Part shown: one piece after another, positions 1-64,000 of the stretch
How positions within the stretch are numbered: position 1 is the stretch's first letter
Layout: each line of letters begins with the position of its first letter
Assembly: GCA_016931575.1 (NCBI GenBank)
Contig: JAFGEO010000088.1
Span: 1-64,000, forward strand
Length of the DNA: 64,000 nucleotides
Source: Bacteroidales bacterium
GTDB lineage: Bacteria > Bacteroidota > Bacteroidia > Bacteroidales > UBA10428
Direction of reading: 5' to 3'
The notes under the pieces: generated by a model
The model's database searches: none
Told to the model about the DNA's origin: nothing
The model's input: only the letters and a program-made list of their open reading frames with translations
Program-made: the position numbers and the translations under genes

Positions 1-369
1 ATGGAAGAAGACCTGAAGAAGGAGTCTGAAATTGAAGGCCTTTCAGTAAAACAGCTACAGTGTATCGAGCTTATCTATAAAATGGAAAATCCCGGTTTAT
101 CGGAACTTGCTGAAAAGCTAAGGATCACCAAACCTTCAGTGACAGCCATGATCGATAAACTTGAGGAACATGAATACGTACTGCGTGTAAAGTCTGATTT
201 TGACCGCAGATCAGCCCATGTCCACCTTACTGAAAAGGGAAAGGTCGCCGGGCAACTGCATGATAAGCTTCACCAAAAAATTGCCAGGAATCTTACCAAA
301 GGGCTCTCGGAATCAGAAAAGGAAATCATGGTCGTCCTGTTAAATAAGGCCATGCAGTCGCTCAAATAG
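1..369 (+). CDS. MarR-family transcriptional regulator, probably 5'-truncated by the window edge
   Basis: A winged-helix DNA-binding regulator of the MarR type. The recognition helix region reads LSELAEKLRITKPSVTAMID (about residues 33-52), followed by the wing with the family's DRRSAHVHLTEKG (about 68-80) and a C-terminal dimerisation helix. MarR proteins are usually 140-160 residues and have a first helix of about 30 residues before the helix-turn-helix. Only about 13 residues precede it here and the ATG sits on base 1, so the true start is probably upstream of the window. A decayed RND-type exporter follows 40-50 bases downstream. MarR-exporter pairing is common, and such repressors often control the exporter in response to a toxic ligand. 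The family call is firm; the ligand and start are unknown. Confidence 0.85.
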   Translation: MEEDLKKESEIEGLSVKQLQCIELIYKMENPGLSELAEKLRITKPSVTAMIDKLEEHEYVLRVKSDFDRRSAHVHLTEKGKVAGQLHDKLHQKIARNLTKGLSESEKEIMVVLLNKAMQSLK

Positions 370-406
370 ATTTTTTTTGTTTAAATAGTTAGTTAAATCA
401 AACTAA

Positions 407-1006
407 AATAATTATGAAAGTGAGATCCCTTATATCGGTAATTTTGAGAGAAAGCTAAGGAGCATCTCAGGGGTACCTAAGGTAAGCTCGCTGGTAAGTG
501 CGATTAATATCGAAGCTGGGGATGAGGGCTTGCAGGCAAGACCTTTATTTGACATGGACAGCCTTACAGCAGAAAGTTGCACAGACGCTGAGAAGCGGGT
601 GTCAGGAAATCCCTTCTATGAAGGAGTTTTTGTTTCTGCTGATCATCCGGTTACGGCCCTGATGATCGACCTGCCCGGTATTTTCAACGAGGGCTCGGAT
701 AGTCCGCATCGTCAGTTTTACAGTGAGTTTTCAAAATTCATTGTTGCTGAGGAAGAAAGGACCGGTCGCAGGTTCTATGCCGGGGGGGATATTATTACTG
801 ATTCTTCGATCGAAGAACTCATGGACCGGGATATCTCACTATTCTTTCCCCTGGAGCTGTCTGCCAGTAAATTCATAGGCGATTTTGGGATTATGGCAGC
901 ATCTGCCATTGCCAGCGCGCTGTTGGGTGATCTTTTTATCTCGCCGATCGTATTGCTTAAGAGCAGGCTTTTCCTGAATAAGGCAGGTCAGAAAAGCTCG
1001 TTCTGA
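407..1006 (+). pseudogene. Decayed RND/MMPL-family exporter remnant
   Basis: The reading frame is open from about 407 to 1006 but has no good start; a TTG at 530 is the first usual start codon. Before that codon the frame already reads like a periplasmic loop of an MMPL/RND exporter (YIGNFERKLRSISGVPKVSS). After it come the loop (GGDIITDSSIEELMDRDIS) and the beginning of TM2 (FFPLEL). The text then jumps directly to a late transmembrane segment typical of the end of a half-repeat (DFGIMAASAIASALLGDLFI, then SPIVLL) and stops. TM1, TM2-TM5 and the whole second half are therefore missing, from a family that normally has 750-1000 residues. I read this as a 5' loss, an internal deletion and a 3' truncation of the exporter once controlled by the upstream MarR gene. 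Confidence 0.7.
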
Positions 1007-1120
1007 ATGTGAAAAGTGGTGGGATACTCAAGTTTGCAAATGGCAGGTCTAAATATTAAACGGAATACCTGAGAGTTAGCCGATCTTCCCGATATACTTT
1101 ACCTGGGTATGGCCATAAGC

Positions 1121-1161
1121 AAAAAATCCTGGCGCAGTTATGCACTGTGCCAGGATTATAT
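1121..1161 (-). terminator. Strong hairpin terminator, usable in both directions
   Basis: A 13-bp stem pairs AATCCTGGCGCAG (1125-1137) with CTGTGCCAGGATT (1145-1157), with one G-T wobble and a 7-base loop. On the minus strand the stem is followed by six T residues (the A run at 1121-1126), as expected for the end of the MBG-repeat gene. On the plus strand a T-rich stretch also follows. Confidence 0.8.
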
Positions 1162-1179
1162 TTTTATCTGCCAGCAGGT

Positions 1180-3423
1180 TTACCGGTTGATATTGATCTT
1201 TCCCTGAAGTAAGACCTGCTCGTTTTCAACCACCCGTACCAGGTAGATCCCGGCAGGAACAGCCCGCAGGTCGATACCCTGATCGGAAAGCTTCCGGTTC
1301 AGGATGACACTGCCACCAAGCGTAGTCAGCATAACATCAGCATTCCTGAATTCTCCCTCGAAATAGAGGGTTTCACTGACCGGATTGGGATAGATGCGGA
1401 GCATGTTGCCGCTCGCCTCATTCAGGGCATCCGGTTTTTCGATTACTGTCAGCAATCCATTATAGGTGAGAATGAAGTAATTGTCATCGCTTCCACCGCT
1501 CACCTCGATAGCATAATTTCCAGGGGCAGTGGTTTCATCGGCAATGCAGGTTGCCACAGGAGCTTCATCAATATCCACGGCGGTATCATCATTTACAAAA
1601 CCGGAATATTGGATCACAAATTCAGGATTGGGATCGCCCTCAAACCGGCTTAGGTCTTCAACACTTGCATTCAGGAATGCCTGTTCTACCGTAAGGATCC
1701 CTTCCCCGAAGCTGAGCTCATAGTTTTTATCATTAAAAGGCCTGATAGCAATTGAATATTCACCCACTACACTGGTTTCATCCGCCGGGGTATACAGGTA
1801 GGGAATGGAATCAAGATCCAAAACCTGATCATCATTTTTGAAACCTGAAAAGCTACAGGTGAGCTCAGGATTGGGTTCCCCGTAGGTTTTAACTTTATCA
1901 TCGGCACTGGCACTGAGCGGGGCTTTAGTGATTTCCAGGGATCCTTCAGCGATCACAAATTCATAGTTGTTATCTCCTCCATTGACCAGAGTGATCGGGT
2001 AGATGCCAACGTCGCTGGTTAGTGTTGCCGTTGTGGATCCTTCAGGAAGGGCATCGATTCCGGTGATGTCATCCCCGTTCAGGAAACCGGAGTAAATCCA
2101 GCTGAATTCCGGATTTTCCTCTCCGTATTCACGTGCAGAATTGCTTACGATCAAATCAAGCGGAGCCTTTGTTACCGTAAGGTAACCCGCAACATACTCA
2201 AAGGAATAGTTGTTATCCGATCCTTCAGTGGGAGTAATGAAGTAACTCCCCGCGGAACTATACTGGCCTGCTTCGCTGATGGCCGCAGGTTCAACATCAA
2301 GGTCACCGGCATCATCGGCATTTACAAACCCGGAATAGCTGATGGTAAAGAAGGGATTTTCGGTTCCGTACACTTTGCTCATATTGTCGGCGATAGCCTG
2401 AATCTTAAGCTTTTCGATGGTGAGACTTTGTTCTATCGGATCGGCGGCATTGTAAGTGCTGTTTCCGTTCTGCATGGCGGTGATTAACGTGGAACCAGCT
2501 CCGATAACATGGACCTGGTTTGCGATGATGGTGGCTACTTCGTTATTTGAACTGGTATACGTTACCGTCAGTCCGGATGACGCGCTTGCTGCCGGATCAA
2601 AATCCGCAACGCCGTAAGTTTCGTTTTCAAGCTCCGCAAAAGTAATCTCCTGGGTCAGCTTACTTGTGGTAAATGCTTTTACCTGTGCGGCATAACTTAT
2701 GCCAACGGAATTACTGGCAAAGGCCCTGAAATAATAGGTGGTATTCGGAGACAGATTGACCAACAATGTGTTATACGATCCTATACCGGCAGAACTGGTG
2801 TGCCATGAATCACCAAGGCTTGGATTTCCGACGGTGTTGTAGCAGATTCCCCGCTGCAGGACTGGTGTGCCCCCCGATTGGACAACTGTTCCGCTGCAGG
2901 ATGCAAGTTCGGCAGTAATGTAATTAGCCTCACCGGTCACTACGGTCGGAGCACTTATAACGTATAGGCGAAGGTCACCGATAGCGAGGGTATCGGCCCC
3001 GGCAGCGGTGATATTCATCCGGTAATATTGATATGAAACCTGATTGAATGTTTCAAATTCTTCCCATTCTGCAAATATGGCATTATCCGTAACGGTATCC
3101 AGCGGGGTCCAGGAACTGCCATCAGTTGAACCTTCCAGGGTCCAGGATACCGGCTGGAAACCCGGAATGGAATCTACCAGGTAATGCATGGCATACCCGT
3201 TTACGAGTACAGATTCCCCAAAATCATACCGGATCCACTGAACCGGTGAGGATGTAACCACCCATCCCGTCGTCGAGTCTTCGTCGAAGGCGAGAGCAGC
3301 TTCGCCCCCGGATATTTCATCTGATGCACTTGCATTCGCACCGTTGGTAGCCAGGTTGATTTGTGCATTCAGGTTAAAAAATACAATAGATGCCAGGATC
3401 AGTGTGGTGTATATTTTTTTCAT
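1180..3423 (-). CDS. T9SS-secreted protein with discoidin-like domain and tandem MBG repeats
   Basis: A secreted or surface-anchored protein of 747 residues. A signal peptide (about 1-20, ending FFNLNAQ) is followed by an F5/8 type C (discoidin-like) sugar-binding domain (about 22-155) and a fibronectin-like segment ending NTTYYFRAFASNSVGISY (to about 253). Next is a Big/MBG-like domain (about 256-340), then four tandem MBG-type repeats of about 80 residues, each with the signature YG-x2-NP-x-F and YSGF-x-N-x-DD, to about 664. The C-terminal 75-80 residues form a Por-secretion tail (IYPNPVSETLYFEG ... GIYLVRVV). No catalytic motif is visible, so a binding or adhesion role is likely. MBG repeats are known from large adhesins of Bacteroidetes and other bacteria. 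The gene stands alone, with a strong terminator behind it. Confidence 0.85.
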   Translation of the reverse strand: MKKIYTTLILASIVFFNLNAQINLATNGANASASDEISGGEAALAFDEDSTTGWVVTSSPVQWIRYDFGESVLVNGYAMHYLVDSIPGFQPVSWTLEGSTDGSSWTPLDTVTDNAIFAEWEEFETFNQVSYQYYRMNITAAGADTLAIGDLRLYVISAPTVVTGEANYITAELASCSGTVVQSGGTPVLQRGICYNTVGNPSLGDSWHTSSAGIGSYNTLLVNLSPNTTYYFRAFASNSVGISYAAQVKAFTTSKLTQEITFAELENETYGVADFDPAASASSGLTVTYTSSNNEVATIIANQVHVIGAGSTLITAMQNGNSTYNAADPIEQSLTIEKLKIQAIADNMSKVYGTENPFFTISYSGFVNADDAGDLDVEPAAISEAGQYSSAGSYFITPTEGSDNNYSFEYVAGYLTVTKAPLDLIVSNSAREYGEENPEFSWIYSGFLNGDDITGIDALPEGSTTATLTSDVGIYPITLVNGGDNNYEFVIAEGSLEITKAPLSASADDKVKTYGEPNPELTCSFSGFKNDDQVLDLDSIPYLYTPADETSVVGEYSIAIRPFNDKNYELSFGEGILTVEQAFLNASVEDLSRFEGDPNPEFVIQYSGFVNDDTAVDIDEAPVATCIADETTAPGNYAIEVSGGSDDNYFILTYNGLLTVIEKPDALNEASGNMLRIYPNPVSETLYFEGEFRNADVMLTTLGGSVILNRKLSDQGIDLRAVPAGIYLVRVVENEQVLLQGKININR

Positions 3424-3655
3424 ACGTATTAGTTTAACATTGCATGTGTACGGAAGTAGCGGGAATTGGTTATTTAAAATGCATACATTTTACCGTTAAT
3501 CATGAATCCGGAATTGAAATTCGTCATTTTTCCGGAAACTATCCGGATAACACTGTGGATATTATCCCCCGGTTAAAAAAAAACTAACAGTCGTGTCGGT
3601 TTTCTGTTTGCCGGAGCAGAAAAAAACGGAAAGATGTTTCCTGCAGGCAGCCAAA

Positions 3656-4024
3656 TTATTTTTTAAAGATGAAGTAAACCGCCAGGACCAGGAAGATAAA
3701 ACCGATGATATGATTCGTCTTGAAGGTTTCAGTCTTGAAGAATATCAGGGAGAAAGCCATGAAAATTATCAGCGTGATCACCTCCTGGATCACCTTTAGC
3801 TCCACCAGGCTGAAAGGACCGCCATACTGCCTGAACCCGATGCGGTTGGCCGGAACCTGAAAACAGTATTCAAAAAGGGCTATGCTCCAGCTGATCAGGA
3901 TGATTCCCATCAGTGGGAGGTCACTGAACCACTTCATATCCTTGAATTTCAGATGGCCATACCAGGCAAATGTCATAAAGGTGTTGGACAGGACCAGGAG
4001 GGAGATTGTGTGTAGTGCTTTCAT
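3656..4024 (-). CDS. DMT-superfamily membrane protein, DUF486 family
   Basis: A small integral membrane protein (122 residues from the chosen start) with about four hydrophobic helices. The conserved beginning TISLLVLSNTFMTFAWYGHL and the motif VPANRIGF match the DUF486 family, which is related to small drug/metabolite transporters. I chose the internal ATG at 4024 because DUF486 proteins are about 110-120 residues and begin directly with this helix. The 25 extra residues upstream in the same frame are not hydrophobic and not family-like. No substrate is known for the family. It shows no operon link to its neighbours. Confidence 0.8.
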   Translation of the reverse strand: MKALHTISLLVLSNTFMTFAWYGHLKFKDMKWFSDLPLMGIILISWSIALFEYCFQVPANRIGFRQYGGPFSLVELKVIQEVITLIIFMAFSLIFFKTETFKTNHIIGFIFLVLAVYFIFKK

Positions 4025-4213
4025 ACTGGAAATTGATCGCGCAATATTATCACTTTCCTTTCTGTCAGCAAAAAGCTTGGTCAAAAAACAATTCACCACC
4101 CTATATTTACTGTCCCGTGTGCTGGTTTATAGAAGGTTCAGAAAACAGTCTCAGACCTCAGGTCTGATCTGGTATCCTTAGATAGTTTTTACGAATCCGG
4201 GACGCCGGGTTTT

Positions 4214-4577
4214 CTAATTACAGGTCTCTGAATACAGGATATTTGCCCCGCCATGGGCATCGTCTTTGATCGAGGTAAATACCACCGGGTCGGTACTGTT
4301 TCCATGCGCTACAATAGCCCCTCCTAAACCAACCGCCAGGCCGGGACCATCATCGATAAATTTAATTATGGTTCCCGCTTCAATGGTCAGGGTACTTGTA
4401 ACCCAGACGTCATATTCTTTTATGACATAAACAGAGTCTGCATACCAGGTAGTCGGACTGGGATGTTATCCGTGATCTCCACGACATTTCCGGATCCTTC
4501 CGGTACCGGGTCGTCAACATCGCAGGTGATCAGCAGGCTGATAACAGGAATAGCGAGAAGAGAAATAGCTATTTCAT
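4214..4577 (-). pseudogene. Frameshifted, truncated lipoprotein remnant (beta-helix-like)
   Basis: No single frame is open, but three frame pieces join into a sensible protein. After ATG AAA (4577) a stop occurs at once. One frame over, the sequence reads a lipoprotein signal ending ISLLIT|C followed by DVDDPVPEGSGNVVEITDN. A second frameshift near 4455 leads to WYADSVYVIKEYDVWVTS, TLTIEAGTIIKF and PVVFTSIKDDAHGGAN, then a stop at 4214. The last part resembles the start of right-handed beta-helix lipoproteins common in Bacteroidetes, in which 'fixed' text such as FTSIKDDAHGG is followed by several hundred more residues. These are missing here. It lies just downstream of the cytochrome c synthesis genes in the same direction. 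Confidence 0.65.
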
Positions 4578-4587
4578 TGTTGAAGGA

Positions 4588-5412
4588 TCAGTTGGTTGAA
4601 TAGGTATGCACGCTGTTTTCACCCACCGCGATGTAGTTGATGCCGAACCAGCAGACGATCAAAAGGACAAAGGCAATGACCAGGATCCATAGAGCCTGTG
4701 TATTGTCTTTTTTGTGTACCAGACGATAATGAATGTAAAGCAAATAGGCCATCCATGTGATCATCGCCCAGGTTTCTTTCGGATCCCATGTCCAGTAATG
4801 CCCCCAGGCCTCCTTAGCCCAGAAGGCCCCGAAAACCAGTCCCAGGGTCAGGAATCCGAAGCCGATATGCACCAGGTTATCCGCTATGCTGAACTCCTTT
4901 CCGCCCCAGCGTGGATTTTTACGGGTTATCAGTGCAATAACAGCCACAAACCAGGACATTCCCAGGATGGCATAGGCCAGAATGTACACAATAACATGCG
5001 GAATAAACCAGTTGCTTTGCAGGGCAGGAGCCAGGGTGTTGCTCAGGGCTTCCGGATTGGACAGGTTTATTGCAAGGAACAATATCCCGAAGAACAATCC
5101 ACCTCCCAACAGAGCTTTATACTTCCATACCAGAAAAATAGAATAGGAGACCAGGATCCCGAAAAGGGAATACCATAGCCGGGTTTCCCCTGTAGTTCGC
5201 ATGGGCGGGCGTTGCAGGTGAATCCATAATGAAAGGGTGTAGGTTACGATCAGACCGAAACCGATCAGTGTGAGTACATGATAAATGACGGCCAGGGGCC
5301 TGCTGGTTTTTCTGAAGAAAAATTCCCTGAGGACATCGTATGCAAGCAGGATTAGGGCCAGTCCCCACAGGGAAAGGATGATGGCGGCATATATTTTCAG
5401 CGTTTCAGTCAT
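4588..5412 (-). CDS. ccsA: Cytochrome c biogenesis protein CcsA/CcmC-like (heme handling)
   Basis: A 274-residue polytopic membrane protein (about 8 helices) of the heme-handling family. The tryptophan-rich signature WGHYWTWDPKETWAMITW lies near residues 205-222, with conserved histidines before it (IPHVIVYILAYAILG) and near the C-terminus (SVHTY). In system II cytochrome c synthesis, CcsA carries heme across the membrane and, with CcsB/ResB, attaches it to CxxCH motifs. Its start overlaps the stop of the ResB-like gene by 4 bases (ATGA), so the two are translationally coupled. Both follow nrfHA, whose products need nine heme attachments, so this looks like a dedicated maturation pair. Confidence 0.88.
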   Translation of the reverse strand: MTETLKIYAAIILSLWGLALILLAYDVLREFFFRKTSRPLAVIYHVLTLIGFGLIVTYTLSLWIHLQRPPMRTTGETRLWYSLFGILVSYSIFLVWKYKALLGGGLFFGILFLAINLSNPEALSNTLAPALQSNWFIPHVIVYILAYAILGMSWFVAVIALITRKNPRWGGKEFSIADNLVHIGFGFLTLGLVFGAFWAKEAWGHYWTWDPKETWAMITWMAYLLYIHYRLVHKKDNTQALWILVIAFVLLIVCWFGINYIAVGENSVHTYSTN

Positions 5413-6641
5413 TCCTGTTTTCGTTTACCCGTAATGATTAAATAGAATGCACCCAGGACCATCATGATCATTCCGGCATAAACCACACTGATCCAGGGAT
5501 CTTTCACCAGCTCGACAATGCTGATCTCCGACCATCGTCCCCTTTCAGTGTCATAGCTTGTCTGGTAGATCTTCCAGCCATTTACACTGACCGGTTTACC
5601 AACGCTCAGACCGGCATCGAAAATATCTCCCTCCTGCGTGTATATTTTAATTTCGGACCGGTAACTTTTTGCTTCCGGTTGAGCCATCGCCAGCAGCTGT
5701 CCTTTCGTGAGTTCAAGGTATCTGCCGTGAAAGCGGTAACTCCCGCAGCTGATCCAGCCCTCTGAAATGATACTCCCATCTAGCGACTCTGCAACTACAT
5801 AGGCAGCAGGCATGGCGCCGGTTTCATAAACCGGAAAATACTGTTCTTCCATGCCCAGGGCATATTCCAAATACTTTTTAGTGTGGATTTTCCATCCGTT
5901 TATTTCTCCGTATTCACCCTCTTTGAGAGAAAGGTAGGTATCATGCTCCAAAACCTCCCCCGAACTTCCCTCGATGATATACGCTTTCGGGGGATAAAAA
6001 TCGATGCTGAAGTCAAGTAGCTGAATGGCTAATCCCAGGTCACCGGTAGCCTCCTGATGCTCATCGTAGCCTTCATAAACAGGGTATTCTTTGTTGATGA
6101 TCATTCTGACCCTCTGCAGGTCACCCGCCCCTAAACCGATGGCAAAGAGGGTAAGCCACAGCCCGAAATGGTTGATCAGGAAAGCGAGGTTCCGCACCGA
6201 AAGTTTATTCATCCTTCTGGCAGTGACCATACCCAGGGACATCAAAAGGTAAACCTGGGCAAAAAGAAAATAATGGGAACTTAAGATATGAGAAAAGCCA
6301 AGCCGATAAAGCAGGTCTTCCGAAGGTTCAGTCTTCTGAGGGACAAATCCAAGCAGGGTGATAACGATGAGGTACCAGGCGATGGCACAAATGGCATTCT
6401 TTTTTCCCGAGAGCCATCTGAAGGTATCCGACTTCCTGAAAAAAACAGCTGAAAAGCCAATGATCAGAATGAAGAACAGCCCGAAGAAAAGGTTGGCGGG
6501 CCATTGAACAGCCGTTACCTCTCTCTTAAGGGCATATCCCAGTGCGATGCCTGTGAGGAACAATCCTCCTGTGATGCTAATACTTTCCCGGTAGCCCCAT
6601 ACTCCGGACCACATCCTTCTATTCTCCGGGTTTCCTGTCAT
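5409..6641 (-). CDS. ResB/CcsB-like cytochrome c biogenesis protein
   Basis: A 410-residue membrane protein with four predicted helices in the first 180 residues, a large periplasmic domain (about 185-375) and a last helix near 385-405 (IVVYAGMIMMVLGAFYLII). This is the layout of ResB/CcsB, the partner of CcsA in system II heme attachment. The periplasmic part carries typical text such as INGWKIHTKKYL and VSVNGWKIYQTSYD. The gene begins only 9 bases after nrfA and overlaps ccsA by 4 bases, so nrfH-nrfA-resB-ccsA is one operon on the minus strand. ResB proteins vary greatly; the call rests on topology, the repeated NGWKI text and context. Confidence 0.85.
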   Translation of the reverse strand: MTGNPENRRMWSGVWGYRESISITGGLFLTGIALGYALKREVTAVQWPANLFFGLFFILIIGFSAVFFRKSDTFRWLSGKKNAICAIAWYLIVITLLGFVPQKTEPSEDLLYRLGFSHILSSHYFLFAQVYLLMSLGMVTARRMNKLSVRNLAFLINHFGLWLTLFAIGLGAGDLQRVRMIINKEYPVYEGYDEHQEATGDLGLAIQLLDFSIDFYPPKAYIIEGSSGEVLEHDTYLSLKEGEYGEINGWKIHTKKYLEYALGMEEQYFPVYETGAMPAAYVVAESLDGSIISEGWISCGSYRFHGRYLELTKGQLLAMAQPEAKSYRSEIKIYTQEGDIFDAGLSVGKPVSVNGWKIYQTSYDTERGRWSEISIVELVKDPWISVVYAGMIMMVLGAFYLIITGKRKQE

Positions 6642-6650
6642 GCGATGAGA

Positions 6651-8189
6651 TTATAAACGTACGATCCCCCAACGGTCTTCCCGTTGTTGGGCTTTTTCAA
6701 GCCAGTCAGGGACTGTGGTATTAAGGAATTCTTTCTTTTCTGAGTTTAGTTTGTCCATGTCCAGACCGATATATTCCTGGGCTTTCGCTTTGGTGGCGAT
6801 ATCAGGGTAGGGGACTTCATCGAAATAGTTGAAGGAGGAAAGGATCCTGGTTAGTTTGATCCGGGCTTCCTGAGCGATGGTTATGCCGGTAGCGATAATT
6901 CTGCTGGTTTCAACGGGTGAGTGAAAGGAACCTCCATGACTGGAAGCGGCGTAATCCCATCTCCACTGGGCATGACGAATATCCTGCAGAACGGATTGCA
7001 TCTGTGCCTCGGTAGCCCCAAGGTCCCAGGCCTTTTTAGCTTCAACATGTGCTCTGACAAGCAGTTCTTCAAGCTTGTCGCGGTTCTGCAGGATCTTATC
7101 CTGTCTTTCGTAAACATTGCGGACCAGCTTCTCGGTTTCCTCCCTGTGACATACCTGACACGAGTTGGCGACATTGTTCAGGGGGCTCTGGATCTTATGG
7201 TTGGTATATTTTATGCCTCCCTCGCTGATATAAGGCATGTGGCAGTCGGCACAGGAAACACCCCGGTCAGCATGCACGCCTGTCATGTATATCTCATATC
7301 CGGGATGCTGTGCTTTCAGCATTGGTGCCCGGCTCATGGAATGGGTCCAGTCGGAAAACCCCATTTCATCATAATACTCCTCTGCTGCATCGACGCTGAG
7401 TCCCTTATCCCATGGTAAAGTCAGGTAGTTGCTGTTCTCAAATTTATTCTTATTGAAGTAATATTCAACATGGCACTGTGCGCAAACCAGGCTGCGCATT
7501 TCCTGGTGGGAAAACTGCGAAACATCCTTGCCCATCCTTGAAAGAGCTTCTGTGAGTGCCGGCCGTGTAATCCTCAGGCTCATTGTGGCGGGATCATGGC
7601 AGTCTGCACAACCGATGGGATTTATGATTTCCTCGCCCCAGCGTGACCAATTTCCACGGTAAAACTCTGCAACCCCCTCTTTTGTTCCCATGCTATCCAT
7701 CAGGGAGTGCATGAGCCTGGGAACATCCGGGCTTTTGCAGGTCCAGCATGTTGATTGCATAGGTTCATCTTCCGTGACACCCGGGGCACCCGTTCTAAGT
7801 GTGTTTCTTACATCAGTCACTGCATAATAATGCCCGCGGCCCTGGCTGTAATCTTTTGAAAATCCATAGCCTGCCCATAAAACAACTAACCTGGGATCAA
7901 CCTCAAGCATATCGATCATCGCGCTGCCATTATACTTGCTTTTGAATGAAACATCCTTTGTCTGATAGTAGGATTGATATTCCCTTGGGTAGTTCTCTCC
8001 CCAAACACTGTTTCGGGGTTCCCATTCACTGAGCTTTACCTGGGGGGTATAGGTAAAGACGGCCTCTGCCCGGCGTTCTATGATGCTGGAAGCAAGAAGT
8101 CCCAGAAAGAATACTACGATCATGGAGGCAAAGAATAGTACCCAGCCTACCCATGGTTTGTTTTTAACCTGTTCTCTGATTGGTTTCAT
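6651..8189 (-). CDS. nrfA: Ammonia-forming cytochrome c nitrite reductase, catalytic subunit NrfA
   Basis: This pentaheme enzyme reduces nitrite to ammonium with six electrons in the periplasm. The sequence has an N-terminal anchor (about 15-36) and five heme motifs: CWTCK at 148-152 (the lysine-ligated active-site heme typical of NrfA), CADCH 194-198, CAQCH 236-240, CADCH 313-317 and CQVCH 344-348. Active-site text is intact: DVRNTLRTGAP (arginine), VEYYF after the third heme (tyrosine) and LKAQHPGYE (histidine, with the Lys/Gln of the calcium site). The length of 512 residues fits the family. It lies 9 bases downstream of nrfH, its membrane quinol-oxidising partner, and just upstream of the heme-attachment genes. 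Function is highly certain. Confidence 0.97.
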   Translation of the reverse strand: MKPIREQVKNKPWVGWVLFFASMIVVFFLGLLASSIIERRAEAVFTYTPQVKLSEWEPRNSVWGENYPREYQSYYQTKDVSFKSKYNGSAMIDMLEVDPRLVVLWAGYGFSKDYSQGRGHYYAVTDVRNTLRTGAPGVTEDEPMQSTCWTCKSPDVPRLMHSLMDSMGTKEGVAEFYRGNWSRWGEEIINPIGCADCHDPATMSLRITRPALTEALSRMGKDVSQFSHQEMRSLVCAQCHVEYYFNKNKFENSNYLTLPWDKGLSVDAAEEYYDEMGFSDWTHSMSRAPMLKAQHPGYEIYMTGVHADRGVSCADCHMPYISEGGIKYTNHKIQSPLNNVANSCQVCHREETEKLVRNVYERQDKILQNRDKLEELLVRAHVEAKKAWDLGATEAQMQSVLQDIRHAQWRWDYAASSHGGSFHSPVETSRIIATGITIAQEARIKLTRILSSFNYFDEVPYPDIATKAKAQEYIGLDMDKLNSEKKEFLNTTVPDWLEKAQQREDRWGIVRL

Positions 8190-8198
8190 AGCAATAGC

Positions 8199-8786
8199 TT
8201 ATTCGGTTAGTTTTTGAAGCCAGGCCGGTACCGGACTTTCAGGTAAAGGAACCTGGGCGTTTGGCACGCTCGACAGACTGCTTACCCTTCCATGAGGCGT
8301 TTCCCTGTGGCATTCCCAGCATTGCCGGTCATTTGAATGATCAAGGTAAAGTCCCCGGGTTTGTGAGATAAGCTTGTCCCGGTCAAAAAGTACTGCGTGG
8401 CAACGTCTGCAATTTTCCTGAACAACTTTTTTACCGTCCTCCCCGATAAAAATCACCTGCCTTTCAGCCCTCAGCGTGAAAAGTGCTGCGTGTCGCAGAC
8501 CGTCCTTGGCCTTGAAAAAATACTTCCTGAATACATTGTCATGGGGAACATGGCAGTCGTTACAATTTGCTTTTTCCCTGTGAGCACTGTGGATCCAGGT
8601 CGAGTACTGCGGGGCCATGATATGACAGTTAATACACACCTCAGGATCGTCGGAGGCATAGGACCAGGCTTTGGATACATAGATGGAATAGGCAAGCAAT
8701 CCACAAAACATGCCTGCAAGAATTATCACAGTGTTCCTCCATCCTTTGGGTGGGATGATAAACCCGTATAGACTTTTCACTCCCAT
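8199..8786 (-). CDS. nrfH: Tetraheme cytochrome NrfH, quinol-oxidising subunit of nitrite reductase
   Basis: A NapC/NirT-family cytochrome (195 residues) that takes electrons from menaquinol and passes them to NrfA. One membrane helix (about 18-40) is followed by four heme motifs: CINCH 51-55, CNDCH 75-79, CRRCH 126-130 and CWECH 156-160. The text CINCHIMAPQYSTW is characteristic of NrfH. It is the first gene of the minus-strand operon nrfH-nrfA-resB-ccsA. The start at 8786 gives a normal short cytoplasmic tail before the helix. The ten bases upstream are A+T-rich, and no convincing ribosome binding site or FNR-type palindrome was seen. Confidence 0.95.
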   Translation of the reverse strand: MGVKSLYGFIIPPKGWRNTVIILAGMFCGLLAYSIYVSKAWSYASDDPEVCINCHIMAPQYSTWIHSAHREKANCNDCHVPHDNVFRKYFFKAKDGLRHAALFTLRAERQVIFIGEDGKKVVQENCRRCHAVLFDRDKLISQTRGLYLDHSNDRQCWECHRETPHGRVSSLSSVPNAQVPLPESPVPAWLQKLTE

Positions 8787-9052
8787 ATATCAAATATAGG
8801 ATAAATAGATCCTTCTGACCTATAGCCATGGAATGTTTTTAGTAGTTTAAAATAAAACTAAATAAAGATATACAGATCTTTAATGTCAGGATATGATTCA
8901 TTACGGGAAGTATAGCTGGAATTGTCTTATTTATCTCTTAAATGGGATTTTTACCGGCTATTTTCCCCAACAGACCGATAAATACTTGTTCATTTAAAAG
9001 ACTTTGAGTTGTTTTGCGAGAGTTTAATTTGTGAAAGGAATAACACGATACT

Positions 9053-9952
9053 ATGGGAAAAGTAAAATGGGATTCAGGGCTCATCCCTGATCAGGAAGGA
9101 AAAGTGCTAATCATTACCGGGGCCTCAAGCGGACTGGGTAAAGAAGCAGCCAGGGTATTTGCAGAAAAGAAAGCCACAGTAATCCTGGCAGTCAGGAATA
9201 CGGCGAAGGGTGAAGAAGCCGCCGCAACGATCAGTACAGAATTTCCGGATGCGAAGCTGATTGTCCGGAAGCTTGACCTGACAAGCCTTGTCTCTGTAAA
9301 AGCTTTTGCGGAAGGAATAATCAGGGATTTCGACCGATTGGATATCCTGATCAACAATGCGGGGATCATGATGTGTCCCTACTCTAAAACCGACGATGGC
9401 TTTGAGATCCAGATGGGAACCAATCACCTCGGACATTTTGCCCTTACGGGTCTGTTGATGCCCCTGCTTAAAAAAACCAAGGGTTCCAGAATTATCCCGA
9501 CCTCCAGCATTGCCCATAACATGGGGAACATCAATTTCTCGGACATCAACTGGGAAAAACGCAGGTACAATACCAACAGGGCTTATGGCGACAGCAAGCT
9601 GGCGAACCTGTATTTCACCTACGAACTGGACAGAAAGTTAGATGGACAGGAAGATGCTCCCAAGGTGATCGCAGCGCATCCAGGAGTAACCCAGACTGAA
9701 CTGATGCGACATTCAAAGCTCTTTAGGCTTGTAAGTCCGCTGATTTCTCAGAAAGTAGAAGACGGCACCCTCCCAACCCTGAGGGCTGCCACAGATCCGG
9801 AGGCTAAATCAGGTGATTATTATGGCCCCGGTGGATTCAAAGAGATGAGGGGGCATCCGGTCAGGGTAGACTCGAATAAGCGGTCCAAAGAAGAAGCCGC
9901 TGCCCGCAGACTTTGGGAGCTTTCAGAGGAGTTGACAGGTGTTCGTTATTAA
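9053..9952 (+). CDS. SDR-family NAD(P)-dependent oxidoreductase
   Basis: A classical/extended short-chain dehydrogenase of 299 residues. The cofactor fold begins ITGASSGLG (about 24-32), NNAG lies near residue 103, and the catalytic serine (TSSIAHN) and YGDSK (Tyr-x3-Lys) are intact. The arrangement, with TNHLGHFALTGLL before the serine and HPGVTQTEL after the lysine, matches the retinol dehydrogenase / protochlorophyllide-reductase-like group, whose bacterial substrates are usually unknown. The gene is monocistronic, with a GAAAGGA ribosome binding site before the ATG and its own hairpin terminator. It diverges from the nrf operon across about 270 bases. Confidence 0.85.
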   Translation: MGKVKWDSGLIPDQEGKVLIITGASSGLGKEAARVFAEKKATVILAVRNTAKGEEAAATISTEFPDAKLIVRKLDLTSLVSVKAFAEGIIRDFDRLDILINNAGIMMCPYSKTDDGFEIQMGTNHLGHFALTGLLMPLLKKTKGSRIIPTSSIAHNMGNINFSDINWEKRRYNTNRAYGDSKLANLYFTYELDRKLDGQEDAPKVIAAHPGVTQTELMRHSKLFRLVSPLISQKVEDGTLPTLRAATDPEAKSGDYYGPGGFKEMRGHPVRVDSNKRSKEEAAARRLWELSEELTGVRY

Positions 9953-10054
9953 ATTCCAAAACCCCGAAGCCCATGTAAAATAGCAGGAAGCCTGACTGAA
10001 ATCGCCACAGGGGTGAATGTTTCCTAAATAAATTCTATAATCTATGCTATCTTG

Positions 10055-10101
10055 CCGGCAGGAAAAAGGAATGAGTATTCCTTTTCCTGGCGGTACATTT
10101 T
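10055..10101 (+). terminator. Hairpin terminator after the SDR gene
   Basis: CAGGAAAAAGGAAT pairs with ATTCCTTTTCCTG around a GAGT loop, with one bulged A. The stem is extended outward by partly paired G/C bases (10055-10092). It is followed by a short T-rich stretch, ACATTTTTG. Confidence 0.65.
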
Positions 10102-10126
10102 TGTCAACTAAATATCAGGCTATCAA

Positions 10127-10756
10127 ATGAATAAACAGGCACTTTACGGAAAAAAGAAAGTCAGGATCAGGAAGATCAATGACTATTCTATCAAATGTGA
10201 AAATTGCGGGCAATACCACCAGGTGTTTACGATTGATCAATCCTGTTTTCACGTGTTTGGCATTCCCTTTATTCCCCTTGGGAAAAAGGCCATCCGCTGT
10301 GCCTGTGCATTCTGTAATGACAGCTTCAATACAAAGAAGAAGGAGGATTATCTTCTGGAAGCGCGAACACCTCTTTTTATGTTTTCCGGTCTGATACTGG
10401 CCTTAGGCTTAATTTTCCTGGTAATATATTTTAATCAGAAAAATCAGAGGCAAACTGCAGAATATATCCAGGAACCAATGGTTGGTGATGTTTATTTAAT
10501 AAAAGATGATCAGACTGAGAAGCAAAGGTACTATTTCTTTAAGCTCGTTAAGATCAGGACCGATTCTCTCTTTTTACTGCATAGCTACCTGGAGTATGAT
10601 AAACGGGTGACTGAAATGCAGGAAAACGATTATTTTGTTCTGGAAGATACCCTGTTTACCATCCAGTCCGATTTGATAAAAATGCATGCTGAAGGGGAAA
10701 TTGACGCTGTCGAACGCTATTATCATGAGAAAAGCAGGTTTCATATTGAAAAATAG
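10127..10756 (+). CDS. Zinc-ribbon membrane protein of unknown function
   Basis: A 209-residue protein I do not recognise beyond its domains. The N-terminus has a split zinc-ribbon with C24-x2-C27 and C60-x2-C63, and between them FHVFGIPFIPLGKK, the text seen in zinc-ribbon proteins that sit at the membrane surface. One hydrophobic helix follows (about 80-102). The remaining 105 residues are a charged, beta-rich domain with no known motif (GDVYLIKDDQTEKQRYYFFKL). It may be an inner-membrane protein with a soluble C-terminal domain. It is followed 115 bases later by a LURP-one-like protein in the same direction. Confidence 0.6.
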   Translation: MNKQALYGKKKVRIRKINDYSIKCENCGQYHQVFTIDQSCFHVFGIPFIPLGKKAIRCACAFCNDSFNTKKKEDYLLEARTPLFMFSGLILALGLIFLVIYFNQKNQRQTAEYIQEPMVGDVYLIKDDQTEKQRYYFFKLVKIRTDSLFLLHSYLEYDKRVTEMQENDYFVLEDTLFTIQSDLIKMHAEGEIDAVERYYHEKSRFHIEK

Positions 10757-10871
10757 AATTAACAATTCCCGTAACCGATCAGGGTTTACTGCGTATATTT
10801 TCGGGTTAGCCGCTAAGATTATCAGCCGGGGGCTATCATGAAATCTTTTATTCTCACTAAATTCCAATTAC

Positions 10872-11459
10872 ATGAACGCTAATTTAAATCTTAACCTCTT
10901 TTTCGTAAAAGAGCACGTAGGCATGTTTAAAGCTGCCAATAATTATGACATCTATGATCCGGATAACCAGCGAATGATCATGACCTGCCGGGAAGAAAAA
11001 CTCGGTTTTTTCACAAAGCTTCTCCGCTTTACGAATTATAAAAGGATGACCCCTTTTCATATCGAAATAAAAACCACGGAAGGGGAGCAGATCTTAACGG
11101 TAAAAAGGGGCATTGCCTGGTTCAGGTCAACCGTGGAGGTCCTCGACGAAAACGGAAAGCTGGTAGGGATCTTCAAACAAAAGCTGTTTACCATTGGAGG
11201 CAAGTTCAACATCCTCGATCCTAAAGGGGAGATGCTTTGTATGCTGAAAGGGAAATGGACGAGCTGGGATTTCAGGTTTATCAAGGACAATGTCGAATTT
11301 GCACATGTGAGTAAGAAATGGGCCGGAATCGGGAAGGAACTTTTTACCTCAGCAGATAATTATATGCTTAGCATCGATGAGCGGGTGCCAAAGGATAACC
11401 CGATCCGCATATTGATTTTGGCAGCGGTCATGTGTATTGATATGGTGCTGAAGGAATAG
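10872..11459 (+). CDS. LURP-one/phospholipid scramblase-related protein
   Basis: A 195-residue soluble protein with the beta-rich pattern of the tubby-like C-terminal fold shared by LURP-one-related and scramblase-like proteins. Strands alternate as FKAANNYDIYD, FHIEIKTTEG, STVEVLDENGKLVGIFKQK, GGKFNILDPKGEMLCMLKGK and WDFRFIKDNVEFAHVSKKW, ending in a hydrophobic helix (RILILAAVMCIDMVL). In bacteria these proteins are uncharacterised; a lipid-binding or barrel-plug role is suggested by homology of fold only. No partner is obvious nearby. Confidence 0.65.
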   Translation: MNANLNLNLFFVKEHVGMFKAANNYDIYDPDNQRMIMTCREEKLGFFTKLLRFTNYKRMTPFHIEIKTTEGEQILTVKRGIAWFRSTVEVLDENGKLVGIFKQKLFTIGGKFNILDPKGEMLCMLKGKWTSWDFRFIKDNVEFAHVSKKWAGIGKELFTSADNYMLSIDERVPKDNPIRILILAAVMCIDMVLKE

Positions 11460-11467
11460 ACTTTCCC

Positions 11468-11555
11468 AGCCACGAATCCCTTTAGGGCTTAACGAAGTTA
11501 ATTCCACTAATTTGCACAAATGGGTATTGTCTGCAAATTCGTACACTTTGTGGCT
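11468..11555 (+). repeat. Degenerate inverted-repeat element
   Basis: The ends AGCCACGAA (11468-11476) and TTTGTGGCT (11547-11555) are imperfect inverted copies. Inside, AATTTGCA is matched by TGCAAATT. This looks like a decayed palindromic intergenic element. A 26-base stretch (11481-11506) containing AACGAAGTTAAT recurs at 36223-36248. Confidence 0.4.
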
Positions 11556-11639
11556 ACAAATAATGCTTTCCAGCAAATATTTTCTTCGTTTTCCCCGGAA
11601 AATGAGACGGATTTTAAGTATTTTCAGGGCATGAATACA

Positions 11640-11676
11640 GGGAATCCGTAAGGATAGGATATCCTTACGGATTCCC
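11640..11676 (+). repeat. Perfect 17-bp inverted repeat (hairpin) upstream of the MFS gene
   Basis: GGGAATCCGTAAGGATA (11640-11656) and its exact reverse complement (11660-11676) are separated by only GGA. No T run follows, so it is not a classic intrinsic terminator. It ends 35 bases before the MFS start codon. It could be an RNA hairpin in the leader, an operator or part of a repeat element. Confidence 0.6.
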
Positions 11677-11711
11677 CGCTAATCACCAAGTACTAACGAA
11701 ATTCTCATCTC

Positions 11712-12992
11712 ATGAACGCGCCCGTCAAGTACCCTGCTTACCGTTTTCTTATACTCGCTGTCTTTATGCTGATCACCATTGCCATTGAGATCCAATGGCT
11801 GAGCCATGCTGCGGTTGCACGCCCTGCAGGGGTATTCTATGCCGGACAGTTTAATCCTGATTCATTTCTGAATATCGATTTCCTGGCCATGGTATACATG
11901 CTGGTATTTCTGGTCATGAGCTTTCCCGCTTCCTACATCATCGACACCTTTGGTATTCGCACCGGGCTTCAAATAGGGGCTTCACTGCTGGGGGCCTTCA
12001 GCCTTCTGAAAGCAATTTTTGCTGCCAACTTTACAATGGTAGTCGTTGCGCAAACAGGATTAGCCGTTGCCCAGCCTTTTATTCTGAATGCGGTGACGGC
12101 ACTTACAGTAAGGTGGTTTCCTTTAAATGAACGGGCGATGGCTGCAGGATTTTCGGCGCTTGCTCAATACATAGGGATCGTCCTGGCCATGCTGGTTACA
12201 CCCATGCTGATAGGCTCCGATCCTTCACAACCCGGCTACGGAGCAGGCTTTGAGGATATGCTCTGGCTCTACGCTGCCATTGGGATGGGTACCGCAGCCC
12301 TGTTCCTGATCTTTATCAAGGAGACACCGAAAGGGATTACGCTGAATAAGGGCGAGAGGGCATCTTTCGGTGGAGGCCTGAAACTTATCCTGGGCAACAG
12401 GAACATGATGATCACGATATTTCTTTTTCTTATTGGCCTCGGGATTTTCAATGCCATCAGTTCTATGACGGATTCCATATCGGCCCACATGGGGGTTAAG
12501 GATTCCGATGGTCTCATCGGCGGACTTATGCTTATTGGTGGCATTATTGGGGCTATTGTCATCCCCACCTTGTCGGACTTCTTCAGGAAAAGGAGGCTGT
12601 TCCTGGTTATTTGTCTGGCCGGAATGGTGCCCGGGGTGGCAGGGCTGGCATTTGCCCCGGAATTGAGCCAGTCTGCAGATCAGGTTTATACCCTGGCTCT
12701 GGTATCTGCTTTTATCCTGGGATTCTTTGTGATGAGTGCCGGTCCTGTTGGCTTCCAGTATGCTGCAGAGGTTAGCTACCCGGCCCCCGAATCCACTTCA
12801 CAGGGCATTTTACTCTGGATCGGGCAGCTTACCGGGATGATATTTGTTTTAGGGATGAGTGTAAAGAACTGTCTTTACCTGGGTAAGTTCATGATCGCTT
12901 TCTCTATCCTGGCCCTGATTTCATTTATCGTGGTTTTCTTCCTGAAGGAGAGCCCGTTCATGAAAAAAGCCAGACCGATAGACCCGATTTAA
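11712..12992 (+). CDS. MFS transporter, FLVCR-like
   Basis: A 12-helix major facilitator protein of 426 residues. Motif-A-like text ASYIIDTFGIRTGLQIG follows helix 2 (about 77-93), and NAVTALTVRWFPLNERAMAAG is characteristic of the group that includes the animal FLVCR heme/choline transporters. Bacterial members have unknown substrates. The gene is single; a perfect 17-bp hairpin lies in its leader. Its stop codon overlaps that of the convergent Omp85-like gene by 4 bases. Confidence 0.8.
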   Translation: MNAPVKYPAYRFLILAVFMLITIAIEIQWLSHAAVARPAGVFYAGQFNPDSFLNIDFLAMVYMLVFLVMSFPASYIIDTFGIRTGLQIGASLLGAFSLLKAIFAANFTMVVVAQTGLAVAQPFILNAVTALTVRWFPLNERAMAAGFSALAQYIGIVLAMLVTPMLIGSDPSQPGYGAGFEDMLWLYAAIGMGTAALFLIFIKETPKGITLNKGERASFGGGLKLILGNRNMMITIFLFLIGLGIFNAISSMTDSISAHMGVKDSDGLIGGLMLIGGIIGAIVIPTLSDFFRKRRLFLVICLAGMVPGVAGLAFAPELSQSADQVYTLALVSAFILGFFVMSAGPVGFQYAAEVSYPAPESTSQGILLWIGQLTGMIFVLGMSVKNCLYLGKFMIAFSILALISFIVVFFLKESPFMKKARPIDPI

Positions 12993-14341
12993 AAGGTATA
13001 TCCGTACCCGATATAGACGGCATTGTTTCCGGCACCCTCATCAATGGAGTGGGCCCAATCCAGTCCGATAACCGTGTTCTCATTCATAACGATCTTTCCG
13101 CCAAGGCTGTAGGAAGGATACCATTTCTTAGTATCATGGCTGATAAACTGATCCATCTCTTCCATGCTCAGAAGGGAAAGGTCCATTTCGATCGGCTCGA
13201 TGAGGTAACCAACATGGAAAAGCGGAACGGCGGCCAGGTACCAGTTTTGACTGATGAATTTAAAACGGATAAGTTTTGCCCTAAGCTCGAGATTCAGTGT
13301 GGCAAACTGTTTTGCAGCAATCCGGTTTTGATGGATCCCCCATAGTGTTCCTGTTCCCCCAAAACCTTCAATGCCATCAGCGAGGACCTGCCGGCTGTAG
13401 AAGGGGAGCTTTCCAAAGCAGGCATCATACCGGATGCGGTAAGCGAATGAGAGTCGTTCTTTAATCAGGCTTAGGTATTGACGGTGCGTAAAAGCAACTT
13501 GTAGCGCCGGGTTGTAATTCCCTACTATGGATGGCGAATACTTCAGGGTGAGATCAGTCCAGATACCCTTCATGGGGTTCGTGATCCGGTCGCGCGAATC
13601 GTATACCAGAGCAAGTCTGAGTGAATTTGCCCATCCACCGTGACTTTCGTCTTCACCGATGATCCCCCAGTTTACATAGTGATCATAAAGTGTGTTCACA
13701 TCGGGAACTTGTTCAGCTTCTTCAACGCCCTTATTCATTCTCACGAAATCAACCCTTGAGGTTGTATAATGCCCCAGGTCAAAGCCAAGCTGCCAGTTAA
13801 AATAGGTCCCAGGGATGGTATCCTGAACATAGACTGCCAACCGGCTGACTTTTTGCTCATAATTATAAAAGGGTGATGTGATATAGGAATCACTTACCGG
13901 ATCGTGGTATGCGGCATCGTAGATGGTCTGATAGCCGTTGTATCCATAGAAGGGGTACAGGGTTGATCGGGTGTGCGAAATTTTTGCTGACAACAGCCTG
14001 TTGCCATATCTCAGGTAATCCAGGCCGAAATTTGTTTTCCCTTTGGTCCCATAGGCAGCGGCAATGGTCAGCGACTGGTAGAAGTTGGGATAGCGTTTGC
14101 CATCGCCATAGTCGAAAATTGTGGAGTAAATACCTACATAAAGCCCGATGAAAGGGTCGATCATAAATTCAGGCAGGGGAGCCAGGTTATAACCGGTTTT
14201 GGCAATGTATTCATCGGAAGCAAAAAGGGATGAATCGGCTTTCTTTGCCTCATTTGAAAGTGAGTCTGTCTGAGCATTCACGACAATAGGCAGTCCGATC
14301 AGGAGCAGGAGCGTGGCAATATCGACAGGTGTGAGTTTCAT
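12989..14341 (-). CDS. Omp85/BamA-TamA-like outer membrane beta-barrel protein
   Basis: A 450-residue protein with a signal peptide (about 1-23, ending IVVNA|Q) and a C-terminal barrel ending in the aromatic pattern GYGYTF expected for outer membrane assembly. Alternating strands occur throughout (LRLALVYDSRDRITNPMKG is the typical D15/Omp85 signature; LGGKIVMNENTVIGLDWAHS is a late strand). No POTRA domains fit before the barrel, so it is a short member, probably a lipid- or protein-handling barrel rather than BamA itself. It converges on the MFS gene with a 4-base stop-stop overlap. Confidence 0.78.
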   Translation of the reverse strand: MKLTPVDIATLLLLIGLPIVVNAQTDSLSNEAKKADSSLFASDEYIAKTGYNLAPLPEFMIDPFIGLYVGIYSTIFDYGDGKRYPNFYQSLTIAAAYGTKGKTNFGLDYLRYGNRLLSAKISHTRSTLYPFYGYNGYQTIYDAAYHDPVSDSYITSPFYNYEQKVSRLAVYVQDTIPGTYFNWQLGFDLGHYTTSRVDFVRMNKGVEEAEQVPDVNTLYDHYVNWGIIGEDESHGGWANSLRLALVYDSRDRITNPMKGIWTDLTLKYSPSIVGNYNPALQVAFTHRQYLSLIKERLSFAYRIRYDACFGKLPFYSRQVLADGIEGFGGTGTLWGIHQNRIAAKQFATLNLELRAKLIRFKFISQNWYLAAVPLFHVGYLIEPIEMDLSLLSMEEMDQFISHDTKKWYPSYSLGGKIVMNENTVIGLDWAHSIDEGAGNNAVYIGYGYTF

Positions 14342-14398
14342 GTTATAATGAATTAGTGCTTGAAAATATGATGTAACGCAGGCTTAAGCCCTGAAGGT

Positions 14399-15061
14399 TT
14401 ACCTGTTCTTTTTGTCTGCTGCCGAATATTTTTTCAGGTAGATCTGGTGCATCAGGTGAGCTTCGAATTTATTGATGCTTTTGGCTCCGCCCAGAAATTC
14501 AGCATCGATGAAAGCTTTGCAGGCTTTTTCCAGGATCTGGCAGGTGAAAAATGCTTCTTCGATATCACGGCCAATGCATACTGCACCGTGGTTGGCCATC
14601 AGGGCGGCTGTCCTTCCCTTCAGGGCTTTCAGCGTTGCCCTGACAATTTTTTTTGTCGAAGGCAGGGCATAGGCTGCAACACGTACTGAAGGGCCGATGA
14701 TCTGGGCCATATCATCAAGGATCGGAGGGACTTCCCTTCTTGCTGCAGCACAGGTGGAAGCATTCATCTGGTGTGTATGGATTACGGCATTTATGCCGTC
14801 ACGGGTACGGTAAATTTCGGAATGGAGCTTATGTTCTGAAGAAGGTTTTATATGTCCTTCCCATTTGGAAGTGTGAATATTTACCAGGACAATATCACTG
14901 GCTTGCAGCTCATCGTATTTTCGACCGCTCGGGGTGATCAGCATGTGATCCTCATCTGCTCGGATACTTATGTTCCCCCACGTGCGGGCAACCAAACCTT
15001 CTTTTACCAGCTTAATGCCGGCCTCGATAACCTGTCTTTTTAATTCGGGTATGTTTTCCAT
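14399..15061 (-). CDS. Class II aldolase/adducin-family protein
   Basis: A zinc-dependent aldolase-fold protein of 220 residues, related to L-fuculose-phosphate aldolase and ribulose-phosphate 4-epimerase. The metal ligands HTH-QMNAS and HGAVCIG are visible, and the catalytic glutamate lies in PSSEHKLHSEIYR. Such enzymes cleave or epimerise sugar phosphates. It is the third gene of an operon with a kinase (5-base gap) and an aminotransferase, so it probably acts on the phosphorylated product of the kinase. The substrate cannot be read from the sequence. Confidence 0.85.
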   Translation of the reverse strand: MENIPELKRQVIEAGIKLVKEGLVARTWGNISIRADEDHMLITPSGRKYDELQASDIVLVNIHTSKWEGHIKPSSEHKLHSEIYRTRDGINAVIHTHQMNASTCAAARREVPPILDDMAQIIGPSVRVAAYALPSTKKIVRATLKALKGRTAALMANHGAVCIGRDIEEAFFTCQILEKACKAFIDAEFLGGAKSINKFEAHLMHQIYLKKYSAADKKNR

Positions 15062-15066
15062 AGTTT

Positions 15067-16599
15067 TTAGTTGTTAAATCGGTGGAGGTTAATGTTTTTG
15101 TAGCTTGATTTGAGGTCGGTATAAATGGCTTTGTACGTTTCAAACAATGTATCGAACACCTCTTTTTTTCCGGGTTCAGGGTTAAAAACCTTATCCACCC
15201 GGATGAGCTCCGATACGGCCGAAAAATTAGTAAAATTTCCGGCACCAACAAAGGCGCAGCTGGCTGCCCCTATTGCACCAGCCATTTTTGGTTCCGTAAT
15301 GGTTTCAATAGCCTTGCCGCTAATGTTGGCAATACCCTGCATCCAGTTGTCATTTACCGAACCGCCACCTATGGCCCGCAGCTTGTCCGTCTTTAGGCCA
15401 AAATCACGCTCATAGTTTTCCAGGATCCACCTCAGGTTGTACCCTATGCCTTCGAGCAGGGCTTTTACCATATGGCCCCGGTTGTGTTCCAGGCTAAGGT
15501 TGAAGATCGTTCCCCGGGTTGTGGTGGTGCTTACAGGGCAGCGCTCACCAAGCAGCCAGGGGGTGAAAATCAGGTGGTCCGAGCCGTCGGGGATGCCCTC
15601 CGTTTCGTTATCGATAAAATGGTAGATATTCTGAATTTTCGGATCCGCTTTCTCCAGTTTGTAGAAGTTGTCAATCAGCCAGTCGATATTCGAACCTGCA
15701 GACTCGGTAATTCCTACGAGCAGGTTTTTATCAGGATCGGCACTTTGGAGGCAGAAGGCACCATTTTTATGCTTCAGGATCCTGGAGGTTGCGATACCGG
15801 CCCAGGCTGAAGTACCCAGGTAGATATGGGCTTTGCCTTCACCGTTTGCCCCGGATCCCATGGCTGCACTCTGGGTATCATCGCAGCCGCCGAAAACCTG
15901 AATGGATTCCGGAAGGTTTAGCTCCCTGGCCGCTTCGGGGGTCAACGTCCCGACCCTATCGGTAGAACGCACCAGTTCAGGCAGCTTCCGGATATCAACC
16001 CCGGCAGCTTTAAAGACCACTCGCTCCCAGTCTTTCTTTTTCAGGTTGAAGCCGTAGGAGCAAGCCCCGGTCCATTCGAAGGCTTTTTTGCCCGTAGCTT
16101 TGAATTTCAGGTAGCCGTTGACATCAAGAAAGTATTCGGTATTTTCATAAACTTCAGGCTTATGCTTTTTTATCCAGCGTAATTTTGGGATCACATCTTT
16201 GCCTGTAAGCTCTACGCCGATTATTTTTTTGAAGATCTTTTTACCCCCCAGCTTTTTCATCAGCCATTGTGCCTCTTCTTCAGCTCTGCCGTCTACCCAG
16301 GTAATGTTAGGATGTAATACCCTGCTGTCACGATCCATGGGGATGATGCCCATGGCCTGCGTGGAGAATACCATGCCGATGACACCGGAAGGATCTGCTC
16401 CCCGTTTTGCCATAATTGCCCGGGTGTTTTCAACAATACCCTTCCAGTAATCTTCCGGATTTTGTTCTACCCATCCGGGTTTTGGATACTGAAAAGGGTA
16501 CCCGGTAACATGATGGGCGATAATTTCACCCTTCTGACTGACAAGCGCAGTCTTTACCGAACTGGTACCGACATCATGGGAAATGACAAGGCTATCCAT
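15067..16599 (-). CDS. FGGY-family carbohydrate kinase (xylulokinase-like)
   Basis: A two-domain sugar kinase of 510 residues. The N-terminal phosphate-binding loop DVGTSSVKTALV (about 9-20), the catalytic aspartate region GGCDDTQSAAMG (about 238-249) and the FGGY signature-2-like region (RAIGGGSVNDNWMQGIANI, about 415-433) are present. These enzymes phosphorylate ketoses, polyols or related compounds with ATP. Nearest relatives by text are xylulokinase-like proteins, but substrate specificity in this family cannot be predicted reliably. It is coupled to the aminotransferase upstream (4-base gap) and the aldolase downstream (5-base gap), so all three are made together. Confidence 0.88.
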   Translation of the reverse strand: MDSLVISHDVGTSSVKTALVSQKGEIIAHHVTGYPFQYPKPGWVEQNPEDYWKGIVENTRAIMAKRGADPSGVIGMVFSTQAMGIIPMDRDSRVLHPNITWVDGRAEEEAQWLMKKLGGKKIFKKIIGVELTGKDVIPKLRWIKKHKPEVYENTEYFLDVNGYLKFKATGKKAFEWTGACSYGFNLKKKDWERVVFKAAGVDIRKLPELVRSTDRVGTLTPEAARELNLPESIQVFGGCDDTQSAAMGSGANGEGKAHIYLGTSAWAGIATSRILKHKNGAFCLQSADPDKNLLVGITESAGSNIDWLIDNFYKLEKADPKIQNIYHFIDNETEGIPDGSDHLIFTPWLLGERCPVSTTTTRGTIFNLSLEHNRGHMVKALLEGIGYNLRWILENYERDFGLKTDKLRAIGGGSVNDNWMQGIANISGKAIETITEPKMAGAIGAASCAFVGAGNFTNFSAVSELIRVDKVFNPEPGKKEVFDTLFETYKAIYTDLKSSYKNINLHRFNN

Positions 16600-16603
16600 G
16601 GTT

Positions 16604-18079
16604 TTACTGTTCGTTTACACCTTCAATTTTTTGAAATACCCTTTCAAAACGGGCCAGTGCCTCGTCGATTATTTCAGGGGTGTCTGCCATGCTGGTGTAC
16701 ATCCTGCTGCCTGCAAGGGTTACCAGGCCCTCGGCCATGTAGGCGGCGCCCATCTCCTCCATCATATGTTTCCTGATCTTGATCTGTTTCAGAGCCTTGG
16801 GCAGTGTCCAGGGTTTGCTGAAGTTAACATCTACGAAAAGGACAGCCGAGGTTTCCAGGTGACAGATCGATCCCTGGTTGTAAGCAACAAAGGGGAGCTT
16901 ATACTTCCCGATCAGTTTTTGTAGGCCCTTGGTAAGCCTGTCACCAGCTTCACCGGCCCGGGCACAGGCATTGGTCTTTTCAATTTCCAGCAGGGTTTGG
17001 TACCCGGCTGCTGAACTGAGGGGATTTGCAGCCATGGTACCACCAACCATCGCCCGTTTTTTAGCTCCCTGAAGTCCGGCAGCAAGGTAGGCCATATATT
17101 TTTTCCTGCCTCCAAGTCCTCCGGCAGACGGATACCCTCCGGCAACAACTTTCCCGAATACCGTCAGGTCGGGCATTACATTAAAATAACCCTGGGTACC
17201 TGAAAGTCCCACGCGGAAGGCAGTGACCACTTCATCGAAGATGAGCAGGGCGCCATATTTATCGCATAGTTCCCTGACTTTTGCATTATACCCGAAATCC
17301 ATCGGGCGGGTTCCACTCTCGGTTCCCAAAGGCTCAAGAATTACGGCTGCAGTTCCGCCTCTAAGTCGGTTCCAGCGTAATTTCCTTTCAAGGGCTTTGA
17401 TATCATTCGGATAGACTTCCTGCGTATGTCTTGTACAGGCCCTGGGTATGCCATGAGCATCAAAGCGGCCGGTCCGGGGTACCCGCATTCCGTAAACCAT
17501 CTGGTCGCTCCATCCATGGTAGGCGCCCCCCAGCTTAATAATTTTTTTCTTTCCTGTTGCCAACCTTGCTACACGGATAGAAGCCATTACTGCCTCAGTG
17601 CCACTACCCAGCATGCGGAACTGATCAACGGAAGGGATATGCTTACAAATGAATTCAGCAATTTTTAATTCATATTCGTGGAACAGCCCTGTGGAAGGCC
17701 CCGTTTCGTTAATCACCTCAATGGCTTTTTCTTTGACGGCGGGATAGTTGCTGCCCAGAACGGTCGGACCACCTGCCTGAAGGAAGTCAATGTATTTATT
17801 TCCATCCATGTCATAGAGATAGGCACCTTCGGCTTTGGTGAATACCAAAGGGAAGGGGTAATTAAAAGCCAGATTGTGCTGAGCTCCACCCGGAATATAC
17901 TTCACGGCATGGTCGATCAGCTTCTTGGATTGAGGGCATTTCTTATCGAAATAGTCCAGGTAGATCTCCATATGATCTCTGCTTACCGGTCGTACAGGCT
18001 GCTTAACAAGTTTGTCCAGTTTATCGTACACCTGCTTCACATCATGATATTCCGTAATTGAAAAATTTGAACTGATCAT
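16604..18079 (-). CDS. Class III (GSA-like) aminotransferase
   Basis: A PLP-dependent class III aminotransferase of 491 residues, of the glutamate-1-semialdehyde aminotransferase-like group. The fold signatures are RMLGSGTEAVMASIRVAR (about 159-176), AYHGWSDQMVYG (His of the PLP pocket), LLIFDEVVTAFRVG (aspartate to the pyridine nitrogen) and TVFGKVVAGGYPSAG, whose lysine binds PLP. True HemL is about 430 residues and sits near heme genes; this protein has a 60-residue N-terminal extension and sits with a sugar kinase and an aldolase, so it is more likely catabolic or a sugar/amino-alcohol aminotransferase. It is the first gene of the operon, divergent from a TetR gene. Confidence 0.85.
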   Translation of the reverse strand: MISSNFSITEYHDVKQVYDKLDKLVKQPVRPVSRDHMEIYLDYFDKKCPQSKKLIDHAVKYIPGGAQHNLAFNYPFPLVFTKAEGAYLYDMDGNKYIDFLQAGGPTVLGSNYPAVKEKAIEVINETGPSTGLFHEYELKIAEFICKHIPSVDQFRMLGSGTEAVMASIRVARLATGKKKIIKLGGAYHGWSDQMVYGMRVPRTGRFDAHGIPRACTRHTQEVYPNDIKALERKLRWNRLRGGTAAVILEPLGTESGTRPMDFGYNAKVRELCDKYGALLIFDEVVTAFRVGLSGTQGYFNVMPDLTVFGKVVAGGYPSAGGLGGRKKYMAYLAAGLQGAKKRAMVGGTMAANPLSSAAGYQTLLEIEKTNACARAGEAGDRLTKGLQKLIGKYKLPFVAYNQGSICHLETSAVLFVDVNFSKPWTLPKALKQIKIRKHMMEEMGAAYMAEGLVTLAGSRMYTSMADTPEIIDEALARFERVFQKIEGVNEQ

Positions 18080-18191
18080 TCTATTCTTTTTTTATGAAGA
18101 TGTTTACTGATGATTAAGGAACTTTTGGCGATATATACTCCTTCAAATATAAGAATATTAATGAATAAGGTAAATGACCAGTGTAAAAAAT

Positions 18192-18206
18192 ATGACTCAG
18201 AGTCAT
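18192..18206. promoter_or_regulatory. Perfect 15-bp palindrome, candidate TetR operator
   Basis: ATGACTC-A-GAGTCAT lies between the divergent aminotransferase operon (start 18079) and tetR (start 18252). It lies about 20-35 bases upstream of a TAnnTTTG -7 box for tetR, where the -33 element would be. TetR proteins usually bind such palindromes next to their own gene. Confidence 0.65.
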
Positions 18207-18226
18207 TATTTATTTTAATGATTGAT

Positions 18227-18234
18227 TACTTTTG
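18227..18234 (+). promoter_or_regulatory. Bacteroidetes-type -7 box before tetR
   Basis: TACTTTTG matches the TAnnTTTG consensus of the Bacteroidetes primary sigma factor and lies 18 bases upstream of the ATG at 18252. No clear TTG -33 element is seen; the palindrome occupies that position. Confidence 0.5.
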
Positions 18235-18251
18235 TGGTTAACTCGTTATTT

Positions 18252-18875
18252 ATGGGAATTGCTGAACGAAAAGAAAAAGAAAAGAGGCAGCGCAGGAAAG
18301 CCATTCTGAATGCTGCGGAGAAAATTTTCTTTGCCGGGAATGGTGATACCGGAACTATGGATGATGTGGCTGCAAAGGTACAGCTCAGCAAGGGCACCCT
18401 CTACCTCTATTTCCGGAACAAGACTGACATCCTCTATGCTTTGGCGGAAAAGGGAGTGGACATCCTTGCAGACAAGTTGAAAGGTGTTTTAATAGCCGGC
18501 CTGACGGGCAAGGAACAATTGTCGGACCTGGGGGATGAGTTCGTTCGTTTCGCTGAAGATTATCCCAGGCATTTCGAACTGATCCTGGGCTTTGAACTTG
18601 CTGAACCGCATATCAAGGACGGAGAGGATAGCAGTCAGCTCATGGAACCTGCCCTCAGGGTGCTTCGTGACGTGATCCTTATTGGTCAGAAAGACGGTTC
18701 CATCCGCCATGATTTTTCAGAACAGGAGATCGTTATTATCCTGTGGTCTCAGATGCTCGGACTTCTTCAGAATATCCTATGGCCTGAGCGCTACATCAGC
18801 CAGTATCATGTTGACCTGCCGAGGGTGATCAAAGGGCATTACCGAATCGTAATGAAGGGAATAGCAATCTCTTAA
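18252..18875 (+). CDS. TetR/AcrR-family transcriptional regulator
   Basis: A 207-residue repressor-type protein. The N-terminal helix-turn-helix reads RKAILNAAEKIFFAGNGDTG, then TMDDVAAKVQLSKGTLYLYF (about 15-54); the remainder is the helical ligand-binding domain. I chose the ATG at 18252; a TTG ten codons earlier in frame would overlap the promoter box. It is divergent from the aminotransferase-kinase-aldolase operon, with a perfect palindrome between, so it probably represses that operon and itself and is released by a pathway intermediate. Confidence 0.88.
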   Translation: MGIAERKEKEKRQRRKAILNAAEKIFFAGNGDTGTMDDVAAKVQLSKGTLYLYFRNKTDILYALAEKGVDILADKLKGVLIAGLTGKEQLSDLGDEFVRFAEDYPRHFELILGFELAEPHIKDGEDSSQLMEPALRVLRDVILIGQKDGSIRHDFSEQEIVIILWSQMLGLLQNILWPERYISQYHVDLPRVIKGHYRIVMKGIAIS

Positions 18876-18981
18876 TTTTCCTGACAAATCTTTTGGATTG
18901 GCGCAAGGGTTCATGCCCTTATAAACGTCTATAGTATGTTAAACTCTTTGAATGTATTTGATTCGTCAATCACTCGGGAGG

Positions 18982-19019
18982 TATTTGCAAATAATATGTA
19001 TATTTATTTGAATGCAAAT
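18982..19019. promoter_or_regulatory. Two related dyads upstream of the CE15 gene
   Basis: TATTTGCAAATA (18982-18993) is a perfect 12-bp palindrome. A similar but spaced dyad, ATTTG-AAT-GCAAAT, follows at 19006-19019. They lie 90-125 bases before the start codon in an A+T-rich region and may be regulator binding sites. Confidence 0.35.
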
Positions 19020-19107
19020 GAAAGGTTGAATTACATCTTGACTGATTGCTCTCATATTTTACATTAACCAATTATTAATCTGTACTATTAATCCAAATGT
19101 ATTTGTA

Positions 19108-21150
19108 ATGAGAAAGAAAATGAAAATTACTGCTGTAGGTTTGTTTCTACTGATTAGCTTGGGTGCATTTTTAACTGTCCAGGCACAAGAGGTACCTCCT
19201 TTAGTCTATAGTGTAGAAAATACAGGAGACACATGTCCGGCTCCTGTTCTGCCTACTTTTGAAGAATTGTCTGTAGTTATCCCTCTTACCGATCCCTTCG
19301 AATGGTCAGATGGTAGTGGACGGGACACCACTTTCAAAAACTGGGAACACAGACGAAATGAAATTTTTGACGAGGTGCAAAATTATGAGGTCGGTCCCAA
19401 ACCGGGACGTCCGGACACCATTGAAGCCTTTTTATATGGTGATAGCTTATTGGTTATTTCCATCATTGAAAATGGAGATACCCTAACCTTGAATTCCACA
19501 CTGACTATTCCTGAAGGTGAAGGGCCATTCCCTGTTTTTATTGGAATAGGCTATGGTGCAGGAAGTCTGCCGGTTTCTGTATTTACTGAACGAGATATAG
19601 CACTGGCTTCTTTCAATTATTCGGAAGTGATGGCCCACCAGCAAAGTCGTGGCAATGAACCGATCAATAAATTGTATCCCGATTTGAGTTATATGGGTGC
19701 TTATGCAGCCTGGCCATGGGGTGTGAGTCGCCTCATCGACGGATTGGAAATGATTTCCGATTCATTAAACCTTGATCTACAGCATTTAGGTATCAGTGGC
19801 TGTTCCTTTGCCGGGAAGATGGCTATGTATGCCGGAGCAATGGATGAGCGTATTGCGCTGACAGTCATTCAGGAATCAGGAGGAGGCGGTGTTGCTGCCT
19901 GGCGTTTGATGGAAACGCTTGATGGCGTAGAAAAACTCTCTGCTACAGATGATCTGTGGTTTATGCAATCTATGTGGCAATTTGCCAATAAAAATGTTTC
20001 CAAGCTTCCGCACGACCATCATGAAACGCTGGCCATGATTGCACCACGTGCTGTACTGGTCCTTGGAAACCCGGATATGGTATGGCTGGGTGAGGAAGCG
20101 GGCTATACAAGCTGTGAGGCTGCCAAAAAGGTATGGGAAAACTTTGGGATCGGGGACCGGTTCGGTTTTTCCTTTGTAGCCGGTCATGGCCACTGTGCAC
20201 TTCCTGCAGTTCAATACCCCGAACTGGAAGCTTTTGTGGATAAGTTCCTCCTTGGCGATGACCTGGTCGATACGGATAATATCGGCATTCATCCTTACAA
20301 TTATGTGGTGCCTGAATTCTGGACCGACTGGTGGGGGAAAGGCGATCCTTATTTCCCCGTGCTGGACAGGGGCAATGCCACTGAAGTATGGTACGAGACA
20401 GAATGTGCCACAGTGGGAGCAGCCTGGAACGTGCGCCTGGACGAGCTGGCATCCAACGGAAGTTATGCTGTTGTAAAGGATGGCTTTACCAATACTAAAG
20501 CACCCACCGACAGCGGAGCTGCCATCTATTTTGACGTGAACATCCCCAAGGATACCACATACTATATTTACGGCCGTATGAATTGTCCGACTTATGACAA
20601 CGATGCCATATGGATAAAGATCGATGGTGGAAATTATGTGTATACTTTTGGTCTCCTCACCGAAGGCTGGGAATGGAAAAAGTTTGCAGCGGTCGACCTC
20701 ACTGCCGGGCAACACACTATCGCCGTTGCATACCGCGAAACGAACGTGAAGTTCGACAAGCTTAGCATTACCTCCTTCTTCTATCCCCCGGGAGAAAAGG
20801 GTGAGGAGGCCGAGTACATCTGTGAGCCGGATACAACCACTGTTCCCTACAACATTCTTGCCCTCGATGATTTCACGGAATCCGGTAGCTATTCCCTGAA
20901 CCAAAACTATCCGAATCCGATGGATGACATGACTACACTCACATTCGAGATTCCACAGAGTACTTTTGTATCTCTTAAAGTCTATTCCCTGTTGGGTGAG
21001 GAAGTCGCTGAACTGGCAGGAAAGGAATATCCGGCAGGCATACATGCTGTTGAATTCAATGGCAGTCATCTGGCAAAAGGCATTTACTTCTACACCCTGA
21101 AGGCTGATGATTTTTCTGCAACACGAAAGATGGTTCTCCGGGTGAATTAA
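19108..21150 (+). CDS. Secreted CE15 glucuronoyl esterase-like protein with carbohydrate-binding region and T9SS tail
   Basis: A 680-residue secreted enzyme. A signal peptide (about 1-26, FLTVQA|Q) precedes an alpha/beta-hydrolase of the CE15 type: GISGCSFAGK with nucleophile Ser233, QESGGGG with the characteristic glutamate at 256, and the catalytic histidine in AGHGHC (about 360-362). CE15 enzymes cleave the ester between lignin alcohols and 4-O-methyl-glucuronic acid on xylan. A second region (about 415-560, beginning WYETECATVG) resembles carbohydrate-binding modules of the CBM6/35 kind and is similar to one in the GH30 protein at 45563. A Por-secretion tail follows (NQNYPNPMDDMTTLTFEI ... 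GIYFYTLK), so it is exported by T9SS. A hairpin terminator lies just downstream. Confidence 0.85.
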   Translation: MRKKMKITAVGLFLLISLGAFLTVQAQEVPPLVYSVENTGDTCPAPVLPTFEELSVVIPLTDPFEWSDGSGRDTTFKNWEHRRNEIFDEVQNYEVGPKPGRPDTIEAFLYGDSLLVISIIENGDTLTLNSTLTIPEGEGPFPVFIGIGYGAGSLPVSVFTERDIALASFNYSEVMAHQQSRGNEPINKLYPDLSYMGAYAAWPWGVSRLIDGLEMISDSLNLDLQHLGISGCSFAGKMAMYAGAMDERIALTVIQESGGGGVAAWRLMETLDGVEKLSATDDLWFMQSMWQFANKNVSKLPHDHHETLAMIAPRAVLVLGNPDMVWLGEEAGYTSCEAAKKVWENFGIGDRFGFSFVAGHGHCALPAVQYPELEAFVDKFLLGDDLVDTDNIGIHPYNYVVPEFWTDWWGKGDPYFPVLDRGNATEVWYETECATVGAAWNVRLDELASNGSYAVVKDGFTNTKAPTDSGAAIYFDVNIPKDTTYYIYGRMNCPTYDNDAIWIKIDGGNYVYTFGLLTEGWEWKKFAAVDLTAGQHTIAVAYRETNVKFDKLSITSFFYPPGEKGEEAEYICEPDTTTVPYNILALDDFTESGSYSLNQNYPNPMDDMTTLTFEIPQSTFVSLKVYSLLGEEVAELAGKEYPAGIHAVEFNGSHLAKGIYFYTLKADDFSATRKMVLRVN

Positions 21151-21181
21151 AATTAGCAAAACATAAAGAAACCGGCGATGT

Positions 21182-21209
21182 AACCGGCGATGTGATCGCC
21201 GGTTTTTTT
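21182..21209 (+). terminator. Intrinsic terminator after the CE15 gene
   Basis: AACCGGCGAT (21182-21191) and ATCGCCGGTT (21195-21204) form a perfect 10-bp stem with a GTG loop, followed by a run of T to 21209. A direct copy of ACCGGCGATGT sits just upstream. Confidence 0.9.
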
Positions 21210-21336
21210 ATGAAATTTTTCCGGATTACCGGAGTAGAGCATGCAGTATGCTGTCCCTCACTCTTTAAATTGCAGCGATATTGCTTTTATTTCACAGTCT
21301 GTTTTAGTAATTTAAAGAAAAATAAAGGCCTGCAAA

Positions 21337-24300
21337 TTGGGAACCGAAGAATTCAGGATACGGGAATTAGAGGAGGAGCTTAGGCAATTTAAGAAAGCCT
21401 ACAGCGAGCTTGTGGAAGGCGAAAAGAAATACAAAGTAATCTTCGAGACTTCTCAGGATGCTATCGGGATATCAAAAGATGGGGTCAATGTTTTCGTGAA
21501 TGATGCCTACGTGCATTTGTTTGGATATCAGGATAAGCAAGAAATGATCGGCAAAAGTATCCTGGAGCAGATTGCTCCGGCTGAACATGAACGGGTTAAA
21601 GCCTACTTCCTGACCAGAGGGAAAGGGGAGGATGTCCCAAACTTTTACGAAACAACAGGAATAAGAAAAAACGGTGAAGAGTTTCCCTTTGATTTGAATC
21701 TTGGATTTTATGCAGAGGGGGCCGACCAGTATAATGTTTTGATAATTCGTGATATTACCCAACAAAAGAGGGCAGAGGAGGAGCTTCTCGAAACAAATGA
21801 AAGGTTCTCGGCAGCATTTTATCAGTCCTCGATCGGTCAGCTCATTACTTCGCTTCCTGATGGATTAATCTACGATGTGAATGAAGCACTACTCAATCTG
21901 ACTGGTTACAAACATAACGATTTTGTGGGCAAAACAAGCCTTGAACTGGATTTGTGGGCTGTTGCAGCTGATCGGGATAGTTTCCTGAAGGAGATCAGCC
22001 AGAAAAGGGCTATTCAAAACAGGGAGTTCAGGTTTCGGTATCAATCCGGTGAACTGAGGGATTGTCTGATTTCAGCGAACATCATTAAAATGAAGGGGAA
22101 AGAGTACGTGCTCACAAACCTGATTGATATCACAAAGCGCAAACAGATTGAAGAAAAACTCAAGGAGAGTGAAATGAGGTGGCACTTTTCAGTCGATGGA
22201 AGTGGACTTGGATTATGGGACTGGAATGCCATTACGAATAAAGTATTTTTTTCCCCTCAATGGAAAAAGATCCTGGGCTTTGAAGAACATGAGATCGAAG
22301 GAAGCCTGGCGGAGTGGGAAAACCGGGTCCATCCTGAGGATCTGGAAAATGTTCACACAGACCTGAATGCGCATTTTGAAGGGAAAACACCCATCTATTC
22401 GAACGAGCACCGGGTTCTGAGTAAAGATGGTACTTATAAATGGATCCTGGACAGGGGTAAGGTGATTTCATGGACAAAGGAAGGGAAGCCTGCAAGGGTT
22501 ATCGGGACTCATACCGATATTGATACCCAGAAAAGGAACCAGCAGGTATTTATCGAAAGTATTGCCAAGTTCAGGTTGCTTTTCGAGCAGTCGCCTTTGG
22601 GCATTTATATTGCTAATGCTGAGGGGCAGATTATTGATGGAAACAGACAGCTCCTTGAACTTCTCGGATCCCCTTCCATACAAGCGACAAAGGAAATTAA
22701 CGTAATGAAGTTTCCGCCGCTTATTCAAAACGGGTATGCGGCAGCTTTCCGGAAATGTCTTGAAACAAAGGAAAAACAACAGATTGAGATGGTATATACC
22801 TCAGTCTGGGGAAAACAATCTTATCTTTCATCGTATATCGTTCCGCTGCTTAACCCGAATGGAGATGTGCAACATGTATACACCCTGATGGAGGATATCT
22901 CGGAACGAAAAGAATTCGAAAGGGAACTCAGGGAGAGCCGGCAAAGACTTGAGCTGTTCTTTACCCAGTCGGCAATCGGTTTTTTCTTTATGATGCTCGA
23001 TGAACCGCTTGCATGGGACGAATCTGACGATAAGGATAAAATGCTCGATCACGTCTTTAGGCACCAAAGGATAACCAAGGTGAACGATGCAATGCTCAAA
23101 CAATACGGATTCAGGAGGGAGGATTTCATCGGTCTGACACCCATGGATTTTTACAGGCAAAAACCGGAGGAGCGTAAAAAGCTCTGGAGAAGGTTGTTTG
23201 ATGAAGGCAAACTTCATATTGATACCGAGGAGATCAGATCAGATGGTTCTTCCATCATTCTTACCGGGGATTATATCTGTTTGTATGATGAGCAAAACAG
23301 GATACTTGGCCATTTTGGGGCATTGAGCGATGTTACTGCCGAACGGGAAGCGCAACTTGCCTTAAAAGTCAGTGAAGAAAAATTCAAGAATATTATTGAG
23401 TCTGCAAATGACTGGATATGGGAAGTGGATGCAAGCGGGCATTATACGTATGCCAGTCCCAAGGTATCAAAAATACTGGGGTATTCAGCAGAGGAGATCA
23501 TTGGGAAGACTCCCTTCGATTTAATGCCTGAAGAAGAAGCCGGACGATTAAGAAAAGTTTATCAGGAAATAACCCGGAATAAAAAGACTATTAACAGCCT
23601 CGAGAATGTTAATCGTCACAAAGACGGGCAGGATGTCATTCTCGAAACAAGTGGTACCCCTTTTTATGATTCAAAAGGTAATATACTTGGATACAGGGGA
23701 ATTGACAGGGATATAACTAAAAAAAAGAAGGCTGTGGAAGCGCTCAGAGAGAGTGAGGAGTTGTTGAGGGCTGCCCAGAAAATTGCCAGGATGGGGCATT
23801 GGAACTTCGATCAGGTTCATAATGTAATTACCTGGTCGGATCAAACCTACACGATATTCGGACTTAACCCGAAAGAGTTCCATCCTACATTCGATCGTTA
23901 TTTTGAACTTATTCACCCTGAAGACAGGGAGAAGGTTAAGAATGCTTTTGCAGAAGCCCTTGAAAAGAAAGAAAAATTTCACATTATTCATCGTATTGTT
24001 TTACCTGATGGACAGATCAGGTATGTTTCTGAAAACGGTAACACACGCTTTGATGAACATGGAAAACCATTGATCTCGATTGGAACCGTTCAGGATATTA
24101 CCCGGGAGAGAATTCTCCAGGCCGAACTGGAGAAAAAGAATCATGAACTGGAGGAGCTGGTTGCCACAAAAGACAAGCTGTTTTCAATTATTGCACACGA
24201 TCTGAAAGGACCGCTGTCTTCAATGATGGCCTTCATCGATCTCCTTGCTGAAGAAGGAACCCCTGCTGTCAGGGATGTTTCAAAGATCCTGCGTTCCCAG

Positions 24301-24840
24301 CAGGAACTGACGCGGAATATCTACGATCTCCTGGATAATCTGCTTAACTGGGCAAGGCATAACATGCATCAGATCCAGATTAAAAAAGAGGTCTTGAAGA
24401 TCAATGAGGTGCTGAATGAATGTCTTGACAGTGTCAGCATGCTTTCCCGACGGAAAAGTATCACCCAGTTCAGGGAATATGCCGGAGATTATTTGGTAAT
24501 TGCCGACAGGGACATCATCAGGCTGATTATCCGGAACCTGATGACCAATGCGATTAAATTCACTCCTGAAAAGGGCAGCATCTCAATTTCAACGGAAGAA
24601 ACATCAGAAGAAATCCTGATTTGCATCCGGGATACGGGTGTTGGGATCTCAGATGAAAATATTGTGAAGATCCTGTCTGATTCCGAATTCCTAACGACAT
24701 ATGGAACGAATTATGAGCAAGGATCAGGACTGGGATTGAAGCTGGTGAAAGATTTTATACTCGCCAGCGGGGGATCTTTCTCGATAGATAGTAAAGTCCA
24801 TGAATACACTTCTGTATCAGTTGGCCTGCCGAAAGGATAA
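21337..24840 (+). CDS. Cytoplasmic seven-PAS-domain sensor histidine kinase
   Basis: A 1167-residue kinase with seven PAS domains in a row (about 30-145, 152-270, 275-400, 405-525, 530-675, 680-800 and 805-925), several closed by the PAC text DITQQKRAEE / DITKRKQIEE / DISERKEFER. The third and seventh have the PAS_3 form (WENRVHPEDLENV, FELIHPEDREKV). The HisKA dimerisation helix carries His954 in IIAHDLKGPLSS; the ATPase has NLMTNAIKF, DTGVGIS and GSGLGLKL. No membrane helix, receiver or output domain is present, so it must signal to a separate response regulator, and none is adjacent. The start is TTG at 21337; the next in-frame ATG lies well inside the first PAS domain, so TTG is preferred. 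Input signals are unknown. Confidence 0.88.
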   Translation: MGTEEFRIRELEEELRQFKKAYSELVEGEKKYKVIFETSQDAIGISKDGVNVFVNDAYVHLFGYQDKQEMIGKSILEQIAPAEHERVKAYFLTRGKGEDVPNFYETTGIRKNGEEFPFDLNLGFYAEGADQYNVLIIRDITQQKRAEEELLETNERFSAAFYQSSIGQLITSLPDGLIYDVNEALLNLTGYKHNDFVGKTSLELDLWAVAADRDSFLKEISQKRAIQNREFRFRYQSGELRDCLISANIIKMKGKEYVLTNLIDITKRKQIEEKLKESEMRWHFSVDGSGLGLWDWNAITNKVFFSPQWKKILGFEEHEIEGSLAEWENRVHPEDLENVHTDLNAHFEGKTPIYSNEHRVLSKDGTYKWILDRGKVISWTKEGKPARVIGTHTDIDTQKRNQQVFIESIAKFRLLFEQSPLGIYIANAEGQIIDGNRQLLELLGSPSIQATKEINVMKFPPLIQNGYAAAFRKCLETKEKQQIEMVYTSVWGKQSYLSSYIVPLLNPNGDVQHVYTLMEDISERKEFERELRESRQRLELFFTQSAIGFFFMMLDEPLAWDESDDKDKMLDHVFRHQRITKVNDAMLKQYGFRREDFIGLTPMDFYRQKPEERKKLWRRLFDEGKLHIDTEEIRSDGSSIILTGDYICLYDEQNRILGHFGALSDVTAEREAQLALKVSEEKFKNIIESANDWIWEVDASGHYTYASPKVSKILGYSAEEIIGKTPFDLMPEEEAGRLRKVYQEITRNKKTINSLENVNRHKDGQDVILETSGTPFYDSKGNILGYRGIDRDITKKKKAVEALRESEELLRAAQKIARMGHWNFDQVHNVITWSDQTYTIFGLNPKEFHPTFDRYFELIHPEDREKVKNAFAEALEKKEKFHIIHRIVLPDGQIRYVSENGNTRFDEHGKPLISIGTVQDITRERILQAELEKKNHELEELVATKDKLFSIIAHDLKGPLSSMMAFIDLLAEEGTPAVRDVSKILRSQQELTRNIYDLLDNLLNWARHNMHQIQIKKEVLKINEVLNECLDSVSMLSRRKSITQFREYAGDYLVIADRDIIRLIIRNLMTNAIKFTPEKGSISISTEETSEEILICIRDTGVGISDENIVKILSDSEFLTTYGTNYEQGSGLGLKLVKDFILASGGSFSIDSKVHEYTSVSVGLPKG

Positions 24841-24870
24841 TTCCAATACAATTCTCACCGGTACTTAAAA

Positions 24871-27348
24871 TCAGAGGCTCTTTTTACTGTTTTGGTTCAG
24901 CTGCCCGGCAATAACATTCTGAACTTTGTCTTTTAATGAATCGTATGACAGGTTTCCAGGGTATACAGGTTGTAGGAAGTCCACCGATACAGGCTTGAAG
25001 AAACGTGGCATTCTGCTCCCAACCGGCATCGCGGTGTTTGCTCCGGTTATGGCAACCGGAATTACCGGCACATTCATTTCTCTTGCAAGGATGGCAAAGG
25101 TTTGCTTGAAGACACTCATCTCACCGGTAGCAGAACGCGTACCCTCCGGGAAAATGATGAGCTTTTGTCCGTTGCGCAGAACTTCCGCCATTTTCTGAAG
25201 ACTTTCCATCAGGTTCTTGTTGATGTCAAGTAAAATGACATTGTTCTTTCGGGCAATATACCGGCGCAGCGGAGACCTCCAGTGCTTTTCCTTGGCATAG
25301 ATGTATGTATTCTTCATCTCTTTGCGTCGCAGGGCAGCAGCAACCAGGAAACCATCCAGGAAACTCTGGTGGTTCGCAGCAATAATGCAGGGTTCGTCCG
25401 GAATATTTTTTAGTCCGCTTTTGCGGAAACGGAACATCGAGTTGATGAGTGCTTTGTATCCTATATTGCTAAAGGTGAACGATATTCCAGGTTTTGGAAC
25501 CTGAAAATGTACCCGCTGCTTCAGGATGTTGCTCCAGTTGATCAGGAAATGCTGGTGTTGTGTTTTATGTTCGATGATATGCTTACTCAGGTCGCGGACC
25601 CGCTGGAACTTCTCAAGGTTTTCTTCCTCGATTTTTACGCCAAAGGTATTCTCAAGGTAGACGATAAGCGAAATTTTTGAAAGGGAATCCAGTGCCAGAT
25701 CGTCAATAAGCCGGTATTCCGGATATACTTCTTCATTCGTTTGCTCGGCAAGGAACTCAATGATGGTTTTCAGTTCTTCAGAATCGATTGGTTCATGCTG
25801 GACTTCCTCCCTGGGCTTGATCGACTCAACATAGGCAGGCAATTCGAATCGCTTGATCTTGCTTAGGCGCGTTTTTGGCAGTTCTTCGATGCCTATATGG
25901 AGCCTGGCAATCTTTTTTGATGCACTGGTGCTATCATTGAAGGGCTTCAGGACTTCCTTCTTTATATATTCATACAGGTTATCGATTTTATTTTTTTCAG
26001 TAAAACTTTCATCCGGGACAACGATGAGATTAAGCTTGTCTTTTACAGCAAATACAGCCGCTTCTTTTACAATCGCTGATGAGTTTTGGATTTTCAGCTC
26101 AATCTCGGCCGGATTGATGTTCTTCCCGTTCGAGAGCACGATGATCTCTTTTTTCCTTCCGGTGATAAAAATAAAGCCTTTGGCATCAACATATCCCAGG
26201 TCACCCGTGTATAACCAGTTGTCTTTCAGTACTGCCGCAGTTTCCTCCGGGCGATGGTAATAGCCTTGCATGATGTTTTCCCCGCGAACTACAATCTCTC
26301 CATCGCGGACCTCAATCTCTGCACAGGGCAATGCCTGTCCTGCTGATCCTTTCATGAATTTTCCCGGACGCGTGAAGGTGATCATGGGTGCCGCTTCGGT
26401 CATGCCATAGCCCTCCAGGATATCGAAGCCCAGAGTATTGAAATCGTCGGCAACGACGGGATCCAGGGGTGCGCCGCCTGCAATCATGAACCGCAGGGAA
26501 CCACCGAATTTTTGGTGGACAGCTTTGAATACCTTCTTCGACAGGGCTTTCCATTTCAGTTTACCTGCGACTGCAAATAAAGTTTTTGCCAGGCCCGACT
26601 GGTTGATCTTATCGATGATCCCCTTGTGGATCTGGGAATACAAACGGGGGACGCCAAGCAACAGGGTAACCTTGTGTGCCTGAAGGGTGGTAATAATGTC
26701 AGTGGCATTCAGCGACGGACAGATGGCAATCGTAGATCCTGTATACAGCGGAGCGATCATGGTTCCCAGCAAGGGAAAAATATGGTGTAAGGGTAATAGT
26801 ATCATTACCCGCTGATCTGTTGTATAAATCGGAACATCTCTCGATACAGCATCCAGGTTGGCAACCAGGTTCCTGAAGCTTAACATAACGCCCTTGGGGC
26901 TCCCGGTGGTTCCGCTGGTATAGATAATTACAGCCGTCTTCCCCTCTTCCGGGCTCAAAGATAGCTCATGAACGGGCGCATCAGCAACCTCTAATTCATC
27001 CAGGATCAGTACCCGCGGTTCATGCATAACACCTTTCAATGCTTTCTGCAGTTCCGGCATGCATTTTTCGGAGGAGATCACCAGCTCCGGTTTGCAGTCG
27101 TTAAGGATAAATGCAATGTCGTCGCTTCCAGCCAGGTAATCAATGGGCACAGGGATGTTTCCGGTACTCCATACGGCATAGAAGGCATAGATCCACTCTA
27201 TCCTGTTTTCTGAAAAAATCGCAACCCGCTGATCTTTAAAATCTGCAAATAAGTTGCCTATCTGGCTAATTTCCTGTGCTAATTCACCATAGGTAATACT
27301 CTTTTTCCCATCCAGGATAGCCACCTTTTCGAACGTTCCCCTCAGCAT
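24871..27348 (-). CDS. Three-part acyl-CoA/ACP synthetase - acyl carrier - PlsC acyltransferase fusion
   Basis: An 825-residue protein that joins three lipid-handling parts. Residues 1-500 are an AMP-binding acyl-activating enzyme: YTSGTTGSPKGVML (P-loop, about 143-156), GYGMTEAAP and YTGDLGYVDAKGFIFITGRK. Residues about 525-595 are an acyl-carrier domain with the phosphopantetheine serine in LALDSLSKIS (Ser555). Residues about 620-825 are a PlsC-type 1-acylglycerol-phosphate acyltransferase with NHQSFLD (from 659, the HX4D motif) and FPEGTRS (about 733). Together they could activate a fatty acid, hold it as a thioester and transfer it to a lysophospholipid, as Aas does in phospholipid repair, but here with a built-in carrier. 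No operon partner is seen. Confidence 0.88.
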   Translation of the reverse strand: MLRGTFEKVAILDGKKSITYGELAQEISQIGNLFADFKDQRVAIFSENRIEWIYAFYAVWSTGNIPVPIDYLAGSDDIAFILNDCKPELVISSEKCMPELQKALKGVMHEPRVLILDELEVADAPVHELSLSPEEGKTAVIIYTSGTTGSPKGVMLSFRNLVANLDAVSRDVPIYTTDQRVMILLPLHHIFPLLGTMIAPLYTGSTIAICPSLNATDIITTLQAHKVTLLLGVPRLYSQIHKGIIDKINQSGLAKTLFAVAGKLKWKALSKKVFKAVHQKFGGSLRFMIAGGAPLDPVVADDFNTLGFDILEGYGMTEAAPMITFTRPGKFMKGSAGQALPCAEIEVRDGEIVVRGENIMQGYYHRPEETAAVLKDNWLYTGDLGYVDAKGFIFITGRKKEIIVLSNGKNINPAEIELKIQNSSAIVKEAAVFAVKDKLNLIVVPDESFTEKNKIDNLYEYIKKEVLKPFNDSTSASKKIARLHIGIEELPKTRLSKIKRFELPAYVESIKPREEVQHEPIDSEELKTIIEFLAEQTNEEVYPEYRLIDDLALDSLSKISLIVYLENTFGVKIEEENLEKFQRVRDLSKHIIEHKTQHQHFLINWSNILKQRVHFQVPKPGISFTFSNIGYKALINSMFRFRKSGLKNIPDEPCIIAANHQSFLDGFLVAAALRRKEMKNTYIYAKEKHWRSPLRRYIARKNNVILLDINKNLMESLQKMAEVLRNGQKLIIFPEGTRSATGEMSVFKQTFAILAREMNVPVIPVAITGANTAMPVGSRMPRFFKPVSVDFLQPVYPGNLSYDSLKDKVQNVIAGQLNQNSKKSL

Positions 27349-27620
27349 ACTAAATATTTAGACGCCAAAGATGGTGATTTTTAATTTAGAAAACCTGAGT
27401 GTTTCTACTTAATGTGGGAAGTGGCTGGTAGAGACGCCCAAATTAGGTTTTTCTACAGCTATCAGCTTAATCAGGATAACAGATAACAGGCTTAGTCACC
27501 GGCAAACCGAAAACCTGACCTTACCAGTATGCCACTTGACTACCTTCATCCTGCAAGCCGACTTTTAAATACCCTGCATAAGAACATTTTTCCTATCTTG
27601 TGCCTCCAAAACCATTTCTC

Positions 27621-30600
27621 ATGAGGTACTTTGTTAGCGCATTTTTTGCATTCCTGTTTTTTATAGGGACCAGGGCCCAGGTGGTGATCAACGAAGCGTC
27701 GACCCGGAATTATACTCAGATTTATGATGATGAGGGCGAAACACACGACTGGTTCGAGCTTTTCAACGCCGGAGCCACGGGTGTTAGTCTCGCAGGATAC
27801 GGCATTACAGACAATGCAGACATTATAGGTAAGTGGACCTTTCCGGATTATATCCTGGGTGCAGGTCAGTTTGTAGTGGTTTTTGCTTCCGGTCTGGATA
27901 TCGCTGATGTAGTTCTGGTGGATCACTGGGAATCAGCTGTACTGCCTGCCAATGTTTTCAAATACCTTGAACCCGATGCTTCAACACCTGCCAACTGGTA
28001 TATGCCCGGATTCGATGATTCTTCCTGGGCAGAAGGGACCGCCGGCTTTGGATACGGTGATGATGATGACAATACGGTAACCAATGCTTCCATTCCTTCG
28101 GTTTATATCCGCCATGAGTTCGGGATTGCTGATACTTCTGTCCTCTCGGGGGCTGTCCTGCATGTCGATTATGACGATGGCTTTATTGCTTACCTGAACG
28201 GCGTTGAAATTGCCAGGAGCAATATCAGTGGTACACCATCCTGGAATACGCCGGCTGACGGAAATCATGAGGCTGCCATGTACCTGGGGGGGAACCCGGA
28301 AAGCTTCATTCTTGATATGGCGCTGATCCGGGATATCTGGGTTGAGGGGAACAACGTGCTTGCCATTGAGGGTCATAATGTGGACTTAAGCTCGACCGAC
28401 TTCTCCCTGATACCCTTTCTAAGCTTTGGCATACGTACAGGGGATTCATATTTTCAGGATGTTCCGGGCTGGTTCCCAAAAAATTCCGGGAAATTCATGC
28501 ATACTGGTTTCAAACTTGATCCCGATGGGGAAACTCTTGTGCTGAGTTCACCGGGAGGTGCTGTGCTGGATTCCCTGCCCGTTCCCAGGATCCCCTTAAA
28601 TACCTCGTATGGCAGGGTTACGGATGGGGCATCGGAAGCGGGTATTTTTACTGAAGCCACGCCTGGCGAGAGCAACAATACTTCCCAGGCATATACCCAT
28701 GGAACGGAAACGGCACCGGTTTTTTCTGTGCAGGCAGGGTTTTACTCTTCGACAGTCCAGGTAGCCCTTTCAACCACTTCTCCTACGGCACAGATCCGCT
28801 ATACCACCGATGGTTCGGTGCCGACTTCCTACTCAAGTCTGTACAACGGGAGTGTCATTAATATTTCTTCTACCAAAACCCTGAAGGCTAAGTGTTTCAG
28901 TACGACTGACAAGCTTCCCGGACCGGTAGTGGCAGCGACTTATTTCATCAATGTAGAGCATGACGTACCGGTAATTTCCATTAGTACCAACACTGAAAAT
29001 CTTTACGGTTCCACAGGTATATTTGACAATACCGACCAGGACTGGAACAAGTCTTGCTATATCGAATATTTCGATGAGAATAAGGAATTGATCTTCCAAC
29101 AGGAAGCCGGAATCCAGATAGACGGAGGAGCTGGTGGAAGCCGCACCCATCCGCAACACTCGGTGCGCATCGAACCGGGAAACGGTACCCTGGGCGATGG
29201 TGACGTAAACTATGCCATGATACCCGACCGCCCCAACCGGGAAGATTATTCATCCTTCTACCTTAGGAACGGCAGCAACCAGTACTATACCCTGCCGTTT
29301 AAGGATGGAGTTCAGGTGAAGTCTATCGCAAAAAATACCTACACTTATTATTCCGGCTATTCAGTTATAGTAGCCTATATTAATGGCCAGTATTTTGGTC
29401 TGTATGAGCTGAGGGAAAAGCTGAATGCCGACTTGTTCAAAGAGAGTTACCTGATGGATATCGATTCCCTGGACCTGCTGACCCTCTCATATTACAAAGG
29501 CTCTGTACTGGAAGCGCTGGAGGGTTCAGTGGAACCATTCTGGGACAACTGGGAGTATTTTCAAACGCTGTCGCCGGGTGCGGCTGATTACCTGGTACGG
29601 GTTGATTCCATCCTCGACCTGGAAAATTATACCGACTATATGATTGCCCAATCCTGGATAGGCAATACCGACTGGCCTTTTAATAACATACGGGCACTGC
29701 GCTGCAGTGGAACCAACTTCAGGTGGCAGTTTGCCGTGCAGGATGTGGAATGGGCCATGCAGCCCAATGGCTGGTCGAGCTCAGATTTCGACCACATCGG
29801 TTTCCTCTTTGACCAGGGGCGTAATTTCCCCTACAACGGCTTCTGGTATAATCTGATACAAAATGAAGAATACAAAATAGGGTATATCAATCGCTTTGCC
29901 GACCTGATGAATAAGAACTACCTTTTCTCGGTTATCGGAGATAAAGAAGAGGAGATCTACGATTACCAGCTTCCGGAAATGCCAGCCGAATTTGCCCGGT
30001 GGGGAAATCTGACCATGAGTACTTATAATGCTAATCATGAAATATTCAGGAATGAGCTGTACGACCGCACTTCTCATGTCCGGGAGCACATGATGTCACA
30101 TTTCGACCTGGACCGGCAGGTTAACGTCATTCTCGATGTTCAGCCTGAGGGTGCCGGCCAGATCATGATCAGTACGATAACTCCTGTGAATTATCCCTGG
30201 AAAGGAGTGTATTTTAGTGATAACCCAGTGAAGATCACTGCCTTGCCGAACCCGGGTTACAAATTCTCAAGCTGGAGTAATAACAGCTTCATAACCGATC
30301 CCCTGAATCCGGAATGTCTGCTGGACCTTAGCGGTGCGCCTGACTCTTTCATGGCTAATTTCGAGGCTTCGAACGACAATTTCCAGGGGGTAACCATCAG
30401 CGAGATCCATTACAAGAACGGGACCAACGAAAATTCTACCGACTGGATCGAACTTTACAATGGTTCCGATTCCCCGGTAAGCTTGAATGGTTGGTACTTC
30501 ACAGATAGTGAGTCGGACCATATCTTTCGCTTCAGCAGTATGGCGCAGATTGATTCAAATTCGCGGCTGGTCATTGTCAGGAATATCGATGATTTCGTTG

Positions 30601-31157
30601 CGATGTACCCCGATGTAAGCAACTTTACCGGTCCTTTTAACTTTGGATTGGGTACCCCGACCGATGCTGTTAAGTTATACGATAATACCGATCATCTGGT
30701 GGCCGAAGTAAACTATGCAGATATTTACCCCTGGCCCCTGGGAGGTTTGGAGAATGGAAAAACCCTTGAGCTGCGGAATCCGGCAGGAGATCTGAATGAT
30801 CCTGCAAACTGGTTCGCAGGATGTATCGGTGGTTCACCTGGCACTCCCTACATCGCTTGCCAGTCTGGTGATGGAGTGGATCAACCCACCATCAGGGACA
30901 ACTCACTGACCATGTTTCCTAACCCGGCTTCCGATTTTGTGAACCTGAATTTCACCCTGAAGAAGGAATACCGGAACAGCACCCTGAAGGTGTACGATTT
31001 GATCGGTACCCAGGTATATTCAAAAACAATACCTTCGCTTGCTTCGGGCAGGACAACGCTGCCTGTTGATCTTTCAGGAATGCCGGATGGTCTCCTTATC
31101 CTTGTCTTTGAGGCCGAGGGAATCAGGGAGGTCCGTAAGCTTGAACATGTGAGGTAA
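27621..31157 (+). CDS. CotH-kinase-family surface protein with lamin-tail domains and T9SS tail
   Basis: A secreted protein of about 1178 residues; I chose the ATG at 27621 (signal MRYFVSAFFAFLFFIGTRAQ) over a GTG seven codons upstream. In order: a lamin-tail domain (about 20-100); a beta-sandwich region with WYMPGFDDSSWAEGTAGFG (about 130-260); a chitobiase/hexosaminidase-C-like domain (QIRYTTDGSVPTS); a CotH-type kinase-like domain (about 450-830, with QIDGGAGGSRTHPQHSVR, YGLYELREKLN-like text and VQDVEWAMQ); a bacterial repeat (PNPGYKFSSWSNN); a second lamin-tail domain (VTISEIHYKNGTNENSTDWI); and a Por-secretion tail (MFPNPASDFVNL). CotH of Bacillus spores is an atypical protein kinase; the role of these secreted relatives in Bacteroidetes is unknown. 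Confidence 0.85.
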   Translation: MRYFVSAFFAFLFFIGTRAQVVINEASTRNYTQIYDDEGETHDWFELFNAGATGVSLAGYGITDNADIIGKWTFPDYILGAGQFVVVFASGLDIADVVLVDHWESAVLPANVFKYLEPDASTPANWYMPGFDDSSWAEGTAGFGYGDDDDNTVTNASIPSVYIRHEFGIADTSVLSGAVLHVDYDDGFIAYLNGVEIARSNISGTPSWNTPADGNHEAAMYLGGNPESFILDMALIRDIWVEGNNVLAIEGHNVDLSSTDFSLIPFLSFGIRTGDSYFQDVPGWFPKNSGKFMHTGFKLDPDGETLVLSSPGGAVLDSLPVPRIPLNTSYGRVTDGASEAGIFTEATPGESNNTSQAYTHGTETAPVFSVQAGFYSSTVQVALSTTSPTAQIRYTTDGSVPTSYSSLYNGSVINISSTKTLKAKCFSTTDKLPGPVVAATYFINVEHDVPVISISTNTENLYGSTGIFDNTDQDWNKSCYIEYFDENKELIFQQEAGIQIDGGAGGSRTHPQHSVRIEPGNGTLGDGDVNYAMIPDRPNREDYSSFYLRNGSNQYYTLPFKDGVQVKSIAKNTYTYYSGYSVIVAYINGQYFGLYELREKLNADLFKESYLMDIDSLDLLTLSYYKGSVLEALEGSVEPFWDNWEYFQTLSPGAADYLVRVDSILDLENYTDYMIAQSWIGNTDWPFNNIRALRCSGTNFRWQFAVQDVEWAMQPNGWSSSDFDHIGFLFDQGRNFPYNGFWYNLIQNEEYKIGYINRFADLMNKNYLFSVIGDKEEEIYDYQLPEMPAEFARWGNLTMSTYNANHEIFRNELYDRTSHVREHMMSHFDLDRQVNVILDVQPEGAGQIMISTITPVNYPWKGVYFSDNPVKITALPNPGYKFSSWSNNSFITDPLNPECLLDLSGAPDSFMANFEASNDNFQGVTISEIHYKNGTNENSTDWIELYNGSDSPVSLNGWYFTDSESDHIFRFSSMAQIDSNSRLVIVRNIDDFVAMYPDVSNFTGPFNFGLGTPTDAVKLYDNTDHLVAEVNYADIYPWPLGGLENGKTLELRNPAGDLNDPANWFAGCIGGSPGTPYIACQSGDGVDQPTIRDNSLTMFPNPASDFVNLNFTLKKEYRNSTLKVYDLIGTQVYSKTIPSLASGRTTLPVDLSGMPDGLLILVFEAEGIREVRKLEHVR

Positions 31158-31201
31158 TATAGGCCTTCAAAAGACATTTTCACATAATTCTGCGACCACA
31201 G

Positions 31202-32101
31202 ATGGATATAAAAGTTCTGAAACAACGCGTATTGGTTGCTTACTCGGTTGAAAACCTGAACAGACTGAGCGTCACCCTTATCGGTTTATATAAAGATCAG
31301 CAGTTCTCAAGGCTGAGAAGAATTGCCGAAATGCTGGAAGGCATAATTCAGATAGAAATCGATGACAAGGGGAAAGGTTTCTCAAAGTTGATGATGCTCT
31401 ACCATCCCGACAAGGGAGATTTTCACAGGTCGGAGATCGAGCGACTGGCGGGCGAAAATAACTTTGACGGATTACTGTGGTATTCCCATATCCTGAAACT
31501 GGAGAGGATCGACGAAATGGTGCTGGCTTATGAATCGCTTGAAGACATCGATTATTCACCGGTGTATGAATGGGATTTTGATGCTGAAGGTTTCAGGGTG
31601 GAAAACCCGGAGGGGGAGGATTCAGAGCCTGTTAAGGAACGAAATGCCGGATCACGTGGTGTAAGCTTTTACGATGCCATAAAAATCAGGCATTTTGGTA
31701 ACACTCAGACTGAATATCCAACTTACTACCTCGAAGATATCGAAGAATTTGAACTCGCTTCCTCTGAAATTAACAGTCTGGAAGGGGTGGAGTATTGTGT
31801 GCATGCAAAAATAATGGATCTTTCCGACAACGGTATTTTCGACCTGGAGCCTCTGGCATATTGCCGGAATATGGAAGAACTGAATTTATCCGGTAATGAG
31901 ATCGGCTATATCGATGCCTTAAGCAACCTGGTAAATTTGCGTTCCCTCTCGTTGGACGATAATGAGATCAGGGATATTTCGCCCTTGTTTGGCCTGGAAA
32001 AACTTGAGTTTGTCAGTATCGCAGGGAACCGGGTTGATCCGCGACAGATCAGGGAGCTCGCCGGCTCAGGGGTAACTGTTGCAGGGGTTGAGGTATCTTG
32101 A
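31202..32101 (+). CDS. Leucine-rich-repeat protein with an HPD (J-domain-like) motif
   Basis: A 299-residue soluble protein with no signal peptide. The first half is helical and contains FSKLMMLYHPDKGDFHRSEI, in which HPD (residues 68-70) is flanked by helices as in DnaJ J-domains (helix II, HPD loop, helix III). The middle is acidic (about 120-150). The C-terminal part has SDS22-like leucine-rich repeats of about 22 residues (MEELNLSGNEIGYIDALSNL, then VNLRSLSLDDNEIRDISPLF). A J-like domain would suggest recruitment of DnaK to a protein recognised by the LRR part. This combination is unusual and I know of no named family. It begins 45 bases after the CotH gene and may be co-transcribed with it. 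Confidence 0.65.
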   Translation: MDIKVLKQRVLVAYSVENLNRLSVTLIGLYKDQQFSRLRRIAEMLEGIIQIEIDDKGKGFSKLMMLYHPDKGDFHRSEIERLAGENNFDGLLWYSHILKLERIDEMVLAYESLEDIDYSPVYEWDFDAEGFRVENPEGEDSEPVKERNAGSRGVSFYDAIKIRHFGNTQTEYPTYYLEDIEEFELASSEINSLEGVEYCVHAKIMDLSDNGIFDLEPLAYCRNMEELNLSGNEIGYIDALSNLVNLRSLSLDDNEIRDISPLFGLEKLEFVSIAGNRVDPRQIRELAGSGVTVAGVEVS

Positions 32102-32140
32102 GTGTGAATCGCCCTGCGAAGGTTTTCTTATAATACTTTA

Positions 32141-32182
32141 AAAAATCCGGGAATGTTTTTACTGCCCCGGTTTATTTTTTTT
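32141..32182 (+). terminator. Weak hairpin terminator after the LRR gene
   Basis: CCGGG (32147-32151) can pair with CCCGG (32166-32170), extended by flanking A and T bases with one bulge, and is followed by TTTATTTTTTTTT. The short stem makes this uncertain, but the T run is long. Confidence 0.5.
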
Positions 32183-32420
32183 TACCCTGCGATACACAAT
32201 CTGTTGTCAAGGAATGTTTCCGTTTTCATTCGATACAGGTATACTCCTGGCACGAGTTGATTACTGAAACTGAATTCAACAGGTTTTTCATCCACCGGAA
32301 ACCCTTGGTATCCTGACACCAAACAGTCTGGAAGCCCAGAACCCCTATGTTCCAGGCATACCTGTTATCCTGCAACATTGCCTCATTGCCTGACTCATAA
32401 GGGGGATACGGATGTAAGTA
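32182..32420 (-). pseudogene. Remnant of a T9SS sorting-tail protein
   Basis: On the minus strand, the frame ending at the stop 32182-32184 reads VEFSFSNQLVPGVYLYRMKT followed by ETFLDNRLCIAG. This is the usual end of a Por-secretion tail (the 'L..G.Y.YR.K' pattern). Upstream the frame is broken; a neighbouring frame has YPPYESGNE and IGVLGFQT, which could be the degraded 'YPNP' start of the same tail. No longer gene body remains. It is probably the last piece of a lost secreted protein. Confidence 0.5.
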
Positions 32421-32467
32421 TCTTTTATACATTTGTATATGATGCGTTCCGGAAATAAAAAAGACTT

Positions 32468-33256
32468 ATGACAAACTATAAAACCAGCATATTCCCAAGA
32501 TCCAGAATAGCGACGAATGATGTTTGCGCGCTCGGAGTAAAAAAACATCATATTGCGGCGCTGATTGAAGTGGATGTAACAGACAGCCGAAAGAAAATCA
32601 GACTCTATAAAAAAGATACCGGCAATGCCATCTCATTTACAGCCTGGTTGATTAAGGTGATAAGCAGGTCAATCGAAGATTATGAAAATGTTGCTTCATT
32701 CCTTCAGGGGAAACGTAAACTCATCATTTTTAATGATGTGAATGTCTCGCTTGCCGTTGAGAAAAATATTGGTGATCAGAAAGTTCCCATCCCCCTGATA
32801 ATAGAAAAAGCCAATGGCAGAAGCCTGGAGTCGATAACCCGGCAAATTAATGACGCAAAAAACCTGGTCCTTTCAGATAAAGACATTGTTCTTCAGAATA
32901 AATCCAATAAACTGGAACGATTCTATTATCGCCTACCGGGATTCCTGCGAAGATATTTTTGGAGGTATCTGTTAAGGCATCCAGGATTTGCTTTTGCCAA
33001 AATGGGCAATGTGGCGATTACTTCACTCGGCATGGTAGGTAAGGCGAATGGATGGTTTATTCCAATATCTGTTCACCCTATTTGTTTCGGAATCGGAAAA
33101 ATCACAAAGAAACCCGTGGTCAGGGACGATCAAATTGTCATCAGGGAAATACTAAATTTAACCGTATTGTTAGATCACGACATTATGGATGGAGCACAGA
33201 TGGCCCGGTTTATCAACGACCTGTCAATCAATATAGAAAAGGGACAGGATATTTAG
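32468..33256 (+). CDS. Stand-alone 2-oxoacid dehydrogenase E2 catalytic-domain protein
   Basis: A 262-residue protein made only of the acyltransferase catalytic core of E2 proteins (dihydrolipoyl acyltransferase fold, also used by chloramphenicol acetyltransferase). The late active-site text is LLDHDIMDGAQMARFINDL, corresponding to the HRxxDGA motif with the second position changed. The N-terminus starts directly with the core (RIATNDVCALG ... HHIAALIEVDVT). No lipoyl domain or E1-binding domain precedes it, and no E1/E3 genes are nearby, so it is unlikely to work in a classical dehydrogenase complex. It may acylate or deacylate another substrate. Confidence 0.75.
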   Translation: MTNYKTSIFPRSRIATNDVCALGVKKHHIAALIEVDVTDSRKKIRLYKKDTGNAISFTAWLIKVISRSIEDYENVASFLQGKRKLIIFNDVNVSLAVEKNIGDQKVPIPLIIEKANGRSLESITRQINDAKNLVLSDKDIVLQNKSNKLERFYYRLPGFLRRYFWRYLLRHPGFAFAKMGNVAITSLGMVGKANGWFIPISVHPICFGIGKITKKPVVRDDQIVIREILNLTVLLDHDIMDGAQMARFINDLSINIEKGQDI

Positions 33257-33442
33257 TTTATACGAGAATAAAACGTCATTAAGGGGGTGAGGTCATTAGA
33301 TGGAAGTGAGTAAGGATGTTACCAGCCAAAAGTAAATGGATTGAAATAAGGCATGGTTTTTGAATTTCTGAAACTGGAATTCATAGCAATTAAGATGATT
33401 ATTGCCCGAGTGATAGCTTCAGATAACCAAATAAATATAATT

Positions 33443-34105
33443 ATGAGAATCCATGCATTACTTATCGCCTTACTAATTGGATCAGAGCTTTTTGGACAAA
33501 GCGATTCCATCGAGAAAGCCATTCTGTACCAAAAATATTTTGCTGAGGAGGTTTCATTGGATGACTTCAGGCAAATTGGCTTGAAATGGAATCAGACCCT
33601 TGCTGCAACTAAGTATCCTGATCTGCCTCTTAATGACCTTGGAGAAGTGCAGTACTCTTATATCACAGATTTTCAGGATATAAGCAAAGAGAAACTTTTT
33701 AACAGATCGCTTGAATGGTTAGCTATCTCTTATGGTTTGTTTCCTGCCTATCTGTATTCAAATCCTGAAGACGGGAAAATTATTTTCACAAACAGTCTGT
33801 ATATTAACTATAATACTGCCGGTACTTTTACCTGCATTTTATCGATTAAGGACGAAAAAATCCTCATGGATTTTATAAATATAGGTTATCAGGTAACAAG
33901 TAAAGGTTACTATTCCGGGGATTACTGGGTGCCTGAAGCGACCAATCACTATACCACTGATAAGTTGTTTCCCATCATTTTACAGGATTCAGGCAGATGG
34001 TCCTATTACCTCAGGATTGTTACTGCTATTAATGATCAGATTACGAAAGACCTTGAAAGCCTAAATGATTATATCGTTAAATATGATGTGAGATATCTTT
34101 TCTGA
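33443..34105 (+). CDS. Secreted hypothetical protein, DUF4468-like
   Basis: A 220-residue protein with a signal peptide from the chosen ATG (MRIHALLIALLIGSELFG|Q); 30 earlier in-frame codons do not look like a signal and were left out. The mature part has the pattern of DUF4468-type proteins: KEKLFNRSLEWLAISYG, GKIIFTNSLYINY, GTFTCILSIKDEKILMDFIN. The last third is probably helical. Function unknown. The region is A+T-rich compared with flanking genes and is followed by a truncated sulfotransferase, so it may be part of an acquired patch. Confidence 0.6.
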   Translation: MRIHALLIALLIGSELFGQSDSIEKAILYQKYFAEEVSLDDFRQIGLKWNQTLAATKYPDLPLNDLGEVQYSYITDFQDISKEKLFNRSLEWLAISYGLFPAYLYSNPEDGKIIFTNSLYINYNTAGTFTCILSIKDEKILMDFINIGYQVTSKGYYSGDYWVPEATNHYTTDKLFPIILQDSGRWSYYLRIVTAINDQITKDLESLNDYIVKYDVRYLF

Positions 34106-34147
34106 AACCAGCTTCCTCCAGTTTCGGAATGCCTTGAATACCGCTAT

Positions 34148-34618
34148 ATGAATAAATACTACTTAAGATTCATTATTTCATACCGTCAGAGATTAAATCA
34201 ACTGGGAATACGACACAGGAAAGTCTTCGTTATAGGATTTAATAAAACCGGCACTTCATCACTTCATTTCCTTTTTCGTTCTCTTGGACTTCCTTCAATG
34301 CATGGAATAAAAAGGGAGGATCGGGATAATATCAGGATTCTAAGGAAATACGATTGTTTTTGTGATTATATTCCAATTGATCTCAGGAAGATTGATCAGC
34401 TTTTTCCTAATGCGAAATACATTTTGCAGGTCCGGGATCTTGACACATGGGTATACAGTAGATTAGCGCACATTGAAAGAGCCAAAAGGAGTGGAACTTT
34501 CCAATATAGGAGAAGAGAATGGGATAATACGGAATATGCAATCACATCAGTTTCAGCCCTACTTCTCTGCAATCCCCTCCCTGAGGAGAGAACCGGTTCT
34601 CTTTGGGTGACAGTCTAA
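34148..34618 (+). pseudogene. Truncated sulfotransferase-like gene
   Basis: The first 130 residues look like the start of a small sulfotransferase: VFVIGFNKTGTSSLHFLFRS is the PAPS-binding P-loop and strand, and ILQVRDLDTWVYSRLAH is the 3'-phosphate-binding serine motif. Family members are usually 200-280 residues. Here, after the text EYAITSVSAL, the reading runs into unrelated sequence (LPEERTGSLWVTV) and stops. The join lies beside a perfect 16-bp palindrome (34587-34602). The C-terminal half, with the rest of the acceptor pocket, is missing, so the product is probably inactive. Confidence 0.65.
34587..34602. repeat. Perfect 16-bp palindrome at the sulfotransferase break point
   Basis: AGAGAACCGGTTCTCT reads the same on both strands. 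It lies in the unrelated sequence that ends the truncated sulfotransferase and could mark an insertion or deletion junction. Confidence 0.5.
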
Positions 34619-34953
34619 GATATTGAATTCGGTCACCAGGCAGCCGAAGTTCAGCTGATTACTGCTGATCAGATTGCTGTATCTGGTAAATTGATCATTC
34701 AGCGGGATAATTTTTCCCCGGCAGATAATTGCCAATTTAAGTTGTATTTTTGCGCCAGCTGATAAGACATCATGGAGATAAAATTTAAAATAAGAAAAGC
34801 CCTTTTCTTTCTGGAACAATTCCTGATGTTCCTCTTTATTTTCTCCGAGCTATAAGCTTCCTGTTCAGTTTATACCGGCATTTATTCCTTTCATCTGACA
34901 GCACCGGGATGATCCCTCTTTTGTACCACTTCTTATTTAAGCTATGAACTATT
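34619..34953. other. 335-base gap with no convincing gene
   Basis: No open frame here has clear coding character. A good -7 box, TATTTTTG (34745-34752), is followed by a 27-codon open frame (34772-34855, MEIKFKIRKALFFLEQ ...) with a hydrophobic end. A +1 shift would carry the reading on almost to the radical SAM start. This may be a promoter with the broken start of a lost gene. Confidence 0.35.
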
Positions 34954-36195
34954 ATGGAAGCAATCTACGATTGGCTGAATTCACTCCTGAATAAAAACAA
35001 AGCTGAATTCTCTCAATTGCCAGGTATAAACTGGGCAAATTCTTATGCTGCAGACGAATATCAAAACAAGAGGGATGCTTTAATGAAAGGGGTAGGGGAC
35101 AGCCTGCTTTTCAAGGCTACCAAACCTTTCTACAGGCACATATCTAAGGGTTGTGAGATATGTGGCTCGGGAAAGTGGAGCTGTTTGTTCATCACAAACA
35201 ACTGTAATGCTGGATGCTTCTACTGCCCTGCTCCACAGCTAAACGATGAGCAGCCTTCAACGCAGGGACTGGAATTTAATGATCCGGCAGATTACGCAGA
35301 CTATCTGAATCATTTCGGATTTGAGGGAGCCAGTTTTAGCGGGGGAGAGCCCTTGCTGTATTTTGACAGGACTCATCAGTACCTGAAAACAATCAGGCAA
35401 AAATGCCGGAGCGACCTGTATGTATGGATGTATACAAATGGCATTCTGGCAAAGCAACAAAATCTGAAAGCCCTGGCTGATGCATCCCTGGATGAGATCC
35501 GTTTCGATATCGGGGCAACAGGATTCAGTCTGGACAAGGTGAGGCTGGCAAAAGGCATAATCCCGAATATTACCATTGAGATCCCTTCTGTTCCCGAAGA
35601 GAAAGACCGCCTGATTTCCCTGCTGCCCCAGATGATCAGGGCAGGGGTCACCAACCTGAATTTGCACCACCTGAGAATGACCCAACATAATGCCCGGCAC
35701 CTCATAAAACGGGGATATACCATGATTGGCGCGGAAAGACCCCTGGTGATGGAATCGGAGATGGCTGCTTTGGAAATCATGGCGAGCGCAAAGGAAATGG
35801 GACTTAGTATCGGTATTAACTACTGTTCCTTCCATTTTAAAAACCGCTTTCAGAAAGCAGGGTACCGGACCATTGTCGCAAACAGGATTGCTCCCGGTTC
35901 AACTATAACCAATAATGGGTATTTGCGTGAATATGACGGGGATTCAATAAGTTACCAAATGATTAAGCTGTTCAATCAACCGGATAAGCTTCCCGGTGCT
36001 CTTCCTGTCGATGTTGAAGGAAAGAAATATTTCTACAGCCTGATCAGGGTATTTTCAAAAAATAATCTATCGGCTGAATATCAAAATCAAATCAACAAGC
36101 TACTGGAGAATGAACCCGATGTACCCCCCGGCGATCCGCTTCTGTTTAAGATCTGGCAGTACGAGTATATCGAAACAGGGCTTCGTTTTTTTTAA
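34954..36195 (+). CDS. Radical SAM protein of unknown function
   Basis: A 413-residue radical SAM enzyme. The 4Fe-4S/SAM motif is CNAGCFYC (C84, C88, C91), followed by the SAM-binding GGEP (about 130-133) and a TIM-barrel-like arrangement. Three extra cysteines sit just before it (GCEICGSGKWSC: C67, C70, C77), which could bind a metal or second cluster. About 60 N-terminal residues precede the barrel. The protein is not HemN-, MoaA- or BioB-like in length or motif. Anaerobic-type chemistry fits the rest of the window. Neighbours give no clue to substrate. Confidence 0.75.
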   Translation: MEAIYDWLNSLLNKNKAEFSQLPGINWANSYAADEYQNKRDALMKGVGDSLLFKATKPFYRHISKGCEICGSGKWSCLFITNNCNAGCFYCPAPQLNDEQPSTQGLEFNDPADYADYLNHFGFEGASFSGGEPLLYFDRTHQYLKTIRQKCRSDLYVWMYTNGILAKQQNLKALADASLDEIRFDIGATGFSLDKVRLAKGIIPNITIEIPSVPEEKDRLISLLPQMIRAGVTNLNLHHLRMTQHNARHLIKRGYTMIGAERPLVMESEMAALEIMASAKEMGLSIGINYCSFHFKNRFQKAGYRTIVANRIAPGSTITNNGYLREYDGDSISYQMIKLFNQPDKLPGALPVDVEGKKYFYSLIRVFSKNNLSAEYQNQINKLLENEPDVPPGDPLLFKIWQYEYIETGLRFF

Positions 36196-36222
36196 TGTAT
36201 TTGTGGGCAGACCCTAAAATCC

Positions 36223-36248
36223 TTTATGGCTCAACGAAGTTAATATCA
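36223..36248 (+). repeat. Second copy of a short intergenic repeat
   Basis: TTTATGGCTCAACGAAGTTAATATCA matches 11481-11506 at about 22 of 26 positions. Both copies are intergenic. The flanking 36249-36483 region holds no gene that I can see. Confidence 0.35.
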
Positions 36249-36483
36249 TAAACCGACCAAAGGGAGCTCACCAACGGTAATTTACATGAAGTTTTTTTTC
36301 AATTCGGGTAATCTGTGCTAAACAGTATTGCATTCAGGTGATCTCTGTCTGTGCAAACCAACACCATCCCACCCATCCCTGTCATCCGTCATATTTTAGG
36401 AGCGGGTTGTTTTGTAATTTTTAGCTCTTCAAGCACTCCCTATACATCGTGCTAACACAAGTTATTACGAAAAAAGCCTGCAC

Positions 36484-38088
36484 ATGGAGAAGACATTAGT
36501 TTTAGGTGATGAGGCGGTAGCACTGGGCGGCATTGATGCCGGCATGTCCGGGATTTATGCCTACCCGGGCACCCCTTCAACAGAGATTACCGAATATGTA
36601 CAAAATTCCTCAGAAGCTCGTGAATGGAAGATCCGTTCTGAATGGTCTGCCAATGAAAAAACCGCCTACGAAGCTGCCCTGGGCATGTCCTATGCCGGGA
36701 AGCGGGCTATGGTATGCATGAAGCATGTCGGGCTGAATGTGGCGGCCGATCCCTTTATCAATTCGGCGATCACCGGCGTACAGGGGGGCCTGATCCTTGC
36801 CGTGGCGGATGATCCTTCGATGCATTCCTCCCAAAACGAACAGGACTCACGATACTATGGACGCTTTGCCATGATCCCGGTATTGGAGCCTGCTAACCAG
36901 CAGGAAGCCTATGACATGGTTTATGAAGCTTTCAGCCTTTCCGAAAAAGTAAAGCTTCCGGTAATGATCCGGCTGACTACCCGCCTCTCACATTCCAGGG
37001 CCGGAGTGTTGCGGAAAACCAGGATCCAACAAAATCAGCTAAATCCCGTCAGCGATACAAAGCGCTTTATTATTTTGCCTGTGAATGCAAGGGTTCAGTA
37101 TAAATCACTGGTGGATATGCAGCCTGAACTTGAACGGAACTCTTCTGCATCGGTATTCAACAGGCTGATAGAAGGCGACCATAAGGATTTCGGCATCATA
37201 GCCTGTGGCATTGCCTACAATTACGCCATGGAAGCCATGCAGCTGGCGGACCTAAAACTTCCGGTACTGAAAATTGCGCAGTACCCTTTGCCGGATGCCC
37301 TGATCAGGCAGTTCTTTTCAGCATGCAAAAAGGTCCTCATTCTGGAAGAAGGTTACCCTGTGTATGAGGAATTCATGCGGGGTTACTTTGATAATGGGCA
37401 GCTGCTGGGCAGACTCGATGGCACCCTACCCCGCACCGGTGAACTGAATCCGGATATAGTACTCTTGGCACTAACCGGGAAAGAAGTGCCTGTGCCGGCA
37501 CGACCTGAAGTGCTGGTGAACCGCCCGCCAGCATTGTGCCAGGGTTGCAGTCACCGTGACGTATTCCTCGACCTTAACGAGGTCCTTGAGCCTTTTGGCG
37601 AAAAGCATGTATTTTCCGATATCGGATGCTATACGCTGGGCGCCCTGCCCCCCTTCAATTCAATCTGCTCCTGCGTGGATATGGGAGCCTCGGTTACTAT
37701 GGCCAAAGGGGCTGCCGACGCTGGTCTCCGACCTGCTGTCTGTGTTATCGGCGATTCCACCTTTACCCACTCCGGAATGACCGGTCTGCTGGATGCCGTG
37801 AACGACAAATCGCCGCTGACTGTGGTAATTTCGGATAACCATACCACCGCCATGACGGGCGGACAGGATTCGCCGGGACACGGGAGGCTATACAGTATCT
37901 GTGCAGGTTTGGGGGTAGACCCTGCACATATCCGCAGCATTGAACCCCTTAAAAATAAGCGGGAAGCAAACAGGAAGGTCTACCGGGAAGAGTTGGCCTA
38001 CGAAGGAGTATCGGTGATCATTGCCTCAAGGGAATGTATCCAGACGGCCTCCCGCAGGAAGAAACAAGAAAAACAAACTCAGGATTAA
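36484..38088 (+). CDS. iorA: Indolepyruvate:ferredoxin oxidoreductase alpha subunit, without ferredoxin domain
   Basis: The TPP-dependent subunit (534 residues) that, with IorB, oxidises arylpyruvates from aromatic amino acids to aryl-acetyl-CoA and reduces ferredoxin. The pyrimidine domain begins at MEKTLVLGDEAVALGGIDAG (1-20), the family text LCQGCSHRDVF lies near residue 351, and the TPP-magnesium site is GDSTFTHSGMTGLLDAVN (about 421-438). Well-studied IorA proteins are about 600-650 residues and end in two 4Fe-4S motifs; this one stops after GVSVIIASRECI with a charged tail and no CxxCxxC motif. Electrons must then leave by another route or a separate ferredoxin. iorB follows within 15 bases. 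Confidence 0.9.
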   Translation: MEKTLVLGDEAVALGGIDAGMSGIYAYPGTPSTEITEYVQNSSEAREWKIRSEWSANEKTAYEAALGMSYAGKRAMVCMKHVGLNVAADPFINSAITGVQGGLILAVADDPSMHSSQNEQDSRYYGRFAMIPVLEPANQQEAYDMVYEAFSLSEKVKLPVMIRLTTRLSHSRAGVLRKTRIQQNQLNPVSDTKRFIILPVNARVQYKSLVDMQPELERNSSASVFNRLIEGDHKDFGIIACGIAYNYAMEAMQLADLKLPVLKIAQYPLPDALIRQFFSACKKVLILEEGYPVYEEFMRGYFDNGQLLGRLDGTLPRTGELNPDIVLLALTGKEVPVPARPEVLVNRPPALCQGCSHRDVFLDLNEVLEPFGEKHVFSDIGCYTLGALPPFNSICSCVDMGASVTMAKGAADAGLRPAVCVIGDSTFTHSGMTGLLDAVNDKSPLTVVISDNHTTAMTGGQDSPGHGRLYSICAGLGVDPAHIRSIEPLKNKREANRKVYREELAYEGVSVIIASRECIQTASRRKKQEKQTQD

Positions 38089-38102
38089 CCGGGAGCAGGA
38101 TC

Positions 38103-38681
38103 ATGAAAAAAGACATCATTTTAGCCGGGGTAGGCGGACAGGGGATCTTAAGCATTGCAGCCATCATCGACTGGGCAGCCCTGAAAAGCCAACTCCAGAT
38201 CAAACAGGCGGAAGTACATGGTATGAGCCAGCGTGGGGGTGCTGTACAATCGCACCTGCGCATTTCCGACTCCGAGATATTTTCTGACCTGATCCCGCAG
38301 GGCAGGGCAGATATCATCCTCTCTGTCGAACCCATGGAAAGCCTGCGCTACCTCTCCTGGCTTTCGGATGAGGGATGGGTGATAAGCGCCTCTGATCCTT
38401 TTAAGAATGTTCCGGACTACCCCGATGAGGAATTACTATTCCATGCCCTGGAGGCGCTTCCAAGGAAAAAAATCATCGATGCTGTTTCCATCGCCCGAGA
38501 CTGCGGAAATGCAAAAAGCTCCAACATTGTCATGCTGGGTGCTGCTTCCGGATTTCTGGGGATTGATCCTGAGATGCTGAAGGACGGCATCCGTTCCTTC
38601 TTCGGCCGGAAAGGGGAGGAGGTAGTCGGGGTGAATTTAAAAGCTTTCGAGGCAGGAAGAACCCTGGCGGAGCGAAAGTGA
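38103..38681 (+). CDS. iorB: Indolepyruvate:ferredoxin oxidoreductase beta subunit
   Basis: The gamma/beta-type subunit (192 residues) of the arylpyruvate oxidoreductase, beginning MKKDIILAGVGGQGILSIAA, the typical glycine-rich start of this fold, followed by VHGMSQRGGAVQSHLRI, a conserved family motif. The ATG at 38103 was chosen, with a GGGAGCAGG ribosome binding site upstream; in-frame codons before it overlap the iorA end. Translation is probably coupled to iorA. Confidence 0.9.
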   Translation: MKKDIILAGVGGQGILSIAAIIDWAALKSQLQIKQAEVHGMSQRGGAVQSHLRISDSEIFSDLIPQGRADIILSVEPMESLRYLSWLSDEGWVISASDPFKNVPDYPDEELLFHALEALPRKKIIDAVSIARDCGNAKSSNIVMLGAASGFLGIDPEMLKDGIRSFFGRKGEEVVGVNLKAFEAGRTLAERK

Positions 38682-38984
38682 TCGTACCCCGCCAATAGGA
38701 TGGGCCTCCTGGCTTGTACAAAGCCCCACTTCGAAGATTAGGGGAAACATTGAACATGGAGTCATTGCGACCAGAGGAAAGCAATCTGGTCGCTGAGGAC
38801 CGGCTCTCAATCAGAACATTCGACTCCTCGATCTATCCTCTCAGGGGCTACCGTATAGCCGAATCCATGGAATATTTGCCCAGACAGCACCTTCAGTTAC
38901 TCAGTTCATCAATTCCTCAGTTCCTCCATCGCACCAACACCCCATCACCCCACTGATAAACTCAGGGACCACCCTTTGACCCGA
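38682..38984. other. 303-base intergenic region filled with repeat-like sequence
   Basis: No gene. It holds a GTCATTGCGA...GCAATCT stretch (38761-38787) that resembles a widespread bacterial intergenic repeat, and a block (38808-38953) that recurs at 48391 and in part at 60646. Iorb and the CDF gene converge here, but no clear intrinsic terminator was seen. Confidence 0.6.
38808..38953 (+). repeat. Dispersed intergenic repeat, copy 1
   Basis: CAATCAGAACATTCGACTCC... (38808-38838) matches 48391-48421 at about 26 of 31 bases. The end CAGTTCCTCCATCGCACCAA is also close to 48458-48478 and 60646-60668. Confidence 0.5.
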
Positions 38985-39644
38985 CTACTCATGATGATGC
39001 CCGTGCCCGTGATGCGAATGATCCATATCCAGCAGGGCCCTCCCTGAATCTTTCAGCAATCCGATCGACCACCTGATGATCACAAAGGAGCTGATGATGG
39101 CTGCGATGGGGTCAATGAACGGGATATCCCAGATCATAGCTGCCGTTAGTCCCAGTATCGCAGATACACTGGTGAGCGCATCGGCAATCACATGCAGGTA
39201 GGCTGCCCGGATATTATGATCGGAATGTTCATGATCGTGGTGCAGCAGAAAGGCACTGGCGATGTTCACTGCCAGGCCAATGAAGGCTACCAGAATGGCT
39301 TCCCGGTAGACAATATCTACGGGATTATAGAAGCGTTCTACAGCCTCGATCATGATCACCACCGCAAAGATCAGCAGCATCAGCCCGCTGCTGTAGCCCG
39401 AAAGCGAGAGGATCTTCCCGGAATTACCCTTAAATTTTTCGCTCCCGGAAACCCTTCTGACCATGATGTATGCTATCCAGCTCAAACCGATAGCCAGCAC
39501 GTGCGAACCCATGTGAATGCCGTCGGCAAGCAGGGCCATCGATTTTGTCGTTAAGCCAAAAATGATCTCCACCACCATGGTTACGGCAGTCAGCAGGACC
39601 ACCCACATGGTTCTTCTCTCGTGTGTATTGCTCTTTTCTGTCAT
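38985..39644 (-). CDS. Cation diffusion facilitator (CDF) transporter, short form with His-rich tail
   Basis: A six-helix heavy-metal efflux protein of 219 residues. Metal-site residues are visible in MALLADGIHMGSHVLAIG (helix II) and AAYLHVIADALTSVSAI (helix V). A loop with HHDHEHSDH between helices IV and V probably collects the metal. CDF proteins normally have a cytoplasmic C-terminal domain of about 80-100 residues used for dimerisation; here the protein ends right after helix VI with DMDHSHHGHGHHHE. The wording is near the DmeF-type group (Co/Ni/Zn). It may be a natural short form. Confidence 0.85.
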   Translation of the reverse strand: MTEKSNTHERRTMWVVLLTAVTMVVEIIFGLTTKSMALLADGIHMGSHVLAIGLSWIAYIMVRRVSGSEKFKGNSGKILSLSGYSSGLMLLIFAVVIMIEAVERFYNPVDIVYREAILVAFIGLAVNIASAFLLHHDHEHSDHNIRAAYLHVIADALTSVSAILGLTAAMIWDIPFIDPIAAIISSFVIIRWSIGLLKDSGRALLDMDHSHHGHGHHHE

Positions 39645-39764
39645 CTTTCCTCCTTAATGCGGTTACCGTGCCGAAAGTTATTCGGAGATGTCCTTTCGGC
39701 AGGTAGCATCAGGATGTAAAGATAATTTACTTCTCCCGGAACAGGGCAGTCCCCAGCAGAGTAA

Positions 39765-40682
39765 TTATCCCTCCAGCAGACTGATCCTCTTCAGGTCCGC
39801 ATTCCCGTTTTTCAGAAAGGCCAGGGTTAGTTTATCCGCTCTGCAATCTATGAACTGCACACGCTTCAGTTTTTTGTTGTTTTTAAAGAATGTGTTGAGC
39901 AGCGTGGCGTTCACGAATTTCGTCCTGCTAAATGCGCAGTTTTCAAAAGAGCACTCCTCAAGGGTGCCGCCAAAAACGATGTTGTCAATATGTGAAGAAA
40001 TAAACGAGCTGCGGTTCCAGATCGAATTTTCAAGGCTGTTGCTCCCGAAAGCAGCCGACCTGAAAGACACCCCGGAAAAGTCGGCACCAGAGAAATCGCA
40101 GCCTTCAACATTGCTTCCTGAAAATGCTGCTTCCCTTAGTGAGCAGCTAATAAACTGATTTTTGGATAAATTGGAATGCTGTATGTTGCTGCCGCTGATG
40201 TCGGAGCCGGAAAAGTCACATTTTTCAACATTATTCCTTTTCAGAAGAAGTCCGGACAGTTCGGAACCAACAAACCGGCAACGCTGCATGTTGGATGAAC
40301 TGAATTTTTCATGCAGGTTTTTCAGACCTGAGAAGTCGGCGTCAACCCAATTCCCTCCGGACATATCCCAGACAGGTTTTTTCTCCGGCTTTCCGGACTG
40401 TGTTTCTTCACCTGGTCCGGGCACCGACTCCGCCGGAGCTACCGGATTGTCCCCGGTACCGTCGGTAAGGGATGGAAAACTTTCCGAGAAATAGTTTAGG
40501 TCTACCCCCAGGATCTCAGCCATGCGATTAAATGTAATTATATCGGGCATCGACTCACCACGTTCCCACTTTCCAACGGCCTGCGGACTAATAAACAATT
40601 GCCCGGCAAGCTGTGATTGGGATAGGTTCACTTTTTTTCGTGCATGGGCGATTCTATCACCCAGTATTGCTGTTGTTAACAT
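39765..40682 (-). CDS. XRE-type HTH regulator fused to a pentapeptide-repeat domain
   Basis: A 305-residue protein. The N-terminal 65 residues are a Cro/CI-type helix-turn-helix (LSQSQLAGQLFISPQAVGKW). After a proline-rich linker (about 80-105) comes a long right-handed quadrilateral helix of pentapeptide repeats (about 110-290; e.g. CDFSGSDISGSNIQHSNLSK). The pentapeptide part may be a protein-binding or DNA-mimic surface. The ATG at 40682 was chosen because it starts just before the HTH; a -7 box and three operator-like repeats lie upstream at the right distances. It could regulate itself through those repeats. Its target genes are unknown. Confidence 0.85.
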   Translation of the reverse strand: MLTTAILGDRIAHARKKVNLSQSQLAGQLFISPQAVGKWERGESMPDIITFNRMAEILGVDLNYFSESFPSLTDGTGDNPVAPAESVPGPGEETQSGKPEKKPVWDMSGGNWVDADFSGLKNLHEKFSSSNMQRCRFVGSELSGLLLKRNNVEKCDFSGSDISGSNIQHSNLSKNQFISCSLREAAFSGSNVEGCDFSGADFSGVSFRSAAFGSNSLENSIWNRSSFISSHIDNIVFGGTLEECSFENCAFSRTKFVNATLLNTFFKNNKKLKRVQFIDCRADKLTLAFLKNGNADLKRISLLEG

Positions 40683-40730
40683 ATTCGTATTTTTTATTGA
40701 TTCATACTCATTTTTACTTTGTCGACGATA

Positions 40731-40768
40731 CAAAGATACCTGGAATTATTCTGCAGATACTCAAAAAA
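40731..40768 (-). promoter_or_regulatory. Promoter of the XRE-pentapeptide gene (-33 and -7 boxes)
   Basis: On the minus strand, TATCTTTG (40738-40731) fits TAnnTTTG exactly, and a TTG lies 23 bases upstream (40764-40762). The leader to the ATG at 40682 is about 40 bases. Confidence 0.6.
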
Positions 40769-40773
40769 CAAAC

Positions 40774-40828
40774 ACTATTAGTTGTAATGCCTCTACTAAT
40801 AGTTGTATAGCTGCAACTATGAGTTGTA
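40774..40828. promoter_or_regulatory. Three 13-bp operator-like repeats at exact 21-bp spacing
   Basis: ACTATTAGTTGTA (40774), ACTAATAGTTGTA (40795) and ACTATGAGTTGTA (40816) start exactly 21 bases apart, two turns of B-DNA, so they face the same side of the helix. Each starts with the dyad ACTA-N-TAGT (one mismatch in the third). They lie directly upstream of the -33 box of the XRE-pentapeptide gene, so a protein bound there could contact RNA polymerase. The adjacent XRE protein is the obvious candidate ligand. Confidence 0.7.
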
Positions 40829-41124
40829 AATGACGATTTGTCATGGAAACTCAGCTATTTTTTTGATAAGCAGTTTTGCGGATTGTTGTTCCACTTGTGC
40901 CCGGATCCCGGCAGTTTGCCCCTTCTGGCATCAGCAAACTCGTTTTGACAGTAGAGATTGGAAAAGAAAAGCAGGGCAAGATACCAAAAACAGATTAGCA
41001 GGTTGTTGAGCTTGGATCAGGGTTATGAAAAAGAAGGTCAGAATTATTAATTTATCAGGGGTATGGTACTGCATATTAAATCTATAATTCTTAATTTTAT
41101 AATGACTCAAAAAATAATTGGTAC

Positions 41125-42009
41125 ATGGGAAAACAAAAAACGGATATATTGATACCTGTTGATTTTAAGATATATTGTTTAAAATCTATTGATTACGCAA
41201 AGAAATTACAGGCTGTTCTTAAAGGGAAAATACATCTGTTACATGTCGTTGAATCTCAATCATGGTGGGATGGTTTTTTTAATATGGATGATCTTATCCG
41301 GGGGGCAAATGAGAAATTGACTTTATTAAAAAAGGAGCAGGAGTTACCTGAGGATACGGAATTAAAGGTAATAACCGGGAAACGGGCTGTTGAAATTTCA
41401 AAGTATGCTATGGCGATCTCTGCCCGATATATTATTATGTCGGATAATTATCCTTTAACAAAAAACACAAAAGTACTTGGTTCCACAATTTCCGGAGTAA
41501 TCATGAGAGCCGAACAGCCTGTGATTAGCATAACAGAGAAAGAAGATTCTATTTTTAAGAATCTGGCTGTTCCGCTGGATTTAAACCAATCCTGCCGGTT
41601 ACAGCTTTACAATTCTGTTGCAATTGCCTTAACATTCCATGCGAAAATACATCTTATCTCGGTTCTCTTCAGCGAAGAGAAAGCCAAATCCAGCAGGATC
41701 CATGAGAAGATTGAAAAATATAAGAAAACTTACGATGATAACGGTATCCCCTATACAATTCAATTACTGGTAAAAGAGGAACCTCTGGCATATAAGGAAA
41801 TTATCAAATATTGTAATCCGGATAATGTTGATTCCGTTTTAATAATGACTCATAAGGAATCTTCCAAATTTGATAATTACCTGGGTGCTTTTGCTCAACA
41901 CATCATTAATGAAGTGACCATGCCGGTTGTGTCTATCAACAACGCTTCTGCTCATTTCTGGGAAAAAGAATTAGGGAAACCTACTGATCCTTTGGGATTC
42001 CTGAAATAA
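41125..42009 (+). CDS. Tandem universal stress protein (UspA-like)
   Basis: A 294-residue cytoplasmic protein with two Usp domains (about 1-140 and 145-285), starting KTDILIPVDFKIYCLKSIDY and, for the second, FKNLAVPLDLNQSCRLQLYN. The ATP-binding G-x2-G-x9-G(S/T) signature is only partly visible (GSTISGVIMRAEQPVISI in domain 1), so nucleotide binding is uncertain. The family responds to starvation and stress. Base use here is A+T-rich like the two lipoprotein genes that follow. Confidence 0.85.
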   Translation: MGKQKTDILIPVDFKIYCLKSIDYAKKLQAVLKGKIHLLHVVESQSWWDGFFNMDDLIRGANEKLTLLKKEQELPEDTELKVITGKRAVEISKYAMAISARYIIMSDNYPLTKNTKVLGSTISGVIMRAEQPVISITEKEDSIFKNLAVPLDLNQSCRLQLYNSVAIALTFHAKIHLISVLFSEEKAKSSRIHEKIEKYKKTYDDNGIPYTIQLLVKEEPLAYKEIIKYCNPDNVDSVLIMTHKESSKFDNYLGAFAQHIINEVTMPVVSINNASAHFWEKELGKPTDPLGFLK

Positions 42010-42083
42010 TTGATTGTTTTTCATGTCAGATGTTTCAGAAGTATTTTTTCGAATGGTGTGCTGTACTTATAATCTATCTTCGA

Positions 42084-42596
42084 ATGAAAGCGATAATACT
42101 GATCGTACTAATGAATTTATTTCTTCTCTCCTGCAATAATCATGGGGAGGATCTGATACCTGCAAAAATTGATTGGGGGGCACGTGAAGCTGTAATTCCA
42201 ACGTCAGAGGATAGGGTAGCCGGCAGATCATATTTACCCGTCTATTCACATATTTATCATAGGTTCGATCACACAAGCTTTAATCTTACCATTACGGTAA
42301 GCATCCGGAACATATCAACCACTGACACACTCTTTTTAACTGCCGCAGATTATTATAATACAGCTGGTGAAAAAATCAGGGAGTACCTCCAATTTCCTGT
42401 ATATGTGTCTCCACTGGAAACAATCGAAATAGTGATTAATGAGGATGATACCGAGGGAGGTTCTGGTGCCAACTTTATGTTTGACTGGATTATAAAAGGC
42501 GGGCAAGATGACCCCTTGTTTGAAGCAATAATGATTTCAACCAAAGGACAACAGGGTTTGTCTTTTTCAACCAGAGGTGTGCGCTTAACTGATTAG
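42084..42596 (+). CDS. DUF3124 lipoprotein
   Basis: A 170-residue lipoprotein beginning at the ATG 42084 (MKAIILIVLMNLFLLSC), whose lipobox cysteine follows LLS. The mature part matches DUF3124: AGRSYLPVYSHIYHR, LTITVSIRNISTTDTLFLT and ADYYNTAGEKIREYL. An earlier in-frame ATG at 42030 would add 18 residues before the signal peptide and was rejected. Function unknown; it follows a universal stress protein by 75 bases and may share its transcript. Confidence 0.75.
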   Translation: MKAIILIVLMNLFLLSCNNHGEDLIPAKIDWGAREAVIPTSEDRVAGRSYLPVYSHIYHRFDHTSFNLTITVSIRNISTTDTLFLTAADYYNTAGEKIREYLQFPVYVSPLETIEIVINEDDTEGGSGANFMFDWIIKGGQDDPLFEAIMISTKGQQGLSFSTRGVRLTD

Positions 42597-42651
42597 GATT
42601 CACAGCTGTTCAATGTATACGGCCATTTATCATCAGTACAGGTCCGGTCAG

Positions 42652-42690
42652 ATACCCCGACACATCCTTCTCGGATATCCGGGTATTTTG
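42652..42690 (+). terminator. Possible weak terminator after the DUF3124 gene
   Basis: ATACCC (42652-42657) can pair with GGGTAT (42681-42686), followed by TTTTGGTT. The loop is long (23 bases). A second small hairpin, TGGCAG-ACG-CTGCCA, lies at 42701-42715 without a T run. Confidence 0.35.
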
Positions 42691-42794
42691 GTTAGTTCGT
42701 TGGCAGACGCTGCCAGCCTCTTTAAAAGTCTATTTAGAATGCAAAAAAACCGGTTTCACATAAAATATTGAGCATCACCTAAAAAAACTACAGT

Positions 42795-43844
42795 ATGAAA
42801 AAATTTAAATACTTGTTGGTCTTGCTGTTAATACTTTGTTCAGCTTGCGAAGAAGAGATTTCGCCTGATTATCAATACAATTTGTTCAAAATGAAGTCTG
42901 AGGTTCATTTAGTGGATATGGAGCTAAATAGTAAAGATGAGTTTTATTATGTAACTACTGAGCTTGATAATACAGTTGAAATTCCTTTATATTCAAGTTA
43001 TCTGCCCTCAAAAGTTCAATTGTTCAAACAGTCTTCCGAGACAAGTGACCATATTGTTTTGGATCCTGATTTTATAGGTATAAACGAAATACTATTTGAT
43101 AAGAACGATAAACTGTGGGCCAGGAGTATGAAAAACCTATTTCTAATCAATAGTGGAAGTATTGATACAATAATTGATTTGAATAATGTTGATGGTTTAT
43201 TGAAATTTATAGCTGTTGACAGAGACAATACTATATGGACAGGTGGATTAAACACCGGATTATACAAAATAGACAATAATTTGGCTATCACTCATTACAG
43301 GGTTGACAATTCAACCTTACCCACAAATAGCATGACAAATATTCACATTGACAAACAAAACAATATTTGGATTGCTTTATGGGAAAACAGGGGTGTGCTC
43401 AAAATCTCTGATACTGAGAGCATGTGGGAATTTTACAACTCATCTAACTCAACTATAACTAATCAAAATATTTGGTGTCTTGTATCCGATAAAGATGGTA
43501 ATATCTGGATCGGCACCGGGCATGACAATGAAAATCAAAATCTAATGAAATTTAATGGAAATGATTGGATATACGAAAGACCATTGAATTCAAAGAATAA
43601 TTTTGTCAGTGGCACAGTAAGAGGTTTATATAATGATGATACTAAACTATATGTTGTGGTTGTGCAATCTGATAAAGCTGCATTTACTTCAAATAGTCTG
43701 TTGACATTTGATGGTACAACCTGGGAAAAGATCTCAACCGTGCCCGAGGACGATGGAATAGATGATATTAAAATAGATCATGCCAGAGGAGTGGCGTGGA
43801 TTAGAACTCTAAACAAGGGTATATTTAAACTTGATTTATTATGA
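42795..43844 (+). CDS. Lipoprotein with regulator-type (Reg_prop) beta-propeller
   Basis: A 349-residue lipoprotein: signal MKKFKYLLVLLLILCSAC with the lipid-attachment cysteine at 18. The rest is a propeller of about 40-50 residue blades containing the marks of two-component-regulator propellers: VDRDNTIWTGGLNTGLYKI, IDKQNNIWIALWENRGVLKI and SDKDGNIWIGTGHDNE. Such blades make up the periplasmic sensor of hybrid two-component systems (as in the gene at 48502), but here no membrane, kinase or output domain follows. It could be a free ligand-binding protein. The gene is very A+T-rich. Confidence 0.8.
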   Translation: MKKFKYLLVLLLILCSACEEEISPDYQYNLFKMKSEVHLVDMELNSKDEFYYVTTELDNTVEIPLYSSYLPSKVQLFKQSSETSDHIVLDPDFIGINEILFDKNDKLWARSMKNLFLINSGSIDTIIDLNNVDGLLKFIAVDRDNTIWTGGLNTGLYKIDNNLAITHYRVDNSTLPTNSMTNIHIDKQNNIWIALWENRGVLKISDTESMWEFYNSSNSTITNQNIWCLVSDKDGNIWIGTGHDNENQNLMKFNGNDWIYERPLNSKNNFVSGTVRGLYNDDTKLYVVVVQSDKAAFTSNSLLTFDGTTWEKISTVPEDDGIDDIKIDHARGVAWIRTLNKGIFKLDLL

Positions 43845-43929
43845 CCAAATCAGAGCGATTATACCAGCTATTGGTTTTCGACAACTTTCTCCGGGAAATT
43901 ACAGAGTATTCTCCTGGCAGCTAGTAACC

Positions 43930-43964
43930 AAAAGCCCCGCCAACTTTACGTTAGCAGGGCTTTT
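43930..43964 (-). terminator. Terminator after tRNA-Asp (and for the opposite gene)
   Basis: AAAAGCCCCGC (43930-43940) pairs with GCAGGGCTTTT (43954-43964), with one mismatch and a 13-base loop. It directly follows the tRNA CCA end and gives a T tail on either strand. Confidence 0.75.
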
Positions 43965-44041
43965 GGCGGTGTGGACGGGACTTGAACCCGCGACCCTCGG
44001 CGTGACAGGCCGATATTCTAACCAAACTGAACTACCACACC
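43964..44041 (-). tRNA. tRNA-Asp (GTC)
   Basis: The minus strand begins GGTGTGGTAGTTCAG and ends GGTTCAAGTCCCGTCCACACC, then G and an encoded CCA. The seven-base acceptor stem GGTGTGG/CCACACC is perfect, the T-loop GTTCAAG is standard, and the anticodon loop CTGTCAC gives anticodon GTC (aspartate). Confidence 0.95.
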
Positions 44042-44432
44042 AGATTACTTTGTTTTTTTTGTGCGACCGGGCAACAGCACGGTCATTCCAATAATCTGTA
44101 TTGCTTTTGTTATTAAGCGTTGCAAAAATAACGCTTAATTTTTATCCTGCAATAGAATACGGGCAAAAATGAAAAAAAAAATCATGTGTATGCCTGGTTC
44201 CCCGGGCGTTCAAACCTAAGCCTAATGAATGCCAGGATTTTACGACCAATCACTGGCCCTTTGCTTCTCTTCAAGCCGAGGTCTGTTTTTTTTTCGGATC
44301 ATTTTTTCGCTTTGAAATCTTTAATTTTTTAACCATCTTGCTTCCATAACCCCATCAACCCATCAACCTAAACCCTCTCAACCCATAAACTCTATAAACT
44401 CTATAAACTGTATACTTCAGACTATAACTCCC
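44042..44432. other. 391-base gap without a gene
   Basis: It holds the tRNA promoter region on the minus strand and, at 44350-44420, C-rich low-complexity DNA: CCCATCAAC repeats, then CTATAAACT repeated two to three times. I see no coding frame. Confidence 0.6.
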
Positions 44433-45338
44433 ATGCTCCCAGCTATCCACTCTTCCATATTCCATGATCTGGCTGCCTTCCTGGTACAATCGGGCCGCGA
44501 AGGAGTCATAAGCCTGACCATCCACTGGTTCCTTATTATGGCCGCTGCAGTAATCGTATGCTTCCTGGTTTCTGAGATAAGCCGGAATTACAGCCAGGTA
44601 GATAAGCTGTGGAGCATGATGCCCATTATTTATGCCGGCGTTGCCCTGGTGGCCTTTCCCGGATCCGGAAGGTTGTGGCTGATGGCCATGCTGGTAACTG
44701 TCTGGGGAGTTCGTTTGAGCTATAACTTTTCCCGTAAAGGTGGTTACAACCGGGTTCCATGGCGGGGTGAGGAGGATTACCGCTGGTCAGTGCTGCAAAA
44801 GAATCCTGCCCTGCAACCCCGATGGAAATTCGCAGTGTTCAATTTCTTCTTTATTTCTTTGTATCAGCACCTGCTGATCATGCTTTTTTGTACGCCTATG
44901 CTGCTGGCAGCAAAGCATGAGCATGCTCCCTTCAACTGGCTCGATTACCTTGCCGGTAGCCTGCTGTTACTGTTCATTGTTATGGAGATGGTGGCGGACA
45001 ACCAGCAGTTCGCTTTCCACCTGGCCAAACAGGGAAGGGGAGGAAAAGGGATGAAGTATGCAGGTTCACTTGAGCAGGGCTTCCTTTCGGAGGGACTCTG
45101 GAGCCGGATGCGCCACCCGAACTATACGGCTGAACAGGCAGTTTGGGTTTGCCTGTATTTCGTTGGGGTTGCTGCTTCTGGGCAGTGGATCAATCCAACG
45201 CTCATCGGGTCCGTGCTGCTTATCCTCCTGTTTATCGGAAGCGCAGCCTTTACCGAAAGCATCAGCCAGTCGAAATATCCGGCATATAGGGCTTACCGGC
45301 AAAAGGTGCCGAGGTTTATGCCGTACTTTAAACCCTGA
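44433..45338 (+). CDS. DUF1295-family membrane protein (steroid 5-alpha-reductase-like fold)
   Basis: A 301-residue protein with about 7-8 membrane helices. The diagnostic C-terminal half reads GLWSRMRHPNYTAEQAVWV, followed near the end by TESISQSKYPAYRAYRQKVP, as in DUF1295 and related isoprenylcysteine methyltransferase / steroid reductase families. Their NADPH- or SAM-binding segment is this RHPNY region. Bacterial substrates are unknown; a lipid or fatty-acid substrate is likely. Stands alone. Confidence 0.82.
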   Translation: MLPAIHSSIFHDLAAFLVQSGREGVISLTIHWFLIMAAAVIVCFLVSEISRNYSQVDKLWSMMPIIYAGVALVAFPGSGRLWLMAMLVTVWGVRLSYNFSRKGGYNRVPWRGEEDYRWSVLQKNPALQPRWKFAVFNFFFISLYQHLLIMLFCTPMLLAAKHEHAPFNWLDYLAGSLLLLFIVMEMVADNQQFAFHLAKQGRGGKGMKYAGSLEQGFLSEGLWSRMRHPNYTAEQAVWVCLYFVGVAASGQWINPTLIGSVLLILLFIGSAAFTESISQSKYPAYRAYRQKVPRFMPYFKP

Positions 45339-45391
45339 AACGCTGCTATTAATTCATTCTGTCAGAATTTCACACTCTTCGCCCGCACCCG

Positions 45392-45419
45392 GTAACCAGT
45401 GCCAAGTAACCAGTGTCAA
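45392..45419 (+). repeat. Two tandem copies of a 14-base repeat
   Basis: GTAACCAGTGCCAA is followed at once by GTAACCAGTGTCAA. A small perfect hairpin, AGCGATC-ATTG-GATCGCT, lies at 45440-45457. Both are intergenic. Confidence 0.6.
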
Positions 45420-45472
45420 GTACCCGGCATTCCTTAAAGAGCGATCATTGGATCGCTACACCCTGACTACCA

Positions 45473-45503
45473 CAAAAAAAAGGAACCCAGCCTCCCGGGT
45501 TCC
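45473..45503 (-). terminator. Intrinsic terminator of the GH30 gene
   Basis: On the minus strand GGAACCC (45503-45497) and GGGTTCC (45488-45482) form a stem followed by eight or nine T residues (the A run at 45473-45481). Confidence 0.8.
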
Positions 45504-45562
45504 CTTCTCTAACATTAACCTTACTAACTATCGAATGCTACAACAGGAAAGAAAACTACCTG

Positions 45563-47824
45563 CTATTCCATCCTAAAATTCCTAACTATTCTATTGTACT
45601 TGTTATGGAGAATGATATGATAGAGTCCCGGCTGAAGATCCAGATCAAGACTCACGCTATGGATTTCTGTTGGGTATTCCTCTCGTTGAAGGATCCTGCC
45701 GTCTGTTGAGGCGATACTCAGACCTGAGAAGCCTTCTTCCCAGCTCACCTGCACCCTGTCGCGGGTTGGATTGGGGTAGATCAGTAGGTCTGCCAGTGAA
45801 TGACGATAAGCAGGAAGGGCATCTTCAGTGGTATCCGCCGGGCAGGTGGTATCTTCCACTCCGGGGCCCTCTGGTGTGCTGCCGGTATTGCTTATGTAGA
45901 GTTTATCGAGCAATGTACCATCTTCACGGTAGCAGACAGACAGTTTGTGCCAGCCGGTATCGAGTTGCCAGGTCACCGGGTTCTCATTGTTCCAGTCGTG
46001 TACATCGTCCCAGTGCCAATCGGAGCCTCCTACAATTCCATTCCATCCAACCCAGACAGTATCCTCATCCATCAATACCCAGAAGGAATCGTCATTTGCT
46101 GTCGGAGCGATCACTCTTCCCCAGACCTTGTAGGGTCCGGCTTCTTCGATATGAAAGTTGAAAATAAGGTGGTCAGCCGTATCGCTTGATGCAGCGGCTG
46201 TGCTCTCTGTTCCGGCAGGGGTGTTTACATAGTATCCGTGCGAAGCCTGGGCATTCTTATTGATCTCCCAGGTGGAACCAACAATTCCGCACTCTGCTTC
46301 GAGCCAGATCTCTGTGCTGAAGGTCGAGATAACCGTAATGACCAGGGTGTCAATGTTGCGGGCTCCGTCCTCATCGGTAACGGTCAGCACAGCCAGGTGT
46401 TCGCCTACTCCAAAGCTTGCCGTATGGGTCATCTCCCAGGAAACCTGCCGCTCATCGATGGACCAGCTCACATTTACGATTTGCCCGTCAGGATCGGTGC
46501 TGGAGCTGGCATCCAGAAGGATGTCGAACATGCCGATCCCCGTGCTGTCGATAATAATCGTATCCTGTCCGGCTGAGGCTATCGGAGGGATATTTCCGTA
46601 TTTGCCGCCGCCGGCATTATGGGAAGTGAAAGTGGTGATACTGCGTGCATCAAGGACAGCGCTGAAGCTGTTCCCTGTGATTGATACTCCGCCCTCATTG
46701 ATCAGATCCTTCGTCTCTGAGGTGGTAAATTTTGTCAGGCTGTCAATGCTCGGGTTGTTATTCAGGGTAAAGTCCAGACTGGTTGCTGTACTGTTGGTGT
46801 TCACAACCACAATTACCAGGCTGGTATCGGTTTTATAAGCTGTGCTTGCAATTCCGCTTGTCGATTCCGGTATGGCATCGACCCGAACGGCTCCGGGTCG
46901 GATGAATTTGGTAAACTGCGACATGACGTAGCCTTTCTTGCTGATGTTTCCATCATCGGTGATCAGGCCGTAAAAGCGTCGGATATACCACCAGACGTAT
47001 GCGTTGAAGTTCGCCTTCATGCAGGAATTTATTTCGGTACCGAGGGCCAGGGCTAGATTCCAGGTATTCTCTTCCGGACTGCCGCTTCCGGTCAGGTGTT
47101 CGGTCATCCAAACTTCCTTGCCCAGTTCACGGGCCAGGGGATAATCCTCGAGGCCCCCACCGTAAATATGGCCGCCAACGATATCCAGGTTGGCAAGCGC
47201 AGCTCCGTCATTCAGGATGCTGTCGGTGTAGTTATGCCGGAATTGAAAGGATTCCGGAGCAATAACCCGGGTCTGGATATCCTGTCCGTTTTCCTTGAGA
47301 AATGTTGCTATTTCAGCAGCTGTCCAGCGTGTCCATTCCCCATAGTCGGGCTCATTTTGCACGGAGATAGCATACAGGGGCACTTCATGATCTGCCATGA
47401 ATTGATCGAACCGGTTGAGGTGTTTCACATATTCGCCATAGTTTTCATGAGGGATTTTCCGTATGGATGCATCCGGATCCAGTAATTCAGCCGGAGGGTT
47501 CCAGGGCGAAGCAAATACCAGTGCCCCCCTGGAAACAGCGTACTGGGCGATGTCCAGCTCACTGTCAAACCGGTTCGAATCAGGATCTATCATTAAGCGG
47601 AGGATGCTTAATCCTATTTCTCCGGGATCATTGTCAAAAGCTTTTTCCTGCAGGTCCCCGTTAAGCGTTGTACCCTGCCATGAGGTAATGTGAATGCCGC
47701 CAAATCCCCTGATGGTTTGCCGTACCGAATCCAGATCAATTGTGACGCTCTGGGCCCCCAACATAAGCGGGAATGCCAACAATACTGTGCAAAAAGAAAT
47801 AAAATAGGTTCTGAATCGTGTCAT
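45563..47824 (-). CDS. Secreted GH30 glycoside hydrolase (xylanase-like) with carbohydrate-binding region and T9SS tail
   Basis: A 753-residue secreted enzyme. Signal peptide about 1-24 (FPLMLGA|Q). The GH30 catalytic barrel and side domain (about 25-400) carry IRGFGGIHITSW near the start, the acid/base glutamate in SVQNEPDYGEW (Glu158) and the nucleophile in EVWMTEHLTG (Glu242). The closest GH30 type by text is glucuronoxylanase-like, but the subfamily is not certain. A PKD-like domain follows (about 415-500), then a binding region beginning WLEAECGIVGSTWE (about 505-665) similar to that of the CE15 protein, then a Por-secretion tail (LIYPNPTRDRVQVSW). The gene lies 677 bases downstream of a hybrid two-component regulator in the same direction. 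Confidence 0.87.
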   Translation of the reverse strand: MTRFRTYFISFCTVLLAFPLMLGAQSVTIDLDSVRQTIRGFGGIHITSWQGTTLNGDLQEKAFDNDPGEIGLSILRLMIDPDSNRFDSELDIAQYAVSRGALVFASPWNPPAELLDPDASIRKIPHENYGEYVKHLNRFDQFMADHEVPLYAISVQNEPDYGEWTRWTAAEIATFLKENGQDIQTRVIAPESFQFRHNYTDSILNDGAALANLDIVGGHIYGGGLEDYPLARELGKEVWMTEHLTGSGSPEENTWNLALALGTEINSCMKANFNAYVWWYIRRFYGLITDDGNISKKGYVMSQFTKFIRPGAVRVDAIPESTSGIASTAYKTDTSLVIVVVNTNSTATSLDFTLNNNPSIDSLTKFTTSETKDLINEGGVSITGNSFSAVLDARSITTFTSHNAGGGKYGNIPPIASAGQDTIIIDSTGIGMFDILLDASSSTDPDGQIVNVSWSIDERQVSWEMTHTASFGVGEHLAVLTVTDEDGARNIDTLVITVISTFSTEIWLEAECGIVGSTWEINKNAQASHGYYVNTPAGTESTAAASSDTADHLIFNFHIEEAGPYKVWGRVIAPTANDDSFWVLMDEDTVWVGWNGIVGGSDWHWDDVHDWNNENPVTWQLDTGWHKLSVCYREDGTLLDKLYISNTGSTPEGPGVEDTTCPADTTEDALPAYRHSLADLLIYPNPTRDRVQVSWEEGFSGLSIASTDGRILQREEYPTEIHSVSLDLDLQPGLYHIILHNKYNRIVRNFRME

Positions 47825-48501
47825 ACCCGAAATTGATTAATTAGTTTCGATAAAAAGATAAACAATTGAATAAGGATATCCTATCCGGTTTATCAGAAAG
47901 ACTGGAAAGCTGTTGAGTGGTTTAATTTTCATGTTCTTGTCTGAATACTATCGACTGGATACTTTATATTGGTTTGACCCTTTCGGGATTGAAGGTGTCC
48001 CGGTATTTGCCGGGACACATCAACTGAGTATTAGCAAGTTGGGTGATAAATAATTTACTTACCTAATTGCCCTTTTTTCTGAGTTAAATTCTTGCTAATC
48101 CTACCATCAGCACTACGCGTTCATTTGTGATTCCGGAACAAGATCCGGTTTGTAATCTATTGTAGATGCAAAATACTTTTACCTGTCCAGAATAGCTATA
48201 AGGGATCAGCCAAATGCTGTAAATAATGTTGCAGGCATGGTAAAGCGGTGCTTTGAAGAAAACCGGTACCTCATAATCCCATCAAAAATGATTAGTCGAT
48301 TAGCTTAGTCGATCCTGCTGCCAGAGAAAATGAGTTTTCAGTTACAAGTCGCTAGTCAGTGGTTGGCCACATGAATCTAGCCTTTCGTCCCAATCAGAAC
48401 TTTCGATTCATCGACCTATCCTTCGCACACATGGCAATCAAGCTCATGCAAAACCGTCAGTTCCTCAATCGCCCCAACAAAGCAACCTCCATTCCACCTT
48501 G
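47825..48501. other. 677-base gap between the hybrid regulator and GH30
   Basis: No gene is visible. Near GH30, TATCTTTT (one base off TAnnTTTG) lies about 35 bases before its start on the minus strand. A perfect 9-bp hairpin GTGTCCCGG-TATTTG-CCGGGACAC lies at 47995-48018, and ATTAGCAAG / CTTGCTAAT form distant inverted repeats (48030-48038, 48091-48099). A dispersed repeat copy occupies 48391-48480. No clear terminator for the regulator was found. Confidence 0.55.
48391..48480 (+). repeat. Dispersed intergenic repeat, copy 2
   Basis: It begins CAATCAGAACTTTCGATTCA and ends CAGTTCCTCAATCGCCCCAA, both close to copy 1 at 38808-38953. The middle differs and is shorter. Confidence 0.5.
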
Positions 48502-51500
48502 CTACGACAAATAATCCGAAGGTGGCTTTCCATACTGGTCCCTGAAGCTCTTAGTGAAGTAAGAAGGTGAGGTGAATCCGCACAGGTAGGCAATCTCTGA
48601 AAGCGAGTGTTTCTTTGACTCCATCAGGGTCAGGGCATGTTTCAGTTTGACGATCCGGATAAACTCGATGATGGTTTTGCCGGTTAAGGCTTTGATTTTT
48701 CGGTAGATATTACTGCGGCTCAGGTTCATCTCAGCAGCGAGGGTTTCCACGCTCAGCTTGTTATCCGAAATGTTCTGGTGGATGAAATCAATTACCCTCT
48801 GGAGGAATTCCTTATCCAGTTCATTGTCGGTAAGCTTGTTTGGCATCATGTAGACATCCTGACTAAAATGGGCATACAGCTTTCTGCGGGTTTGGATCAG
48901 CTGGTTGATTGTGGTAAAAAGGAACTGGATGTTGAAGGGTTTGGTAATGTAGGCATCTGCTCCAAGGCTTACGCCTTCAATCTGATCGTTGATGGTGGTT
49001 TTTGCCGTAAGGAGGATAACGGGAATATGGCAGGTCCTGACATCGGATTTAATGGACCGGCATAGCTCTGTGCCGCTCATTTGGGGCATTACGATATCGC
49101 TGACCACCAGGTCGGGAAGGAGTTCAATGACCTTTTCCAAACCTTCTTTACCATCTGAAACTACCGTAACGGAAAATGCCCGTGATAGTTCAGTAGTCAG
49201 GAAATTACGGAGTTCATGGTTGTCTTCGACAATCATTATGGATGCCTTCTCTTGTCCCTGTTCTTGCTCCGGATTAGTAGCTGTCGCTGTTTCTTGCTGA
49301 GGATCAACCAGTTCTGGATTGAAGGAGGCAGATTTTCCAACAATGTCTGCCGGCTCTCTGACAAGCTCCTGATCCGTATAGGCTGTCTCATCGATGGGGA
49401 TGAAGAATGAAAATTCGGTCTTCAGGCCCGGTGTGCTCTCAGCCCTGATCTGCCCATAATGGAGTTCGATCAATCCTTTGGTGAGGGGGAGCCCGATCCC
49501 TGTTCCGGCGAAATTTTTCCGGGTGAATTTATCTGCCTGATAAAACTTATTGAAAATTAGGGGCAGGTCTTCCTCCATGATACCCGTACCGTTATCTATA
49601 ACAGCCACCGACAGGTATCTGCTGTTGCTTTTCAGCCTCTCCGGTACTGCCTTCGGAAAGCGCCCGGGAATGTCCTTCGATTCAAGGACCTCGATCTTAA
49701 GGATTACCTTACCGCCTTCAAGGGTATGCTTAAAGGCATTGGACAAGAGGTTCAGGACGATAGTCTCCAGTTTCCCGGGATCAAACCATCCGGGAATGTC
49801 AGTTTCCTGCGTCTCGATCTTGAACCTGATCTTTCGGCGCCTGGAATTATTATTGAAGTAGGAGGATACGTCACGCAGGAAACTCAGTGCATCCCCGCTC
49901 TTAATGGTAAGCTTTGTAAGGCCCTCTTCCAGTTTCCTGAAATCCATCAGGTCGTTGGTCAGGTGTAACAGGCGCTGGGCATTCCGGTAAATTACCGTGA
50001 GCTGTTCTTTTACCCGTGAGGATGTCGAAAGGATCAGGCTTTCAAGGGGGCCGATGATCAGGCTTAACGGAGTCCTGAATTCGTGGGAAATGTTAGTAAA
50101 GAACTCGATGTTGTTTTCATTTAGTTCCCGTTCCCTCTCCCGCGCCAGTTGTTCCAGCTTAAGCTGATGCTTCATTTTTATTCTGCCGTTCCACATGAAA
50201 AGGGAGATGACGACGATAGCGGATATTACCAGGATATACAGGCTGATGGCCCACCAGGTTTTCCACATCGGGGGGTTGATCTCAATATACAGTTTCGCTG
50301 GAACGGGGTTCCATACACCGTCATTATTTGATCCTTTTACCAGAAAAACATACTTGCCCGGAGGTATGTTGGTGTAATTTGCGCTCCGGCCGGTTCCTGA
50401 ATTAGTCCACTTGGTGTCAAATCCTTCGAGCTTATAGCTGAAATGATTACGGGCAGAACGCGTATAATTCAAGGCCACGAACTCAATGGTAAAGGAAGAT
50501 TGCTTATGGTTCAGGACGATTTTCGAGGTCTCACTGATCTGACTGGTCAGGGGCGAATTTTTGGCACCCACCTGCATTTCGGCATTATTGATCTTCAGAC
50601 TTGAAAAATACACGGGCGGAATATGCCGGTTCCTTTTTATTTTGAGAGGATTAAAGGCATTGAAACCCTCTTCGCTGCCAAAGAAAAAGCGGTCATCCTG
50701 TAAAACGATACATGATTTCTGGTAGAATTCATTGGAATTTAACCCATCCTCACGGGTATAATTGGTAAATTTCAGGGAATCAGGATTGAATTGGCACAGG
50801 CCCTGGTTAGTGGAGATCCAGAGATTTCCTTTTTTATCTTCGAGAATGGCTTTGACTGAGTTTCCGGGCAGGCCATCACTCTTGTTATAAAGCCTGAAAC
50901 TGTTATCTGAATCGCTGTATAAAAACAATCCGCTGTTGGAGGTTCCTATCCACAGTCGGCCGCGACTGTCCTCCACGATGGTCTCTATCATCCTGTTGTT
51001 CAGGTTTTCAGTCTGGTTGGGTGAGAGCATTTCGATAAGTTCCGCCTTGTTTTTTTCGATGGAACTAATAATTATCAGGCCGTTGAGGGTGCCTACCCAG
51101 AATCTCCCCCTGGAATCGCTCAGCATGGAGGTTATGTAGGATGTAGAGTTTAACATAGATTCCGCCGGTTCTGACAGGATCTGCTGGAATTCGTCCTTTT
51201 CGGGATCATACCTGAAAAGACCGCTTCCTGCCGTACCCACCCACAGATTCCCTGAGGGATCAGAGTAGATCGTCAACCCGCTGTTTGAGGTATTGCCCGG
51301 CTCCTGTGACAGGGTATAGTTTTTTATTCGTTTGCCGTTTTTATCCAGCAGGTCGACACCTCCTGCCCAGGTCCCCAGCCAGAGGTAGTCCCGATGGTCA
51401 CAGAATATGGTCTGAATTTCATTTTTTGTCAGAGGCGATGAGGCTCCGTCGTTTTTTATGATCCGCTCTACCTTGTTGCTTGTAGGATTGAAAAGGCAGA

Positions 51501-52740
51501 TCCCTCCACCATCCGTGGCAATCCACAACCTGCCATTGCTGTCTGTTGCAAAAGCTTTGACATCGTTGTCGGGGAGACTGTTCTTATTGAAGATATTTTT
51601 TCGAAACGACTGGAATTTGCTGAAGTTCTCATCAAGTACATTGACCCCCTTGTTTGCAGTACCAATCCAGATTCTGTCTTCATTATCATGATAAACTGAC
51701 CAGATGGAGTTGCTGGAAAGACTGAAGGGATTTCCCTCCTCAAGCTGGAATACCTCGAACTGATCGGTATCCATACAGAGGCGGTTTAGTCCGCCGTTTT
51801 CGGTGCCTACCCACAAGTACCCGGCTGGATCGGCGCAGAGGGACAGGATGTAGTTATTTGAAAGACTCCCGGGTTTGGTATCCTGCTGATAGCGTTTGAA
51901 AGAGACTCCTCCGTTTTGCCGGATAAGCAGGTTCAATCCTGAACCCAGGGTGGCAACCCAGAGCCTGTTTTCAAAGTCTATAACCAGCCTGTTTATGAGA
52001 TTACTACTCAAAGATAAAGGATCATCAGGCTGATGGGTATAGCTGGTAAAAGTTTTTAAAGAATCCTGATAGAAGTACAGTCCCTCCAAACTTCCCAGCC
52101 AGATATTGTTTTCCTGATCCACTACGATATCGGTAATCCGGAGGATATTTTCATGATCCGGATCGATTTCCCGGGATTCAATATGCCTGAGCGAACGGGT
52201 ACGGGTATTCAGAATGTTAACCCCATCCCCGAAGGTACCTATCCAAAGCATGCCCTGATGATCGACCGCCAGATCACGGATATAATTCATGCTCAGACGC
52301 TGGGTTTGCTCATCATCGGTCCCGATACGGATAAATTCATCTTCCTCCCGGTTGTATAGGTTAAGCCCGAAAGAAGTCCCAATCCATAGATTACCTTCTG
52401 CATCCTCTACAATGGCGTTAATGGCATTATGACTGATGCTTTGCGGATCATTCGGATTGTGCTCATATACATAAACCTTCACTCCATCATAGCGTATGAG
52501 TCCGTCCTGACTTCCAAACCACATATAGCCCTTGTGATCGCGCATAATGCAGCGTATGTAGTTGTATTCAAGATTTGGGGGCAGCGATTGAAAATATAAT
52601 CTGTCTGAAAAGGTTTTCCCGGAAGGTGTCAGGGTAACAGCAGAACTCTGAGCCAATATAGTTTCCGGCAGTCCCAATTGCATAGCGAAAACCAACATCA
52701 GTATACCATAAACCGTATATCGAAAACAACGACTGTTCAT
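48502..52740 (-). CDS. Hybrid two-component system regulator (propeller sensor, kinase, receiver, AraC output)
   Basis: A 1412-residue one-protein signalling system of the Bacteroidetes type. Signal/anchor about 1-31; periplasmic beta-propeller of about 14 blades (about 45-760; repeated marks such as GLLWIGT-type and DSRGRLWIGTSNSGLF); Y_Y_Y domain (about 770-835; FSYKLEGFDTKWTNSG); membrane helix (about 842-862); HisKA with NISHEFRTPLSLIIGP; ATPase (NLLSNAFKHT, DNGTGI, GTGIGLPL); receiver with phospho-acceptor aspartate in LVVSDIVMPQMSG; AraC-type HTH in the last 105 residues (LSVETLAAEMNLSRSNIYRK). Such proteins sense oligosaccharides and switch on polysaccharide-use genes. The next gene downstream is GH30, so xylan fragments are a plausible signal. 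Confidence 0.93.
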   Translation of the reverse strand: MNSRCFRYTVYGILMLVFAMQLGLPETILAQSSAVTLTPSGKTFSDRLYFQSLPPNLEYNYIRCIMRDHKGYMWFGSQDGLIRYDGVKVYVYEHNPNDPQSISHNAINAIVEDAEGNLWIGTSFGLNLYNREEDEFIRIGTDDEQTQRLSMNYIRDLAVDHQGMLWIGTFGDGVNILNTRTRSLRHIESREIDPDHENILRITDIVVDQENNIWLGSLEGLYFYQDSLKTFTSYTHQPDDPLSLSSNLINRLVIDFENRLWVATLGSGLNLLIRQNGGVSFKRYQQDTKPGSLSNNYILSLCADPAGYLWVGTENGGLNRLCMDTDQFEVFQLEEGNPFSLSSNSIWSVYHDNEDRIWIGTANKGVNVLDENFSKFQSFRKNIFNKNSLPDNDVKAFATDSNGRLWIATDGGGICLFNPTSNKVERIIKNDGASSPLTKNEIQTIFCDHRDYLWLGTWAGGVDLLDKNGKRIKNYTLSQEPGNTSNSGLTIYSDPSGNLWVGTAGSGLFRYDPEKDEFQQILSEPAESMLNSTSYITSMLSDSRGRFWVGTLNGLIIISSIEKNKAELIEMLSPNQTENLNNRMIETIVEDSRGRLWIGTSNSGLFLYSDSDNSFRLYNKSDGLPGNSVKAILEDKKGNLWISTNQGLCQFNPDSLKFTNYTREDGLNSNEFYQKSCIVLQDDRFFFGSEEGFNAFNPLKIKRNRHIPPVYFSSLKINNAEMQVGAKNSPLTSQISETSKIVLNHKQSSFTIEFVALNYTRSARNHFSYKLEGFDTKWTNSGTGRSANYTNIPPGKYVFLVKGSNNDGVWNPVPAKLYIEINPPMWKTWWAISLYILVISAIVVISLFMWNGRIKMKHQLKLEQLARERERELNENNIEFFTNISHEFRTPLSLIIGPLESLILSTSSRVKEQLTVIYRNAQRLLHLTNDLMDFRKLEEGLTKLTIKSGDALSFLRDVSSYFNNNSRRRKIRFKIETQETDIPGWFDPGKLETIVLNLLSNAFKHTLEGGKVILKIEVLESKDIPGRFPKAVPERLKSNSRYLSVAVIDNGTGIMEEDLPLIFNKFYQADKFTRKNFAGTGIGLPLTKGLIELHYGQIRAESTPGLKTEFSFFIPIDETAYTDQELVREPADIVGKSASFNPELVDPQQETATATNPEQEQGQEKASIMIVEDNHELRNFLTTELSRAFSVTVVSDGKEGLEKVIELLPDLVVSDIVMPQMSGTELCRSIKSDVRTCHIPVILLTAKTTINDQIEGVSLGADAYITKPFNIQFLFTTINQLIQTRRKLYAHFSQDVYMMPNKLTDNELDKEFLQRVIDFIHQNISDNKLSVETLAAEMNLSRSNIYRKIKALTGKTIIEFIRIVKLKHALTLMESKKHSLSEIAYLCGFTSPSYFTKSFRDQYGKPPSDYLS

Positions 52741-52862
52741 TTTTAAAGGCCTTGATTTATTCTGAACTGTTAAAGATAAGAAAAGTCTGTTTCTGTCTCT
52801 ACCATATTAACCGAGTATGTCGGGATAGAATGAAAAAAGCTGGTTGGGAGTAACTTTTACTG

Positions 52863-53393
52863 CTACCTGGTAAAAATGCTGAAATTCACACTGCCGTAGC
52901 AGCGGGTATCGATAAGCTTCGGATGTCCGGAGAATTTTTTCTGGTCGGAATGCTCCAGGATGAGCCAACAATCTTTATTCAGGATTTCCTTCCCGAGGAT
53001 GGCATCGGGGATTTTCTCCAGGCCGTGCATTTCATAGGGGGGGTCAGCAAAGATCAGGTCGTATCCGGCTGTTTCCTTCTCAATGTATTTAAAGACATCG
53101 GCCCTGACAGCCCTGATGTTGGTCAGCTCAAGTTCACGTACCGTTTCCTGGATAAACCGGTGTGATTTAAAGTTTAGTTCAACACAAGTTACTACAGATC
53201 CCCTTGAGGCAAACTCATAGCTGATACTTCCCGTTCCGGCGAAAAGGTCCAGTACACGGAGATCTTCAAAATCAAAATGATTGTTGAGGATGTTGAAAAG
53301 ATTTTCTTTGGCAAAGTCGGTGGTGGGCCGGGAAGGGAAATTCTTACGGACCGGAATCCGCCGCCCTTTATATTTACCGCTTATGATTCGCAC
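52863..53393 (-). CDS. rsmD: 16S rRNA (guanine966-N2)-methyltransferase RsmD
   Basis: A 176-residue SAM-dependent methyltransferase. It begins MRIISGKYKGRRIPV, the family's usual start, then RPTTDFAKENLFNIL, the SAM site VLDLFAGTGSISYEFASRG and the catalytic DPPY (FADPPYEMHG). RsmD methylates G966 of 16S rRNA. Its start overlaps the end of the DUF3822 gene by 13 bases, a pairing typical of Bacteroidetes. Confidence 0.93.
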   Translation of the reverse strand: MRIISGKYKGRRIPVRKNFPSRPTTDFAKENLFNILNNHFDFEDLRVLDLFAGTGSISYEFASRGSVVTCVELNFKSHRFIQETVRELELTNIRAVRADVFKYIEKETAGYDLIFADPPYEMHGLEKIPDAILGKEILNKDCWLILEHSDQKKFSGHPKLIDTRCYGSVNFSIFTR

Positions 53394-54226
53394 GAATGCA
53401 GGTTTAGTAGCGTAAAGAACCTTCCTGTGTCCAGTTTTTTCAGGGCGGGAGCCAGGTTATGTTCGGATGTCGCCGAGTGGATTTTCCGGGACGAAAGGTA
53501 GGGTTTCAGATCCCTGATAAGACTCTCATCCCCGGAATGTTCTCCGGTCGGCAATATCGGTGTATGCTTTATATCCAGGCCTAATTGCTTGCAGGAATAA
53601 AGGATGAAATACAGCAGGTCTGTGGCATTGGAATAGAGAAAAGTATTGTACAGTTTCAGCTGTCCGTCCTGCAGGATTACCAGGTCGAAAAATTCCCTGT
53701 TCAGCTGTAGGCTGATAAAGGTCGGTTCATGGCCTGCCATCTTAAGACTTTGAAGGATCAGGGGTGTTGCCTGGTTGATGTAGCAGATGTTGCTGAATTT
53801 GGATGCCACCATTCCGGCAAAATAGCTGGGAATGGTGAATATCAGGTTCGCATCGCAAGCTGGAAGACTGTTGTAATGGATCTCATCGAAATCATCAATC
53901 GGCTGGTTGAATTCCAGGATCTTTTTATAACCGGATATCTCAGAATAGCTTGCAGGGACGATGGTGGATTTCCGGCTGAAGAAGCACAGGTTCACCTTCC
54001 GGAAATGAAGCCTCAGCAGATCATCTTTCTGAAGGATATCCTGGCTCTGGTTCAGGATCTCTTCCTGTAGGGTCGAATGTCCGAATTTATAATGCCTGAA
54101 GGCATGGACCCTGTCGTCCTCTTCTGAACGGATGCAAAAAGAAAATCCATCCAGGTCAGCCTGGATGGATAATACAATGTTTTCGTAGTTTTTTAATGAA
54201 GGATCTACCAGATTGATCGCTGACAT
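53381..54226 (-). CDS. DUF3822 family protein
   Basis: A 281-residue cytoplasmic protein that regularly precedes rsmD in Bacteroidetes. Its repeated alpha/beta pattern (LSIQADLDGFSFCI, EIHYNSLPACDANLIFTIPS, FDLVILQDGQLKLYNTFLYS) suggests an actin-like ATPase fold, without a clear phosphate motif. Function unknown. The 13-base overlap with rsmD suggests translational coupling. Confidence 0.82.
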   Translation of the reverse strand: MSAINLVDPSLKNYENIVLSIQADLDGFSFCIRSEEDDRVHAFRHYKFGHSTLQEEILNQSQDILQKDDLLRLHFRKVNLCFFSRKSTIVPASYSEISGYKKILEFNQPIDDFDEIHYNSLPACDANLIFTIPSYFAGMVASKFSNICYINQATPLILQSLKMAGHEPTFISLQLNREFFDLVILQDGQLKLYNTFLYSNATDLLYFILYSCKQLGLDIKHTPILPTGEHSGDESLIRDLKPYLSSRKIHSATSEHNLAPALKKLDTGRFFTLLNLHSCES

Positions 54227-54237
54227 ATCAAACCAGA

Positions 54238-55023
54238 TTATTTTTCCCAGTTTCCTGTCATATTTGGTCTTGTCAGTGATCCTACTTTCAGGAGGTCTGA
54301 ATTTGTGATTCTCCTGCGGTTAACTATGTAGTTAATTACCATTTGATTGTTCATCCCTTCGAATAGTTTCTTGTATTCTATGTCGGCCTGGAAAACGTGC
54401 TCCTTAACACCGGCACCGGTGGTAATAACTGCAGTTTTCATATTGAACTCATATTTCCCATTTGAGAATGGAACATACTTGAGGGAGTCGATGGGGTAAT
54501 CCTTGCCAAAAATTTCATTGAGTACAAGCACCTCAACAACAATCTCTTCCAGCATTCCGAGTTTTGCAGCATTTGCCTTGTCCGGGAACGAGTCGGCATT
54601 CCATTCAACTCCGGGAATCGTATTATAATCAATTTTGGTAATATGGTCATACTTAACAAAATTGATCAGGGAATCCAATGTCGGAGCATAGTTCGGAATG
54701 GTATCCTTCTTCATGTCATAAGCAATATTTTCTTTTGCTCTCCTTGCGGCATCGCGCTCGTCCATTACCTTTTTATGGGCTTTCTGGGCTTCACGGATAT
54801 CTATCAGACGTTGAATTGCAGCATTTTCTCTTTTTTCACGCTCTTTCTCAAATTTAATGGGAACATTGATGCGTTCTACAAGCTTATAACCAACACCAAT
54901 AGCCAGTATTACCCAGATAATTGATAGATAAAGCGTTGTTTTTGGGTATTTCATCCCTAAAAATATAGATACAGCACCTAGTACAACTGCTGCCACTAGA
55001 ATGTAAATCGAAAACAGGAACAT
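54238..55023 (-). CDS. Membrane-anchored coiled-coil protein of unknown function
   Basis: A 261-residue protein with two N-terminal membrane helices (about 3-23 and 29-49) and a charged coiled coil (about 58-105, KFEKEREKRENAAIQRLIDI and on). A soluble domain follows with no recognised motif (KITKIDYNTIPG-like and SLKYVPFSNGKYEFNMKTAV text). It lies 11 bases upstream of the DUF3822 gene in the same direction, so the three genes are probably one operon. Similar proteins appear in Bacteroidetes beside DUF3822, but none has a known role. Confidence 0.7.
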   Translation of the reverse strand: MFLFSIYILVAAVVLGAVSIFLGMKYPKTTLYLSIIWVILAIGVGYKLVERINVPIKFEKEREKRENAAIQRLIDIREAQKAHKKVMDERDAARRAKENIAYDMKKDTIPNYAPTLDSLINFVKYDHITKIDYNTIPGVEWNADSFPDKANAAKLGMLEEIVVEVLVLNEIFGKDYPIDSLKYVPFSNGKYEFNMKTAVITTGAGVKEHVFQADIEYKKLFEGMNNQMVINYIVNRRRITNSDLLKVGSLTRPNMTGNWEK

Positions 55024-55122
55024 AGTTTATCTTTGTTTATTATATAATTACTTGTTTTGAGTAGCTGCGAATTTATAAAAAAAAATTAGATTAGAGGGAT
55101 AAAAGCGCTATTTGATAAAGGA

Positions 55123-56535
55123 ATGATAGTAAATCATATGAGCTCTCTGATATTATCCCGCCTGGCCGGAGAGCAGACCCCTTCACAGGAAAGTATGGCG
55201 ATAGCATTATCTGAATTTACGATGAATTCCTCAGAAGATGCCCTGCTGATGGTCCGGGGATATGCGGGAACTGGGAAGACCACGATGGTAAGCGCTTATG
55301 TGTCAATGCTTAATGAAGTGAAAATGAAATCGGTACTGCTGGCGCCTACAGGCCGGGCAGCCAAGGTGCTCTCATCTTATTCCGGACATCCTGCCTATAC
55401 CATCCATAAAAAGATATACCGGCAACAAACCTCCAGGGACGGAATGGGACGCTTTGTGCTGGACCGTAACCTTCACACACGGACGATATTCATTGTGGAT
55501 GAATCCTCGATGATCGCAGGGAACCGACAGGAAAATTCGCTCTTTGGCTCCGGAAGTTTGCTGGATGACCTGATTGAATATGTTTACAATGGGAAAGGCT
55601 GCAGGCTAATTCTGGTTGGGGATACCGCACAGCTGCCGCCGGTAGGTCTTGATGTCAGTCCGGCTCTGGCCGAACCATCCCTCAGGATCTATTCCGACAC
55701 GCTCATAACGGCTGAACTGACGGAAGTCGTCCGGCAGAAAAAAGAATCAGGCATCCTGCACAATGCAACCAGACTGCGCAAAAAAATCGAACTTGATGAC
55801 TATTCCCTGCCTTTATTTGAGCTTTCGGGTTATAAGGATATTCAACGGCTAAGCGGCGAGGAGCTGATTGAAACCCTTGATCAGTGTTACCGAAATTACG
55901 GCATGGAAGATACCATCATCGTCAGTCGTTCAAACAAGCGGGCCAACAAGTATAACGAGGGCATCAGGAACAGCATCCTCTACCGTGAATCGGAGCTTGC
56001 CCAGGGCGATTACCTCATGGTCGTAAAGAACAATTATTACTGGCTGCGCGAGGATGAGAAGCTTGATTTCATTGCCAACGGGGATATCCTGGAGGTGGTG
56101 CGGATAAAAAAGCACTATGAACTATACGGATTCAGGTTCGTGGAATGTACCGTGCGCCTTATCGACTATAATACGGAGATCGATGCCAAGCTCATGCTGG
56201 ACGTGCTCACCGAAGAAGCCCCTGCACTCACCACCGAAAGAAATAAGGAACTCTTCTTCGCCGTACTGGAAGATTATTCCCAACTAAAAACCAAAAGGAA
56301 ACAGTATGAGGAAGTCAGGAATAATGAGTATTTCAATGCCATACAGGTAAAATATGCCTATGCCGTCACCTGCCACAAATCGCAGGGAGGCCAGTGGAAA
56401 GCAGTCTTCATTGACCAGGGCTACCTGACGAAGGAAAACATCGACCGGGAATACTTGCGGTGGCTGTATACCGCACTGACCAGGGCCACAGAAAAGGTTT
56501 ATCTGGTGAATTTTTCGGATTGGATGTTTGTTTAG
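55123..56535 (+). CDS. RecD-like DNA helicase / AAA ATPase
   Basis: A 470-residue superfamily 1B helicase. Motif I is GYAGTGKTTMVSAY (about 46-59), motif II (Walker B) is IVDESSMI, motif III GDTAQLPPVG, and the C-terminal motifs are YAVTCHKSQGGQW and WLYTALTRATEKVYLV. It lacks the long N-terminal part of RecD2 and is typical of the stand-alone short form found in Bacteroidetes, likely a 5'-3' helicase in repair or replication restart. It is divergent from the DUF3822-rsmD operon. Confidence 0.88.
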   Translation: MIVNHMSSLILSRLAGEQTPSQESMAIALSEFTMNSSEDALLMVRGYAGTGKTTMVSAYVSMLNEVKMKSVLLAPTGRAAKVLSSYSGHPAYTIHKKIYRQQTSRDGMGRFVLDRNLHTRTIFIVDESSMIAGNRQENSLFGSGSLLDDLIEYVYNGKGCRLILVGDTAQLPPVGLDVSPALAEPSLRIYSDTLITAELTEVVRQKKESGILHNATRLRKKIELDDYSLPLFELSGYKDIQRLSGEELIETLDQCYRNYGMEDTIIVSRSNKRANKYNEGIRNSILYRESELAQGDYLMVVKNNYYWLREDEKLDFIANGDILEVVRIKKHYELYGFRFVECTVRLIDYNTEIDAKLMLDVLTEEAPALTTERNKELFFAVLEDYSQLKTKRKQYEEVRNNEYFNAIQVKYAYAVTCHKSQGGQWKAVFIDQGYLTKENIDREYLRWLYTALTRATEKVYLVNFSDWMFV

Positions 56536-56555
56536 CAATGCGATGTATCGCGTCT

Positions 56556-56972
56556 CTACTCTCCAATAATCTTCACCAGCACCCTTTTTCGCCGTTTGCC
56601 ATCAAACTCGCCATAAAAAATTTGCTCCCACGGACCAAAATCCAGCCGGCCTTCGGTAAGGGCACAGACCACCTCGCGGCCCATGACGGTGCGTTTCAGG
56701 TGTGCATCGGCATTATCTTCATAGCCGTTATGCTTGTATTGAGAGTATGGTTTCTCGGGAGCCAGTTTTTCCAGCCAGACCTCATAATCGTGGTGCAGTC
56801 CGGATTCGTCGTCGTTGATGAAAACGCTGGCGGTAATGTGCATGGCATTGACCAGCACCAGCCCTTCCCGGATGCCGCTTTCCTCAATGCAGGCCTGAAC
56901 ATCGGGGGTGATGTTGATCAGTTGTCTTCTCTTGCTGGTGTCGAACCAGAGTTCTTTGCGGTATGATTTCAT
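56556..56972 (-). CDS. YjbQ/UPF0047 family protein
   Basis: A 138-residue protein of the UPF0047 (YjbQ) family: [20 protein letters not shown] near the C-terminus is the conserved signature, preceded by [20 protein letters not shown] with metal-ligand-like histidines. YjbQ of E. coli has weak thiamine phosphate synthase activity in vitro, but the true role is unclear. The internal ATG at 56972 was chosen because the family begins with [10 protein letters not shown]-like text; 23 earlier codons overlap the phosphoglucomutase gene. Confidence 0.88.
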
Positions 56973-56985
56973 TCTAACAACCTGC

Positions 56986-58731
56986 TTACCCAATCCCCAG
57001 ACTCTTCTTAATATTCTCAATCCGCTCATCCAGTTCGGCATTGACTTTTGCGAAATCGGCTTTTCCGGCCAGCTTTGTTTTTACGCTGAAATAGAATTTG
57101 ATCTTGGGCTCGGTGCCGGATGGCCTGACAGAGATCTTGGATCCGTCCCCGGTAAAAAACTGGAGTACGTTGGATTTTGGCAGCGTAATGGCGGATGAGG
57201 TGTTGTTCACCACATCTTTCAGTTCGCCATACTGGTAATCGGCGATTTTGGTAACTGTTGATCCGTTGATGGAGTAGGGGGGATTGTTCCTGAATTCCTT
57301 CATCATCTGCTGGATGGCTTCGGCGCCTTCTTTTCCCTTCTTCACTACGGAGATCAGGTCTTCCTTGTAGAATCCAAACTCTACATAGATATCCAGGAGC
57401 ATCTCATAAAGCTTTTTGCCCTGGCTCTTTGCCCAGGCAGCAGTTTCCGCGATCAGTGAGCAGGAGATGATGGCATCCTTGTCGCGAACGAATTCACCTG
57501 CCAGGTAGCCGTAGCTCTCCTCACCACCACCGATAAAGGTCAGCTCGCCTTCTTTCTGCTTAATGATGTCGGCAATGAATTTAAATCCGGTCAGTACATC
57601 GTAATGAGGTACTTTGTATTTGGCGGCAATATCCGCCAGCAGTTCGGTGGTTACGATGGTCTTGACAATGTATTCTTTGCCTTTCAATTTTCCGTTCTCC
57701 GACCACTTGGTCAGCAGGTAGTTGATCAGCAGGGCAGCAGTCTGGTTCCCGTTCAGGATCACGAACTTTCCTTCTGTGTTTCGGACGGCAATACCCACCC
57801 TGTCAGCATCCGGGTCGGTGGCCATGACAAGCTCTGCATCCTCGGCCTCAGCTTTGGCAATTGCCATGGAAAGGGCTGCTGTTTCTTCCGGGTTGGGAGA
57901 ATGAACGGTCGGGAAGTTCCCGTCGACCACATCCTGTTCCGGAACGTGGATGATATTGGTAAAGCCGAGTTTGGCAAGCGACATGGGCGCCAGCTTAACG
58001 CCGGTACCGTGGATCGGGGTATAGACGATCTTCATGTCCTTGTACTTTTTGATGAGTTCAGGAGAAAGCGACAGACCTTTTATCTTGTCGGTATAGATCT
58101 CGTCAAATTCATGTCCCAGGATCTCAATGGCGCTTTCGTCGCCATCCCATTTCACCTCATCAACCGACCTGATATTCAGCACTTCGTTAATGATGTTTTT
58201 ATCATGTGGGGCGATGATCTGTCCCCCGTCATCCCAGTAGGCCTTGTACCCGTTGTATTCTTTGGGATTGTGCGAAGCTGTGATAACCACACCGGTCTGG
58301 CACCCATAATAGCGGATGGCAAAGGAGAGCTCAGGTGTGGGCCTGAGGGCATCGAACATATAAACTTTAAATCCGTTTGCCGCGAAGATTTTCGCAGTGG
58401 TTTCGGCAAAGAGGCGGCTGTTGTTCCGAGAGTCATGGGCAACAGCAACCTTTATCTGGTTGAGATCCTTAAAATTCTTCAGTACATAGTTGGAAAGTCC
58501 CTGAGTGGCCATACCGACGGTATAGATGTTCATGCGGTTTGTACCCGCACCCATTATTCCACGCAGTCCGCCGGTACCAAATTCCAGGTCGCGGTAGAAA
58601 CTTTCGATCAGTTCTTTCTCATCGTTCTCCAGCAGGTTCTTTACGGCCGCTTTCGTTTCCTTATCATAATTGCCTTCCAACCATACCTGAGCCTTGGCTT
58701 TAACTTCGTTTAAAAGATCTCCTGAGTTCAT
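56986..58731 (-). CDS. Phosphoglucomutase/phosphomannomutase (phospho-sugar mutase)
   Basis: A 581-residue alpha-D-phosphohexomutase. The phosphoserine loop is [13 protein letters not shown] (about 143-155), the magnesium loop [11 protein letters not shown], the sugar loop GGGEESYGY and the phosphate-binding loop near the end [12 protein letters not shown]. The long form with [20 protein letters not shown] resembles PGM2-type enzymes. I chose the ATG at 58731 since it starts the family text; an in-frame ATG 33 codons earlier would lie upstream of the -7 box. It supplies glucose-1-phosphate, the substrate of RmlA nearby. Confidence 0.9.
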
Positions 58732-58771
58732 TGTCTGTATGTATAAGTAATGGTAAACTGTTTTGAGTAGA

Positions 58772-58803
58772 CAAAAGTAGGAAAAACCCATTATTGATTG
58801 CAA
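58772..58803 (-). promoter_or_regulatory. Promoter of the phosphoglucomutase gene
   Basis: On the minus strand TACTTTTG (58779-58772) fits TAnnTTTG, and a TTG lies 21 bases upstream (58803-58801), the expected spacing. The leader of about 35 bases to the ATG at 58731 supports that start. Confidence 0.65.
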
Positions 58804-58905
58804 CCAAATAGTGTTTATCTTGCTTAACAATATTGTACGTGCACCTGGTTTGCAAGGGTCCTCTGTCGCCGGGATTGAAATCCCAATCTACAGGAGCAGC
58901 GTTGG

Positions 58906-60404
58906 TTATTTCTCAAACTCAATTCTGAAATCATCGATATAAATTTTTTCTTTCGAAGGGTTATAAACGTAAATTTTTAGTAAGTCAGCTTGCTTAATGC
59001 TATCAGGAATATCTACTAACATATTGTATTTCAACCATTTATCCTCTTTCTTCACTTTTTCTTTTATATCGTATCGACACCAATAATTGTTGAAATCAGA
59101 TCCACTTGCTTGTATAACCAATTGTGCATCATGGTTTAAGGATGTTTGATGAAGCATTAATTCTATTGCAATATTTTTTTTCAAGCTGTCAGGAATGACT
59201 TTTAGAGGATACTCCATGGTAATACTGAAATCATGCCCTGCACCTGTTTGTGAAGACTTTTTACCCGAATAGGCAGCTTCGGTTGTTATTGTTTGCATTT
59301 GTCCCCAGACTACATGTTTATTTTCACAATCATTAAAAAAATCTGTTTGATAAGTATTGCTGTAATTCATTTTTTCGTAAAAATCATTGTGCCATGTTCG
59401 TAAAGACTCTGCAACGTTTTCTGCTATTGTTTTCCGTCCTTGTTCAGCATAATGTTCTGTAGTCCAATTCTGGTCAATAAATTGTTCATTATCCACGCTG
59501 TTTAAGTTATTAACCACTTTGATACCCTTTTTATGAAAGTAGTTTATCAGTATTTCGGCATTTGTATTAATCAAATAAATTAAATCATCCCCAACAAGTT
59601 CTTTTGCTCTTTCTGTATTTTCAGCCAATAGATTGAATACAAGGTTCCAGCCCCTGCGGTGGGCTAGTTCAATTATTTCATTAAAATCCTTTATTCTTGG
59701 GTTACTTGATGTATCTAACTGAAATCCATAAGTTTTAATATAATGACAGGCTAATTCTGAAAGCTGTTCATTTTTTGAGCCATCTGAATTTTTTATTCCA
59801 TTTTTCCACATAAATTCATCCCATTCCATAACATTTCTATGTTGAAAATTAAAAGGCAGATGAAATTTATCTTTTTTCCATTTCTTCTTAATTTGTTGTT
59901 CCCGCTCAGGTTCTGATTTATTATCATATGCTTTGAATGATAGTAAAATACGATTGAATAGTGGAGGATATGGTTTGAGTAGGACTATACTTTTTTGTAA
60001 GGATGTTTCAAGGTTTGAATAAATCCACTGAGCATTAAAAGAACGCAGGTTTAAAGTAACCACTATAGTTTTAACCTGATTTTCTTTCGGGATATTTTCT
60101 AACAAAACTTAATATATACCAGCATGGCTCGCAGGCAGAGTAATATCATAAGTATTTAATTCGGGGAAAAAGTCACCAATAAAAGCTGATATTGGTCTCT
60201 TATCCAGGTCATCAGAACGAAAAGTATTATTAGATGATTCACCTATATAGATTATATCAGCATCATTTGGAACATCTCTAACCAAATTTATAATGTCAGA
60301 GTGTTTTTGAATATCAGATTCATAAAACCATTTACTGTAGACTAAATTTATAATTACCACAATTATAAATAAGAAAATATTTTCAGGAGTATTTTTCTAT
60401 ACAT
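58906..60404 (-). pseudogene. Broken SGNH-hydrolase-like membrane protein gene
   Basis: Three pieces form one protein. The start at 60404 (MYRKILLKIF) runs into a stop after about 13 codons; one frame over, NIFLFIIVVIINLVYSKWF continues the membrane helix, then ADIIYIGESSNNTFRSDDLD is the GDSL/SGNH-like beginning. An in-frame TAA (60109-60111) follows ITLPASHAGIY; the same frame continues VLLENIPKENQVKTIVVTLN and stays open for about 400 residues. The C-terminal 130 residues look like a sugar-binding beta-sandwich (KKEDKWLKYNMLVDIPDS). Thus one frameshift and one nonsense codon disrupt a gene of about 495 codons. The gene is A+T-rich. A sequencing error is a possible alternative. Confidence 0.75.
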
Positions 60405-60411
60405 AGCCTAT

Positions 60412-60535
60412 TTAATTGAAATGTTCGATCAAGTATTGCCCGAAATTTTTAATTAAAAATACTATCATAAGCATAGAATCTGATTTCTTAAGTGTAGAAT
60501 TCGTTTTGCGTTCAGTAATTAATGTTTCAAAACAA
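60412..60535 (-). pseudogene. C-terminal scrap of a gene upstream of the SGNH-like gene
   Basis: The frame ending at 60412 reads FETLITERKTNSTLKKSDSM and LMIVFLIKNFGQYLIEHFN before its stop. SGNH-like membrane proteins are often preceded by an MBOAT O-acyltransferase, and this hydrophobic end could be the last piece of one. That identity is a guess; no start or body remains. Confidence 0.3.
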
Positions 60536-60645
60536 CCATGTCATCCTTATCAGGTTACCACACCTTCTGCCGAACCCCTGCCAATCAATCCCAGGAAGTA
60601 CTGTCAGTTCCTCCCTCGGTCGCCATAGGCTTGCCGACGGCGATG

Positions 60646-60690
60646 CAGTTCCTCAATACCACCAACACCTCATCACTCCATCAACCCCCT
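60646..60690 (+). repeat. Dispersed intergenic repeat, partial copy 3
   Basis: CAGTTCCTCAATACCACCAA and the following CATCACTCCATCAAC match the ends of copies 1 and 2. It overlaps the 3' end of rmlD. Confidence 0.4.
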
Positions 60691-61536
60691 CACAACCTTC
60701 CCCAGACTCTCCTTCCATTCCGGGATCCCAACTCCAAAATCCTCCCGGATCGCCGATAGGTCCATGACACTGTAGTTTGGTCGCCTGGCAGGCAGGGGAT
60801 AGGCTTCGGTGGGAATGGGTTTCACCCTGCATTTCAATCCGGCCTCCTTCATAACCTCTGAGGCGAAATCAAACCAGCTGCAGCTGCCTGCATTGGAATA
60901 GTGGTAGATCTGCCGGGTGGCAGTTCTTTCTTTGCCAAGTTTATGAAGGATGGCGAGCACCGCCGAGGCCAGATCAGTTGCGGAGGTGGGACATCCAACC
61001 TGGTCAGCAACCACGCCAATCTCTGTCTTCTCCCGGCCCAGCCGAAGCATCGTCTTTACAAAATTGCCCCCATGAACCGAATAGAGCCAGGAAGTCCTGA
61101 CGATAAGATGCTGCGGGTATTTCAGTACTTCCAGTTCGCCTTCAAACTTGGTTTGGGCGTAGATGGAAAGTGGTTTTGGTTTATCAGTTGGTTTATAGGG
61201 GTGGTCAGTATCGCCTCCGAACACAAAATCGGTGGAAATATGCAGCAGTCTGGCACCTGTCCGATCGGCTGTCTCAGAGAGGATAGCAGGTACATCCCGG
61301 TTGATGAGGAAGGCTTTTTCCGGCTCTTCTTCTGCTTTGTCGACGGCGGTATAGGCGGCACAGTTGACAATCCAGTCGGGTTTTTCGTCCCGAGCGAAAC
61401 GCAGGACGGCTTCTTTCTGCGTCAGGTCGAGCTCTTCGATATCCGTATAGATGAATTCGCTTCCGGGGAGTTTATCCTGCTGTTCCCCGAGAGTTCTTCC
61501 CAGTTGTCCCTTCGATCCGGCAACCCATATTTTCAT
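60673..61536 (-). CDS. rmlD: dTDP-4-dehydrorhamnose reductase
   Basis: Last enzyme of dTDP-L-rhamnose synthesis, reducing dTDP-4-dehydrorhamnose with NAD(P)H. The 287-residue protein has the nucleotide loop GSKGQLG (about 7-13), NCAAYTAVDKAE, the serine in STDFVFGG and the catalytic Tyr-x3-Lys in YAQTK. It is the last gene of the operon UXS-rmlA-rmlC-rmlD on the minus strand, 24 bases after rmlC. Confidence 0.93.
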   Translation of the reverse strand: MKIWVAGSKGQLGRTLGEQQDKLPGSEFIYTDIEELDLTQKEAVLRFARDEKPDWIVNCAAYTAVDKAEEEPEKAFLINRDVPAILSETADRTGARLLHISTDFVFGGDTDHPYKPTDKPKPLSIYAQTKFEGELEVLKYPQHLIVRTSWLYSVHGGNFVKTMLRLGREKTEIGVVADQVGCPTSATDLASAVLAILHKLGKERTATRQIYHYSNAGSCSWFDFASEVMKEAGLKCRVKPIPTEAYPLPARRPNYSVMDLSAIREDFGVGIPEWKESLGKVVRGLME

Positions 61537-61560
61537 GCTTTGTGTTTTGTCGTTATAAGG

Positions 61561-62121
61561 TCAGCCCTCAAACTTAAAATTGTTAATTGACGCTCTCATG
61601 ACGGGGAGGGCAGAATCTTTTCCTGAAAGTATGGCCTCTTCAATCGGGACTTTCCAGTCGATACCCAGTTCCGGATCATCAAAACGGATCCCGGCATCGT
61701 ATTCCGGGGCATAGAACTCATCGCATTTATAAAGAATGATGGCTTCCCCGGACAATACGGAAAATCCATGTGCAAACCCCTTTGGGATCAGTAATTGCAG
61801 TTTGTTCTCATCGGAGAGTTCCTGGCCGAACCACTGGCCGAAAGTAGGCGAGCCCCTGCGGATATCAACCGCTACATCATAGATCGTTCCCTGCAGCACC
61901 CTGATCAGTTTGGTCTGTGCCTTTGGTGCCATCTGATAATGCAATCCCCGGATCACTCCGCGGGTTGATTTTGACTGGTTATCCTGCACGAACCGGATGT
62001 CCAGACCGGCCTCACTCATTTTCTGTTCACTGTAACTTTCAAAAAAATACCCCCGGGCATCTTCAAATATCCGTGGTTCGATAAGCTTTAATCCCGGGAT
62101 CCCGGTTTCAGTTACTTTCAT
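61561..62121 (-). CDS. rmlC: dTDP-4-dehydrorhamnose 3,5-epimerase
   Basis: A 186-residue cupin enzyme. Conserved text is RGVIRGLHYQMAPKAQTKLI (with the catalytic histidine), VAVDIRRGSPTFGQW and LLIPKGFAHGFSVLSGEAII. It epimerises C3 and C5 of dTDP-4-keto-6-deoxyglucose. It lies 9 bases after rmlA. The product of RmlB, its usual partner, is not encoded in this window. Confidence 0.94.
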   Translation of the reverse strand: MKVTETGIPGLKLIEPRIFEDARGYFFESYSEQKMSEAGLDIRFVQDNQSKSTRGVIRGLHYQMAPKAQTKLIRVLQGTIYDVAVDIRRGSPTFGQWFGQELSDENKLQLLIPKGFAHGFSVLSGEAIILYKCDEFYAPEYDAGIRFDDPELGIDWKVPIEEAILSGKDSALPVMRASINNFKFEG

Positions 62122-62130
62122 TCCTGTCTC

Positions 62131-63015
62131 TTAGTCAAAGGTTATGATTTTATCATCTGCAAGCATTTGCAGATACTGCCCATACTGGTTTTTTGCCAGG
62201 GGTTTGGCAAGCTCCAGGAGTTGCTTCTTGTCGATATACCCCCTTTTATAGGCAATTTCTTCCGGACAGGATACCTTCAGTCCCTGTCGCTTTTCGATGG
62301 TGTAGATGTAGTTGGAAGCCTGAACAAGACTTTCATGTGTTCCGGTGTCAAGCCAGGCCATGCCCCTGCCAAGGACATCGACCTTCAGCCTGTTTTCTTC
62401 CAGGTAGAGCCTGTTCAGGTCAGTGATCTCAAGTTCTCCGCGTTTGGAGGGTTTAAGACTTTTGGCCTTTGCCACCACGTCATTGCCGTAAAAGTACAGT
62501 CCGGTTACTGCATAGTTGGATTTTGGCACTGCCGGCTTTTCTTCGATGCTGATGGCCTTAAGGTTCTTGTCAAATTCTACTACGCCATAGCGTTCCGGAT
62601 CCGTAACGTAATAGCCGAAAACAACGGCTCCATCCTCGAATTCCGTAACTTTGAGCAGCTCCCTGCCAAATCCGTGGCCATAGAAGATGTTATCTCCCAG
62701 GATAAGGCAGACACGGTCGTTGCCAATAAATTCCTCACCGATCAGAAAGGCTTGTGCCAGTCCGTCGGGAGAGGGCTGTTCAGCATAGGATATCTTCACA
62801 CCCCATTGGCTGCCGTTGTTTAATAGGCGCTTAAAAATAGGCAGGTCAGCCGGCGTGCTGATCACCAGGATATCCCGTATGCCGGCAAGCATGAGCACGG
62901 ACAAGGGATAATAGATCATCGGCTTATCATAGATGGGCAGTACCTGCTTCGATAGTACGCCTGTTAATGGGTACAGGCGGGTACCAGAGCCTCCGGCGAG
63001 TATAATACCTTTCAT
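62131..63015 (-). CDS. rmlA: Glucose-1-phosphate thymidylyltransferase
   Basis: A 294-residue nucleotidyltransferase making dTDP-glucose from glucose-1-phosphate and dTTP. The start [20 protein letters not shown] holds the G-x-G-T-R loop; [15 protein letters not shown] and [13 protein letters not shown] are family marks. It lies 7 bases after the UDP-glucuronate decarboxylase gene. Substrate could come from the phosphoglucomutase at 56986. Confidence 0.95.
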
Positions 63016-63022
63016 AATGTCA

Positions 63023-63976
63023 CTAATTATTTTTTATAAAATCCTTGAAATAATTTATCGTGGCAGTAAGTCCCTCTTCAAGCTGGATCCGTGGTTCCCA
63101 GCCGAGTTTCTTCCGTGCAAGGGTAATATCTGGCTGACGCTGTCGCGGATCATCGGCAGGCAGGGGCTCAAAGATGATCTTTGATTTCGAACCGGTCAGG
63201 CGAATAATCCTTTCAGCCAGCTCAAGAATGGTGAATTCATTAGGATTACCGAGGTTAACCGGACCGATAAAGCTTTTGTCAGCAGCCATCATCCGGATCA
63301 TGCCATCGAGCAGGTCGTCAATATACTGGAAGCTGCGGCTCTGTGATCCGTCCCCATAAATGGTGATTGCCTGGTTTTGCAGCGCCTGCATAATGAAATT
63401 TGAAACCACCCGGCCGTCGTTTGGGTGCATTTTCGGGCCGTACGTGTTGAAAATGCGGATGATTTTGATCTGCACCTGGTTTTGGAGATGGTAATCCATG
63501 AACAGGGTTTCGGCACATCGTTTCCCCTCATCGTAGCATGAACGGTTCCCGATAGGATTTACATTGCCCCAGTAGCTTTCTGTCTGGGGATGCACCACCG
63601 GGTCGCCATACACTTCGCTGGTCGAAGCCTGAAGGATGGGTACTTTAATGCGTTTCGCCAGTCCCAACATGTTGATGGCACCCATTACCGATGTTTTGAT
63701 CGTCTTGATCGGATTGCACTGGTAGTGTATGGGGGAAGCCGGGCAGGCAAGGTTATAGATCTCATCTACCTCTATAAAGAAGGGTGATGTAATGTCGTGC
63801 CGGATCAATTCAAAATAGGGGTTCTGCATCAGGTGCAGGATGTTTCTTTTTGAACCGGTAAAATAGTTATCCAGGCAAATGACTTCATTTCCCTCGTTTA
63901 GCAAGCGCTCACACAGGTGGGAGCCAATGAATCCTGCCCCGCCGGTAACCAGAATTTTTTTCCTTATCCTTTTCAT
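63023..63976 (-). CDS. UDP-glucuronate decarboxylase (UDP-xylose synthase), SDR family
   Basis: A 317-residue extended SDR. The NAD loop is [16 protein letters not shown] (about 11-26); [18 protein letters not shown] and the catalytic SCYDEGKR (Tyr-x3-Lys) are the characteristic text of UXS. It converts UDP-glucuronate to UDP-xylose, which would go to a surface polysaccharide. It is the first gene of the minus-strand operon with rmlA, rmlC and rmlD as far as this window shows; an upstream gene, perhaps rmlB, could lie beyond 64000. Confidence 0.9.
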
Positions 63977-64000
63977 AGCTTGTTTAAAGCATATTAGTTG

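Follow-up and report, generated by a model that had tools for sequence, protein, structure and literature searches.

Controller (C) proteins of restriction-modification systems are small stand-alone helix-turn-helix (HTH) proteins of about 80 residues and, to our knowledge, carry no pentapeptide rod. Most XRE proteins are repressors, and phage-type XRE repressors act at several operators in one control region, where the operators overlap the promoter; we know of no rod in P22 c2 or ImmR. Pentapeptide rods are known mainly as gyrase protectors, and no HTH head is known to us in QnrB1, AlbG, McbG or MfpA. As described in two reports, C proteins recognize pseudo-dyads with GACT arms and a short spacer, arranged as adjacent cooperative dimer sites before their own gene, and C.PvuII is an autogenous activator and repressor (PMC3758141, PMC3695507). 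In a further report, the microcin B17 operon encodes a pentapeptide immunity protein together with export machinery (PMC10886550). A search of titles and abstract openings, with most subscription journals outside its reach, returned no study that we recognized as dealing with an XRE-pentapeptide regulator or its operator.

The gene analyzed here encodes an XRE head joined to a pentapeptide rod (XRE-PRP) and lies in a 64-kb stretch of DNA (the window). A rod fused to a DNA-binding head, with a putative operator readable in sequence, offers a direct handle on what rods do or sense. The features of the locus are as follows.

39765..40682, minus strand: XRE-PRP gene, 305 amino acids plus stop, ATG at 40682 (translation, Pfam, AlphaFold2)
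40721..40726, minus strand: GTCGAC, predicted +1 to +6, a conserved initial transcribed sequence
40731..40738, minus strand: -7 box, TATCTTTG, 35 nt after the AGT of site 3
40770..40786, minus strand: putative operator site 3, promoter-proximal, TACAACTAATAGTGTTT, centre at about -52, conserved in alignment A1 and by model R1
40791..40807, minus strand: putative operator site 2, TACAACTATTAGTAGAG, centre at about -73 (alignment A1, model R1)
40812..40828, minus strand: putative operator site 1, distal, TACAACTCATAGTTGCA, centre at about -94 (alignment A1, model R1)
40771..40832, minus strand: whole array as matched by R1, 45.4 bits and E 5.1e-13 in the window, which is itself among the 60 sequences of R1

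The three 13-bp repeats reported in the first-pass annotation upstream of the HTH-pentapeptide gene, ACTATTAGTTGTA, ACTAATAGTTGTA and ACTATGAGTTGTA, start at 40774, 40795 and 40816 on the plus strand, each exactly 21 bp from the next, and they are genuine and beyond chance. The ACTANNAGTTGTA pattern has three matches in the window, all at the array, compared with a mean of 0.01 and a maximum of 1 in 100 shuffles, none of which contained three. With a paired pattern of two copies at 21 bp, the array is the sole match in the 4.8-Mb draft genome. The repeats are dyadic as claimed, but ACTA-N-TAGT describes them less well than a 17-bp imperfect dyad, TACAACT-N3-AGTTGTA, of which each of the three copies in the window is degenerate in its own way.

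The same annotation had read the gene as encoding an HTH protein with a long pentapeptide-repeat domain, and both Pfam and a predicted model agree. HTH_3 (PF01381) matches residues 12-65 with 47.9 bits (cutoff 23), which identifies the head as XRE-type, and Pentapeptide_4 reaches 70.1 bits (cutoff 38), with pentapeptide-repeat models spanning about 130 to 212 and beyond. The layout consists of the HTH (ca. 2-65), a disordered linker (ca. 69-100) and a right-handed beta-helix (ca. 111-302), the AlphaFold2 model having a mean pLDDT of 85.8 and a pTM of 0.65. The predicted rod resembles solved pentapeptide proteins (Z of about 20-24 over 172-201 residues) and has the form of a right-handed square beta-helix. 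HetL, AlbG, QnrB1 and MfpA (Z 20-23) appear behind and among designed solenoids in the fold search, while the head retrieves ImmR, C.AhdI, C.BclI and P22 c2 (Z of about 12).

XRE-PRP is thereby set beside the known systems on both of its halves. Its head is predicted to share the fold of the C proteins C.Esp1396I, C.PvuII and C.AhdI, and the modeled head superposes on C.AhdI (1y7y) with Z 12.4 and an rmsd of 1.1 over 66 residues. Like the sites of C proteins, the XRE-PRP sites are adjacent and precede the protein's own gene; they are also phased. There are three of them with an AACT-N3-AGTT core, whereas C-protein promoters typically have two sites (PMC3695507). At 305 amino acids, with a rod of about 200 residues, XRE-PRP lies outside the size range of C proteins, and no restriction-modification gene (methyltransferase, endonuclease) was found among the three window neighbors scanned; the neighbors of relatives were clustered and sampled. 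By analogy, XRE-PRP would work like C proteins but is not one of them. The rod model shares its beta-helix fold with the gyrase-protecting proteins AlbG (Z 20.7), QnrB1 (Z 20.3) and MfpA (Z 20.2), and in the NCBIfam curated families the protein scores far short of the cut-offs, with 42.6 bits against 240 for Qnr and 27.7 against 360 for MfpA. The head is similar to P22 c2 in sequence and, as modeled, to ImmR (Z 12.6) and P22 c2 (Z 11.8) in fold. In contrast to phage-type repressors, the full-length protein has no phage counterpart among the 60 phage records matching at E 1e-5, of which 0 cover 80% of the query (43% among the 20 matches listed). 12 viral contigs match within the HTH only, and PADLOC likewise matched P0001 only through its HTH, mostly with RmrA models.

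To follow the array beyond the window, we used relatives of the XRE-PRP gene, namely the best 80 of 308 from a contig scan, 49-65% identical over the best segment. By name these are mostly Bacteroidota, with six Firmicutes (L049, L052, L058, L075, L080, L081) and one Glaciecola (L037); Chitinophaga pinensis is among the carriers of the gene (L082). R1 is a sequence-only model made from 60 sequences (the window and 59 of the 80 loci), leaving 21 loci held out. Run on all 80 loci (502 kb), it detects the array ahead of the gene without exception (80/80), the 21 held-out loci included, with 22.4-66.5 bits; all remaining matches in the list but one, at 9.7 bits, are these dyads read on the opposite strand. 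In a leave-one-out matrix test with the window included, the top-scoring place was correct in 81/81 and exceeded all 1620 shuffles in 80/81, the exception being L076, where an additional base separates sites 2 and 3. The 80 loci hold 79 distinct arrays (L080 equals L081), and a few pairs are more than 90% alike, so that counts given here are of loci and not of independent events. The arms of sites 2 and 3 have mean pairwise identities of 0.86, 0.80, 0.87 and 0.82, compared with 0.62 and 0.55 for centers and linker and 0.27, near background, for the distal flank. Aligning the regions upstream of orthologues, the check suggested in the first-pass annotation, thus found repeats and period kept at every one of the 80 loci and lacking before none.

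The rod diverges faster than the head. The recognition helix S-x-QAVGKWERGES-x-PD is present in 78/80 relatives, and mean identity to the window protein across the 80 is 0.75 for the head and 0.62 for the rod. Four members (L136, L138, L154, L186) retain the array with heads 0.67-0.76 identical and rods only 0.25-0.34 identical. The other four of eight divergent members have heads of 0.58-0.75 and rods of 0.41-0.49, and all eight lie behind an array; these eight loci were found via the array and therefore give no estimate of how often members without an array occur. As read from these sequences, array and head travel together while the rod changes. The rod had been proposed to organize several DNA-bound heads, and with identities of 25-34% in the four array-keeping members any such role cannot rest on detailed rod sequence. 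We do not favor DNA mimicry by the rod because it is near neutral, with a computed net charge of +2 in the window and -5 to +7 in eight relatives, none of these being strongly acidic.

The array is held at a fixed position relative to the core promoter. Scored with unconstrained spacing, site 2 and site 3 are 21 bp apart in 75/81 loci, and L076 alone does not fit a gapless anchor at 21. Between sites 1 and 2 the distance is 21 bp in 52/81, 20 in 19, 22 in 6, 24 in 3 and 19 in 1, the rarest values resting on weak sites; free spacing scores give 21/21 in 49/81 and odd values (18, 22, 24) in 6. Taking the first T of the TAHHTTTG -7 consensus as -12 (PMC6847099), the start of transcription is predicted at about 40726 in the window. 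Of the -33/-7 boxes assigned in the first-pass annotation, the -7 box was found and the '-33' box is weak, since TTTG is absent at the usual 19-21 nt from the -7 box and the nearest lies at 23 nt. Of 74 loci scored, among them the window, 33 have 35 nt and 40 have 36 nt separating the -7 box from the AGT of site 3. The remaining locus, L096, was read as 57 from an anchor one repeat out of register and gives 36 nt after correction. L107 has no -7 box by pattern. At the predicted +1, [AG]TC[AG]A is found in 49/74 loci by a positional pattern and in 35/74 by a stricter one.

The six Firmicutes-labeled loci carry a different core promoter behind the same array. Their -35 box begins 13 nt after the AGT of site 3 and reads TTGAAA in five (by script) and TTGAGA in L058 (by eye). 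A TATAAT-like sigma-70-type -10 box follows 17 nt after the -35 box, at 36 nt, in L049, L052, L058 and L075, and the identical pair L080/L081 has a poor -10 box, CAAAAT. These loci are unlikely to be misplaced Bacteroidota contigs because their neighboring ORFs carry Shine-Dalgarno-like sites (12/22, versus 13/298 in the other 74 loci). That one putative operator keeps its distance to two such different sigma-factor promoters amounts to a natural experiment in regulation, and comparing the two promoters would test how XRE proteins talk to polymerase. By eye, GTCGAC or GTAGAC stands at the same offset in the six Firmicutes-labeled loci, so that both promoter types have this sequence or a near form of it at the predicted +1.

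Array and gene also occur together across genomes. Among 395 genomes across the phylum, full-length XRE-PRP was found in 8 and a strong array (E <1e-8) in the same 8, including the window's own. Three genomes with rod-only matches (G115, G146, G373) lack the array at E 0.001, and two weak array matches of about 21 bits occur without the gene; in this panel the array search ran with stricter filters. At E <1e-4, the array search of the window's own genome plus 60 relatives hit only XRE-PRP loci or L116 in G006. Searching 60 relatives, 393 genomes from the order and 395 from the class added further array places. Altogether 55 array loci were examined, the window's own included, 46 with an XRE-PRP match and 9 without; L151/L173 and L169/L172 are double hits of one place each. 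Among the 74 loci with an upstream ORF (the window counted), the first such ORF runs in the direction of the gene in 51 and against it in 23, its distance varies widely, and none of the upstream families in the 12 largest clusters is first neighbor at more than two loci. As direction, distance and family of the upstream ORF all vary, the array is not that of a divergent gene.

The array loci without a complete XRE-PRP gene are of several kinds. The 9 without a match are L116, L142, L164, L169, L172 and the weak arrays (20.9-25.6 bits) at L140, L141, L170 and L188; L114, where the contig ends inside the XRE-PRP gene, and L183, L168 and L171 count among the 46. L164 in G471, a genome 98% complete, is an orphan array of 48.4 bits with no XRE-PRP match anywhere in the genome and with neither a gene start nor the usual promoter in the 215 bases left before the contig end. 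The array at L183 (G1094) precedes a broken gene of which only the first 29 residues are present, the genome containing no other copy. The G471 and G1094 arrays are best read as remnants, and both cases weaken a strict one-to-one rule of array and gene. At L116 (G006, 81% complete) the array is followed by a hydrolase gene and, 16 bases later, by the contig end, and XRE-PRP was not found in that genome. At L142 (G164) an array stands before a 305-residue protein, followed by a second array and XRE-PRP. Judging from these loci, the array usually marks an operon holding XRE-PRP. Two observations are added here. In G164 a duplication covers the array together with its upstream flank, and the 305-residue protein (L142:534-1448, minus strand, array at ca. 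1501-1552) has no Pfam, NCBIfam or PADLOC match. At L169/L172 (G730), positions 1480-1800 contain tandem 21-bp units (TACAACTATCATTTG...) with 13 ACAACYATCAT cores, about 0.6 kb upstream of a lipoprotein-like gene, a run whose likeness to the array half-site may or may not be due to chance.

In part of the family, XRE-PRP is followed by an exporter, a point of likeness to the microcin B17 operon. An exporter ATPase gene comes after XRE-PRP in 15/80 loci, 3-19 nt behind it where read as an ORF, a count that includes L054 (split) and L109 (deletion). A permease is present in 15 loci, and L155, outside the 80, also encodes the ATPase. The downstream 1 kb of L036 and that of L038 each match 22 other loci at the DNA level. 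In NCBIfam the L038 pair scores best with daunorubicin-resistance DrrA, at 288 bits against a cut-off of 312, and with the DrrB family, at 62 bits against 147; as both scores lie below the cut-offs, DrrAB-like is a name by resemblance. Compared with L038 (Parapedobacter), 11 loci under names that include Syntrophomonas, Chitinophaga and Glaciecola have ATPases 79-88% and rods 61-80% identical. Transfer of XRE-PRP and exporter as a unit is the simplest reading of such identities across these names. In L168 and L171 an alpha/beta-hydrolase gene lies between array and XRE-PRP in the same direction, its product 44-45% identical to the L116 hydrolase; it is a possible detoxifying partner.

Self-regulation is the natural reading of the array because it is conserved, fixed relative to the core promoter and co-occurring with the gene. 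We put a probability of roughly 0.8 on the three dyads being an autoregulatory XRE-PRP operator filled by dimers of XRE heads, probably cooperatively and in touch with polymerase. Dimers of the N-terminal heads would bind the three 17-bp dyads, whose centers, 21 bp apart in the window, lie on one helix face, and would sit side by side upstream of the core promoter. Contact with RNA polymerase is probable because the 35-36 nt to the -7/-10 element are held while the intervening sequence varies. How strongly the XRE-PRP operon is expressed would be set by the array, and in some members that operon includes the DrrAB-like exporter or the alpha/beta-hydrolase. A sensor or effector function probably falls to the rod. 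The self-regulating switch proposed in the first-pass annotation is thus borne out in the operator-like behavior of the array (conservation in 80/80, fixed promoter distance, 8-and-8 co-occurrence), while its other half, binding by the protein, we infer, along with dimers, cooperativity, direction, signal and the role of the rod.

Given that the array is an operator, there is about an even chance that autoregulation is positive or dual (activation, then restraint), since the fixed distance points to polymerase contact. Plain autorepression, to which the good core promoters point, is a serious possibility on the same condition, and any other mode of control is improbable. As a branch of the autoregulatory-operator reading that differs in direction, the plain autorepressor would have three dimers cover the region upstream of the -33/-35 box or trap polymerase until a signal sensed by the rod lifts them, and, taken as a whole, we hold it tentatively. 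It draws on the prevalence of repressors among XRE proteins and on near-consensus cores, with a TAHHTTTG-type -7 box in most of the 74 loci and TTGAAA-N17-TATAAT-like promoters in 4/6 Firmicutes-labeled loci. The near-consensus core promoters of several loci fit repression as well as activation. Sites lying wholly upstream of the -33/-35 box at an exact distance tell against the plain autorepressor, being more typical of polymerase-touching proteins. The position of site 3 overlaps that used by the C-terminal domain of the polymerase alpha subunit, which could mean help or hindrance.

Other explanations would detach the array from the XRE-PRP protein. That it belongs to another, host-wide regulator controlling the XRE-PRP gene is improbable: the identity of the binder is read from sequence and some arrays stand without the gene (G471 and, in its present assembly, G006), but matches in the window's own genome and 60 relatives are confined to XRE-PRP loci or L116, gene and array coincide in 8 and 8 of 395 genomes and stay together under Firmicutes and Glaciecola names, and the rod-only genomes G115, G146 and G373 have no array in that panel. 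An attachment or recombination site carrying exchangeable genes, in the manner of an integron, would account for the other genes behind the array in L116, L142, L168 and L171 and for the duplication of array plus flank in G164; upstream text shared by a few loci had also suggested it. This is very unlikely in view of XRE-PRP following the hydrolase in the same direction in L168 and L171 and of a 1-kb flank comparison in which the upstream matches were all short (six loci around L038, and L043 matching both L104 and the downstream flank of its own locus) and the downstream ones were the exporter genes. The flank comparison and an inverted-repeat search of three stretches yielded no recurrent cassette end, and we dropped the integron reading with the L168/L171 hydrolase taken as an operon member. 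The faintest chance is left to the array being an RNA element within a leader whose transcription begins further upstream, for instance an AGTTGTT-AAAT-AACAACT hairpin. By eye, alignment A1 would allow same-strand pairing between site 1 (right arm) and site 2 (left arm) in many loci, yet a conserved promoter lies downstream of the array at a fixed distance and in the window no Rfam family but a tRNA reached threshold.

Extending the autoregulatory-operator reading, XRE-PRP could be a mobile one-protein switch, an idea that we regard as speculative and, in its entirety, rather unlikely. The rod would sense a toxic compound or its target, the heads, filling all three dyads of the array, would contact polymerase in a fixed phase, and export and detoxifying genes would be gained or lost by the operon as it moves. 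The switch would cross phyla with its operator, the core promoter being rewritten for a new sigma factor. A plasmid search at E 1e-10 gave no match. Beside the G006 array, L116:1076-1215 is a G+C-rich stretch with ends inverted by eye that loosely recalls an integron attC; this pair of ends is absent from the output of the inverted-repeat search. The three window neighbors scanned with Pfam are a cation-efflux gene, a universal stress protein gene and a DUF3124 gene. The universal stress protein gene (41125-42009, plus strand) is upstream and divergent, and the cation-efflux gene (38985-39644, minus strand) lies 120 nt downstream on the same strand as XRE-PRP, where it might be read through, outside the exporter pattern of the relatives.
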